Assembly: GCF_000002865.3 (NCBI RefSeq)
Contig: NW_001865051.1
Location: forward strand, 56,300 to 120,299
Length of the DNA stretch: 64,000 nucleotides
Source of the DNA: Monosiga brevicollis MX1
Lineage: Eukaryota; Opisthokonta; Choanoflagellata; Craspedida; Salpingoecidae
Reading direction: 5' to 3'
Made by a program: the position numbers and the translations under genes. The first letter of the stretch is position 1; the number at the start of each line of letters is the position of its first letter. Below, in pieces: positions 1 through 64,000 of this stretch. The notes beneath the pieces were generated by a model, which was not told the DNA's origin, did not search any database, and was given only the letters and a program-made list of their open reading frames with translations.

Positions 1-782
<782 letters not shown>

Positions 783-1930
783 ATGGAGTACCTGCAGTCG
801 TTAATGCAAGACGCAGACTTGGTCCACTTTGTGACCACGGTCTATGTATGCAACCTCGCCACCTGGGGCTGCCTGGCCATCTTCTACGAGCTCTGCCACC
901 ATTTTCGCTTGTTTCAAGACCGGCTCGTCCGCCCCGTCGGCAACTACCCACCACCCGACCTCATCAAGGCCGCCCTCATTCAAAACCTGTTGGGCAACCT
1001 TGTCCTCTACCCCATCTTTGCTGTCCTGATTTACAAGATCTACGTGCACATCCATGGCTCTGTCCCTCTGGAATGGCCCGCGCTGCCTTTGATCCCCTTT
1101 CAGATCCTCTTTTGCATGCTCGTCGAAGATACCATGTTCTACTGGACCCACCGCACCCTGCACCACCGCCGCATCTACAAGGTTCGCATTGAGCCTGAGC
1201 TTGTGCTCGCGCTCCGTTCCTGTTCTTTGGCGTGCCACCTTCTGGTGACCACGCGTTTGACAGCACTGCCCACTCCTTGCCCCTCACCACCCCATGACTT
1301 GACCATGCTCGCAGTACATTCACAAGCAACACCACAAGTTTCGTGACAGCATTGGCCTCGCCGCCGAGTATGCCCACCCCGTGGAAAACCTGTTTGGCAA
1401 CGTGGTACCACTGTGGATGGGCCCCATGCTTTTAAACGCCTCATTGCCCATCATCTGCCTCTGGTTTGTCATCGACCGCACCATTCTTTCCCCTCGGGCT
1501 GAACCTGCTTGGCCTGTTACTCCCCACCATGTCCTTGCTCCTGGCCCTGCTTATCGAGGATCTGTGTCCCTTGCACAGGAGCATATTGCGCGTATGGGAA
1601 GCCCACGATTCGCACTCTGGCTACCGTTTTGCCTGGTCCCCCTGGAATCTGTTTCTCACCATTCAGGTTTGTTGACAGTACCGCCTTTTGCACCCTCGTC
1701 ATGACGCTCCTTTGGCCCGCAATCAAGCTGACTTTGTGCCTGGTGTTTTGCAATGCCTTGAATTGATGCAGGGAGGGGTCGAGCGTCATGATTTTCACCA
1801 CAGCCATAACAAAGGCTGTTATGGGTCTTTTTTCAGCTTTTGGGACCGCTTCTGTGGCACTGATGAAGCTTTCCGCAATTATCAAGCGAAGAAGCATGAA
1901 ATCAAAGCCCAAGCCACTGATGCCCAGTGA
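783..1930 (+). CDS. MSMO1: C4-methylsterol oxidase (sterol desaturase/hydroxylase family)
   Basis: ER membrane non-haem di-iron enzyme that oxidises the C4 methyl groups of sterol precursors (ERG25/MSMO1 family). Four exons fit: 783-1181, 1315-1463, 1579-1666 and 1772-1930, with phases that join cleanly into a 264-residue protein. The three histidine boxes are visible: WTHRTLHH at the end of exon 1, HKQHH at the start of exon 2 and HDFHHSH at the start of exon 4. The conserved EYAHPVENLFGN and HSGY segments lie between them. Hydrophobic stretches near residues 15-40 and 65-115 fit membrane helices. The last exon ends with FSFWDRFCGTD, typical of the family C-terminus. The length is slightly below the usual 270-310. 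An open frame running through the first donor site is intron read-through. The start has a Kozak-like context (atcATGG). Confidence 0.9.
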
Positions 1931-2547
1931 TCGACTTGGTTGGCCGAGTAACTCGGCGGTTGACTTGGCAAGCTTTGTCCCCTCGGTTTCAGTATCTTTC
2001 TCCCTGTGCAATTCTTCCTTGCTTGGGCCATGCCCTCTTTTTTTTGTGTGTGTGTGTTCCTCTCGCACGCATTCTTAGTCGTTCATGACATGAGCCGTTG
2101 GCCTGTCTCCTGTTGCTGGCTTGGCTCCAAAATCACGATTCAAAAATTCCCCTTTTTTTGACAGTTCGGACACTCCCACACTCAATCTCGTCGAGAGCGG
2201 CAGCGATTGTACCACCGGGCTAGATCATGTCGTTGCGGGGAATGCTATGACGGCTCTCAGTCCACAGGGACGGACCTAAAGTCTAGATTTTCAGAGTATT
2301 ATCCGCTCCCAGTTGCACTCGGTGCTTGAAATAAACCCGCTTTCCCGGCCCGACTCGCCACTACACACCAAACAACTATGCAAAACTCATGCAGCAGTAG
2401 ATGCCGAGCAGAAGGAGCAAGGAGTGGCAGAGCGCCCAAACGCTGACCGCCAATCACCGGAACCCTTTCTGAACTCATCAAATCCAAGCAAAACAGAGGA
2501 GAAAAGTGTTACGGCCATGCCTCGAGCTGCGTCACCAAGCAATCAAA
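1931..2547. other. Convergent intergenic region
   Basis: The 3' flanks of the sterol oxidase gene (+) and the WD40 gene (-). I see short T runs, a small GT tract near 2045-2060 and no coding signal. Confidence 0.5.
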
Positions 2548-5309
2548 CTACAGCCGTAAGCTCCACAGTTTGACCGTCTTGTCGGCGCTACTACTGGCAA
2601 ACATGGGTTCGGTTGGATGAAACTGAACCTATCGTGTGTCCAGCCAAGGCAGTGATTTGTCAGAGGTGGCGTCTTTATTCACCAGCGCGCACAGCACACG
2701 CCAAAGCCTTTGAACGATCACACGTACTGCAATGGCCTTGTTGCTATGCGCAGCAGCCCGCCCATATGAGCCCGCTAAAAACCGATCATGGCCTGGGAGT
2801 GCAGACAGCTGAATCTTGCCATCAAAGGCAGCCGACAGCGCCAACGCCGGTGTAGATCCGCTGGAGCGCAGAGCTGAATGTGAGGGCATCACGTGCACGC
2901 TCCGCACCTCATCGGCATGTGGCTCCCACGTGAGCACTGCCTACAGTCACCGGTAACGGACGGTCAGCGCAACCCTTGAGAAGATGCCGATGCAACAAGC
3001 AGAAAGCCTTTGACCCAACCGTGGCGAGCTGGCAAGTGCTGGTACCATGCCTAGGCTGACCTTTTTCATGCGCAGGTCAATGAGCCCCAGTTGGCCATCG
3101 CGGGCGCCAATCAAGCATTGGTGCGTATTTCTACACAGCCAACCAATGCGTGAGCGTGCGTTGTGGAACATTCGGTGCCTGAAACAGAGACGTGTGCACC
3201 ACGCACGGGAGAACATCCAGCGCCGTGATGCCAGAGTCCCAGCTAAACTGCTCCACGGGGATGGGCTGGCGAGGATCATGGAGACGCAAAATTGCATCTG
3301 CGCTGCCCGAAAGGAAAGAACTAGACTGCCATGGGACGATTCGAGCCACCTGGCTGGCACCCGTGCTTTGCTGCAGCTCCACTGTCGCCGACGCTACATT
3401 GAGCAGCGCCACGTTGGCGTGCCCGGAGCCAACGGCCGCCAAAACGTGCTGGTTCCTGAGCAGACGCAAAACGCAGTGTGTGGTGGCATCAATGCGGATT
3501 CGACCACGTCGAACCAAAGGGCTGGCGGTACGAGTGCAGACTTGGAGCAGCTGCCTACCGAGCAAATGCAATGGAGCGAACGGTGCCTTCGAGGGTGACT
3601 GCAGCCATCGGCGTGATACTGTGCGACTGCAGCTCAAACCTAAGGACGCAGCCCAGTGAGCAGAGCAAACAGGTTCAACGGGGGGCGGGGCCTGGGGCTT
3701 GGTTGGGAAAGAACAAAAGCACTGACTGAGCTAGCTTGACAACATGATCATTACTGCAAGTTGCCAATATATCGCCGGCATCGTTCCACTGGACGTCATA
3801 TATCGAGCCGCTATCACAGAAACGCGCAAAGTCAAATGTGGACGTATAGGTGCCAGGAAGCCTTGCGTGCCTCGATCAACAAGACCGAGGTCGGTATGGA
3901 GAGCATTTGACATACGCGTGGTAGCGCTCGCGCTGAGCCAAGAGCGTGAGTGTTGTGGGATGCGATGTGGCGGTGCTGGAACGTTCAGCACCCGGGGCAG
4001 GAACGGCACAAATTCGAAGCAAGGCGGAGTTGCTGCCCACGGCCAGGAGCGGGGCGTGCGGATGAAAGGCCATGGTGCGGACCGGTTGGTGATCTTCCAC
4101 TTGACCGATAAACGCGTGCTCCAAGCGTGAGGGTACTGTGGTGCAAGCATGGCGTGGGTAGCGTGGCGCCAGAGCAACGCGCAGAATAAAACAAAACAAA
4201 AAGAACCAATAAGGCCCAGATGGGGTGAGCAACCCAAGCTACCGTGACTTGAAGCTGATTTGAAGAACCAAACGAATGGAGTGTGACATCCCACCTTTGG
4301 TTAAAGGCGCAAAACTGGGGGCGGCATTCGGTGCCGTGTTGGTCTCGGGAGCCCAGGGTGGGTCGGCAGGTCGCAACTGGCTGGGCCCATGGGTTCTGGG
4401 GCCACGATTGGACTTGCTCGCGGGTCGATCGCCCGCAGAAGGGGCGAAGCGGTGGTGAGGGGCCGTGGCTGTTGAAGTTGCAGCTGGGCGTGGGGCGTTT
4501 GGGGCGTTGGCAGGGATATTTCCAGTTTGGACGTCCTCGGCGGGCAACGGCTCGGGCCAACGGGATCGTTCAAAGCGAACCTCGGGCGCGGGCAGAGTTT
4601 GTGCCAGCAGACCCCGGGCAAGGAGCTGAACGAGGGGGTCCGCACTGGCCTGAGCCGCGCACTGAGCCTCATCTTTGACATTGTGGGGATTGGGCTGGCT
4701 GCTGGGTCGGCTGGAGCTGACGCCAGCTCGTGCAGTCAAAAAATGCTGTAGGATGGCCTGCAATTCCTGGGCCAGCTGAAGGCGAAGTCGAGCCAGATGA
4801 TTCAGAGGGTCGGGGGGCAGAGGCAAGCACCAGGCGCGGATGGTGGCTTCATCAATGGTGCGATCCTGCAGGCGGATGGCACGAACAAGCTCGGTCAGGC
4901 GCGTCTCCTGTTCTTGGCGATGAAGCTGGGCCGATTCGTAGGCAGCCGCTAGGCCCAGATGGCAGGTGGCCGGGGTCCAGCAGAGCTCACGGCATTGTTG
5001 GCGCCACAGCGCACGGCGAGCTGCGGCATGTTGTTGGGGGTGATCTTGCAGCGAGAGCTTGAGGAGAGCGTGCAGTTCGCTGTACCGCGCCTGCAAGGCC
5101 AGGCGCCGCACCGTCTGCAGGGGAGAAGCGCTGGCTGGGGAAGCAGGGGTGGCGGGGTCGGCCTCGGCATCGAGGCCGACGGCCACACAGGCTGCGTATG
5201 CAGCGGGCTCTTGGTTTTGGAGGTAGCCCAAAATCATTCGAACCAGGTGTTGGTGTTGGATCGTCACACGCGTGCCCGCGGCTCGGGCAGCAGAGCTGGG
5301 CGTGGCCAT
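2548..5309 (-). CDS. WD40-repeat protein, WDR47/nemitin-like
   Basis: Multi-exon gene on the minus strand. The first exon starts at 5309 and encodes a LisH/CTLH-like helical N-terminus (LVRMILGYLQNQ near residue 23), followed by a long low-complexity Pro/Ala linker. WD40 repeats follow in later exons. QPVRTMAFHPHAPLLAVGSN near 4075 closely resembles the first WD repeat of animal WDR47. Then come SIYDVQWNDAGDILATCSND near 3800, LSGSADAILRLHDPR near 3280, DGQLGLIDLR near 3080 and FASSSADKTVKLWSLRL at the end, with stop codon 2548-2550. WDR47 binds microtubules and microtubule-associated proteins in animals; a similar role here is inference. The exact exon list is uncertain, and a paralogous LisH-WD40 protein is possible. 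Confidence 0.7.
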
Positions 5310-6780
5310 GACACACTGTCCAGCCGCGTCAAGACTTGGACCTCATGATCCCTCCACGCAGACACGAGGACACAAGAAGTCTGAAACGTCAACAGCCTCT
5401 GCCAGGCAGAACCAGGACCGAGCAGGAACAGGATCAGGCGGAACCCGGGGACCAGGCAGAACCAGATACCAGCCAGCCCCAAAGTAGACAAACCCCACAC
5501 AGTAGTCCAAGGCAGTGCAGTTGCAAGCTCGCGTCTCCCAACCCCCAACACAACTGTCGCGACGCACGAACACCGAGAGAGAGTGCGTGTGTGTGTGTGA
5601 GACCGCGACGACGACGAAAAAAAATTTAAAAATAAACTCTTGATCACTGTTTTCGTCTGCCGTCGCCAAGGCAGAAGAGTCCGAACAGCTGTTGAGGATG
5701 GCTCAACTGCGTCAGAGAGTTGGCTCCCGCAGAAATTGCTGGTAGAGAGACGGCCTGAGTAACTTTTGACCACAGCGATAGAATCAAGCTGTCTTAGAGA
5801 TATGCATGTCGTTCCTCCATTATTCAGAGATGTTCCCAGCTAATGATACAACTTCATGCCGGCAGCTGCAACAGTTGGTAGCGCCCTTGGCGCCAATTCC
5901 TCATCATCTCATCTCGCAACACTATCACGCAAGGGGACACCACACCCTAATGCAAGGCTGCATAAGGGTTTACACGTATTATGTCACACGTATCTGATGG
6001 TGTTCCCGAAGGCCATCTTGCATCGTGGTTGCCTTTTGTTTGAGACACCCTTTCCCATACACTCTCTCCCCCTCTTCTCTGACTGCCATTGGAATTCTCC
6101 TTTATATCCAATAATCCAACACCCGCACAACGACCACTCTCTGAAATTCTTTCGTGCTTTTGTTATTTCTCTCTGTGTGTGTCTCTCTCTCGTATTTCTT
6201 TTGTGTCCGAGGACGTGTGACGTTGCAGGATCAAAAATCTGATAAAAACGGCAGCGCGCTCTGCGTTTGCCTCGGCTCCTGAACGCGACCAACGACGCCA
6301 GTACAGACCGTGTACCGATTTCATTTCCCTTTCAACGCCCCTTTCAGTCCACGATTGCATTTGCATCGCCGCTGGAGGTGCTTCATAACAGTATTGAGGT
6401 CGCGTACCCGAACGTGCCACAGCGGCCCCTTTGATCCTTCTCTCTTGACGCTTGGCGCGCACGCACGATCGCCGCCTCTGCCGTCCTGTGCCTCACACGC
6501 ACACGCACAACGCTCGCACAACGCTCGCACGTCCCTTGTTGGTCGGACTAAGCGTCTCCAAACTGGGGATTGCCACCGCCCCGAATTTGACCAGCTTTTT
6601 CTCGAGCCCTTCCCCACCCCTACCCCAACTTTGGCACCGAACACCCGACGGCGCCTCTTTTTTTTTTTTTTTTTCAGCGCCCTGGCCCTGTTAGGGAGGG
6701 TGTTTGGACATTGAGCATCAGGCAGTGTCCATTCTTGGAATCTGCTTCCTCCCTTTCATTTTTCCTTTTGCACCAGAATC
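5310..6780. other. Divergent promoter region between the WDR47-like and LRRC58-like genes
   Basis: About 1.5 kb between two genes transcribed away from each other. It contains pyrimidine-rich stretches, short GT and poly-T runs (for example 6658-6674) and no supported exon. The minus-strand frame 5264-5773 overlaps the WD40 start and runs through low-complexity DNA. Confidence 0.5.
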
Positions 6781-8488
6781 ATGGCATCAAAGGCCGCTCC
6801 CGTGACGGCGGCCTCCATGGCTGCTGCTCGTCGCGACCCGCATCATCATCATGAAGTGGCCTCTTCTGATGACGATGATGACGCCGCGCTGATGATTACC
6901 GAGTTTAAGCTCGCCGGCATGAACATCTCCGAAGTCCCGACCCGGGTCACCAAGGCCACCTTTCTTCACTTTCTTGACCTTTCCAACAACACACTCACCA
7001 CCCTTTCCGAGTCTTTTTTCACCCTCGTTCATTTGTACGTCTCACTTGTTTGCTTCAAGCAAGCACCCCCTTGTTCTGTTTTACCGGCCGTGCTTCCCAG
7101 TGCGCGTTCTTATCCCCATTGGCTCACCCTCTTTTTCCCATTTGTTGCGCGTCAACAGGACCGAGCTCAACTTGAGCAACAACCACCTTTCAGCCCTGCC
7201 CAAGCACATTGGCCAGTTGACAAACCTTGTCAAGCTCGACCTGAGCAGCAACCGCCTCACACATCTGCCCGAAGAACTCACTCAGCTTACAGATTTGGAG
7301 GTCGGTTCAATAACAAAAATCAACCTTGGACACCATTGGATGGTTTTTTTCCCCCACCTCGTTTTTGTCCTCCCTCTCCCTCTCTCCCCCTTTCGCTCTT
7401 TCCCTCTCCCTTTCTCTTTTTCTCGCCTTCATCTCATGATATGACCCGATTTCTGTTTTTCGTTAGACACTCAATGTGAGCAACAACCGGCTGGCCACCA
7501 TTCCCGCCCCCGTGCTGGCGCTCGAGCAACTACAAAAGCTCTACATTGGCTCCAACGCCATCACAGCGCTCCCGGCAGACATTGCCCGCTTGAAGAACCT
7601 CGAGGTGTTGTACCTCGGCGGCAACCTTCTTCGCACCGTCAACGACAACCTATGCCAGCTCTCGCGGCTGACACTGCTCTACTTGGGTGGCAACCGGCTG
7701 CGCAAGCTCTCGCCCAAGATTGCCAATCTACATCGCCTGCGCACCCTCAACCTTCACGATAACCAGCTTCAGTTTCTCCCACCTGCCATTGTGGACATGC
7801 GTTCTCTGCGCCAGCTCTCGCTGCGTAATAATCCCCTCGTCACGGACTTTGTTGAAGACGTGCGGCCTGAGCCCCTGTCACTCTTGGAGCTTTGCGCGCG
7901 TGAAATCAAGCGCAATGGCATCAAGTATTGCCGTCACTGCCTGCCCGCCGAGCTTTGCCGCTACCTCGACTCGGCCAAGTGCTGTAGCAACCCGGCGTGC
8001 ATGGGCGTCTACTTTACCGAAGGTGCCCGCTCTGTGGAGTTTGTCGATGTGTGTGGCAAGTACCGCGTGCCTCTCATGAAATACGTCTGCACGCACGGTT
8101 GCGAGGTATGTCATTTGCTTGCTTTTTACCACCACCACCGCCGCCGCCGCCTCGACGCGCGTGGTAGCGGGGCAGACTTGGCCTCTGGTCTTGGTCTTTT
8201 CCCCTCTCTCTCCCCTCCACGTGACTCTAATTGCGCCATCTCACGCGGTATCTGCCTTTACTCTATGTTTCCTTTTGATCCGTTTAGCCGCGCAAGCCGC
8301 ATGCATCAACCGCCTCTGTTCCCTCTGCCTCTGGTGCCGCCAGCAGCACCGCTGCGGCTTCTGCCCCGGCCCCCGCATCCTCATCGGGTGGTGCTCGTGA
8401 CAAGGCCGACCTTTCTCCAGCACAGCAAGCGCGCCTTCAGCGCGTGCTCCTGACAGGCTACAAGGAAGAGGAGTGCTGTCACTCCTAA
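6781..8488 (+). CDS. LRRC58: Leucine-rich repeat protein, LRRC58-like
   Basis: Four exons (6781-7034, 7159-7300, 7467-8105, 8288-8488) join in frame to 411 residues. A His/Asp-rich head (residues 20-40) precedes about eight LRRs of the shoc2-like LxxLxLxxNxLxxLP type. The C-terminal part is diagnostic: LSLLELCAREIKRNGI, a cysteine cluster CCSNPACMGVYF, then FVDVCGKYRVPLMKYVC, which match the conserved tail of animal LRRC58. The end, QRVLLTGYKEEE, also resembles it. LRRC58 has been linked to ubiquitin-ligase-dependent turnover in animals; the conserved Cys-rich tail may bind a metal or a partner, which is inference. Introns are 124, 166 and 182 bases. An Ala/Ser-rich linker in the last exon is variable sequence. 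Confidence 0.85.
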
Positions 8489-9053
8489 AAAAAACCTTTC
8501 TCCTCTGGCGTCTATTGCATGTCCGGCCTTTGTCTTCTTCCTTGTTTAGTTCGTGTCTATGGGGTGCGTTGCCTGAGGCAATGCTGACTTGAGGTTGTTT
8601 GTCAAGTCGTGTCGAGCCCAGCCGCACATTGGGACGGGATGTTTTTGCTTGTTTTTATCTATCTCTTCGTCCATGTGCTAGTTGTCTTTGATCATTTTTT
8701 GCTACATGATATGCAACCCTTATCTGCCGTTTTTAAATCGACCCTTTGTATCATCATGACATAACTTTTTCCCGGAAAGCGCCAATGTGTGCGTAGCAAG
8801 AGTCTTTGGTTGCCAATTTCATCGGGAGGCTCATCTCATCATAAACGCCGTCACCGAATCCAATAAAGCGTATGTAGCGCAAAGCGCCCGAGCAACACTC
8901 TCATCCACACACTCAAAACGCGTTCACACACACGACATGAAACACAACCATCTCACAAACACAAAAGACATTTCCCATCATGAGCCCGCAAGAGGAAGAA
9001 GGCCTATTAGAGCGACTTTAGCGCCTACCAATCAAACCACCAACGCGCCAGAC
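8489..9053. other. Convergent intergenic region
   Basis: The 3' flanks of the LRRC58-like (+) and LAMTOR2 (-) genes. AATAAA occurs near 8862 in plus orientation. No coding signal was found. Confidence 0.45.
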
Positions 9054-9792
9054 CTACGCCTCCACCTTGCCGAGCTGCTCGCCGAGACTATGTGACAAGG
9101 CCGAGGCCTATCGGAAATTGGCAAGACGCAAAGGTTTCAGTCACACACCCAATTGTCCGCAAGATCAGATCATCAAATGTAGCGTGCTTATAGCAAATGC
9201 TTCCCACCTTGGCATGTAGCAGACCAACGGCAGCCTGATTTTCAGCCACCAGACACAACAGAAGCTTGTTCACGGGTCGCACCACTACCACACGCTCCTA
9301 CACCAGCACACAGGACCGTCAGCCTGGATTTGGGGATCGCTCAAGTCACTCAACAGTTTTAAAAGAAGAATGATCGAGACTAACCTCGCAAATGGCCGTC
9401 AAAGATTGAAGCTCTGTGGCTGAGATGCCCTCACGGTGCGATTCAAAGAGATTCCAGGCGTGGCTTGCGATCGAGGCCGTCAGCTGGTGTGCAGATGGGT
9501 CAGGGTTGGTGTGGCAGCACCATCATCATGTCATATCCCAGCAAGGATTACAAAACGATGCGCAAATGGGAATTCTTACCGCGGTGGAGAGGTCGTCACC
9601 CGCCATGCCGAGCTGTCCGCCATCCTTTTGCAGCAACCTGGTCAGAGCCGGGTGCAACGATACCGATGAGAACACCGTCCACCCGCTGGAGCGAGGCACG
9701 GCAAGGGGCCAGAAAGGAACGCACAATACACCAGCACAGCCGTTGCCGATGCTGGCCTCGAGGGCATTGTTGATGGCCTTGACACGATACAT
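9054..9792 (-). CDS. LAMTOR2: LAMTOR2, roadblock subunit of Ragulator
   Basis: Small gene of five tiny exons on the minus strand: 9725-9792, 9580-9637, 9385-9483, 9208-9297 and 9054-9107. All borders are GT-AG and phases join to 122 residues (human about 125). The N-terminus MYRVKAINNAL lines up with human MLRPKALTQVL. Exons 1 and 2 meet as GCAGVLLLQKDGGQLGMAG, like the human LLLNNEGSLLAYSG segment. Exon 3 gives LTASIASHAWNLFE, like VTAAIASNIWAAYD. Exon 4 gives RPVNKLLLCLVAENQAAVG, like RVANLLLCMYAKETVGFG. Exon 5 gives ASALSHSLGEQLGKVEA. The family forms the lysosomal Ragulator complex that anchors Rag GTPases and mTORC1. No exon is long enough to stand out alone, so simple ORF calling misses this gene. 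Confidence 0.88.
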
Positions 9793-10046
9793 GATGTCAA
9801 AGGAAGGAAGGAAGGAAGGAAGCTCTGAAGAAGAAGAAGAAGACACACCCGTCAGGATGAGGCGACAAGAAGCAGCGTCGCGCGCTTGAGAGAATGGCGT
9901 TTTGTCAAACCAAAGGCTCTCCCCACTCCAAACCAACATTCCTCATGATCAGCGTCTCCCTTTCCCCTCTTCTCGCCCCTCGGCACTCCATCCTCCCGTC
10001 ACCGGCCATCGGCTGCCATTCTCTTCCTCTCTCCCTCAATCACATG

Positions 10047-10092
<46 letters not shown>

Positions 10093-10779
10093 CACGCACA
10101 CACGTACTGAGAGATGGAGAGATGGAGAAACTGTATACAACTACTGTTATCAACACTAGGCTCAGATTGGAAGCAAGCCAAATTCATCTCTTCTCTCTCT
10201 CTCAAATCTCTCAAAATCTCTCTCTCTAACAGGTAAATCGCTCTTCTCTCTCTCTCTCTCTCTCTNNNNNNNNNNNNNNNNNNNNNNNNNNNNNNNNNNN
10301 NNNNNNNNNNNNNNNNNNNNNNNNNNNNNNNNNNNNNNNNNNNNNNNNNNNNNNNNNNNNNNNNNNNNNNNNNNNNNNNNNNNNNNNNNNNNNNNNNNNN
10401 NNNNNNNNNNNNNNNNNNNNNNNNNNNNNNNNNNNNNNNNNNNNNNNNNNNNNNNNNNNNNNNNNNNNNNNNNNNNNNNNNNNNNNNNNNNNNNNNNNNN
10501 NNNNNNNNNNNNNNNNNNNNNNNNNNNNNNNNNNNNNNNNNNNNNNNNNNNNNNNNNNNNNNNNNNNNNNNNNNNNNNNNNNTTTCAGGGTATGTGTGAC
10601 CGCGCTGGCTCGCTCCAGCTTTTGGGCTTGTCCCGTGTGGGGCAAGCCAAACGACGACCAAGACGGGCTTGGATGGTCATGAGAAAACAACGCGCTCTCA
10701 CATGATGCGTCTGCCTGGGCCAATAGATCTGTGCTACAGCGTCGACATTGCCTTTTGCTCCGTTCAGCTTACCAACGAC
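9793..10779. other. Divergent intergenic region with CA and TC repeats and an assembly gap
   Basis: A GAAG tract lies near 9800-9842, a (CA)n tract at about 10049-10103 and TC-rich sequence from about 10190 to the gap. A non-coding first exon or promoter of EB1 may be lost in the gap. Confidence 0.7.
10266..10582. other. Assembly gap (317 N)
   Basis: A run of N begins inside a (TC)n tract and ends just before TTTCAGGG, probably an unresolved microsatellite. The TTTCAG at its right edge could be a splice acceptor, but the EB1 reading frame gives no need for it. Confidence 0.98.
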
Positions 10780-11985
10780 ATGGGTCGCACTGCAGTCAAT
10801 GTGCACGCTACGAGCGTCAACACCACCAACATCAGCCGCCAGGACCTGGTTGATTGGATCAACACCACCCTCAACCTCAGCTATTCCAAGGTCGAAAATC
10901 TGTGCACTGGTCAGTCACCTCCGTTCCGGCACAGACCCAGACGGCCCAACCCACTGGCCATTTTTTTACTCACCCTCGTGTATACCGTCAACAGGCGCGG
11001 CGTACTGCCAACTGATGGACATGATGTTTGGTCCGGGCGTCGTGCCCATCAAGCGCGTCAAGTTTGACGCCAAGCATGAACACGAGTTTATCGAAAACTT
11101 CAAGCACCTCCAGCAAGCTTTCCTCTCAACCAAGTGTGACAAGGTTATCCCCGTGGACCGCCTCATCAAGGGCCGCTTCCAGGATAACTTCGAGTTTGGT
11201 CAGTGGTTCAAAAAGTTTTTCGATGCCAACTTTGACGGTCGCGACTATGACGCGGCTGCCCGCCGCGCCGGCAAGAAAGTGATGGCACATACCAATCCCA
11301 CCAACTCCAAGGTGGCTGGCGGTACGTCATTCAAGGCGGATTTCAGTCAATCAAACCGTTTGCTCTCGCTGCTTGGCTTTGGCCACAGCAGGGCTCGGTC
11401 GCTCAAGCTCACACTAATGTTTTATTTTTTCGTCCGCACTGCTTAGCATCTGCCACCCCGTCGACTACGACCTCCCCGAGCAAGCGCAAACCAGCAGCTG
11501 CCTCAGCTGGCGCTGCCTCTGCCTCAGCCTCAGGTTCGGCGGCTGCACGCTCCCGTGTCTCTGGCCCCAGCACTACTGCCGCTGCCGCCAGGGACACTGG
11601 CTCTTCCGCCGCCAACAGCCAGGCGGTCAAGGAGAAGCAACTGCAGGTCGATCAGCTCTCCACAGAGGTCAGTCACACGCAGCACGCAGAGCCTACGCGA
11701 GAGGCGGCCTCCATCCATTCCTCTACATTTCGCCTGACCGACACGCTATCCAATTGTAAATGCTGTTGTTACGCTATTTACTAGGTCGAGGAACTGCGCC
11801 TTACTGTTGAAGGCTTGGAAAAGGAGCGTGACTTTTACTTTGGCAAGCTGCGTGACATTGAGATTATTTGCCAAGAGGTACCGGAAGATCAGCGCGGCTC
11901 AACCATCGAGCGTGTCTTTGAGGTGCTCTACGCTCTTGAAGAAGGCTTTGAGGCCCCTGTCGAAGACCCCGAAGAAGCATATTAG
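10780..11985 (+). CDS. MAPRE1: EB1-family microtubule plus-end tracking protein
   Basis: Four exons (10780-10909, 10995-11321, 11447-11667, 11785-11985) join to 292 residues. The N-terminal calponin-homology domain starts at once ([16 protein letters not shown]) and contains [10 protein letters not shown] and [17 protein letters not shown], matching EB1. A Ser/Ala-rich basic linker follows, then the C-terminal coiled coil and EB-homology motif ([18 protein letters not shown], then VLYALEEGF). The end is EDPEEAY. The terminal tyrosine fits the EEY/F tail used to bind CAP-Gly proteins. The ATG at 10780 is chosen because the CH domain begins a few residues later; an upstream in-frame ATG at 10669 would only add an unrelated stretch. 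Confidence 0.93.
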
Positions 11986-12358
11986 ACCGCCAACTCTTTC
12001 GCAAAGTCCTCGCTCGCTGCACCAGAGTCGTGAATGTGTGTGACAAACTCGCCTGGTGCTCCTGGTTTTATGCCACTCGTTCCCATGCCAACACTTGCAC
12101 TGCACCAGTGTAGGGCGCGCCGTGCTGTGCCCATTCTTGGCTTCCTCTACCGTCCTTTCCGAGTGATTTGTGTCCGTTCGTGCTTCCAGGCAAACAAGAT
12201 AATAATTAACGTTAAACCCTCAAGCTCAAAGCCATGATGCTGTCTGGCAAGACGATGTACTTTGCAACTGTGATATCGTAACAGGCTGCTGTGTCAAAAG
12301 GTTTGGATATATGAAAAAAGGAGACAGGGAACCAGGATACCAGATCCCCCTCTAAATT
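11986..12358. other. Convergent intergenic region
   Basis: Short 3' flank between EB1 (+) and the methyltransferase gene (-). No gene-like signal was seen. Confidence 0.5.
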
Positions 12359-14575
12359 CTAATTCTGGTCCACGACAGCGTCCGTGCGCTCGAGTGTGTA
12401 CAAGTAGGCTTTGATACCGCCCACGTTACACTGGCGGCGGTCCAGCTGCTGCCAGTTGGTGGAGGTAGTCAGATGCATCTCCATGCACTTGCGCATCATC
12501 GTGAGCAGATAGGCTCGACCCCCAGGACGAACCACCCGTGCCCACTCCACCAACAACAACGGATATAGCTTTCGCATCAAACGGGGCTTGCTACAGCGCT
12601 TTCCCCAAGGCATGTCACAAACCACCCGGTCGACGGCGCCCACACCTGCCACAACGCCAACAAAAGTATGCCATCGCCAAATTAGATGCATGCCCAAGCC
12701 CCTTGTCCCTCGAGCACCATTCATGACTTACCCAAGGGCAGGTGACGAGCTGACGCGTAAAAGGACAGGATACGAGCTTGGGCAGAGGGAGGCAGGCAGG
12801 CGTTGACGTTGGCTTTGCCAGTTGCGAGGCTTTCCCGATCAATGTCGGAGTTTAAGAATGTCACATCGGGAAACTCGGTCACTGTTTCCACGGCAATGGT
12901 CATGGCACCACACATGGGATCCAAGCACACTTCATTGGGCCAAGGTCGAGCAATCCGCCCCAGGCCAGCTGCTACACTGGTTTGCAGGGATGAATAGCCT
13001 TGCTCCGTCCTAAACATCCAGAAGAACGAGACCTCTGCATCAGTCTGGTCAAGCCAAAAGCAAGCCGTACCCATCCCAGAGACTCGCACCTGTGTCGGTC
13101 AACAATTTCCTCCCCAGAGCGCACCGTGATGCCAAACACTGCTGAAAAGGGCATGTTTAGCAAAACAGCATGCACCTGTGTACTCGCAATGCAAACCCGG
13201 CATTGTCATGAGCGCGCAGAGTGGTGTCTTGAAAAGCCCCAACGACAACAAAAAAAAAATCATAATAATCATTTCCCAGCACCTGGACCTGGCGTCAATC
13301 ATGGACATACCGGGAGATGAAAGCGCATGAGATCAACCTGCCAGCCGGTTCTGCCAATGGGCGCGACACGTTAGCAGCATGAGTGAAATGCACACAAGCA
13401 GGAAGCAGCCAGCCAGAAGAAAGGGAGAAGGGGCACGCACAAGGCTTGAAGCGCGTTGCCTGCGCAAGACTCCACGTCCATGCAGCGTGCAGGCCACGCG
13501 CCATCCAGGGCCTTTTCGACAGAAAGGCGAAAAAAAACGTTGCGAGCGTCGCTGTGATCGGCGGCGACGCCTGGAGTGGCGGGTGGTATGTAACATTCTG
13601 CTTCGACGTCAAAAGTAGGCTGGGGCAAGTCGGATTGCGTAAAAAGGCTACGCACAGCTTCGTGGGCCAAAGGCAAGGGCATACCAGTCGCCTCTGCATC
13701 GTCCTTGTGCCGGCGCCGAGCGTAGGCTTCTGCCTGGGCTGCAGACAATGCCCAGCGCCCATGACCAGAGGAGATCCATGCCTCCACTGCGTCAAGCGCG
13801 TGGCCACCAAGTCCAGCGAGCAAACCGTCGGACACAAGGCGAGGAAAGCCCTCAAAGTTGCGCCGAAAAGCAGAGCGTGGAAAGCTGGCCACAGCCAAGC
13901 ATGCGTGCAGCGAGCGCGGCGTCCTACAAGGAAAAAAAAAAAAAAAAGAAGAAGAAGGCAAAAGAAGGCAAGGTGTCAGAGGAGAAAAGTCTGCATCACT
14001 GGAAGCTGCAAGAAAAGTGGACCCACGTGAGCTGGCGAAGCGTATGTACGGGTGTGCTCGTGATGAAGAGGACCAGGCCTTGAATTGTGAGGTGTGCTGT
14101 TAGCTGTTTACAGGCAGCAAAGACCTCGGCATCCCGGGTTTGGTCGGCAAAAGGGTCGAGGCGCCATGGCCTGGCCAGCTCGCAGAGCTGCTGCGCTAGA
14201 GGATGCTCAAGCACAATGGCTTGCTGCAAAGAGGTTGGGAGGGCGGTTTCATCCACGTGCGCATAGCTATCCCGCCCACTCTCTCGAGCCACGTCTCGTG
14301 CGCGCTCGTCAGCTGCACTGAGCTCGCGTTGCAAGAATGGACCGACAATGCGCGCATCCGTCTACAAACCCGACACCCCAGTTCGCAGACTCACGTCAAA
14401 GGCTTTCAGGTCAAGGCACTAGAAAAGACTCACGAAACTCGACCAGGCCGCGTGTGGTACCTGCACCCGGAGCAAGAGCGCACCTTTTCACAGAGTTCGT
14501 GGATCAAGGCCAACTCCAGGCCGTGACCGAGCACAGCATAGTAGAGTGTCTGGCCCTCGGGAATATCAGCCCACA
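12359..14575 (-). CDS. THUMP-domain RNA guanine-N2 methyltransferase, THUMPD2/3-like
   Basis: Multi-exon minus-strand gene from ATG 14575 (MWADIPEGQTLYYAVLGHGL, the usual family N-terminus) to stop 12359-12361. A THUMP-like part lies around 13870-13560 (LGGHALDAVEAW, then TFDVEAECYI), followed by GRTGWQVDLMRFHLP near 13350. The C-terminal Rossmann methyltransferase has motif I LDPMCGAMTIAVE near 12920, an acidic residue after strand 2 (NSDID) and the catalytic-type motif DMPWGKR near 12615. Animal THUMPD3 with TRMT112 makes m2G in tRNA, and THUMPD2 modifies U6 snRNA. I cannot tell which this is; the PDVTF...D spacing looks slightly more like THUMPD2. Introns carry A-rich runs near 13930 and 13245. 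Exon borders in the middle are approximate. Confidence 0.78.
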
Positions 14576-14740
14576 TAATGCTGACCAGCGGGCAGCAGCA
14601 GAGTCTCAAACTCGGCTAGCACGACGTCACGCCCAGCTTCTACAACCTCATTCTCCGCAAACCCCCAACCGACTACGCTGGCCGCTGATGCCAAGTGCTT
14701 GTCCCAACGACGTCAAAGCGCAGCCGCCGAGCACGCGGTT

Positions 14741-14787
<47 letters not shown>

Positions 14788-15480
14788 TGTGTGTGTGTTA
14801 AAAGCAGTTTTGGTCACATTTGACCGCAATGTCAGAAAAAAGTTTCCGGGTCGCTTCGGGCTCTCGCTTCTTCGCGACAAGCGGGCCGATGGCTCTTTGG
14901 AATCGGCTTGTGTACTCTCCGGACGTGTGGCTCGGCCTGTGGTAGATGAGCTTGTGCAAGTGAGCTGAATTTGTCCGTGTCGGATCAGGAGTATGAGGAT
15001 GATAGGCTCGCTCCTCGCACCTGGGTCGAGAGATCATAAGACGTGGCTGAAGCTTTGTAACCCGACTGCGAGCAAGCCTCGCACTGTGAGCATGCCGCCC
15101 ATGGCGCGACCGTGATCAATGAATCGGATTCTGGAGACTCTGGTCGTTACTCAGGGGCTGTATTGTACCGGTCTCGTCTTCCCCAACGGATGGATTTATC
15201 GCTTGAGTTGGATGTAAAGCACTGACGCGATGTGAATGCTGCATCAGCGAACGCGAGTCAGTGTGATCCACACCAGCAGAACATGGGGCACGACCGTGCA
15301 ACAGAACGATTGAACCTCTACCGCAACGACTCAATTGCAAACAGCAAATATGCAGAGCAGATTCTGGAAATTCAGGTCAGGGTTTCCTCAGAGAAGAAGA
15401 CAGAGTCAGACGAGGGCGCTCACTTGGGAAATATTCAAAGTGTGTGAAATTGAGAATGGTGCTCGCGCCAACTCCCAGGT
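14576..15480. other. Intergenic region with a (GT)n microsatellite
   Basis: The 5' flank of the methyltransferase gene and 3' flank of the secreted-protein gene. A (GT)n tract with one interruption spans about 14743-14798. Short frames here lack any recognisable family. Confidence 0.5.
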
Positions 15481-16335
15481 CTAAACAGAAAAGACCTCCA
15501 GCGCGTAGATGTAGTAAGTGACGGCTGCCCCCGTGGGGCCACTGAGCCAAATGTGCACTGCTGGGGCATCTACATCGTTGTTGTGCGCGGTAAAACGAAA
15601 GGCATAGTGCTCCGCGTTGCCCGTTCCCGCTGCTGAGAGAAGATTGTCAACACTATACCCCGGATTTGTCGCGCCAACAAACGCAAATCCCACAGGAATC
15701 TTGGCGGTGAAACGCACCACCACCGCGTGACCCTCGAGCTTGGGTTGCATTCCGACCACCAGAAACCCCGGATAAGCGCCCGGCTGGATCTGGCCAGTGT
15801 CTTCGTTGAGGGTCTCGTTGGACACGATTTTGAGAACTTGGTTCCCAACCATTAGTGGTGCCGTCCCTTCTTCGACCGCTTCCGGCATGCTCAAGATGTA
15901 GCACACCGACGTGTTTGTGTCGGCTGCGTTGGGCGAGAGCGGGTTGCAAAAGTTCCTGCCGCTGCCATTATGACGGTATGGCCCCACTGTGCTCCGCCAT
16001 TCCCGAGACAGATTGCTAAAGTCCATAACAAAATGAGTCTGGCCATTGGCAAGGCCTCCCAGCACCGCATACGCCAGCGGCACGCTGCCGCCGGCAGCCC
16101 CGCCATGGAGATCGATCAGCAGCTGCTCCACGCCCTCCAGCACGGCCAGACGCGCCAGCACATCCACGCCGTTGATGTACACGCGCGACTCGGCCGTCGC
16201 GCTGATGTGCACGTTGCCGGCATCGTCTGCAGCCACCACGGCATCGTCCGTTGCGCACACGCCACACTCTGACCCCAGCAGCACAAGCAGCGCCAGCAGC
16301 GCAATCAGCCCCATCCACTCGACCCGTGCCGCCAT
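15481..16335 (-). CDS. Orphan secreted or ectodomain protein
   Basis: Single-exon frame of 284 residues from ATG 16335. The first 30 residues are a clear signal peptide (basic MAARVEW, then a long Leu/Ala core, LLGSECGVCA). The mature chain has no second membrane segment. It has potential N-glycosylation sites (NLS, NGS, NTS, NET) and few cysteines, and ends in a beta-rich region (VHIWLSGPTGAAVTYYIYAL). I do not recognise the family. The frame extends 27 codons upstream through a CA-repeat (CVCVCV); I excluded this part because the signal peptide fixes the start. Lack of introns contrasts with most neighbours. Confidence 0.65.
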   Translation of the reverse strand: MAARVEWMGLIALLALLVLLGSECGVCATDDAVVAADDAGNVHISATAESRVYINGVDVLARLAVLEGVEQLLIDLHGGAAGGSVPLAYAVLGGLANGQTHFVMDFSNLSREWRSTVGPYRHNGSGRNFCNPLSPNAADTNTSVCYILSMPEAVEEGTAPLMVGNQVLKIVSNETLNEDTGQIQPGAYPGFLVVGMQPKLEGHAVVVRFTAKIPVGFAFVGATNPGYSVDNLLSAAGTGNAEHYAFRFTAHNNDVDAPAVHIWLSGPTGAAVTYYIYALEVFSV

Positions 16336-16627
16336 GTCACGTCTCCAAGAGCAACTGCCCCGACGCTGCCTTAACGCAGACTCACACACACACACACACA
16401 CACACGCGTGCACCAAGGCTGGAGATCTTACGGGCAGCCCCAGTCACGAGGCGCACATCTCATGCACACACGCCCACCAGCCCCAGAGGAAAATTGAGTC
16501 CCTCCCACCTTTTTGCATGCTTTTGATATTTGTCATGCTTTTTGATATTTGTCATGCTTTTTTTAACGCAGCGGGAACAACAAGAATATAATATAAACAC
16601 CAACTGCACCAACTAAGGTTCCAACGC

Positions 16628-16653
16628 TGAAGCTGCGAGCAAACTTATCACCC
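16628..16653 (-). pseudogene. 26-bp exact copy of part of the last exon of the gene at 18282-21141
   Basis: Bases 16628-16653 are identical, in the same orientation, to 18302-18327, which encode GDKFARSF near the C-terminus of the three-repeat protein. The surrounding sequence diverges at once on the right and after a few bases on the left. It looks like the remnant of a local partial duplication rather than chance, but it is short. Confidence 0.5.
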
Positions 16654-16687
16654 AGGGGGCGCAAAAATTTTATTATGGCAAGCTTGA

Positions 16688-16775
16688 TGGCCCAATGTGA
16701 TGGCTATGGTGGTGATGGCTATGGTGGTGATGGCTATGGTGGTGATGGCTATGGTGGTGATGGCTATGGTGGTGA
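16688..16775. repeat. 15-bp minisatellite (about five to six copies)
   Basis: Tandem copies of GGTGATGGCTATGGT, continuing into degenerate GATGATGGTGGT sequence up to about 16865. The plus frame reads as DGYGG repeats from an ATG at 16675, but it has no other gene features. Confidence 0.85.
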
Positions 16776-17089
16776 TGATGATGGTGGTGGTGGTGCTGTT
16801 GATGATGATGATGGTGCTGATGGCAGTGGTGGTGCTGATGATAATGATGATGTTGCTAATGATGGTGATCCTCGAGAGGGGTGGTGATCCTTCAGAGACG
16901 TTTTGAAGCGTAAAGCCGAAAAGCAATGTGCATCACCTCAGAACGCCATGCAGTAGTCCACATCTTTTTTCCCAGGCGCTGCAGAGCTCGCTCCAATGCC
17001 GCATTTTTCTATTTCGACTTGGCGGAATCAAACAAGCATTCAAGCCCGGAAAACTGAATTCTTCACCATTCTGATCGAAGACAGCAACG

Positions 17090-17634
17090 ATGGCAACCAT
17101 GACCCAATGCAAACGTCAATGCACATGGCTTGTTGTGCTCTGGCTGGCCGTTTTCGTTACACAGGCAACAGCAGACATAATGACACAGTCGTCTCTAACA
17201 GATTTATACAATTCAGATATCAGGTCAACCCAACAGGTTCAGCGCCCTGGACAATGGTCCGGCTACGACGGCTTTGGCTTTCACGAAGGTATGGCACACT
17301 TTTGACTGTCCTGCCGATGGTGCCAAGTTTGAAGGCTGTTTGAAAACATTGATAGACAAAAATGATGGCCATGCCATGCAACGCAGGAACTGTTGCCACT
17401 ACGGATCAAGGTGACTTCCTCTTGCACAATACTCCGTCGGGCGGTGGAGCCGGTCGGACCGTCGTTACCTCAGCTGATGACATGTCTTCGAAGTGGAAGA
17501 ATGTGGGCGAACCAAAGTTGCACGAGTCCTACTCGGTAGGAGATGCCATGCAGGATGAGGCCAGCCATGGCTCGTATAACCTTTTCTCCAACAACTGTAT
17601 GGATACAAGCAAGCGCGTTCATTCACACGACTAA
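17090..17634 (+). CDS. Small secreted protein with a His...Asn-Asn-Cys motif, possible permuted papain-like fold
   Basis: Two exons (17090-17288 and 17387-17634) join as HEG-TVATTDQG to give 148 residues. A signal peptide covers about residues 1-29 (WLVVLWLAVFVTQATA). The mature part has an early histidine (GFGFHEG), a FLLHNTPSGGG segment, SSKWKNVG, YSVGDAM and near the end YNLFSNNCMDTSKRV. A histidine followed by a late NNC resembles circularly permuted NlpC/P60-LRAT-like proteins, in which His and Cys are catalytic. This is fold-level inference from a short motif, and I cannot name the family. No membrane segment follows the signal peptide, so secretion is likely. Confidence 0.6.
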
Positions 17635-17680
17635 GATTTGGCGCCAAGCATCTATAATAGCGTGGTGACTGACTTTTTGA

Positions 17681-17730
<50 letters not shown>

Positions 17731-18281
17731 TGTCCCGTTCCATCCAAGATGAAAAACGGGCGCGTGGTGAGGTTGGCATCTTTACGCCTCAAATCGATCG
17801 TCAAAGTTTCTTTGAGTATTCACTAGCTTAAGCACCTCGAAGCCACGACCTTTCTTACGCGTGAGCGGTGAAGTGTCGCGTTTCCCGACAAGATGTTATT
17901 GTCCATGGTCGCAGCAATGACGAGGATCCTTGCTGAGACACTAGCAGATGGCGTTTGAAATCATAAATCAGATCTGATAATACTAGTAATACTACTACCA
18001 TAGTAAAAAAAAAACCAAAGCTATGTCTGAAACCAGCGCCAGGACGTTCAAAGCTTCCCAAACCACGAAGACGATACATGATGACTGCTACAAAATCATT
18101 CTTGTTTTTATTCATCCTTTGACACGCGCATCCTTCTCATCCCTGTTGAAATAATCCTGTCCGAGTCGAGAATAATAATAATAATACATGTAATAATAAA
18201 AGTAGATCCGATGTAATAAAATGCGAAACAATATTATCACAATTAAATGGGGTTGAAACACAAGGAACACATGTTGCAGGT
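17635..18281. other. Convergent intergenic region with a (GT)n tract
   Basis: A (GT)n microsatellite lies at about 17682-17733 and an AT-rich ATAATAATA stretch near 18171-18200. No gene was seen. Confidence 0.55.
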
Positions 18282-21141
18282 TTACTTCTTGCCAAAGACG
18301 TTGAAGCTGCGAGCAAACTTATCACCCCAGCGATCTACGCTGGCTGCCACAGACTTGATGCCGCCAGAAAAGCCCTTTTCGTTGGCTGGGGTCGCTATAC
18401 CACACACATGGGTTAAGAATAATGAGGGGCTTGATGTTTGCTGTTGCTCAAAACGCGTCTCGCCTGAGAGCAGCACTTACGGATACCAAACATGGCACGC
18501 AGAGCTTGCTTCAGTTGATGGTGGTCATAGACGCCGCTCAGACCCTGATCAAGGTTGACCTTGTACAAAATCTTTTGACCAGCCTTGCCGGCCACGTTGC
18601 TGAGAGCTGGACCATGCTCGTCGTGCTGGATCTGGATTTCTCCAATCACAGCAAAGGTCGCCTGGGCGTTGGACTGGGCAATCACCTCAGCCATGGCATT
18701 TTGCAGGGCCAGCGAGGTATTTTTGCCTCCATTCTCAGCCAGCGTGCGCGCGCGTTCGGCGCGCTTGAAAGGATCACCGCCCTGTGGGAAGACGGTGTTC
18801 CAGTCCACGTCTATTCCAGAAAACAACGATGGTGGGTGAGAGCATGCGCGAGGAAAGTGCAGACACACATGGTCGCGAGGCCACCGATGGCCAATGAATT
18901 CCCTTGTCCGCTTCTGTCCACCTACCGATGCCCACGGGGCGACCCAGGAGCTCGCACAGCTGAGCCTGCGTGTTAATGAGTGCTGTGCCAACAAAGTAGT
19001 TGATCAAGTTGCGCTCTTGCGCCTGGGTCCAAACCTGCGCGGCGTTCACGACTGAGTCTCGCTCAGAAGAACTCTCAACTATGCTTTATTGTGCTCAGGG
19101 GCGCGTGGCCTCGATTGGACGCACCTCGGCATGAGCCATGGCCTCATCGTCACTGAAAGTGCCAGCAAGGCCGTTCAACAGCTGATGTTCAACGACCAGC
19201 ACCAAAGAGCGAGGCCTATCGTACACGATTCGGGTGTGTAAGCGTGAGCGCACTTAATAAGGCGGACGCGGCCAGGGCACTTCGGACAACGAACTGATTC
19301 TGAGTGTGAAGGACTTGACGATCCACAATCTGTTGATTTGCCGAGTCGAGAACCAGCATGCGCTTCTCCTCACTCGTCGAGGTCAGGCGCACCTGTTTAC
19401 CGGAGACATTGTGTCAGGGTCCATGTCAGGAGGCGGGCTGGTTCAGCGGACAAGGCCTTTCCGTTCCCTTCCGTTAAGGTTTGAGCAGGGTTTAAGCAGG
19501 GTTTTTAGAGCAAAACGGGTGGCGGTACACTCACCTCTTGCACAGCCTGAAGAACCAGGTTTTCAGGATGGACACGCTTCAGGCGCTCCAGAGCCCGGAC
19601 CACTGGGGCAGCAAAGTGCTGGCTGCGGATTTCAGCCATTTTGGGATCGGTCGTCGTCTTGGGTTTGTCCAGTACCGAACCCAATATTTTATCCATTCCC
19701 TCGTTCAATTGACGCATGCCGCGCTTGAAGCCCGTATCAGTAGCCATCAGGCGAGCCTAAGAAGAACAGTCCCGATGAGATGTGATAGTGGAGGCGGGTG
19801 AAGGAGAGACAACTGCAATGAGCACACGCAGGAATGAACGCGGAGCAGCCAGCGTCCATTGGGCCAGCGAGCCATACCGTCTCCAAGCGCTTTTCTTGTG
19901 GTAGCGAGTTGAGGATGGCCGTTGCATCCACTGTGATATTGGTTGGGTGGCCAAGGGTTTCACTCAGACGGCGTGTGTGCTCGGGGATAGCGTGAGTGAA
20001 GAGAAGATTCATCAAGCGGCGCTCCTAAAGCGAGATAATGTCAATGTAAGAGTGCGATGTGGAAGGCAAGGACGAACCGCCGTGGCAGGTTGAGCAAGGT
20101 ACCTCGGCAAAAAAGCTAATCTCGAGCATTTGTTGCATGGCCGTCTTGCCGGGGCATCCATGGCGCGTATTGGGCCGGACAAAGATCATGATGGCGCCCT
20201 GGGCAAAGGTGACACCGCTGGCGTCAGCGGGCAAAACCTCCACGCGCTGGACCTGCATGGCAATGTCAGCCTTGACACTACCATCCATGGCAGCCTAAGA
20301 AAACCGCGGAACCCGCAGATGCAGTGCCATGAGCTTCATAAAAGAACCTGCTTGGCATGTGCTAGTTTTTTCTTGGTCTTGCACGTGTGTTTTCCTGCTT
20401 GGCAGGCCGAGGCTCATCATGGGCGCAGCGAAAATCATCCCACCTTCTCAATGGTGTGCACGAGGGTGGCCAGGCAACCCGACTTTTCCTTCAAGAGCTC
20501 TTCAGCCAGGCTTTGACGATTCTACGTTGTTGGCACGAAGGCACAAGCACAGGAGCTGAGTTGAACGTGTGCCGTCACGGTCGAGCCGGGTTTCTGCTGC
20601 CTTGCATGAAAAGGCAACAAACTCAAACGTCAGGCGCCGACAATGGCTCAAGTCTACAAACCTGGGCTGAAGTGCACGGGCCAAGGATGCGGTTGACATC
20701 GATTTGCAGCGGGCAGCCACGGCTGAGACACTCGTTGAGGCGCTGCTGAAGCGCAGGCAGCGTCGAAGCGAGCGCATTGGACACAAAGGCGTGCTCTTTC
20801 TCCGAGGGCGGAACTACTGTGGCGGGCGGACCCATGACATTGGGGATGGCGACCGTCATGGGACCTGGGCCAGTGGCCGAGGAAGCGAGTGATGGGTTGG
20901 GTGACGACATGGACGACGTGGGTGGGGCCGGCAGCACAGCACCAGCTGTGACCAGGCGGAGGCCTCGGCGTGAGTTCAGCAACAGCAAGTGTTGGTGGCG
21001 ATTGGCAAAAAAAAAGAAAAAAAAAAAGACGTTAATATGAATGGGAAGCCTACCGTTTTGAGGAGCATAACTCGGCAGTGCCTCGTTGTTGGCCTCCTCC
21101 ACGCCGTACGGCGGGGGTGGGCGTGGTGGCGGAGCGCTCAT
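18282..21141 (-). CDS. Unrecognised protein built of three tandem repeats
   Basis: Minus-strand gene of about ten exons from ATG 21141 to stop 18282-18284. The N-terminus is Pro-rich (MSAPPPRPPPPYG). After a low-complexity linker come three related units of roughly 130-170 residues. Each begins with a helix and an 'L-x-P-x-x-I-x-V-D' core: RLNECLSRGCPLQIDVNRIL near 20720, RLSETLGHPTNITVDATAIL near 19950 and CELLGRPVGIDVDWNTVF split by an intron near 18940. Each then continues with a helical part and a beta-rich segment: IAMQVQRVEVLPADASGVTF, VLQAVQEVRLTSTSEEKRM and FAVIGEIQIQHDEHGPAL. No signal peptide or membrane segment is seen, so it is probably intracellular. The C-terminus is basic and aromatic (GDKFARSFNVFGKK). 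I know no named family with this pattern. Confidence 0.7.
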
Positions 21142-21738
21142 GTTGGTTGATGAACCTTTGAGGTCTCTGTGCACGCCAAAGCAGCACCGAGTCACAAGCG
21201 TCTATGTGAGAGAGACGTGGCTGCCTATAGTCTCCTCCATCTGCGTTCCAACAACGTCATCCAAGCAAAGGGCACTGACCTGTTCAATGTGCAATTGGGA
21301 CCACAATCCCAGGGTCAGGTCCAGCAGCAGCAGCAACGACGACAACGACGACGGCGACGGCGACGGTGACGGCGACGACGACGACCAGACGAGCAAAACT
21401 TGAAAACGCCACTGACGACACACACTCAGCACAAGCACAAGCAGGGATTTGCTGTGGTGGCACCTGTGCCTCTGAATCTCAGTCGTGGTGTTGTCGTTTC
21501 TCTGAATCCTTACTACTTTGCCTCATTTGTCGCCGCTCAGAGGTTTGGCTTGATGATCCCTCTCTATCTCAACACCTCGCTTAGCCCGTATCTCTGATGA
21601 TCAACAAAAGTCAGAAGAAAAAAAGACACATGCAACGCGCTTGATGCCTTTTATATTTGACAAACACACACGTAACACTCCTGTAGCAAGTTGAAGGGAT
21701 CATCGAATTGGGCAAGGGATTGAAACGTTGCGATGCGG
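21142..21738. other. Intergenic region between two minus-strand genes
   Basis: The 5' flank of the three-repeat gene. It includes a CGACGA-type trinucleotide tract around 21335-21390 that reads as Asp/Arg runs in several frames. No exon is supported. Confidence 0.5.
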
Positions 21739-24210
21739 CTAGAGGGCACCGAGCCAGACGGCCAAGAGGACCACGACCACGCTGAGGGTAATGATGATGC
21801 GGGTCATGTTGCCAAACAAAGCCTGATACACAAACTGAATGATCACGGGGAGATATGAGAAACGCGCTCACGACACGAGCATCATTGTCCCGCAAAGCGC
21901 AAAAGGTACGCAGCAGCCTCACCTGGAAGCCCTTGCCTGCTTGCTGCAGACGCGCAGACACCTTGGTGAGCGTTGCCAGTTGCTCTGGGGTCATGTTGGC
22001 CATTTGTGCTTGCATCTTCTTGGCCTGTTCGGGAGACAGGTTCATGCCCATCTATGCCACACATTCAAGTGAGCGTGATCCGTGCGCACTTCTCCAGTCG
22101 GACACCCCGCTGTAGGGTCAGGCAAACCTGTTTGCTCATTTGTGCCAATTGGTCGGGGTCAATGTTCTTCATCATGTCGGTCATGGACTTGAGCATCTCC
22201 GGGTTATCCATCATTTGACGAGCCTATGCCATGACTCTGGTGAGACCAGAGGCTGATCGGATGGTGGTTCTTGACTGTACAAGTGCCAAAGCATGTCAAA
22301 CAAGAAGAGACTTGCCATTTCCGAGGGATCACCACCCATGCCAGCCAAGGGACTGGCAGCAGAGGGCGCGGCAGCGGCGGCACTAGCAGGAGCTGCGGGG
22401 GCGGACGCGGCCTGTGCAGGGGCCGGCGTAGCAGACATTTTGGCCGCATTTTGCTTTGCCATGCCTGCAAGCGTCTGTGGATCCATCGAGGAGAACATTT
22501 GACGTGCCATGCGGATTTGATCGGCCGACACACCCATCTGCATGACGCACATTATGCGAGAATGAAGGAAGAATGAAGATGGTAAGCGCAGATGGGCGCG
22601 GAAAAAAAAAAAAAAAAGATGATCCCTGCTGGGTCACACCTGTGCAGCTTGTTGCGCCAGATCGTCATCCGATTGATGCGCAAGCATGTCCTTCACCATG
22701 GCAATGTACGACGGGTCCTGTTTGATACAAAGAAAACGTGTGCATAAGATGTGTTGCTGGGCGCGCAATTCAGACGCGACACCAACGAATTGTATGCAAC
22801 CACCGCCTCAAGCTCAACACATATGACACGCGGAGCGGAGACTGGTGTCAGACCTGCATCATGGCCATCATCTCCGGAGTAGGAGTAGGCATCGAGCCCG
22901 GGGCGCCCATGGGTGGCATTTGGGTAGGCGTGGAAGCAGGCTTGGGAGCGGAAGCAGGCTTGGGTGTGCTCTTGGGGGTGGCCGCTGCTGTGGTTGCTTC
23001 TGCTGCTGCCCCCGCCGGGGCCGGTGATGGTTTGCTTTTCTGGACAGCACGGGCAAGAAAGTAATGCCTGGGCATGAGAAGAAAGAAAGAGCAACGCCCC
23101 TGAACGACACAAGGAATCCCACCTGTTGCTCAGGCGTGTCACCAGTATCACCAGCTGCCACCGGATCTTCCTGGGCGCGTGATGATGATGCATCGCGTGT
23201 CTCATCATCCCCAGCCTCAGCTGCAGCAGGCTCAGCCTCTGCAGCATATTTCTAAGCAGGGCGTTTGGTGTCAGAACGCGGCCCATCAGAGGCCGAGGAG
23301 GTGGTGGCACAGCTCGGGCCTACCTTGACGCGTTCATAGGCGCTTTTCAGCGTGCTATCATCTGGAGTCAGGGCCATGGCTGCCTCCATATCGCGCAAGC
23401 TGCAAAACAAAAACCCGCCCAAAAGCGCTACAATGTGACAGGCGCACATGCCCGATGCACCATGTGCAAAACGACCATCGCTTGTACCACCTGTGACAGA
23501 CCTGGCAGCATAATCCTCAAGCAGCTCATATGCCAGCCCTCGACGATAATGGGCCTTCATGTTGGCACCCGCCTTGAGAACCTATTGGTACGGCATCACG
23601 GCCCACAACACACAGACTCAACAACACGCTGCAACATGCCTCTCGAGCAGACCCCAACCCCACCGGGCGAGAGATAGGGTTGCAGACAGACCTGGGAACA
23701 CAGATCAATGGCTTCCTCGGGCTCGCCATTCTTAACTTGGCACAAAGCAGCGTTGAGACGGCATGCCTTGACAATGTCACGGCTGGCAGCCGAGTCTTGA
23801 TCCACAAGACCAGCAATGGCACGGCGGTAGCACTTGAGGGCCTCGTGATAACGACCGGCGCGAAAGTGCGTGTTGCCTTCCTCCTTCTGACGCGTGGCAT
23901 TCGCTTCCCCAGGACTCTGGGCAGGTGCAGCACTGGCACTGCTGGCACTAGCACGCTGGGCATGGGCCGCCGCCATGTTGGACGCCTGTTCCAGCTGCTC
24001 GGGCGACATGCCATTCATTTGCGCCTGCGCTCGCTTGATGTCGTCCACGTTGAGGTTGGCTTGGCCTGTCATGCGAGACATGTTGGCAATCGTGGCGGGG
24101 TCCATGCTCGCCATCTGCTGCATCATGGCCTGCCGCTGCGCCGGCGACATGGATGCCATCATCCGCTGCGCCTGCGCTATCATCTGCGGGTTCATCATAC
24201 TCGGATCCAT
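21739..24210 (-). CDS. Tail-anchored TPR co-chaperone-like protein, OEP61/TPR7 type
   Basis: Multi-exon gene from ATG 24210 to stop 21739-21741. The N-terminus is Met/Gln-rich (MDPSMMNPQMIAQAQRMM) with NMSRMTG and MSPEQLEQA segments, exactly the style of plant OEP61/TPR7. A TPR region follows (KEEGNTHFRAGRYHEALKCY, then KAHYRRGLAYELLEDY and LRDMEAAMALTPDD), about residues 100-230. Next come an Ala/Pro-rich linker and further Met-rich STI1-like segments (MGVSADQIRMARQMFSSM, MMDNPEMLKSMTDMM, MTPEQLATLTKVSARL). The final exon encodes a hydrophobic tail (TRIIITLSVVVVLLAVWLG), a C-terminal tail anchor. Plant members sit on the ER or plastid envelope and receive Hsp70/Hsp90-bound precursors. An ER receptor role here is inference. 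The start codon is preceded by A-rich intergenic DNA. Confidence 0.8.
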
Positions 24211-24646
24211 TCTACCGATGTCGATGATCCAAAAAAAATTTAAAAAAAAAAAAAAAAAAAATACGAGGCGACAACGTGTGCACATGCGTAACGCACTCGC
24301 CCTCATCTCTGATTTCCCTCTGTCCTTATGCTTAAGACACAAACGCGCAGACACCTCCTCTCTACCTCAGGAATTTGTCTGACATACAGTTGGTAATTGT
24401 GTCGTCCTGAATCGGATTCGGGAGATGAGCTGCCAGCCCGAGTACGAGTCCTGCGCGCCCGCGTTTCGATGGCCCAACGATGGCCCAGCGATGGTCTAAC
24501 GATGGACCAGAGATGGAACAACGATGGACCAACGGTGGTCTAACGATGGGCTAACGATAACCCAACAATGGATGAGGCTTTTGGTGTCCATGTGGCAGAC
24601 AGGGTCAAGGGGCATGGGAGCGCTTGGCTGGTTTTACTGATCAAAG
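24211..24646. promoter_or_regulatory. Short divergent promoter with an 11-bp minisatellite
   Basis: Only about 436 bases separate two oppositely transcribed genes, so a shared promoter is likely. A poly-A run (24241-24260) lies near the TPR gene start. About nine to ten degenerate copies of AACGATGGNCC fill about 24465-24572, next to the GNB1L side. Confidence 0.55.
24465..24572. repeat. 11-bp minisatellite, consensus AACGATGGNCC
   Basis: Copies read AACGATGGCCC, AGCGATGGTCT, AACGATGGACC, AGAGATGGAAC and so on at a strict 11-base period. Copy-to-copy drift is mostly in the last three bases, which suggests an old array or one under constraint for the AACGATGG core. Confidence 0.85.
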
Positions 24647-26411
24647 TTGTCTGGGTCTCTCGGTTCAAGCAGATATGTTTTGCGGGGCATGCCCGCTGGG
24701 GTGACATCCATGGATGCTCGAGCGACTTGGATCCTTTATGGGTACGTCCTTGGCCGCGTGTGGCTCCTCACAGTATCATCTCTGGCATTGTTTTGTTGTT
24801 GCAGCCACGATCAAGGCATTCGCAATTTCAGCTGGCACAGTCCGCTACGCTGGCCTGCTTGCTCATCTTGCTGTGTAGCACGCTCAAGGGCACGGTAGGC
24901 TTGTGGAGCACGTTGTCTCGGCGTCAGCTTCTGCAGTACGAAGCCCACGATGGTGCGCCTGTCAACAGCGTGCAGCTACACATTGGCGAGGCATCCGCTG
25001 TCGAGTCTGACCACTTGCTGCTGCTGAGCTTTGGTCGCGACGGTGCATTGCATGTTGCCCAAACTTCAAGTAGCGCACCGACGGAAGCACAACCCATCCT
25101 GCATGTGGGCCTCGGTACTTCTTCACTGGCCATGGCCGCCCTCTTCTGCCAACCCGACGCAACCAAGCGTCCAGGCTTTTTCTTCCATGTTCCGGGACCG
25201 GAGCCTGAGCTCCTGACAACCGGGGCTGTCGTGTTACCTGACGGGGATGACGACGCCCCTTACGTCGCCCGCCCAGCGGCAGTCTATGCGGCCGATAAGT
25301 TTCAGCACGAGAACAAAAAGTTTGGTCTGATCACAGGCCTGCATGTGGTTGAAGGTCAGCCACGTAGCATGCCTTTGCAAGCCGCCGGGACCTGAGATAT
25401 GACTTCCTTGCATCCCATTTCTGAGCGATTGCCTTTTTCTTGCTCTGGCAGATGTGCTCTTCACCGGACACGAGAGCGGCCATGTACTTTGCTGGCAGCT
25501 GCCCACTTTTGCGCATGCTTGCAGTGCCACGACACCAAAGCACATTACCGGTACTGACTAGCTCTTGTCGTGCTGCCAATGCGCGTGTTGATGAGCATGA
25601 ATGACCGTTCTTGTCGGTCCAACTCATGACCTTGTCATGACCATCTTCTGGTTGTGCGGCCTTGCGCATCGACTTTTAGACGCAACTTGCGAGGTCAAAA
25701 TTCCCAATGTGGAAACGGCCATTGCTATTGCCAGTCAACCAGGCACTGCCCAGGGCCAGGACCGTGTGCTTGCCGTTGCTGGAGCCGGTACTTGGTGGGT
25801 TTGCGTGGTGTAGGCCGGGCGGATCAGCTCAAGGGGAACCACTTTGCATGCTTTAATCAGATGCCTGTCCACCCACTCCTTCTTTCCTTGTTCAACACCT
25901 CTGGCTTTGCACCTCACAAGCATTGTGGTGGACCATTCTGTTCGGGAGCAGCATCGTCCGAGTACGCTACAGCGACAGAGCCCTGACGGTGGAGCGGTCC
26001 ATTGAACTGGGTGCCTTTGGTGTCAACAGTTTGGCGTACGATTATAGCGAGCACCTGTCCTGTCGTTGTGACTTCCACATGCTTTCTACGGGCTACCGAC
26101 TTACCGAGGTGAATCGGACCGGGTAGATTCCGGGATGATGGCAAGCTGCTGGCAGCGGCCTCGTGGGTGCGCGGCCAATTCTTTTTAGTATCCTGGAAAT
26201 CGGTGGGTGGATGGCCGCATCGTGAACTTTTCCACGTGGGTTGACGACGGCCAGCTCACAAGCACGGCGACGGATGCCTTAGGGTCGTGTGTTGGGCGCA
26301 CTGTCAGCACATGTGGACGCGATTCAGTGCTTATGTTTTTGCCAGGACCGCCTTGTTGCTGGTGGAAAAGACGGCCGCATCAGTGTCTGGCAACCTTACC
26401 CTAGAGCTTGA
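24647..26411 (+). CDS. GNB1L: GNB1L/ASA1-like WD40 protein
   Basis: WD40 protein of the GNB1L (animals) / Asa1 (yeast) family, a factor in maturation of PIKK kinases through the TTT/ASTRA pathway. The first recognisable exon contains RYVLRGMPAGVTSMDA, equivalent to the FVLRG start of human GNB1L, and ends at 24741. It joins exon 2 at 24879 as WILYGTLKGTVGLWSTLSRR. Later exons give VLFTGHESGHVLCWQLP near 25455, CEVKIPNVETAIAIASQPG near 25690, RDDGKLLAAASW near 26130, DGRIVNFSTW and finally DRLVAGGKDGRISVWQPYPR, which mirrors the human ending. Stop is 26409-26411. The start is not settled: no ATG precedes the VLRG motif in this exon, and an acceptor-like AG at 24645-24646 suggests an upstream first exon. 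Confidence 0.8.
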
Positions 26412-26735
26412 GAACTTTTAACAGTGTGGCTGCGCCACCCAACCCTTCCTTTCCTTCTACGCTCGAGCGCATCAATAGATCCGATTGCCGTGCCAAGCAC
26501 CCCAGCACACGGTCACATGCTTTCACAAACCGTTCTTTTGACACATTGACTTAGAGGAGCCCTTGTGTGATGCTTTGCGTTGAAATGAATTATGATTTTA
26601 GCTCAGATAATCACCGGCAAGCAACGACGAGACACAAGGGACACGGTTCGCGACGCACAGCGTCCATTAGCAACAGGCCAGACGGATGGAGCCGGCCTTT
26701 TCCGAGGCGCAGCAAAAGTGCCGGGGGCAGTTTTC
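26412..26735. other. Convergent intergenic region
   Basis: 324 bases between the GNB1L stop and the SKI7-like stop. No GTPase-like coding sequence lies here, which matters for the interpretation of the SKI7-like gene. Confidence 0.55.
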
Positions 26736-27557
26736 TCAGGCAGTTTTGAGACCGGCATGTTGTCGCGCTTGCAGCAGGGCGGCATCGGGTGAAAGGGTGC
26801 TGAAATCAAAGGGCTTGATATCAGACTCTTCCGGCGCAAGCGTACCTGTCCACCAACCTCGGTGAAGCTGTAGCTCGGAGGACTGTGCCCTTGGCCAGGG
26901 TTGCCAGCCGCCAAAGCTAAAAGCATCCGCGGCGCATCGCCGGAGCGTACGTCCGCAGAGGGAGAGGGGATCAGGTACGGGGACCGTTTTGGGGGCGTCG
27001 ATAGTGAGGGGCGGCAGAGGCGTGACCAGATCGGGCTTGTCCTGCGTTGGTTCGGATGGCGTGGACACCGAGGTAGGGTCTGGCACCATTGCCGCACTGG
27101 TCTTGGGCTGGGTAGTTGGTGTCCATGAGAAGCTGGTCAGAGAGACTGGGGCTGGCGTCGGGTCGGTGTTGGTGGTAGTTGTTGGCGGGGTGGCCGCCTC
27201 TGATCGCGCGGTTAAAAGGCTTGCCAAGGAGCCTTGCGTCGATGCTCCTGTCGATGCAGGTGCTGCCGCAGATGTGGCCTGTCTCTGAGCCAGCAGACTC
27301 GTCAGCGAACTTTGAGGTGCGGGCGTGGCAGCCGAGGCCGAGTTGCGATTCGCCAGCAGACCCGCCAGCGAGCCCTGGGGAGCAGATTGTGCCGGGGTGG
27401 GCTTGGCAGCCGAGGCCGAGTTGCGATTTGCCAGCAGCGCTGCTAGCGAGCCCGCACCAGCCTGCGATGATGTCGCTGACGATGCAGCATCCGCCTCTTT
27501 CCCTTTTCGCGCTGCCATCAAAGCCGCCAGTGAGCTGCCACCACCACCTTTGTCCAT
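26736..27557 (-). CDS. SKI7-like protein: SLAxLL repeats plus an HBS1/SKI7-type motif, no GTPase domain
   Basis: Open frame of 273 residues from ATG 27557. It begins MDKGGGGSSLAALMAARKG and repeats the pattern S-L-(A/T)-x-L-(L/M)-A-x-R five times in the first 125 residues (SLAALLANRNSAS, SLAGLLANRNSAS, SLTSLLAQRQATS, SLASLLTARS). A disordered Thr/Pro-rich linker follows. The last 25 residues carry PFDFSTLSPDAALLQAR, resembling the PFxFDxPSPDD motif of HBS1/SKI7 proteins that contacts the exosome. In vertebrates a short HBS1L splice form lacking the GTPase domain bridges the SKI complex and the exosome. Here no GTPase domain can follow because the gene ends 324 bases from its convergent neighbour. 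Function is inference from motifs. A small intron in the region around 26880-26980 (residues 190-225) cannot be excluded. Confidence 0.55.
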   Translation of the reverse strand: MDKGGGGSSLAALMAARKGKEADAASSATSSQAGAGSLAALLANRNSASAAKPTPAQSAPQGSLAGLLANRNSASAATPAPQSSLTSLLAQRQATSAAAPASTGASTQGSLASLLTARSEAATPPTTTTNTDPTPAPVSLTSFSWTPTTQPKTSAAMVPDPTSVSTPSEPTQDKPDLVTPLPPLTIDAPKTVPVPDPLSLCGRTLRRCAADAFSFGGWQPWPRAQSSELQLHRGWWTGTLAPEESDIKPFDFSTLSPDAALLQARQHAGLKTA

Positions 27558-28108
27558 CTTGGCACCTTGGCACTGCGTAGTAGCAAATCGTGAGAGGGTA
27601 TAACAACAACTGGAACCAAAGAGCCAGAGCCAGAGCCAGAGCCAGAGACAAATCCAGTCATGAACCCAGAGGCAGGGTCAGAAGGTCAGAAGCTGGCGCG
27701 TTCAAGTTAAGCACCAAAAAAAAAAAAGGAAAAAAAAAAAAAAAATGAGAGAGAAAAAAAAAAAAAAAAAGAGAGGGAAAGGTTTCAAAATCGTCACTGT
27801 CTTCGTCAGTTCATCACGCAATGTCAGCATTTCCTGCGCATGACGAGGTGAGCGAGTCAGAGAGAGAGAGAGAGATGATGCGGACCATGTGTGTGTGTGT
27901 GTGTGTGTGTGGACATGTGGCTGCCCGCCAATGGCTGGCTGGCTGGCTGGCTGCTTCCCGTGTGGGCTTTCGGTCTTGACTGCCATGGGGTTGGACATGC
28001 TGCTTGATAAGGATGAAGGCCGGTGGGTCTGATTGTGTTGCGTTGTGCTGGCTTGTGCGTATTGTTGGCTGCTGTAGGTAGATTTCTGGGTCGGAACAAT
28101 TTATCGCC
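27558..28108. promoter_or_regulatory. Divergent promoter region with several simple repeats
   Basis: 550 bases between the SKI7-like gene (-) and the aminotransferase-TtcA gene (+). Contents: an AGAGCC repeat near 27620, poly-A runs (27716-27770), (GA)n near 27857, (GT)n near 27890-27910 and a GGCT tetranucleotide array near 27930-27952. Confidence 0.55.
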
Positions 28109-31100
28109 ATGGCCGCGGTGAAGCAATGGTCCAATCTGCCGGCGGCAGCCCCGGGCCAGGGCGAGCCCTTGGCCGCGCACGCAGAATTTGAGGACCTCTG
28201 TACTATGATTGAGGAACAAACGTAGGTTTTGCCGCCAGGAACAAGCTGACGGCTGCTCGCTGGGTTGCTGCTCGATTTTCCTATGCTGATCACCAGCCTT
28301 ACCCGCGTGGCTCAATGTCGACACGTTCCCTCCAGGTATGGTCATACGGCGCTGGTGCAAACTCCTTATGGCACCCGTCCACTGGTGTACGCCGACTCGA
28401 CGGCTTCGGGCCGGAGCCTTGAAGCCATCGAGGGTTATCTGCAGAGCCACGTCATGCCCATGTACAGCAACACCCATACCACCTCCTCCGCCTGTGGCTT
28501 GCAAACCATGCAACTCGTGGAAGAAGCGCGTCAAATCATCAAGGACGCCCTTCGTGCCACAGATGAAGGTGCGCATCAGCTCTTGTTCGTGCACCTGCGT
28601 TTTTTGGAGCGACACCATCTTTACCCTTCCCTTCTCGGGGGGCCTTTTGCTCCTGCTCCGCCAACCCAATTTTGCATACGTGCTGACTTACTCGTTCACA
28701 CGCAGATGCCGTCATCTTCGCGGGCAGCGGGTCCACCGGTGCCATTAAAAAGTGCGCTGAAATTTTGGGCCTGGGTCTCTTTGCCACCAGCGCGCAAGGC
28801 CAGTACCTCTGTACCTTCCCTGGCTGTCATCGTCGTTTTCATGACGAAGCTGCTGTCACGGTGCGTTCCACGCCGTCGCGCTACAAGCACAAGTAATGTC
28901 TCTGGCCTTTTCAGTTGTCCGGAAACGTCCTTTGGTTTCTTCTCCCATCTCCCATCTCCCATCTCCCATCTCCCATCTCCCATCTCCCATCTCCCATCTC
29001 CCATCTCCCTTCTCCCATCTCCCATCTCCCATCTCCCATCTCCCATCACCGCCTGTTGCCCAATGTTGCCGCCTCACCAATCTGCCTGTCTCAACCCCCA
29101 AAGCTCCATGCTCGCACGCACGGTGATGGTGATTTTGCAGCGCGCAGCTGGCGCAAGGCGCATGGTGAAACCAATGCCGACCGAATCCAGCGCCAGACGC
29201 AGCCCCTTGTCCTGGTGGGCCCCATGGAGCACCATAGCAACTATTGCATCTGGAAGGAGAGTGGTGCACAGGTTCTTGAGGTGCCTCCGGGCCCTGATCA
29301 CCGCATCGACGCCGCCATCTTGGCTCAGCTCTTGGCCCAGCACGCCCCGCACCGTACCGTGGTGGCCGCCTTTAGCGCTGCGTCTAACGTGACTGGTCTC
29401 GAAGAAGACGTCTCGGCCATTACGCGTCTTGTCCACCAACACCATGCCATCGCTGTCTGGGACTGCGCTGCAAGTGCCCCCCACGCCCGGGTGGATCTCA
29501 ATCCGACAGACCCTGCCAGCCGACCCGACGCGGTTTTTATCAGCCCCCACAAATTTCCTGGTGGCCCCGACACACCAGGGCTTCTCTGCATCAAGAAGAA
29601 GCTGCTTTCCAATGCGGTGCCCTCCACCCCAGCCGGAGGCACTGTCTTTTACGTCTCTGGACATCAGCATCGGTGCGAAGCAAGCACTGGCTTTGTTTCG
29701 GGCCCTCTGTGGACGCTCGCACATTCATGCACGCCTTGGCACCCAAGTGACTCACTCTGGACCTTGTTGTAGGTACATGGAAAACTCGGAAGAGCGCGAG
29801 GAGGGGGGCACCCCCAATATTCTAGGCAACATTCGTTGCGGCCTCGTGTTTCGCCTACAAAAGGCGCTCGGCGTTGAGCGCATCGCGGCCCGTGAACAGG
29901 CGATGATGAGCACCATCATGAACCGTCTGGCTGCCGTGCCCAACCTGTGCGTGGCAGGCGGCGACACGCCTCAGCGTCTCCCGGTACGTGGTGGTTGTTT
30001 GGGACTGAGGGCCATCGCCAGGCATCAACTGCCGTGGTGCAGGGATTGCGCTTGCTGCTGGCATCTGATGGAAGCGGACGTGTCATGCAGATCCTCTCCT
30101 TTGGCATTCGCCATCCTCGCGATCATGGGCGCTTTCTGCACTGGAACTTCGCTTCGGCGTTACTCAACGACCTCTTTGGTGTTCAAGCCCGAGGCGGGTA
30201 CGATTCGCCCCACAGGACCGTGTTACCCATCACGCGTTTGCCTTTGCTCTTGTTCGTGCTCTGATCACCCGATGCTGTTGCCACATGGTCTCGCTTGGAC
30301 AGCTGCCTCTGCGCCGGTCCATATGCACACCGCCTGCTGGGTATTAGCCCCGAGGATGCGGTGCAGCTTGAGAATGCGCTTTTGGACAAGCGCGAAGTTT
30401 TGCGTCCTGGCTTTGTTCGCGTGTCCTTTTCCTTTCACTGGCCCGAGGCCAAGTTGGACTACGTACTGCAAGCCATCGAGTTTGTGGCACGACACGGCTA
30501 CCTCTTCTTGGATGACTACCTCTTTTATGTGGATACTGGTACGTGTGCTTCTCCATGAAGGCCTGCAGCGCTGCCGGCCACTGACGCGGCCCATGTTTGA
30601 TATCTAGGAGAGTATCGCCACCGCGCCTTCCGCAACAAAAGTCCACATCGCATGTGGCTCAGCGAGGCTGTATTCGGGAGCGCCGGCTTGAGTGCGCCCG
30701 TTCCACCACATGCTAGAGTAGAAGCCAAGTCCCTTTCAACGCCTCAAGAAGCCTTGGCGGCCGCACAGCAACTGGCCCAAGAGCGCCAGGTGTGTCAACG
30801 TAGCGGTGTAGTCTACCTTTATCTCGACCTTGCTTGACTTCATGCGGGGTGTCACATGTCTCACTCAATGCCACCGCACTGATGCTTTGTCTAGACGGCA
30901 ACGAACAGCACGGCCACGGATGCCGAGGCAATTTTGGGTTTGCCCGAGGGCCTTCGTCGTCTTGTCTGGTTCCAGGCGCAGGTATCACCGGCCGCCAGTC
31001 TCTCGAGTCGAACTGCAGGCCAGGCGGGAACCGGGGACAAGTCTTTGCAGTTGTTGGCGGATGCTGCTCCTCTCGATGCGGCGGCCTGGAATCAATCCAC

Positions 31101-32533
31101 AGCGCCGCTTTCTGAACCAACCGAGGCGAATCTGGACGCCGCGCCAGAAGCTGCGGCAGCACTGGATGGCGAGGATGGCCCGGTGCTAGCTTGCCCACTA
31201 GTTTTGATGCGCGGTCGCTTAGCGCCGCCTCCTTCGGCATTGCCACTTCCTGCTGAAGAGGATGAGGGCGAAGAGAACGACGAGGACGATGGTGACGCCG
31301 ATGAGCCCACGCACGCGACCATGTCACAGGCCGGGGGCAACATGGCGGGGACTGAGACTGCGGATGACGTGCTCTTTGACACGTCTGCGTTGGGCGGCGA
31401 GTCGGACGGAGAGGAAGAGGAGGCCGCGCCTGCTGCCGGCCCCACCTTCCATCGTCTGGCGTTGAAACCCAAGGTTCCGAAGAGCCTGCTGCGCACGGTG
31501 GGTGAAGCCATTCGCGACTACGACATGATTCAGGAGGGCGACCGAATCCTAGTGGGCTTGTCTGGTGGCAAAGATAGTTTGAGTTTGCTGCATTGCCTGT
31601 TGGCGCTGCAACGCAAGGCACCCGTGCGCTTTGAGGTGGGCGCGGTGACCATGAACCCCAATTTCCCGGGGTTTGACCCGCGCCCCTTGATCCCGTACCT
31701 AAAGGCCTTGGGGGTGCCTTATTTTTTCGAGTCACAAGATCTGCTAGCGCAAGCCCAGGACACGCAGCCCAGCTCCATCTGTTCATGGTGCGCGCGGATG
31801 AAGCGTAAGTCAAATCTCTGTCGCCGGTAACTATGCTGCTTGGAAGAGGGAGGGGTGTTTGGATTGTTTCGGGTTGGGCTTCAACGTGCTGTCACATGCT
31901 TATGTGGCTTGGGACCATGGCGCTGGTGTGCAGGGGGAATTCTGTATTCGTGCTTGCGTCGCGAGGGGTACAATGTTTTGGCATTGGGCCAGCACCTGGA
32001 TGACTTGGCCGAATCCTTTGTCATGAGCAGCTTCCACAATGGGCGCCTGCGGACCATGAAGGCCCACTACTGCAACGGAAAGGGGGATGTGCGCATCATT
32101 CGCCCCCTGGTGTACACGCGTGAGCGACAAACACGCACCTTTGCAGCCGAGTCCCACCTGCCCGTGATTCAAGACAATTGCCCAGCCTGCTTTGAGGAAC
32201 CCAAGGAGCGATACCGGGTCAAGACCCTCCTCGCCAACCAGGTGATTGCCACTTGCATTTGGGATCGCTTCGCCGCCGCTCTGTCCTGTCCTGGGGTGCA
32301 ACCTTTCTCAATCCACGACATTGTGGGCAATTCTGACCGCATTGGTTTGTTATTAGGAGCACCTGTACCCAAGTCTGTTCCGAATCCTGCTGCGTAGCAT
32401 GCGACCATTGATGCGGGACCACACGCTACCAGCCTGCGTGAGCGCCAGCAAGCTGGAGGAGATCAACGCGCGGGATGGGGAGCTCGTCTACCATGGACAG
32501 CGGCCGACCGAAGAAGAAGAGGGGGATGAATGA
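28109..32533 (+). CDS. Fusion of a class V aminotransferase/cysteine desulfurase-like domain and a TtcA-type PP-loop tRNA thiolation domain
   Basis: Eleven exons (28109-28221, 28336-28568, 28706-28892, 29148-29672, 29773-29983, 30091-30197, 30303-30538, 30608-30789, 30895-31804, 31934-32241, 32357-32533) join in frame to about 1062 residues. Residues 40-530 are a PLP class V fold: YADSTASGRS, FAGSGSTGAIKK, GPMEHHSN, the PLP-lysine segment SPHKFPGG (near residue 313) and GGCLCAGPYAHRLLG (near 460), a likely active-site cysteine loop. A Ser/Ala/acidic linker spans about 600-790. The C-terminal part has the ATP-binding LSGGKDSLSLLH (near 820), PGFDPRPLIPYL, CSWCARMKRGILY and NCPAC, the cysteines expected for the iron-sulfur site of TtcA, which makes 2-thiocytidine in bacterial tRNA. 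TtcA normally receives sulfur from a separate cysteine desulfurase, so donor and acceptor appear joined here. Exon 9 starts in phase and holds no internal start before the PP-loop, supporting one gene. Confidence 0.85.
28940..29047. repeat. (CTCCCAT)n heptamer array in intron 3 of the fusion gene
   Basis: About fifteen near-perfect copies of CTCCCAT, with one CCCTTCT variant. The minus strand reads (GGGAGAT)n, with regularly spaced G triplets able to form quadruplexes. It lies wholly inside an intron. Confidence 0.92.
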
Positions 32534-32932
32534 TGAAGCCACCCATCAGCTCAAACAGTCTGTACCAATGCCAACCCCTTGCAAACCCATAACAGAACAC
32601 CAACCCGTGCGCCCCGCGCCCTGCCCTGCTGCTTATAGAGAACTTCTTGACGTGTTGCCCAACAAATTCATTCATCAATCAGAAACTAGAAAATCTGACA
32701 TTCAGAGAGATCAAAACGCTTTCATCCTCCAAAAAACAAAAACAACAACAAGATGGTGGTGGTGGTAGGAAAAAGTCAGAACCATAGACATCAACAAAAA
32801 AACATTGACATGTGCTCGCTGTCTCTTTGGTCTCTGTCTCTTTGGTCTCTGTCTCTGTCTCTCTCTCTATCTCTGTCTCTGTCTCTGTCTCTCTCTCTAT
32901 CTCTGCTCTGTCTCTCTCTGTCTCTCTCTGTC

Positions 32933-32971
<39 letters not shown>

Positions 32972-32972
32972 G

Positions 32973-33015
<43 letters not shown>

Positions 33016-33216
33016 GTCTCTCTGTCTCTCTCTCTGTGACCATCTTGCACGTTCTTATTCCTTCAGTTTGCAAATCAAGGGCAGCGGGTGAGGCAGTTGC
33101 TCGGACGGCCAGCGATCGGGGCTGTTGGGTACTGTGCTGGCATTCACAATAAAAATCGGCTGGCTCGCGTGATCATCAGGGCGAGAGTTTGCACCGATCC
33201 AAGGCAACCCAGCATC
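32534..33216. other. Intergenic region with a TCTCTG-type repeat
   Basis: The 3' flank of the fusion gene and 5' flank of the transporter gene. A complex (TCTCTG/TC)n array occupies about 32818-33038 and produces long Ser/Leu frames on plus and Arg/Glu frames on minus, none of them coding. Confidence 0.75.
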
Positions 33217-36200
33217 ATGCAGGAAGTTGCACCGGCCCAGGTCGGTCTGGTCGACCCCCTCCCCGCTCGCCTCCCTTCCTTGATGCCTTGCGCGGGTTGT
33301 GATCAATCCAAGGGCGCAAAGGCCTGCATCGACCCTCCTAACATCTCGTGCATCACGGCAATTTTGATTTAGTCGCCGCCATGGTACAAGTCATCGCGTT
33401 ATTTCATTGCCGTCATGGCGTTTCTTGGCTTCCTCAACGTCTACGCCCTCCGCGTCAATCTAAGGTATGTGGCTCGCCTGTCATCACGGACCGCTTGATG
33501 CCAGTCCAGCCTCATGATTGTGCGGTGTTACCCGTGGCTGCCCTGGCTGAACTAGCGTTGCAGCCGTCAAGATGGCTGATCAGTACAACTGGTCACAAAC
33601 GGAAAAAGGTCCGCAATGCGTCGATGCGTGCTTGGCTCCGGCCAGAGGGCGCGCTGGTCATGGTCCTGCTGGTCGACCTTCTTGATCTCACCCTCGATGT
33701 TCATGCCCGTCCCGCAGCGCTGATCCTTTCCTCATTCTTTTATGGTTACATTGCCACCCAAAGTATGACCCCGTTTGTTCGTTTGCCCGTCCACCTGAGC
33801 CCTCACCAGACAACAGCAACTTTTTTTTTTCTTCCGCCTGCGTCATATCTGGCTCACCAATCTTGTTGTGCTCACCCGCAGTCCCGGGGGGTTGGGTCGC
33901 CACACGACTCGGTGGGAAGTGGGTCTTTGGCTTGGGTGTCTTTGTGACGGCAGCCATGACGTTACTGACCCCCGTCGTGGCTGCCCACAAGGGCCTGCTT
34001 CTGGCCGTCCGTGTTCTCGAGGGCATCGGCGAAGGAGGAACCTTCCCCGCCATGCATGCCATGCTGTCCCGCTGGGCCCCGCCAGCCGAGCGCTCCCGCC
34101 TCGCCACCATTTGTTACGCAGGTATGGTCGACGGTATCCTCTGCAATTCGTCGCCACACCGGCAGATGCTCCTTCGTTCTGACAAACGTACGTGGCTCGT
34201 GGCCTGGCAGGATCATACTTTGGTACCGTGGTGTCGCTTCCCATCTCTGGCGTTCTTGCTTCGGGCGATTTTCTGGGGGGCTGGCCCTCTGTGTTTTACG
34301 TCTTTGGCACGCTTGGTGTTCTTTGGTTCATTGCGTGGGTTATGACAACCTCCAACAACCCCGAATCGTGAGTGTCCTGTCATTTCCTCTTGCACCCCAG
34401 GTCCCAATGCGCGAGGTGGGGAGCGAGAGAGAGGAAGAGGAAGAGGAAGAGGAAGAGGAAGAGGAAGAGGAAGAGGAAACAGACAGGCGCCGGGGTTTGA
34501 CTCACGTGGCGGTGGCTCACAACACCATTCGCCGTTGCTCATGGATAGGCATCGCTGGATCAAGCCGGAAGAGTTGCGATTTATCCAAGAGAGCATGGCC
34601 AATCAGTCTTCCCCTGAAAAGCCCCCACCAACGCCGTGGCTCCCCATCCTGTCCTCAAGCGCGGTGTGGGCCATCATTGTGGCTCATACCTGCCAAAATT
34701 GGGGCTTTTACACCCTCCTTACCTGCCTTCCCACGTACTTTAACGACGTCCTTCGCTTCAACATTGAATCGGTCCGCACGTGTCTTCCCAACGCCATGCG
34801 CTAAGCGCTCCTATCAAAAGCAACAGAACCTGGACACTGATATTTGGCTGCTCTGGGTGCTGGCTCCCTCCATCATATGCTTAGGGTGGCATCAATGCGG
34901 CATACCCCTATTTGGCCTTGTTCCTCTTGACCATTGGCATCGGCCAGGTGGCCGATCATTTACGTAGCCGTTTCTCGACCGTATTTGGTTCGTCATGGCA
35001 GCCGCTATCGCTTGCATATGACCAGTCTCTTTAAATAACTGCAAAAAAAAAAAAAAAAAGTTAGAGGCAGTAAAGCTCATTTTGGTTCTCCGCTCTGCCT
35101 TCTTAGTGCGCAAGCTCCTGAACACCACCGGTTACGTGATCGGCATCACTTTTTTGGTGCTTGCCGGTTTTGTCAAACCAGGCCAAGTGCGCACTCTTTG
35201 CTGCGCCCACCATGCTTGTTCTCAAGCCAACTTTCTTGGTGGCCTCTAACCACCTGTTTCTGTCATGGTGGAAATTTTGCGATGTGTTATTTGACCCGCC
35301 CGTGAACATAGAATGCGCTTGCAGTGACCTACCTCACGCTCAGCGTGGGCTCGGGTGGCTTTGTGCAAAGCGGTTTCAACATCAACCACCTCGACATTTC
35401 TCCTCGATATGCCGGTCTGTGGTTTGCGTGACGCCCGTTTTAGTCAACGCCAGCCTTGAGAATAGTCCCTGCGCGCCCCCGCCTCACTTCTTTTCCGCTC
35501 AGGCGTGCTGATGGGCCTGACCAACTGCGCCGGAACTATTCCCGGTTTTGTGGGCCCCACCGTCGCCGGCATCTTGGCCCCTTGGTATGGCACACACGAT
35601 TCCATTGTTGGTGACAATGTTGCTATTGGTGCTTGCACGCATCTGATGCAATGTGCCCGGCTCGGTGTTTGTTGTGCATAGTGCGCTCTGCGACAAGACA
35701 ATCAATGTGGATGGATACTGTGTGGCCGACACTTACTGGGAGGGACCCGGCCAGTGCCCTCCCAACACAACAGACGTGCCCTGCCATACGTATCTGAGTG
35801 CGCTGGACGATTCGCTGCCGGCTGATGTCCAGGCCTTTATTGACGGTATCGAGACGGCCAAGACCACCACGAGCCCAGGCACCCACAACTCATCGCTGCC
35901 GGCCAAGATTGGGAACTACAAGCGCTGCTCCCAGCACATAGCCCAAGTCCAATGGCGGTGCGTTTGCCATGGGCGAAAGAGCTCGAGTGCTACGTGTCCA
36001 AGACCTCACATTCTACCCCTTGTACCCATACAGGAACGTGTTCTATCTTTCAGCGTCCATCTTCGCCTTTGGAGCGCTCGTGTTCCTCGTCCTCGCCAAG
36101 GGCACAGTACAGGTCAGCAACCTTGACGCGCAGCTCTCTTGTAGCAGCACTCAACTCTCACAAATCACGGGCTTGTTTGTGCGCCTTCCCGTGCTGATTC

Positions 36201-36300
36201 TGCTTAGCCTTTCAATGACATTGTATCGGAGGAGACGGCTGCGTTGCTGGGCAAGAGCGTGAATCTCCAGCCTGACAGCTACGGCCTTGGGGAGGCTTAG
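33217..36300 (+). CDS. SLC17-family (sialin-like) MFS transporter
   Basis: Multi-exon major facilitator of the SLC17 anion transporter type. Exon 33373 on encodes [20 protein letters not shown], the typical first helix. Later exons give [10 protein letters not shown] and [16 protein letters not shown], then [16 protein letters not shown] near 34030, a family hallmark. These are followed by [32 protein letters not shown] near 34700, [30 protein letters not shown] near 35510 and [20 protein letters not shown] near 36040. Stop is 36298-36300 after a short acidic tail. The loop between the last two helices is enlarged by about 90 residues with six cysteines and an NTT sequon. Sialin exports sialic acid from lysosomes; others carry glutamate, nucleotides or phosphate, and the substrate here is unknown. 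The first exon (ATG 33217, MQEVAPAQ joining SPPWYK) is a guess. Confidence 0.82.
34428..34478. repeat. (GAGGAA)n hexamer in a transporter intron
   Basis: A purine-only GAGGAA tract of about eight copies inside an intron of the SLC17 gene. It reads as poly-Glu on plus and poly-Pro/Leu on minus. Confidence 0.88.
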
Positions 36301-36676
36301 TCTTGTGTCTTTTTCATTGCTAGAGTGTTATTAGCTGTTGTCGCGTTGTTGAGAGCCATCCGCTGGGGCTGGACGTGTTACAGGTCGGACTGAGATGGTG
36401 CGGGTGTGCCAACTGATGTGAGGGACTTCTCGGGCGTTTCGAGGCAAGCATTCGATTATATAGAATTGGTAGAGCGTTTCCATTACTTGCCTGCAATCAA
36501 GCAAAATCGCAGGCGGACATACAACCAACATCAAATCACTCAAGACCACCAGTGGCGGGGAAGCCGCCATTTGTGAAAGGGAGGAAAGCACAGCAACACG
36601 GCACAAACATAGAAACGAGCCAGGCTTTTCTATCTGAATGTATGAGGATCAAAGCGGGAAGCTGACCCATCTTGGC
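36301..36676. other. Convergent intergenic region
   Basis: The 3' flanks of the transporter (+) and the Jupiter-like gene (-). Nothing gene-like was seen. Confidence 0.5.
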
Positions 36677-37033
36677 TTAGCCAAAGATGTTGTGGCACTT
36701 GCCACCAGGGGGGTTGAGGACGCGGGACGAGGTGTGCACGTCACGGTGCTTGCCCGTATCGAGGGAGGTGGTGTGGCTGCCATGCATGTTGGAGGCGCGC
36801 TTGCCATGGGCGGCGGGCGCGGTAACGTGGTTGACCTCGCTCAAAGGCTTGTGCGCGGGGGCGTACGACGAAGTCGCCATGGGGGCAGGGGCCGGAGCAG
36901 GGGCCGCACGGGGGGCACGCGCAGGCGCGGGCTCGGCGTCACCGAAAAAGATGTTGGAACGGCCGCCGGGAGGCGCAAGCACGCGCGAGCTGCTCTTGTC
37001 GTTCAGGCCAGAGAAGAGTTGAACTGAAGTCAT
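36677..37033 (-). CDS. Jupiter/HN1-family microtubule-associated-like protein
   Basis: Single open frame of 118 residues from ATG 37033. It contains two copies of the family signature, near both ends: SSRVLAPPGGRSNIFFG (residues 15-31) and SSRVLNPPGGKCHNIFG at the very C-terminus. Both match the SSRVLRPPGGGSNFSLG motif of animal JPT1/JPT2 and Drosophila Jupiter. The middle is Ala/Pro-rich and probably disordered. Jupiter binds microtubules, while vertebrate JPT2 has also been tied to NAADP-evoked calcium signalling. Which role applies here is unknown. The upstream extension of the frame is excluded because the motif-bearing protein begins at MTSVQLF. Confidence 0.85.
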   Translation of the reverse strand: MTSVQLFSGLNDKSSSRVLAPPGGRSNIFFGDAEPAPARAPRAAPAPAPAPMATSSYAPAHKPLSEVNHVTAPAAHGKRASNMHGSHTTSLDTGKHRDVHTSSRVLNPPGGKCHNIFG

Positions 37034-37484
37034 GATGCTGGTAAGGTTTGGAAGTGTGGGTCTATTGATGCACTCGAGTAGTTGAAGATGGAAAATGCCA
37101 ATCTGTGTTGATCCCGCGAGGCAAGAGCGCAAGTTCGCGCGCAAGGGTCGAGGGGGCAAAGCGCAAACGGGAAGGGAAAGCAGCAGCCGCGTCGTCGCAC
37201 ACGTCAAATCCCCTTATGGTGAACGTTACAGGATCAAAGCTGGAGCCCGCTTTGATGTTTTGGCGCTGTATACGCGGGTACAAAAGTAACGTTGGGAACT
37301 GCTTGAGAACGCCACACGTACACACACACCTGAGAGGAGTCTTTACCAACCACAACAAGAATGGATGACAACCAAAAGTGGTTGGGGGTTTTGGTTGCCA
37401 CCAACACCATGGGATTTGAATCAAAGCGCCAAATGATTTTGAATAGCTTCTCGAGTTATTTTGACGTTGACAGGTTGATCGTTG
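37034..37484. other. Intergenic region between two minus-strand genes
   Basis: Promoter side of the Jupiter-like gene and 3' flank of the ATAD2-like gene. No exon is supported. Confidence 0.5.
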
Positions 37485-44845
<7,361 letters not shown>

Positions 44846-45589
44846 GATGCATTCGTCCCTGGCAAGAATGGCGCTTTTTGATTGAGGGCACATCCGAGAA
44901 CACGGCGAGCGAAAACGCATCGAGCACCTGACCATTGCAGGTAACAACCAACCTGCTCACACGCCACGGCTGCAATCGACCAACACCCAGCGTCAACTCC
45001 TCGCCCCCACCCACAGGCACGCAGACATTCAAACACACGCACGCACGCACGCACGAGAGGGGCCCTCGCTCGACCACCTCCCGGCGCAGCACTCGCCGAG
45101 CTCACACACACACACACACACACACACAGTCGGAATCGGATCCCAACGGTTAATAAGCGATAATGTGATATACGTCACACATTAAGGCCAAGTAAATGTC
45201 AGATTATAATGTCAGCATATATGCGGTGACACATGTAGCGTGTGTTTTGGGTTTTGGAGTTTTGGGGTAGGGTGATGTGTGCTTATCCACGTAGGCGGGG
45301 TTTGTGTCGTGGAGAAGCGAGTAAATGTAGATATCAACCAGATATCAGTGTTAGTTTATGTTTGTTATCCATGTGTTTGTGTTACAAGTACGGGCCGTCA
45401 AGGAGCAGCCTTGAACCTGTCATTTTTTGTTTTGATTATTGTCATCGCGTTTTGAAGACTTTTTGAAGATTTTCTCGTTTCATCAACGTTATTGTTGCTG
45501 TATCCATTGAAGGTTGACGTAGATGTTTGAACACATGTACGTTTTTCCGAACTGCCACGACAACATCGACCTGCACATCCTCCCTCTCG

Positions 45590-45806
45590 CTCTCGTTGTT
45601 TCATCTCTCTCTGAATCTCTCCCTCATTCATCTCTCTTGAATCTCTCTCTCTCCTTCATTCATCTCTCTTGAATCTCTCTCTCTCCTTCATTCATCTCTC
45701 TCTCTGAATCTCTCTCTCTCTCTCTCTCTCTGAATCTCATTCATCTCTCTCTCTCTGTGAATCCCTCTCTCTCTCTCTCTGAATCCCTCTTTCTCTCTCA
45801 CACAAT

Positions 45807-45857
<51 letters not shown>

Positions 45858-45870
45858 TCCTCATTCATCT
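45590..45870. repeat. Interrupted (TC)n array with a GAATCTC/TTCAT higher-order unit
   Basis: TC tracts alternate with GAATCTC and TTCATCTCTC spacers, giving a higher-order unit of about 32-35 bases repeated several times between 45605 and 45720 before decaying into pure TC. Confidence 0.8.
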
Positions 45871-45966
45871 CTCATCTCTCTCACATTGATTTGGCAGCCA
45901 TTGCCATCGGATGCAGCTTTGGCGGTGGTGTGTTGATGCGGAAAAGAGGCCGTGCTCATCTGATTG

Positions 45967-45980
45967 CCACGACAACGACA

Positions 45981-46011
<31 letters not shown>

Positions 46012-46016
46012 CGACG
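45967..46016. repeat. (GAC)n trinucleotide repeat
   Basis: About sixteen GAC/ACG triplets upstream of the lipase gene. They read as poly-Thr or poly-Val in two frames and are non-coding. Confidence 0.88.
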
Positions 46017-46491
46017 TTGATCCTGTCTGATCGGCAACTGCTCGCACGCACAACCGTTGACCTCAAGACCCTCCTTTTTTCGCTCAGCTGCTTGTTTGGA
46101 GAGAGGGGCGGACGACGTCGACTTGCGCGGGCGCTGCTTCTCGAGGCTCCTTCCGTCTCTTGATCGCCTTCTGCGTGAGGTTGCTGGCGGTGTGACCAGC
46201 AGCTTTGGGCATTTTTCTCTTCTTGTCCCCGTCCTTGCTGTGTTTGCCTCATTTGTTCTTCCAGAGTACCGACCAACTTTTTGCGACCAAGAGTTTGGCT
46301 GAGGCTGCCCTCGCCACACCACCGCACCGCGACTTTGACGCTGCCGTTCTGCTTGTGTGGCGCGCTTCCCGTTTCTCTTTCCGACCTGCGAGCTTTGGTC
46401 TTCCTTTGAGCACTGCTTTGCGCCACCACCTTTCTTCTCGTGCGCGCGCATCTTTTTGCTGCCGCGCGGTTGTTCGCTGGTGTCAGCGCCC

Positions 46492-48487
46492 ATGACGGGG
46501 CAGGTTCGCGCTCAACATGCCTTCCGCCGCTTACGCTGGCGGCCTGTAACCTATGGTAGCACCGCCGTCGCCAGCCTCGTCGGCTACAACTTTATGATGA
46601 GCGACGAGGGTGACGCCGTCTCTGGCACGCCCATCCTCGACCCGGCCATCATGGATACCGCCCTGGCTGCCATTGCCACGGCCCGCGCCGTATATCGCCC
46701 CAAAGTCATGCAACAAACCGACGTCGAATGGTTTCTTCCCGTCCTCAGCCAGCGCAACGTGACCCGCTTCCGGGTCCTCCACTTCCACCCGGCGCCGGGC
46801 AACTCTTTTCGCAACGAAAATGGCCTGGCCTGCCATCATTGCGGCTCCACCTTTATGATTGCCTCCCTTACTTCTGGCTCCTCGACCCTCCGTGAGCGCA
46901 TTGCCCTCGTCTCCTCCTCCAAGCTCAGCCGCTATCATTGCTCGGCCTGCTACCACTCGGTCTGCGGCGCCTGCTCCGGGATGAACGAAAAGCTCCGCGT
47001 CTGCTCTGCTTGTCAAAAGCTGCGTCCCGCCGCTCGTTCAGAGGTCAGTCCACACTCCACTCGCCAGCTCTTTTCAAGTTGCCCCCACTTTGTCGTTTTT
47101 GGTTTTTGTTTTCTTGTTTTTTTCCTCCTCCACCTTGCTCCCATTTCTCCCGTGTCTGAACCCCTTGGTCATCTCAGCTTTGGTCTTCACGAACCCCGTT
47201 TAGATTCAATATGGTGTCATGCGACTGCATGAACAACGCGCCATTGTGGTCTCGTTTCGTGGCACCAAAACGCGAGCCGACATTGCCATTGATGCCAAAA
47301 CCAAACCCAAGGATCTTCTGGCTTTGGCGCACAGCTGGGGCTTCACGGTGCCTTCAGCTGCCAGCGACACGCCCACCGAGCCGGCCAATCAACCCATATT
47401 TTCACGCGCACCACTCAGCCCCTACCCCGTTTTTTCTGGCTCCGTCATGAACCCCACCCCCACCAACTCTGCAAGTGCCGTGCCCCCCCGACCGCCGCCA
47501 CCCCACACCAACCCGCACAACCCCGTCCGCCCCTCGCTACTTGTCCATGGCGGCGTAGTGGACCAGATTGCTCTCTGCTACGACAGCATCAAACGCCACA
47601 TCCTTGAGGAGCTAGGCAAGGTGGAGAATCGACGCCTGCGCCTGGTGCTGTGTGGCCATTCGCTCGGTGGCGGCTACGCCTCGGCCTTTGTTCTTCTAGC
47701 CCTTATGGACCCTGAGTTGCGGCCCGTCATGCTCAAGCACGACTTTCAAGTCCTGACTTTTGGTAGCCCGCGCATTCTCTTCCGTGATCACTCGCTCGAG
47801 CAGGGACTGGATGCCATTGCTTCTGCGCAAGGTTCCTCTCGAGCCGGCACCTCGGATCAGACTTACTCGGGTGCCGCTCACCCCTTTTTCGAGCGCCACT
47901 TCACCTCCTGGGTCAACGAGGAGGACATTGTACCACGATTGCTCGGCAATAGCGTCCGAGGCCTGGGCGTGGCCCAGAGCGTGCTGAAGCAGGTCGCCAA
48001 CAGCCTCATGTCCCTGCAAGTGCATGCCGACGAGCTTGAGGATAATCTCGAGCATTTTGAGCACGTTGGCCGCGTCGTAGCCCTGTCTGGGACCGGTGAT
48101 TGTCGAGACATTGATGCTGCGCTGACGGATGACTTCTTCTCCATGCGAGGCCTGGTGTACAAGTCGGCGATTGCAGCCCACATGACGGCCGAGTACGAAC
48201 GTCGCATTGCCACTGCCTTTGGCCGCTTGACCGGCATGCCTCTCTTGGCGGCCGAGGCCGAGCCTGGCCCAGCAGCAGCCGAGCAGGTCGCACATGGCCC
48301 CGAGCACCGCCTGCTCATGGTTGAACGTGACGTGGCCGAGAGTGTGGGAGCCACCTCTTCCCTGGCCCTGTCGCGCACGTCAACTGATCGCCTGGACGAC
48401 CTGGCACTGGACGAGTCCACCAACGGTTCTGTGGCTGAGGAGATGGTGCAAGCTCGTGGCTTTGTCGTGATGGAGGGACTCACGTAG
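46492..48487 (+). CDS. Class 3 lipase with N-terminal FYVE-like zinc finger
   Basis: Two exons (46492-47043 and 47204-48487) give 611 residues. Around residues 112-180 is a cysteine-rich module: CHHCGSTF, RYHCSACYHSVCGACSG and LRVCSACQK. This is the spacing of a FYVE-type zinc-binding fold (CxxC, HCxxC, VCxxC, CxxC) with a degenerate basic patch. The lipase part follows: RAIVVSFRGT at the start of exon 2, a Pro-rich insertion, the nucleophile elbow VLCGHSLGGGYA with the catalytic Ser, VLTFGSPRIL, and NEEDIVPRLLG, the usual place of the catalytic Asp. The third catalytic residue, His, is not certain. Family lipases cleave acyl esters such as diacylglycerol. A FYVE-like finger would suggest action on endosomal membranes, by inference. 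The start ATG has good context (gcccATGa). Confidence 0.85.
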
Positions 48488-48898
48488 TTTGCAGTTTGTT
48501 ACGATCACCTTTAAGAAAATGGGGCATGCCCTTTGATTCGACAACCGATGGTGATGCACCAGCGATGCACCAGTCTTTCTCGTCGCAGACTACTTTGAAT
48601 AATAATAATAATACTAAAAAGGCAATAAGTGTACCACCCCCTGACCCCTGACCTGGTATTTGTCGCTATGATCATCTTCCCGTGGTTCTCGCGACAACTG
48701 TTTCTTGTTTGTATGTTTTGCGCGCCGTTTGCACCGACTGTTTCATATTTTTGTTTGGTGTCGATAAAACAAGTGCATAAACGAAATTGATCTTCAAGAA
48801 AATCATCGCCGTCAGGGTCGCTCGATCGAGACAAGATAAGATATGAACTTCAAAATCCAATTCTGATTAGGGTTGAGAAGAGATGAGACAAAAACGGC
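48488..48898. other. Convergent intergenic region
   Basis: The 3' flanks of the lipase gene and RPL12. It contains an AATAATAATAATA stretch near 48598 and nothing gene-like. Confidence 0.5.
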
Positions 48899-50103
<1,205 letters not shown>

Positions 50104-50845
50104 GACGTCGGTTTGAGAAGAGAGATGGAAAAGTGAAGGTCAAGTGTAAGACTTGGAGCAGAGCCGATGCCTTTGAGGGCCACGGAAGAGTTGTGCTACC
50201 AAGTCAAGCCACGAGACACGAGCAAAGAGCGACCAGGAAGATGAAATGCCACAAGACGTGGGAAGGGGTCATGCATTCAGGTAGAGCCGGCGATCGGGGG
50301 ACGACAGCACGGTGCGGCAGTGGCCGTGTTCAGGTCAACCCCAAGGCCACAGATCGCTCAGGGCGACGCTGGCACCTGGTGACGGCCGACAGGGGCCGAC
50401 AGGGCCGCTGCCCTCGATGGCAATCCATGACGGGCTGTCTGTGTGCTTACCACCAGTCAAGTCGAGGGGGAAAAAAAAGTGCATGACCTCGGGCTCAAAG
50501 CTGAACGTCAATGACTCGCTGAGATTCACACACGCGCATGGCAAGATTGTCAGCAAATGTTTGGAATAGCTGTTGTACACAGGCTTCTGTTTGAATGCTT
50601 GCTTGCATGGATGTTTGTTGGTGTTAGAGTTGTTGTTGTTGTTGTTGTTGTTGTTTTTGTCTGTTGTGCTGGGATGGGTGCTGGAGCCCCAGCGAGCAAC
50701 CACAAGGCTGTGCAGCCACTTGGAAACGTTGAGGCGGCTCAAGAAACCAAAAGGGCAAGGGGGTGCTTCTGAAGGCAAGGATCTTGACTGGTGACAGCAA
50801 CAAAGTGGGTGAGAGCTCTGGCGACACGCTCAAGGACCGGCAATC
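50104..50845. promoter_or_regulatory. Divergent promoter region between RPL12 and the phosphatase gene
   Basis: 742 bases between two genes transcribed away from each other. A (GTT)n tract lies at about 50629-50656. No exon was recognised. Confidence 0.5.
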
Positions 50846-53800
50846 ATGGGACAGTTGGCCACCAAAGATACCGTGGCGCACACCGCCACACTGCATCGCC
50901 AAAAGGTAGACACTTCGTCCCCATCAAGAACACACTCCCACCTTGCCTGCCCGTACACTTCTGCTCGGGTATTCCTCACCCCGATCGGCTCCTCGCGCCA
51001 AGGTGACCAAGCGCGAGTACACACGTGCTGATCTCGACCAGATGGTTACCTACCTTGTCTCTGAATCCCGACGTCTCAAGGTGCGCACCTCCAGTCTTTC
51101 AAGATGCTATGCTCTGCCAGTTTAGCAGCCACAGGACTGTCGTGTGGCTTTAGCTTCGCCCTCTGCCCAACGTTGCTGGCCAGCCAGGTGGCAGGGGATG
51201 GTACTCGAGCCACTACCCATCCTCCGTCCTCATTTGATTTACTCGCCTCATTTATTTATTTTTTACCCTTTTTCATTTGCCTTTTGTGGTACCTGTGCAG
51301 ACCCATCTGCGTGGCCTACAACAGCAGCCCCAAGGCTGGCAGATGGAATACGGTGGTCTTGCTCCCATCGGCACTGATCAACCAGCGGAAGCCTCGAAAC
51401 GGCCTGAAAATGTGACCCAGAATCGGTGCGCGTCCCCAGATCGCCCACCCAGCCCTGCCAATTCACCTGGAACCCGACTGTCGTCCAGCTCACCGCCTTG
51501 GTGTCACTCATTCTCGACCATAGTTACATCAATATCGTCGCCTACGATCATTCCCGCGTCACCGTCAAACCCAGTGAGGTCAGTGTCCGTGAAGTGCCCC
51601 GGTTCTCAAAGCAAAAGCGCGCCTTCCACCACAGTCTCACGGCACGTCGGCCTCATTTGCCTGCTCATAGGCTACGAAGAACAACGACTACATCAACGCC
51701 AATTGGGTTCCGGGCTACAAAGGCGATAAGGCGTATATTGCTTGCCAGGGTCCAGTTCCAGATGCCTTTGCCGCGTATGCCCAGCTGTCCCGGCACCGCC
51801 CACCCTGGCCCCTTTCTATTTTTATCTAATTTCTTTCTCTCCGTCACAGGTTTTGGCAGATGATCTGGGAGCAAGCCGTGGGCCTTATCGTCATGATCAC
51901 CAACGAGGTGGGCTTCCCCTGCATCTTTCTGCCTTGAGTGAGCTTGTCCAACCAAGCTCGCCGTCGTACCCCGTTCCCGCTCATGCCGCGCGCCCCTAGG
52001 TGGAAGCCGGCAAGCTCAAGTGTCACCGCTACTGGCCCGACCCCAACTCTGAAGTGAGAGATTGTGCCGTGCCGCCTACCTCTGGCTTTGCAATGACACA
52101 TCCTGCTCCCAAATGATCCCCGCCCATGTCCGTGGCTCACATTCTTTTGCTTTAGTTACGTGTTGGCAACTTTGTTATCAAAAGCATCTCCGAGGTGGCT
52201 CGCACAAGCTTTATTGAGCGCCACTTTGAGCTGACCGACCAGACGTCTGGCCAGACCGTGCCCGTTCAGCAAATGCAGTACATTCTTTGGCCCGGTCAGT
52301 GCGCTTCGCCAGCCATGTGCCGGCAGTGGACCAACCCCATGCCTGGCCTCAGCACAGCCATGCCATTCCCTACTCACCCAATCCACCTCACCCGCTCAGA
52401 CCACGGCGTCCCCAACACCACCCGTGACCTCCTCAACTTTCGCGATGAAATTTACCGCGCCCACGACCCACGAACGCCCTTGGTCATCCATTGCAGCGCG
52501 GGTGTGGGGCGAACCGGTACCTACATTGCCATAGATCGTTTGTGCAATGCGGCTGAAGACATGCACCCCATGCTACACCCGCGCGACGTGGTCGCGGAAA
52601 TGCGAAAATCCCGCAACTTTCTTGTGCAAACCCTGGTACGCTGCCGGTTGCTGTATGCACTGGTCACTTGCCTGTTTCGCTTGCTTTGATTCGTTGGGTT
52701 CGTTGGCGCTAACAGTCTGCTCCGTGGCAATCTGGGGCAACAGGTACAATATGGGTTTGTGTACTTGGCTTTGTTGGATGCGATTGATCGAGGCCTGGGG
52801 CAAGCCAAGCAGGTTCGCACCGAGCCCAGCCACCCATCAGCACGCCGAGCGTAGTCCATCGTCTCCGTATTTCCAGCTCACTTCACTTGGATGCTCCCAC
52901 CCCACTACCAGGCCATCAGCTTGCTGGACGAACAGGCTGGTACTGTGCTGCAGACGGAACTCAACGACCTTAACCAAGAGCTGGCCGTCGCCGCAGAGGC
53001 TCAAAAGGCCCATCCCGAAAGCGACAAGGGCCAGCAAGATATTGAAAATTTGCAAAAGCAGACAGAAAACGTCAAGACGCGCGTGACCACCCAAGAACGC
53101 ATGCACGCCTTCATGACAGCTGTGGGCAAGAAAACGGGTACGATCACGGCGCCCTGGCCCACCCACCCCGCCACCAACCCCCATCAATCTCAAACACATT
53201 TCCGCTATGCCTTGACGTTTGCCTTTAGCATCGGCGAATCGCGACGAGTTGGTGGCTGACTGGCGTGGCCTCGAAGAGCGCGTCAAGTCTTACAAAGAAG
53301 AGGTATGATCGCACCTATATCTTCACTGCGTGTCTGGACATCTCGCGATGGGCGTTGTGCTTGAATTTTGAAGCTAATGCTCCTGAGAATATCGGCCTGC
53401 CTGCCCGTTTTGCAGGCTGACGCCGGTGAGTTCAACCGCCAATACTCCACCGCCGTCAATGCCTGGCAGCCAGACCAATATGCAGTCGAAGTCTCGTTGA
53501 CTCCCCTCGAGTCACGCAAAGCTGCTTTGACAGCACAAGTGGAGGTGTGTCCACGACCATACATGCCATCTTGACGTTGTTGTCGATATCGAGTGGCAGC
53601 TTTCTTGATTGGCTGCGACTTCAACTCGAAAAAACTATTTTTCCTCTCGCACACACTCACATACACTTGGTCTCTCTGCCTGCTCACTGGGGTCATGCGC
53701 TAGGCCATCAGGCTACGTGGTAAATCTTACCGGCAACAAATTGATGACTTTGAACGTGAGCGCCTCTTGGATCTGAAGCAGCGTGTCCGCTCTTTGCAAG

Positions 53801-54617
53801 AATCCGTGGATCATGCTGAGAGCAATGCGCGCAAGATTGCGCGTCGCGCTAGCGACGTGCGAGTTGCTGGTCTTGGTGCGTCATCAACCTCTGCACCAAA
53901 TGGCCGTCGTGGCTCTGTGTGGGTGCCTGTGTGCTTGCTGAAAGGATTCTCACAGCACATTGCTTCGGTGACGCGTTGATACGCATTTCCATCGATGACA
54001 ACGGAACAGCGGCCGCAACTACAACGTCCCTGACCCAACGCGTGTCCTCCTTGCAAGTGTCCAACGCATCGTCTGAAGTTGGGGGCCGTGTCGTTCCTAC
54101 CCCTGTTCCAGTGAGTTTCATCCCATGACCCTCCCTTGATTGAAATTTGTACGTTGATGACCGCTGCGGTTGCCTCACCACACTCGTTGCGCTACCACCA
54201 TGGATAATGTGCACTCAAAGGCCAAGGCAGGGGGCCCCGTGCCCCTGGAGGTCGAGGCCACCCCCGAGTCAACGCCCGAAGCACCGTTGGGCGAAGAAGG
54301 CGAGCTCTCTGAGCCAGCCACCGTAAGCTCTGCCGAGCTGTACGACAACCTGATTGACAACGTTTGGCAAAATTCAGCCGACGTGGTACCCGAGGTGGAT
54401 GCCAGCGTGCAGGAACAATCCTTTACCGCACTGCGCAAGGCACCTCCCAAGGCTGCCAAGGCTCATCCGATGGTGCGTGCACATGGCTCTGCTGCCAACT
54501 CGTACGCGGTCTTGTGTGTGTGCTCTTGACTCTTGCCTCACATGATTGGTACTTGTGCGAGGGCTGTAGATTGCGGCAATGGCCAAGACAAGTGCCACCA
54601 AGTCCCCGTTCAAGTAA
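50846..54617 (+). CDS. Classical protein tyrosine phosphatase with C-terminal coiled coil
   Basis: Multi-exon gene starting MGQLATKDTVAH and ending AMAKTSATKSPFK (stop 54615-54617). The catalytic domain shows YINIVAYDHSRVTVKPSE near 51520 and NNDYINANWVPGYKGDKAYI near 51680. It continues with FWQMIWEQAVGLIVMITNE near 51860, a WPD loop split by an intron (LWP joining DHGVPN near 52290/52400), the P-loop VIHCSAGVGRTGTY near 52490 with the catalytic Cys and Arg, and a Q-loop (QYGFVYLALLDAI near 52745). After the domain come long Glu/Gln/Lys-rich helices (QTELNDLNQELAVAAEAQ near 52960; SYRQQIDDFERERLLDLKQR near 53730), probably a coiled coil. A disordered acidic tail follows (LYDNLIDNVWQNSADVVPE). 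No signal peptide or membrane helix is seen, so it is a cytosolic PTP. It should counter tyrosine kinases and so act in the same signalling layer as the SH2 adaptor at 60 kb. Confidence 0.86.
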
Positions 54618-54818
54618 ATCCAAATCAATCATAATGCCCACCCCTTTTCTGAATGTGGTAGTGGTGTGGCCAGCAAGGCTTGACCAACTGACGCTCCAGC
54701 GGTTTGTTTCGATCCTGAAGCTGGGAGATGGTGCTCAGTGAAGAGACAGAGTGCACTGTGCGCTGTTGAATGGTATTAACATGATGAAATTTATCAGATT
54801 TGGCAGCTGACTAGCCCA

Positions 54819-57800
54819 TTAGACCTCACTACTCGTGATGAGGGGTCCAGCATACCACAGCTTCACGGCCACAGGATCGTTGCTCGTATTTGTGATGCTT
54901 CGCAACGGGACCAGATGGTCAAGATTGAGCTCCGTCGGCTCCAAGGCCAGTGCCTTTTTCAGCAGCTGAGACTGATGCTGCACGAGTCAGGAGAGGCAAG
55001 GCGAGGGGTCATCAGCTGGAACAAATACATACCAGCGCGATGAAGACACAAAGGCGCCATGCAGCCATGCACCAAACGCAGAAACGCACCGGCATTTTAC
55101 GAATTGTTGCCGCGTTTTGACGCAGCACGTCCTTGATCGACTTGGCATGGCGATGCGAAGCGTTCTATGGCACAAGGTCAAACATGGTCAAAAGCCAACG
55201 ATTGCTGGAGCTGATCCCTGAGCCTCCACGCTCTCAAAGTACCCTAACCCACCCACCTGCTTCAAGACTTCGGCAGTAATGCCGTGGGTCGTGGAAGAGT
55301 TGGAGTAAACGGCACTGGCCACAGATGCCGAATCTTCTGGGACGCTAGTTGCTGACGCCAGGGCCTGTGGCATTTTGCTGGACGTGTCTGCAGCCAAAGT
55401 CAACATTTAAAGTTGACAAACTGAGGATGTGGCAAAATCTCGAAATGCTCACAAACATGACTTACCCAAAGCCACAAACGGCGTGGTGACCTCGTCCAGG
55501 TACTCAACCGCAAACTTATCTTGTCGCAAAAGCTCTTGCACGCGTTGACGCGAAAGATTAGATGGCTGGCCAGAGCACAGGCAAGGAGATGTAAAACTCA
55601 AGTGAGCGCAATGCCAGCACGAAATAGATAGAAGCGTATTGGGAAAAAAACAATAAAAATAATAAGAATAATGATAATAATATTGCTATTGTAGGTGGTG
55701 TAGCTCGTACCTGATCCTCCTGGCTCGAAGCCGGTTGGGCTGCTTGGAGATCAGCATCCTCAAAGCTAGCTTTGGAACCAAACTTTCGCGCTACACGCCC
55801 CAAGTCAGCCTCGGCACTCACAGTCTAAATCGGTGGTGACCTGCATGAGTTCGCTCTGACAAAAAGGCTCGGGTAAACCTTCGGTATCTCCTGTGGCGCA
55901 TGAATCCAAAACTTTGCAAAACTAACCTCATCGACGGCCTTGCGCAGATTGCGCAGATCAAAGGTGGCAGAGAGCTAAAATGTGCATGGCCAACGGAGAA
56001 GTGAGATCAGGCACAAGAAGCCAGGAGGACCCATGATTCCCAGACCAAGGACGCACGCGTTTGAGAAACTGCGCCAAGAAGGCGGTGGCAATGGTCTTGT
56101 TAGCCACAGCCCCTTCCTGTGCAACAAAGCGCAAAGAAACGGTGAAAAAATGGAATTGATGAGCGGCTGATAGCACTAGATGCGCGAGACGCCGGTGTAC
56201 TCTGCTATGGACTCTGCTATGGACGCACAGGAATGGTTAAGACGGCGTTGATGGTCTGGATGGTGAATTGGGGGCCAAACACTGAGGCCATGCGGAGAGC
56301 GACGTCCATCCACGGCGTCTAATCCACGGAAAACAGGGAGGTCATTAAAAGTGTCGCGCGGCGCACGCTGGGTTCCGGATGCGCACACACAAACCAGCGT
56401 GGGATCTGCGGGATCGGTGATGGTACGAATCGTCTGCACCAGCGCCGAGTAGACAATTTTGCTGATGCTCCCAAAGTATGCCACGTCCCTGTCATGGATT
56501 GGGTCCAGTGAGTGTGATGACAGCAGCAAGCCAGACACCCAACGCTGAGGGTGTCCAATCACTCAAGCTGAGCACAAAGCAAGAAGGACACAAACTTTTC
56601 AGGCGCGCGGAGGGTTGTACGGCTGCCTTCCGAGACGTTGGAGCGCGAGCTCATGACGCTGCGCGTGAACGAGTCCAGCAATGCCGTCAGGTACGCTGAA
56701 GAGGAACGTCGGGCAGGCTCGCCTGATGCTGACGCTAAGCTCGTCATGCTCTCGCTCGTTTCTAGTCGTTCACAGATGGCGGCATACACCCCACAAAATG
56801 AGTTGCGCGGCATCGCGCAGCACAAAGGGGTGCAAGAGGCATCTAAAATCGGCGAGACGTGTGGCCAAAGTGCATCATTGACATACGAAGGCGACAGCGC
56901 AGGCGAGAATCTAGGACGCGGATGCTGAGCAGTCGCAGCTGATCATTCTCTGCGGCACAGCGCTGAACCAAGGGTTCGAGAAGAGCTCGGGGTAGTCCGT
57001 GATGCAGAGGTTGCACCTGCACCAGAGGAGAGTACCAGTAGGTCAGAACGAGTCGGGATGATTCGGGATACTTGTGATAAGAGAAATGAGCATATTCAGA
57101 ACGCATGGAAGGGGGGCACGAGTGGAACGAAAGCGACATTTGGCGCACCTCGCAAGCTTCAGAGACGGAAGCAGCCAGGCTCAAAAGCCGGACCTCGACC
57201 TCAGTGCTACACTGATCCAGGCGACCCATGATAAACGTGATGACTTCGACCTTTCGATGAGCCGAGAGCGTGCGGATCAGCGCATCAATGGCCTGCTCGA
57301 CTGTTTGACAGATGCCATCCGTCGGGGCATGGCGAATTTGTCTGCAAAGTTGTCAAAGTAAGCGCAGCAACGATGAGCGGCCGAGAGCTCGGAGGAGCGG
57401 CGGCAAATGCCCTGTGGGATGCACGTACTGAGTCAGCTGTTGAACAAGGGCAAGGGCCGAGGCTGCCGTAACCAACGAGTTGTACTGTTGCAGCATACGC
57501 GTGATGCCCTACACGTCAAGCCACAAAAGAAAAGCGATGATATGGCCAACTAAGCGGCGAAGCGAAGTGGCAACAAGGCTCAGAAGCAAGCGTATCATGA
57601 AATGCATGGGTGTCTACCTCAAGCACAGCGCTGCGAACTTCAATGGGGGTCGATTCTTGCAAAGTGAAGAGCATGCGATCCAACAAGATGTGATGTTGCT
57701 GAGCCTGTAGGAGAAAGGGGAGGGGGGTGGCCATCAATTGAGATGAGGCACGGGGGGTAGGGTGCCACTCGTAAACTTGCACCATGGCCAAGCAGCGCGA

Positions 57801-59271
57801 CGTACGGGAAGGATGTGCAAGATGATATCGCAGACGAAAGAAAAGTATGTGGGAGGGGTGCCCTTGTAATGTTCAAAGTCGACGAGAAAGCTGTACAGCG
57901 CGTAAGGGCGTACATTCCGGTGTGAGGTTGAAAGGACGTTGTCTGATCATTTCAAAAGGTGTCTCTTTGTACAAGGCTTACGCGACAACTAAATCGAGGA
58001 CGGCGCGGAGGTTGTTGAAGCCGGCCTGCAGCAGGAGGTCGGTCAAGCAGCTTTTGGCTTGCTCGCCATTCTCCACACGCTGATCGACCAGCGCATCAGC
58101 TGGGCGTGCATGTGGGTGCAATCTACAAGGGCCAATGGAAATGAGAAACAGTGGTGCATTCCAAATGCCAAGACGAACACGTGCAGCATGGACACAAGTG
58201 GGGTACAGCACCCACCCAGACATGTTGCGGAGAACGGCGTGGACAATTTTCAAGAGGTTCGATTTGTTCCACAGCAAGGCCTCCTCTTGGCCATGGCTGG
58301 CCTTGGACAAGATGCTCCGCAAGCCCTGCATACCTGTCTGGGCCCGCACGCTATCAGGGAAGGCAGAACGTCAAGAAGGCGTGTAAGTGTGAATAAGCAC
58401 CAGTCGCGAGCCTCTGAGCGACCAAACATGCAGGCAAAACCCGTGACAGGGACGTACAGCGCCTCGCTAGAGACCTCATCCGCCTGCATAAAGCACATGC
58501 TGCTGAAAATGGCAATGAGAAAGTCTTGATGCCGCACGTAATCAACGGTCTGCGTCTGCAGAGAGGCAAATCGCTCAAACTGCAGAAGCAGGCATGAACG
58601 TGTGCAGGCCATGGATTGAGTAAGCCGGTGGGAAAGAACCAAGATGATGGGGAGGTGCATTGACGATCGAATGCCGGTTCGTACAGCGGTTGTGGCGCTT
58701 TGCTGATAAACGAGGTTGTCCGCCTCGAGCAGGTGCTCAATTGCCGAGAAGAAGGGTTCGACGAAGAGCGCCATTTGGGCGTGACAGGCAGTGATGAGCT
58801 GCTCATAAATTTGCGCGCCTACAACCACATACCTACGCAACGCATCATAACAAAAATCGCACAAATCGCCCAGAAAAAGGGCAAAGTCGACTGTCAGGTC
58901 TGATGGGCCAGCTATCAAAAGAGAACAACCATTGCGCTATTGATCAGTCGACAAGTGGACGCGTTCATACTCTTCATAGCCACGATCGCGAGCATAAGCA
59001 ATCTTCTTGGTGAGGTAGCGGGCCATCTTGGGCAGCTTGCGTGGATTGGAAAGCGCGAAAAAGGTCAGGTGGCGCGCCGCATCTGCATGCCGCCAGGCCA
59101 CCGCATTAGAAAAGACGGGCAGGTGATTTGGCACGCCCTCGCGCGTGCTTGGTGGAGGGTGAAGGAACAATATGGTCGGCGCGTACCTCGGTTCAGTCCC
59201 TCGCCTGCCGTGGCTGGATAAGCGGCGTCGATCTGGCGCATATAGCGCGACTTGCAACAGCAACCCGCCAT
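54819..59271 (-). CDS. EFR3: EFR3-like plasma-membrane scaffold of the PI4K complex
   Basis: Multi-exon gene from ATG 59271. The N-terminus MAGCCCKSRYMRQIDAAYP closely resembles EFR3, including the cysteine cluster that is palmitoylated to anchor it at the plasma membrane. The next exons give LTFFALSNPRKLPKMARYL and AYARDRGYEEYERVHLS, equivalent to the conserved EKLDRIGSYLAERL...RSGYV region. HFxxHDFLIxIFSSM-type HEAT sequence follows near 58540. The rest is helical and poorly conserved, as is usual for this family. The C-terminal exon reads QSQLLKKALALEPTEL and stops at 54819-54821. EFR3 with TTC7 and FAM126 recruits PI4-kinase III alpha to make PI4P. Intermediate exons were not all resolved. 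Confidence 0.75.
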
Positions 59272-60075
59272 GTTGAAATGGACCAAGCGACGATCACAGT
59301 GCCCGAGCCAGCGGCACCTCCGATCACTGTGCACGGTGCGCTACGCCTTGATGGGTGGACGCAACACCACACGTGCAGCCAAAGCACGACTCTCAAATCG
59401 ATCTGCAAGACGGTATCAGAACACGCCAGCTTCAATCCGACCCGTTGGCTCGCTGATTCGGACCATCACCAACACGACACTGCACCCACAGCCACCGTCA
59501 CCGTCACCGTCACCGTCACCGTCACCGTCACCGTCACCGTCGCCGTCACACACACACACACTTGATGATGTGTGTGAACCAAATGTTAGTCGCAGGGTCC
59601 TCGGTAAAATACTTTTAAGAGCCAAAGGCAACAACGGGTGGATGTGAAGAAAGTTGTAGTATTTTACTTCTTGTTGCTGTTGGGGTCGAGCTGAGCAGGC
59701 GCGCGAGTCGCCTCTCGTTCCCCCGTGCCGGCGGCGTTGCCGTTCTCTTGCCTCACAGTGGCTAATAGCAGCGCGCTTGGACCTGATTTTGGAGAAAATA
59801 AAGAAAGCGGAAGGAGAAGCAGCGGATGTTTGATCGTCTCCGCGTGTTGGCCAACGATTCCTTGTTCAAAGACCCGGCGTCATGGCCTTGGAAGAGGATC
59901 GCACGTTGGTTTTTGGCTCTGCACCCAACGCGCGTTTTGCGTGCCAAGCCCAGCGCTCGGTTCCAACACTTGTGGACCAGGGCGCTCAGCCACAGAGGCT
60001 TTGCTCACAAAACATGACGGGCAATCTCACCTTTGCTTTTGCTTTTTCCGATCTTCCTTTCGGTGCCGCCGCCTC
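59272..60075. promoter_or_regulatory. Divergent region between EFR3-like and SH2 genes, with a hexamer repeat
   Basis: 804 bases between divergent genes. It contains a (CACCGT)n array and a short (CA)n at 59550-59562. A 5' non-coding exon of the SH2 gene could lie around 59830-60060, but nothing fixes it. Confidence 0.5.
59492..59550. repeat. (CACCGT)n hexamer array
   Basis: About ten perfect copies of CACCGT, ending in one CGCCGT variant and a short CA tract. It reads as Thr-Val or Pro-Ser repeats and is non-coding. Confidence 0.9.
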
Positions 60076-61358
60076 ATGGCTAGATATTACCACGGTCGCA
60101 TCACGCGCGAGGAGGCCGTTGACCGTTTGCTCAAGGAAGGTGTGGATGGCAGCTTTCTCCTGCGCATGAGCACCACCCAGGATGGTGTGTACACCCTATC
60201 ACTCATGTAAGACCAACTTGCACCGATAGTGCGCTGCTTCTTCCCATGCACTGGCAACTCGCTGAGAGAGCGGGCAGGCAACACATTTACGGCTCACGTT
60301 CCTCCCCTCCCACCTTTTCCTTTTGTCGTAGGCAGGGAGAATCGGTCCGCCATATTCGCATCGTCAACACCATCGATGGTATGAGATTGACAGGACCTCG
60401 CTCTGGCACCCGTTCTCTTGGCGAGCCTTGACCCAATCGACCGCCGTGTTTGGGCTCAACTTGCGCGACTCCTCAAACGTGTGGCCAACAGGTGGCTATG
60501 CCATATCAGCAGGTGATCCGGGTGTAGACAGCGTGTGGCAACTGGTCGAAACCCAGATGCACAACACGCTGACATCGGCTTACGATCGCTCAGACCAAGT
60601 TGCGCTGCGGTATGCCACCTCGTCCAAGACAAATTAAAATTGCTCGTCCGCCGTGCAGCGTGTTCTCTAGACCGCTGATCGGCCTGTGCAATTAGGTATC
60701 CACTCAAGGCCAACGGTGACGTGATTGCCCCCGATCTTCTCATGTCAGCTGGAGAAGCCGGCATTGATGCCGCTGACTTTGGCGATGATGTTGCCGCGTT
60801 CCTTGAGGGTGGCGTGAGTTGATGCTGACAATCAGCCACACACCCCTCCCCCCGCGCCCTGTTCTCTGCGCTACTCGTCCCTCAAATGCCTGATCTCCTT
60901 TCCACCCCTTTTGCCCGGGGAGCACTCACTGCCATGCCGTCATGCCCTTGCTATCTGCGCATCTCTGCCTCCTGTGTCCGTCAGGTGGATGCCAAGGCCT
61001 TGGCTCGCCAGCGCTCGGTCAAGATGTCCGTGCGACGCCCCAAAGACCTCAAGGTTTGTTTGGCTTCGGCGGCGCGTGAAGGGCGGGGCAGACTTTGGAG
61101 GACCACTGTATGCGTTTTCAAGTTGCAGGGCGATTTGAATCCTCAGATGCATTGTACACCTGCTTTTGGCGTGCCGTAGGTGGCCTCGCATGATGATCCT
61201 TTTGCTGGTCTCGAGTTGCCTTCCGACTTTGACCCAGGTATGGCATGAAGTTGGTTGCTTGACTTGGTCTCACGTATCGTGAACGCCTAAATATACCTTG
61301 ACTTGTATGTGGCTGGGTAGACAACCTGCCCGAGAACTACATCGTGCCCGAAGACTAG
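60076..61358 (+). CDS. SH2-only adaptor protein
   Basis: Seven exons (60076-60206, 60332-60378, 60492-60609, 60696-60813, 60985-61053, 61180-61237, 61321-61358) join to 192 residues. The SH2 domain starts at residue 4 (YYHGRITREEAVDRLL) and contains DGSFLLRMS, whose arginine is the phosphotyrosine-binding FLxR residue. It continues with YTLSLM, SVRHIRI with the usual His, and GYAISAGDPGVDSVWQLVE to about residue 90. The remaining 100 residues have no domain I recognise but contain an RQRSVKMSVRRPKDLK basic stretch and an acidic end (LPSDFDPDNLPENYIVPED) with a tyrosine near the C-terminus (NYIV) that could itself be a phospho-site. The layout resembles small SAP/EAT-2-type adaptors, by architecture only. 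It starts at the ATG immediately before the domain. Confidence 0.87.
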
Positions 61359-62917
61359 TCCGCCCGCTTCAAGCTCTCTTAACCCCAGCCTACTCACTCG
61401 ATGTTGATTCGATGATTAGCACAATCGGTGTTTCATACTCCCACGTTAGTTTGTGTGGCTGTGCTCGTTGTAGTTGTGGTGTCCCCCTTTGCCTGATGTG
61501 GTTTGTCATTGCATTGAATTGAACGCGATGACCATCTTCTCGTGTACCCCAGCGTCGTGTGATGCGAGGTGCCAATTTGCGATGTTGTTGACAACTGTTT
61601 GCAAAATTGATTGAGGAGTCGTCTAATAAAAAAGGATTGCGGAGGGGAGGGTGTATGTTTTATTTGGCTTTTGTGGTATTTTTAACTTCCTGTCTGGCTT
61701 TGCTGAGAGCCGCTTTTGGACTCAAAATGAAATGAAAAGAAACCGGGCCACCCAGTGCATGCGCTCAGGCAGTCGTGGCCACGTTCTAAGTGAGCGGAAA
61801 TGAACGATCAGATCGGTACTCTAGACCGTGCACCAAGGTGTGCATTCCAAAAGAGGAGAGCTGAATAGGTTGAAACGCGGTTCAACATACCATCATGATC
61901 TGCGAAACCGTCGCAACTTGATCCGGAGGCCCGCAGACATGGACCGGAATGACGGTGAGCGCTATTGAGTCGGACAAAAGAAAGGCATCCACCGGCACGT
62001 CAGGTCAGAAACATGTTGGCATTTAAGACAAGAAACGAGGCCAGCCAGCTGTGGTTTCGTTTCCTGTTTTTATTTTTTTTTCCAAAGCGCGCGGNGGGGG
62101 GGGGGGGGGGGGGGGAAAAAAAAAANNNNNNNNNNNNNNNNNNNNNNNNNNNNNNNNNNNNNNNNNNNNNNNNNNTTGTTTGTGCGTTCGTGCGTTTGCT
62201 TCCAAGAGACAGACGTCTCGGCCCCCTCGAAGTAAGCCTTTCAGCTGGCGCCCACACCCGAGTGATGCCTGAATGTTGCTTGTGCCTTGAAGCCTCCACA
62301 CCCGACGCACCAGAACGTCTGACATTTTCAGAAGCCCACAGCTCATGCGCAACGCTGGATCAAAGGGACAAACGTAACCTCGTGCCAAAAGGTGGGAATA
62401 GAAGACTTCAAGGTATTTTTAAGGATAAAGTAATACAGAAACAGCCTGTCAATTCGGCGCCAACTAGCCGTTGCGCGCCAAAACTTGACCGTTATGGCGC
62501 TGGCGACGCTGAATTGTCAGCACGACACAACGGCCTCACCGTTGTCAATTTGATTTTATAGAGGTAGATTATACTTTACCTGCCGCCCTGGTTTTGTCTG
62601 ACAAGACACCACCAGTTGCATCAGTCTCTCTCTCTCTCTCTCTTTTGCGAATTTTCTCTCTCTCTCTGTTTTCGCAGGTGTGTGTGTGTGTGCGTGTGTG
62701 TGTGTGTGATCGCAGTGGCGCTCGTCGCGTCGGCGCCTCGCCGCTCGATCCCTCCTCCACTTTTTGGAATTTGCTCGGGCACGTCCCTCATCAGCGCCCT
62801 CGCACTCGCATTCGCATTCACACATTCACATTTACATTCTTCGCCGCCTGCAGAGACCGTTGGTATCCGGCTTGACGGTATCTCGACAGTTGGCCAAAGT
62901 TGTTGCGAGTGGCCACC
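61359..62917. other. Intergenic region with an assembly gap
   Basis: 1.56 kb between two plus-strand genes. It holds a G-run/A-run, the N gap, TC and GT microsatellites (about 62623-62670 and 62681-62708) and CATTCACATT-like repeats near 62810-62840. No exon is supported. Confidence 0.6.
62126..62175. other. Assembly gap (50 N) beside a homopolymer
   Basis: Fifty N follow a G-run and A-run; a single N at 62095 lies before the G-run. Fifty is a typical placeholder, so the true gap size is unknown. Confidence 0.97.
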
Positions 62918-64000
62918 ATGAGCTCTCGCGCCGTGCTGGAGCACGGCGCTACAGTGCTGCTGGGGCTGTCCCTTCTCTTAGTCTTTCTCCGCCCCAGCCC
63001 GACCTACGTTGATGACGCGCCCATCAAGAAGACGGTGATCCACCATGCCAAGCTTCACGTCCCGGCGCCCGACGCCGCGGCTCCCCAGGTCAGCGCTGGC
63101 ACCCGCATAACGCGACACGCCGCGCCCGGTGATGCGAGCCAAACTGACCCGTGCTTCTTGATTGTGGTCAGCCCGCCCAAAAGCTGGCCTCAAACACCAA
63201 AACTCAGAATCTCAATCAGTACATGCGCCGTGGCGTCGAGGCTGGCTGGACCAAGGGTGATTTTGGTTCGAATCTTCCGCCATCTTCGCCTCCCTCCCCC
63301 CTTGGGACCCAAGCCAACTCGACTCACTTGAGTCGGCTTTTTTTTTTTTTTTTTTTTTGTTTGTTTTGTTTTTTGCTGCTGTTTGCAGCTATCGTCACCG
63401 CAGAGGATGTCGTCTCACAAAACAATGCCCGGGTCCTCGTGCAAGACCCCCTCGTGCTCGAGTTTGATGACTTTGTTACCCAGGCCGAAATCGACGCCCT
63501 TCTCGGTTTGTGCCTGCCCCAACCGCCTCGCAGGCTGCCCTCTCTAGCCGTCAGCCGCGCCGTCGCCACCACGAATGAGTTCTCATTTGACCACAACCAA
63601 ATCCTTGCAGTCTTGGCTGAGCCCTCTTTCGCCCAATCAACGGGGGGTCTGGAACGCTCCGTGACCTCGTACCGCACCAGCTCCACCGCTTGTATGAGGC
63701 CACTTGCGCAGAAACTGGCCCGATGCCCTGTTTTGGCTCGTAAACACATGTCATCTTGCGGCGTGCTCATCTGTGGCCCCTTCGCGGTCAACGTGCAGGG
63801 TTGATGGATGATGAGATGGCAGTCAATGCAACGGCCGCCACCATCGTGCGTCAGCTGGAGGAGCGCATTGGCAAGCTCGTGGGCCTGCCCGTCGTCAACC
63901 AAGAACACTTTCAAGTGCTGCGCTACAACAACAACCAGTATTACCGAGTTCACAACGATCTCATCGATGAACAGGTACCGCGGCTGACGCGCACTGGCCC
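62918..64000 (+). CDS. Prolyl 4-hydroxylase-like 2-oxoglutarate dioxygenase, 3' end beyond window
   Basis: ATG 62918 in a strong Kozak context (gccaccATGa) starts a signal-anchor (residues 9-28, ATVLLGLSLLLVFLRP), so the enzyme is probably an ER/Golgi type II membrane protein. Exons join to give VLVQDPLVLEFDDFVTQAEI near 63450, SVTSYRTSSTAW across an intron (near 63680/63800), IGKLVGLPVVNQEHFQVLRY near 63870 and YYRVHNDLIDEQ before a donor at 63975. The HND segment supplies the first His and the Asp of the HxD...H iron site. The second His, the 2-oxoglutarate lysine and the stop are beyond the window. The family hydroxylates proline in collagen-like or hydroxyproline-rich glycoproteins; the substrate here is unknown. 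Confidence 0.83.

Follow-up and report, generated by a model that had tools for sequence, protein, structure and literature searches.

The sulfur that modifies RNA usually passes through several proteins in turn; a protein combining donor and acceptor would offer a convenient way to study this hand-over. In E. coli, the sulfur used by TtcA is described in excerpts of PMC2854127, PMC8300815 and PMC7694415 as coming from IscS through IscU and Fe-S assembly; a sequence-only reading of the locus described here named IscS as the source, a route that is thus indirect. Two CxxC motifs are required in TtcA, according to portions of PMC6082896 and PMC5372739, and passages of these papers and of PMC7694415 attribute 2-thiocytidine (s2C) to archaea and bacteria. 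One study takes this nucleoside as a sign that eukaryotic samples are contaminated by bacteria, and could not quantify it in its own eukaryote samples (PMC6356711). It is 'bacterial and archaeal' in the text of PMC9695239 and assigned to 'Bacteria, eukaryotes' in its table, while the main text of a coconut tRNA survey (PMC10298058) names it solely as a purchased standard. Desulfurases joined to a sulfur acceptor are described in part of PMC8931425, where the acceptor is a rhodanese domain; at the locus described here, it is a PP-loop thiolase-like domain.

We analyzed a window of 64,000 nucleotides of Monosiga brevicollis MX1 DNA (all coordinates are window positions on the + strand). The gene at 28109..32533 is predicted to encode a single protein of 1066 residues, with homology to relatives running across its exon junctions. 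A SufS-like class V desulfurase comes first, and an acidic linker connects it to a TtcA-like PP-loop domain, bearing out the proposal that donor-like and acceptor-like domains share one chain. The ATG is preceded by an in-frame stop at 28079 and the sole stop codon is 32531-32533. Eleven exons (28109-28221, 28336-28568, 28706-28860, 29104-29672, 29773-29983, 30091-30197, 30303-30538, 30608-30789, 30895-31804, 31934-32241 and 32357-32533) are joined in one frame by GT-AG introns, as had been proposed; the acceptors of exons 4 and 6 were corrected by homology to relatives. Moving the exon 4 acceptor to 29104 (vs. 29141 or 29158) regained CTFPGC...LHARTH, a C2H2 finger also present in the closest relatives among the matches listed. 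Joining the exon 3 end at 28860 to 29141 broke the frame, with 26 stops; acceptor 29158, or the weak donor 28864 paired with 29141, kept the frame and lost the finger histidines. Acceptor 30043 of exon 6 also kept the frame, yet added 16 residues that have no counterpart in the compared relatives and are dropped from 30091. The 10 introns measure 69-243 nt in the corrected model and 59-297 nt in the first, uncorrected one (1064 aa), on which the list of relatives and the Pfam and NCBIfam scores of the window protein were computed.

The SufS-like aminotransferase class V domain (28336..30538, exons 2-7) is 28% identical to E. coli SufS and fits the SufS fold. The PLP-binding Lys317 (SPHKFPGG, 29551..29553) aligned to SufS K226 and, within Cys464-x-Cys466 (30304..30312), Cys466 aligned to C364; thus the lysine and the nucleophile cysteine are both retained in the correctly spliced protein, as anticipated. 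Nine of the 16 SufS positions compared were identical, including H123, D200, K226, R359, C364 and R379, which we take to be the catalytic positions (6/6 identical). The seven that differ (R56, R92, E96, N99, Q203, E250 and S254) suggest that partner and dimer contacts may not be those of SufS. The NCBIfam SufS score was 111.6 bits with the first model, under the curated cut-off of 475.1. Compared to enzymes of the SufS/CsdA type, the protein has in addition a CxC loop, a longer insert after this loop, a fused partner and a zinc finger, C151-x4-C156-x12-H169-x3-H173 (28810..29121), which lies within the class V domain and is split by intron 3.

The Foldseek and VIA matches listed all fall to the desulfurase domain and are uninformative on the PP-loop half. 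The linker (residues 625-789, 30961..31455) opens with an LxWF motif and contains 33 Asp/Glu vs. 5 Lys/Arg in its 165 residues. The PP-loop domain (31456..32419, limits approximate; exons 9-11) matched Pfam PF01171 with 53.5 bits vs. 27 (first model). It contains SGGKDS (residues 825-830, 31561..31578) and two CxxC pairs, Cys898/Cys901 (31780..31791) and Cys988/Cys991 (32179..32190), aligned respectively to C122/C125 and C210/C213 of E. coli TtcA. All of the motifs quoted in the sequence-only reading are present, and the four aligned cysteines are, as it proposed, compatible with a putative Fe-S cluster. A PP-loop profile search also found TtuA (6.3e-14), a U34 thiolase (1.8e-13) and TilS (3.8e-07).

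The same fusion is widespread. Of 331 relatives found, 120 were listed, and every one of these has both PF00266 and PF01171; their hosts include choanoflagellates, oomycetes, ciliates and many invertebrates. A search for this architecture in protists had been suggested; the family extends well into animals. The sequence-only reading had missed this reach, and likewise the zinc finger within the desulfurase domain. Pattern searches of 121 fused sequences (the 120 listed plus the window protein) located the PLP lysine in 120, the CxC loop in 119 and SGGKDS in 120; the first CxxC was present in all 121 and the second in 120, and the desulfurase lay ahead of the PP-loop in 120. The window protein belongs to this class, with both domains in one chain and the desulfurase first. 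Unstudied database fusions have the same domains in the same order: the Salpingoeca rosetta 'PP-loop domain-containing protein' and a JGI 'selenocysteine lyase/cysteine desulfurase/tRNA(Ile)-lysidine synthase TilS/MesJ'. The listed database fusions are 34-75% identical to the window protein, often over part of its length. Genome editing has been described for S. rosetta, a choanoflagellate (PMC7314544). A model of the S. rosetta fusion (mean pLDDT 71.6, pTM 0.58) showed no reliable inter-domain contact, and its stretch 661-795, matching the linker, had a pLDDT <50. Two fused relatives carry an additional C-terminal thioredoxin domain. Similar two-part proteins thus occur in many animals and protists, and no title or opening of an abstract among the literature matches listed, drawn from a library with few subscription journals, describes them; the main texts of two studies of gene transfer in choanoflagellates (PMC4046809, PMC7971027) contain none of the terms desulfurase, TtcA, thiocytidine, aminotransferase or PP-loop.

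The retained frame, the catalytic residues, the CxxC pairs, the wide occurrence of the fusion and the best-scoring TtcA model all support a cysteine-to-RNA sulfur transferase. On balance, we favor a single polypeptide carrying sulfur from cysteine to RNA, most likely to C32 of tRNA, perhaps giving 2-thiocytidine. By analogy with known members of both families, PLP on Lys317 would release sulfur from L-cysteine to Cys466, from which its CxC-loop neighbor Cys464 may receive it, while the TtcA-like domain would use ATP at SGGKDS to activate the base, with some or all of cysteines 898, 901, 988 and 991 holding an Fe-S cluster. We infer that sulfur would then cross between the domains, the linked desulfurase being the source of the sulfur placed on the base, which is most likely C32 in a subset of cytosolic tRNAs. 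The attribution of s2C mostly to bacteria and archaea counts against a 2-thiocytidine reading in eukaryotes; a widely kept eukaryotic TtcA-like enzyme, on the other hand, predicts s2C in the tRNA of choanoflagellates, corals, ticks and tardigrades. More tentatively, the family may be an overlooked, widespread and self-contained RNA thiolation enzyme of eukaryotes, forming s2C in cytosolic tRNA without an NFS1/ISC or URM1 relay. If so, s2C would join the eukaryotic tRNA repertoire, and the desulfurase would directly link cysteine supply to the decoding of Arg and Ser codons.

The same single-chain transfer could instead act elsewhere in tRNA or on some other RNA, which we consider rather unlikely; the zinc finger and linker might in that case help set specificity. 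Among NCBIfam models, TtcA scored highest by a wide margin on the PP-loop half (211.8 bits with the first model, vs. 61.8 for TilS, 36.6 for TtuA and 22.1 for NcsA), arguing against another target, but this score is below the curated equivalog cut-off of 272, as are those of two stand-alone relatives (215.5 and 211.9) and a Saprolegnia fusion (206.2). The PP-loop half shares SGGKDS and both CxxC motifs with E. coli TtcA, to which it is only 33% identical, vs. 51% to a stand-alone bacterial TtcA-like protein; this low identity and the sub-cut-off score suggest that the substrate could differ. Also in favor of another target, the finger pattern occurs in 24 of the 105 fused sequences with both anchors and is missing in 81 (16/121 are without an anchor). 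An E. coli TtcA query, however, gave one match at E <= 1e-15 in each of 24/24 bacterial genomes, with no second TtcA beside the TtcA-like gene; the match was this same gene in 5/5 genomes whose coordinates were compared, as expected if the TtcA-like gene fills the role of TtcA.

It is improbable, in our view, that the desulfurase of the fusion serves chiefly to assemble or repair the Fe-S cluster in the PP-loop half, or to couple thiolation to cysteine supply, with the thiolating sulfur arriving via the general NFS1 pathway. The IscS-IscU and Fe-S assembly route to E. coli TtcA, as described in parts of PMC2854127 and PMC8300815, and an IscS-type gene in the host genome (C25) are consistent with such a role. 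So are the Lrp/AsnC-like genes that adjoin the bacterial desulfurase relative in 11 of 15 loci (two checked against Pfam), which suggest an amino-acid response; they also favor the main reading, in that they fit an amino-acid substrate. Against it, a same-chain donor kept across many eukaryotes is most simply explained as the sulfur source.

That two genes or proteins were wrongly joined, for example with an internal start in exon 9 yielding a separate TtcA-like protein, is highly improbable: four in-frame ATGs (31207, 31321, 31342 and 31525) do precede SGGKDS in this exon, making such a start possible judging from sequence, but the exon 8-exon 9 junction is in phase, the exon 9 frame is closed by the acceptor TAG at 30892, and both domains lie within one transcriptome ORF in each of P0001, P0002, P0004, P0005 and P0007 (the last four labelled type:complete). 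The SGGKDS exon was thus rightly said to be in phase with the upstream part, but wrongly to have no start codon of its own. Relatives also align over almost all of the first model (P0001, 55% over 97%; P0003, 46% over 96%), which, with the complete ORFs, argues that the fusion is not a chance reading. We conclude that the desulfurase/TtcA-like fusion is real and that 28109..32533 is one predicted gene. The only AATAAA/ATTAAA seen was at 28744; the lack of one between the two halves carries no weight, since none occurs within 500 bases 3' of the gene's own stop.

Each half of the fusion has stand-alone bacterial relatives, but none of the bacterial genomes and loci examined showed the two halves together. 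Of 584 confirmed relatives in a scan of prokaryotic genomes, the best 80 were kept; all 80 loci matched through the PP-loop, and none had a desulfurase domain, save for a 38-residue match at E 0.001 (L058). Among viral contigs, 40 pattern matches gave 0 confirmed. No desulfurase match at E <= 1e-30 was seen in 40 genomes with the TtcA-like gene (40 of the 80 loci), while the same query and E-value matched 17/299 Pseudomonadota genomes as a positive control; no PP-loop match at E <= 0.01 was seen in 15 desulfurase neighborhoods (15 of these 17 genomes). An operon linking the two halves is thus unsupported in the genomes examined.

The 120 listed class V enzymes without a PP-loop, from bacteria and oomycetes, are 466-809 aa long and carry PF00266 alone, a few with PF00155; 90 have an LRWF motif, and the finger pattern was seen in 0 of the 113 with anchors. 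One of them, from Gemmatimonadales (P0218), is 45% identical to the window domain and has the same CxC loop. A desulfurase tree of 118/120 fusions, the window protein, 119/120 stand-alone enzymes, 15 proteobacterial sequences and SufS, without P0020, P0104 and P0201 (no loop pattern), intermixed fusions and stand-alones with a backbone support of 0.0 and did not recover a single origin of the zinc finger. In a PP-loop tree of 119/120 listed fusions, the window protein, 79/80 bacterial loci and E. coli TtcA, the 79 bacterial sequences fell together (support 0.979), but E. coli TtcA came out on a long branch within the fusion part of the tree and does not serve to root it.

The host genome has an apparent second, animal-like fusion and apparently two desulfurase paralogues without a PP-loop. 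The PP-loop half, which differs from TtcA in being fused to a presumed donor and in scoring below the NCBIfam cut-off, clusters with TtcA-like proteins that stand alone and whose second motif is of the NCPAC type, and the closest stand-alone PP-loop proteins among the 120 matches listed are TtcA-like and 61-69% identical. Many of the stand-alone NCPAC-type proteins come from proteobacteria with the names of sulfur oxidisers.

The desulfurase/PP-loop fusion gene lies at 28109-32533 on the forward strand, and the proposal that its eleven exons join into a single protein was borne out: 11 exons separated by GT-AG introns encode one chain of 1066 residues, after comparison with relatives led us to reset two acceptors (exon 4 now starts at 29104, exon 6 at 30091). 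An in-frame stop is found 30 bases upstream of the ATG. Polyadenylation signals are uninformative here: their absence between the two halves carries no weight, as none occurs within 500 bases after the stop codon either. The sequence-only reading was mistaken in denying the SGGKDS exon a start codon of its own, as exon 9 has four in-frame ATGs upstream of SGGKDS. A 7-base minisatellite (TCTCCCA, 28941-29047, 15.3 copies, 98% matches) sits in intron 3, the intron that interrupts the zinc finger inserted in the desulfurase domain. Less than 300 bases past the stop codon starts a TC-rich repeat, simple in sequence and roughly 220 bases long (32815-33035).

The first, uncorrected protein model matched 331 proteins at E <= 0.001 among 7988 candidates scored. 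Both PF00266 (aminotransferase class V) and PF01171 (PP-loop) were present in all of the 120 listed, protists included, in agreement with the fused architecture proposed earlier. The closest named relative among the matches listed was from the choanoflagellate Salpingoeca rosetta, and two EukProt transcriptome ORFs matched better still; the host is probably a choanoflagellate too. The same matches included fusions from the oomycetes Saprolegnia, Achlya and Thraustotheca, the ciliates Blepharisma and Stentor, Acrasis, Vitrella, Plasmodiophora and Chrysochromulina, as well as from animals: lancelets, acorn worm, starfish, corals and molluscs, together with ticks, tardigrades, springtail, mayfly, leafhoppers and mantis shrimp. 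Two fusions, P0092 and P0106, have an added C-terminal thioredoxin domain. Top identity was 55% over the whole length among these matches and 69% among the rows listed for the PP-loop half, indicating that the window's own protein is absent from both. The fusion gene and its conservation are real, and the fusion is widespread; the window gene is not unique, since the same architecture is visible in public databases. No published description of it was found among the matches listed from the open-licence literature.

In the host genome (39.47 Mb, 57 contigs), an E. coli TtcA query found two places, the window gene and contig C33. On C33 (106850-110922, by match coordinates; locus L007 covers the first part), the desulfurase matches span 106850-108387 and the PP-loop matches come after them, at 109837-110922; one of the PP-loop matches holds three stop codons that may reflect introns. 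This is likely an intact second fusion gene, its PP-loop part being placed by match coordinates only. In the part read there is no finger, HKFPGG and RGGCAC are retained, and the highest scores among seven reference proteins were with those of coral and lancelet. The probable second fusion is thus animal-like and finger-less. Desulfurase paralogues at C31:80030-81447 and C49:357484-359038 (L004, L005) scored highest with a Gemmatimonadales enzyme among the same references, and no PP-loop matches were found on either contig. An IscS-type gene lies on contig C25.

In bacteria, the nearest stand-alone PP-loop proteins (120 listed) were 61-69% identical to the window half; the minority named by organism came from gamma- or sulfur-oxidising proteobacteria. 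The best 80 PP-loop loci from a genome scan were also proteobacterial, judged by their record titles (46-61% identity to the S. rosetta half). The E. coli TtcA query had one match in each of 24 bacterial genomes carrying the TtcA-like gene, and this match was that gene in all five genomes where coordinates were compared. The desulfurase half of the window gene shares 45% identity with the stand-alone Gemmatimonadales enzyme, and relatives of this half occurred in 17 of 299 Pseudomonadota genomes. An Lrp/AsnC-like gene adjoins the bacterial desulfurase relative in 11 of 15 loci taken from these genomes (L107-L121; tblastn), with two of the 11 confirmed against Pfam, which suggests amino-acid control, with cysteine as a candidate signal. 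No PP-loop match lay near the desulfurase relative in these 15 loci, and a search of 40 genomes that carry the TtcA-like gene gave no desulfurase match at E <= 1e-30. Because the halves stand alone in bacteria and were never together in the genomes and loci examined, they may have first been joined in eukaryotes; the scans cover best-scoring loci and rows only, and the trees neither root nor date the joining.

Both halves missed the curated score cut-offs (TtcA, 272; SufS, 475.1) and are therefore called TtcA-like and SufS-like; the desulfurase half is non-identical to SufS at seven compared positions. With both catalytic outfits in one chain, the best reading is that a single molecule would move sulfur from cysteine to RNA. 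Each catalytic step is predicted, the least certain being tRNA as the putative target and the presumed passage of sulfur between the two domains. Excerpts of the literature describe TtcA as producing 2-thiocytidine (s2C) at tRNA position 32, requiring a [4Fe-4S] cluster bound by CxxC cysteines and receiving sulfur via IscS and IscU (PMC6082896, PMC5372739, PMC8300815, PMC2854127, PMC7694415), and some of them assign s2C to archaea and bacteria (PMC6082896, PMC5372739, PMC7694415). One source conflicts with itself, its text giving s2C to bacteria/archaea and its table to 'Bacteria, eukaryotes' (PMC9695239); another takes s2C as a bacterial marker that was not quantifiable in several eukaryote samples (PMC6356711). 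The predicted eukaryotic thiocytidine is the reason the fusion deserves study.

Elsewhere in the window, an open frame downstream of the fusion gene (34183-34371, forward strand) has a weak, below-cut-off major facilitator superfamily match (24 bits), and a class 3 lipase-like open frame lies at 47219-48487 on the forward strand (PF01764, 50 bits).
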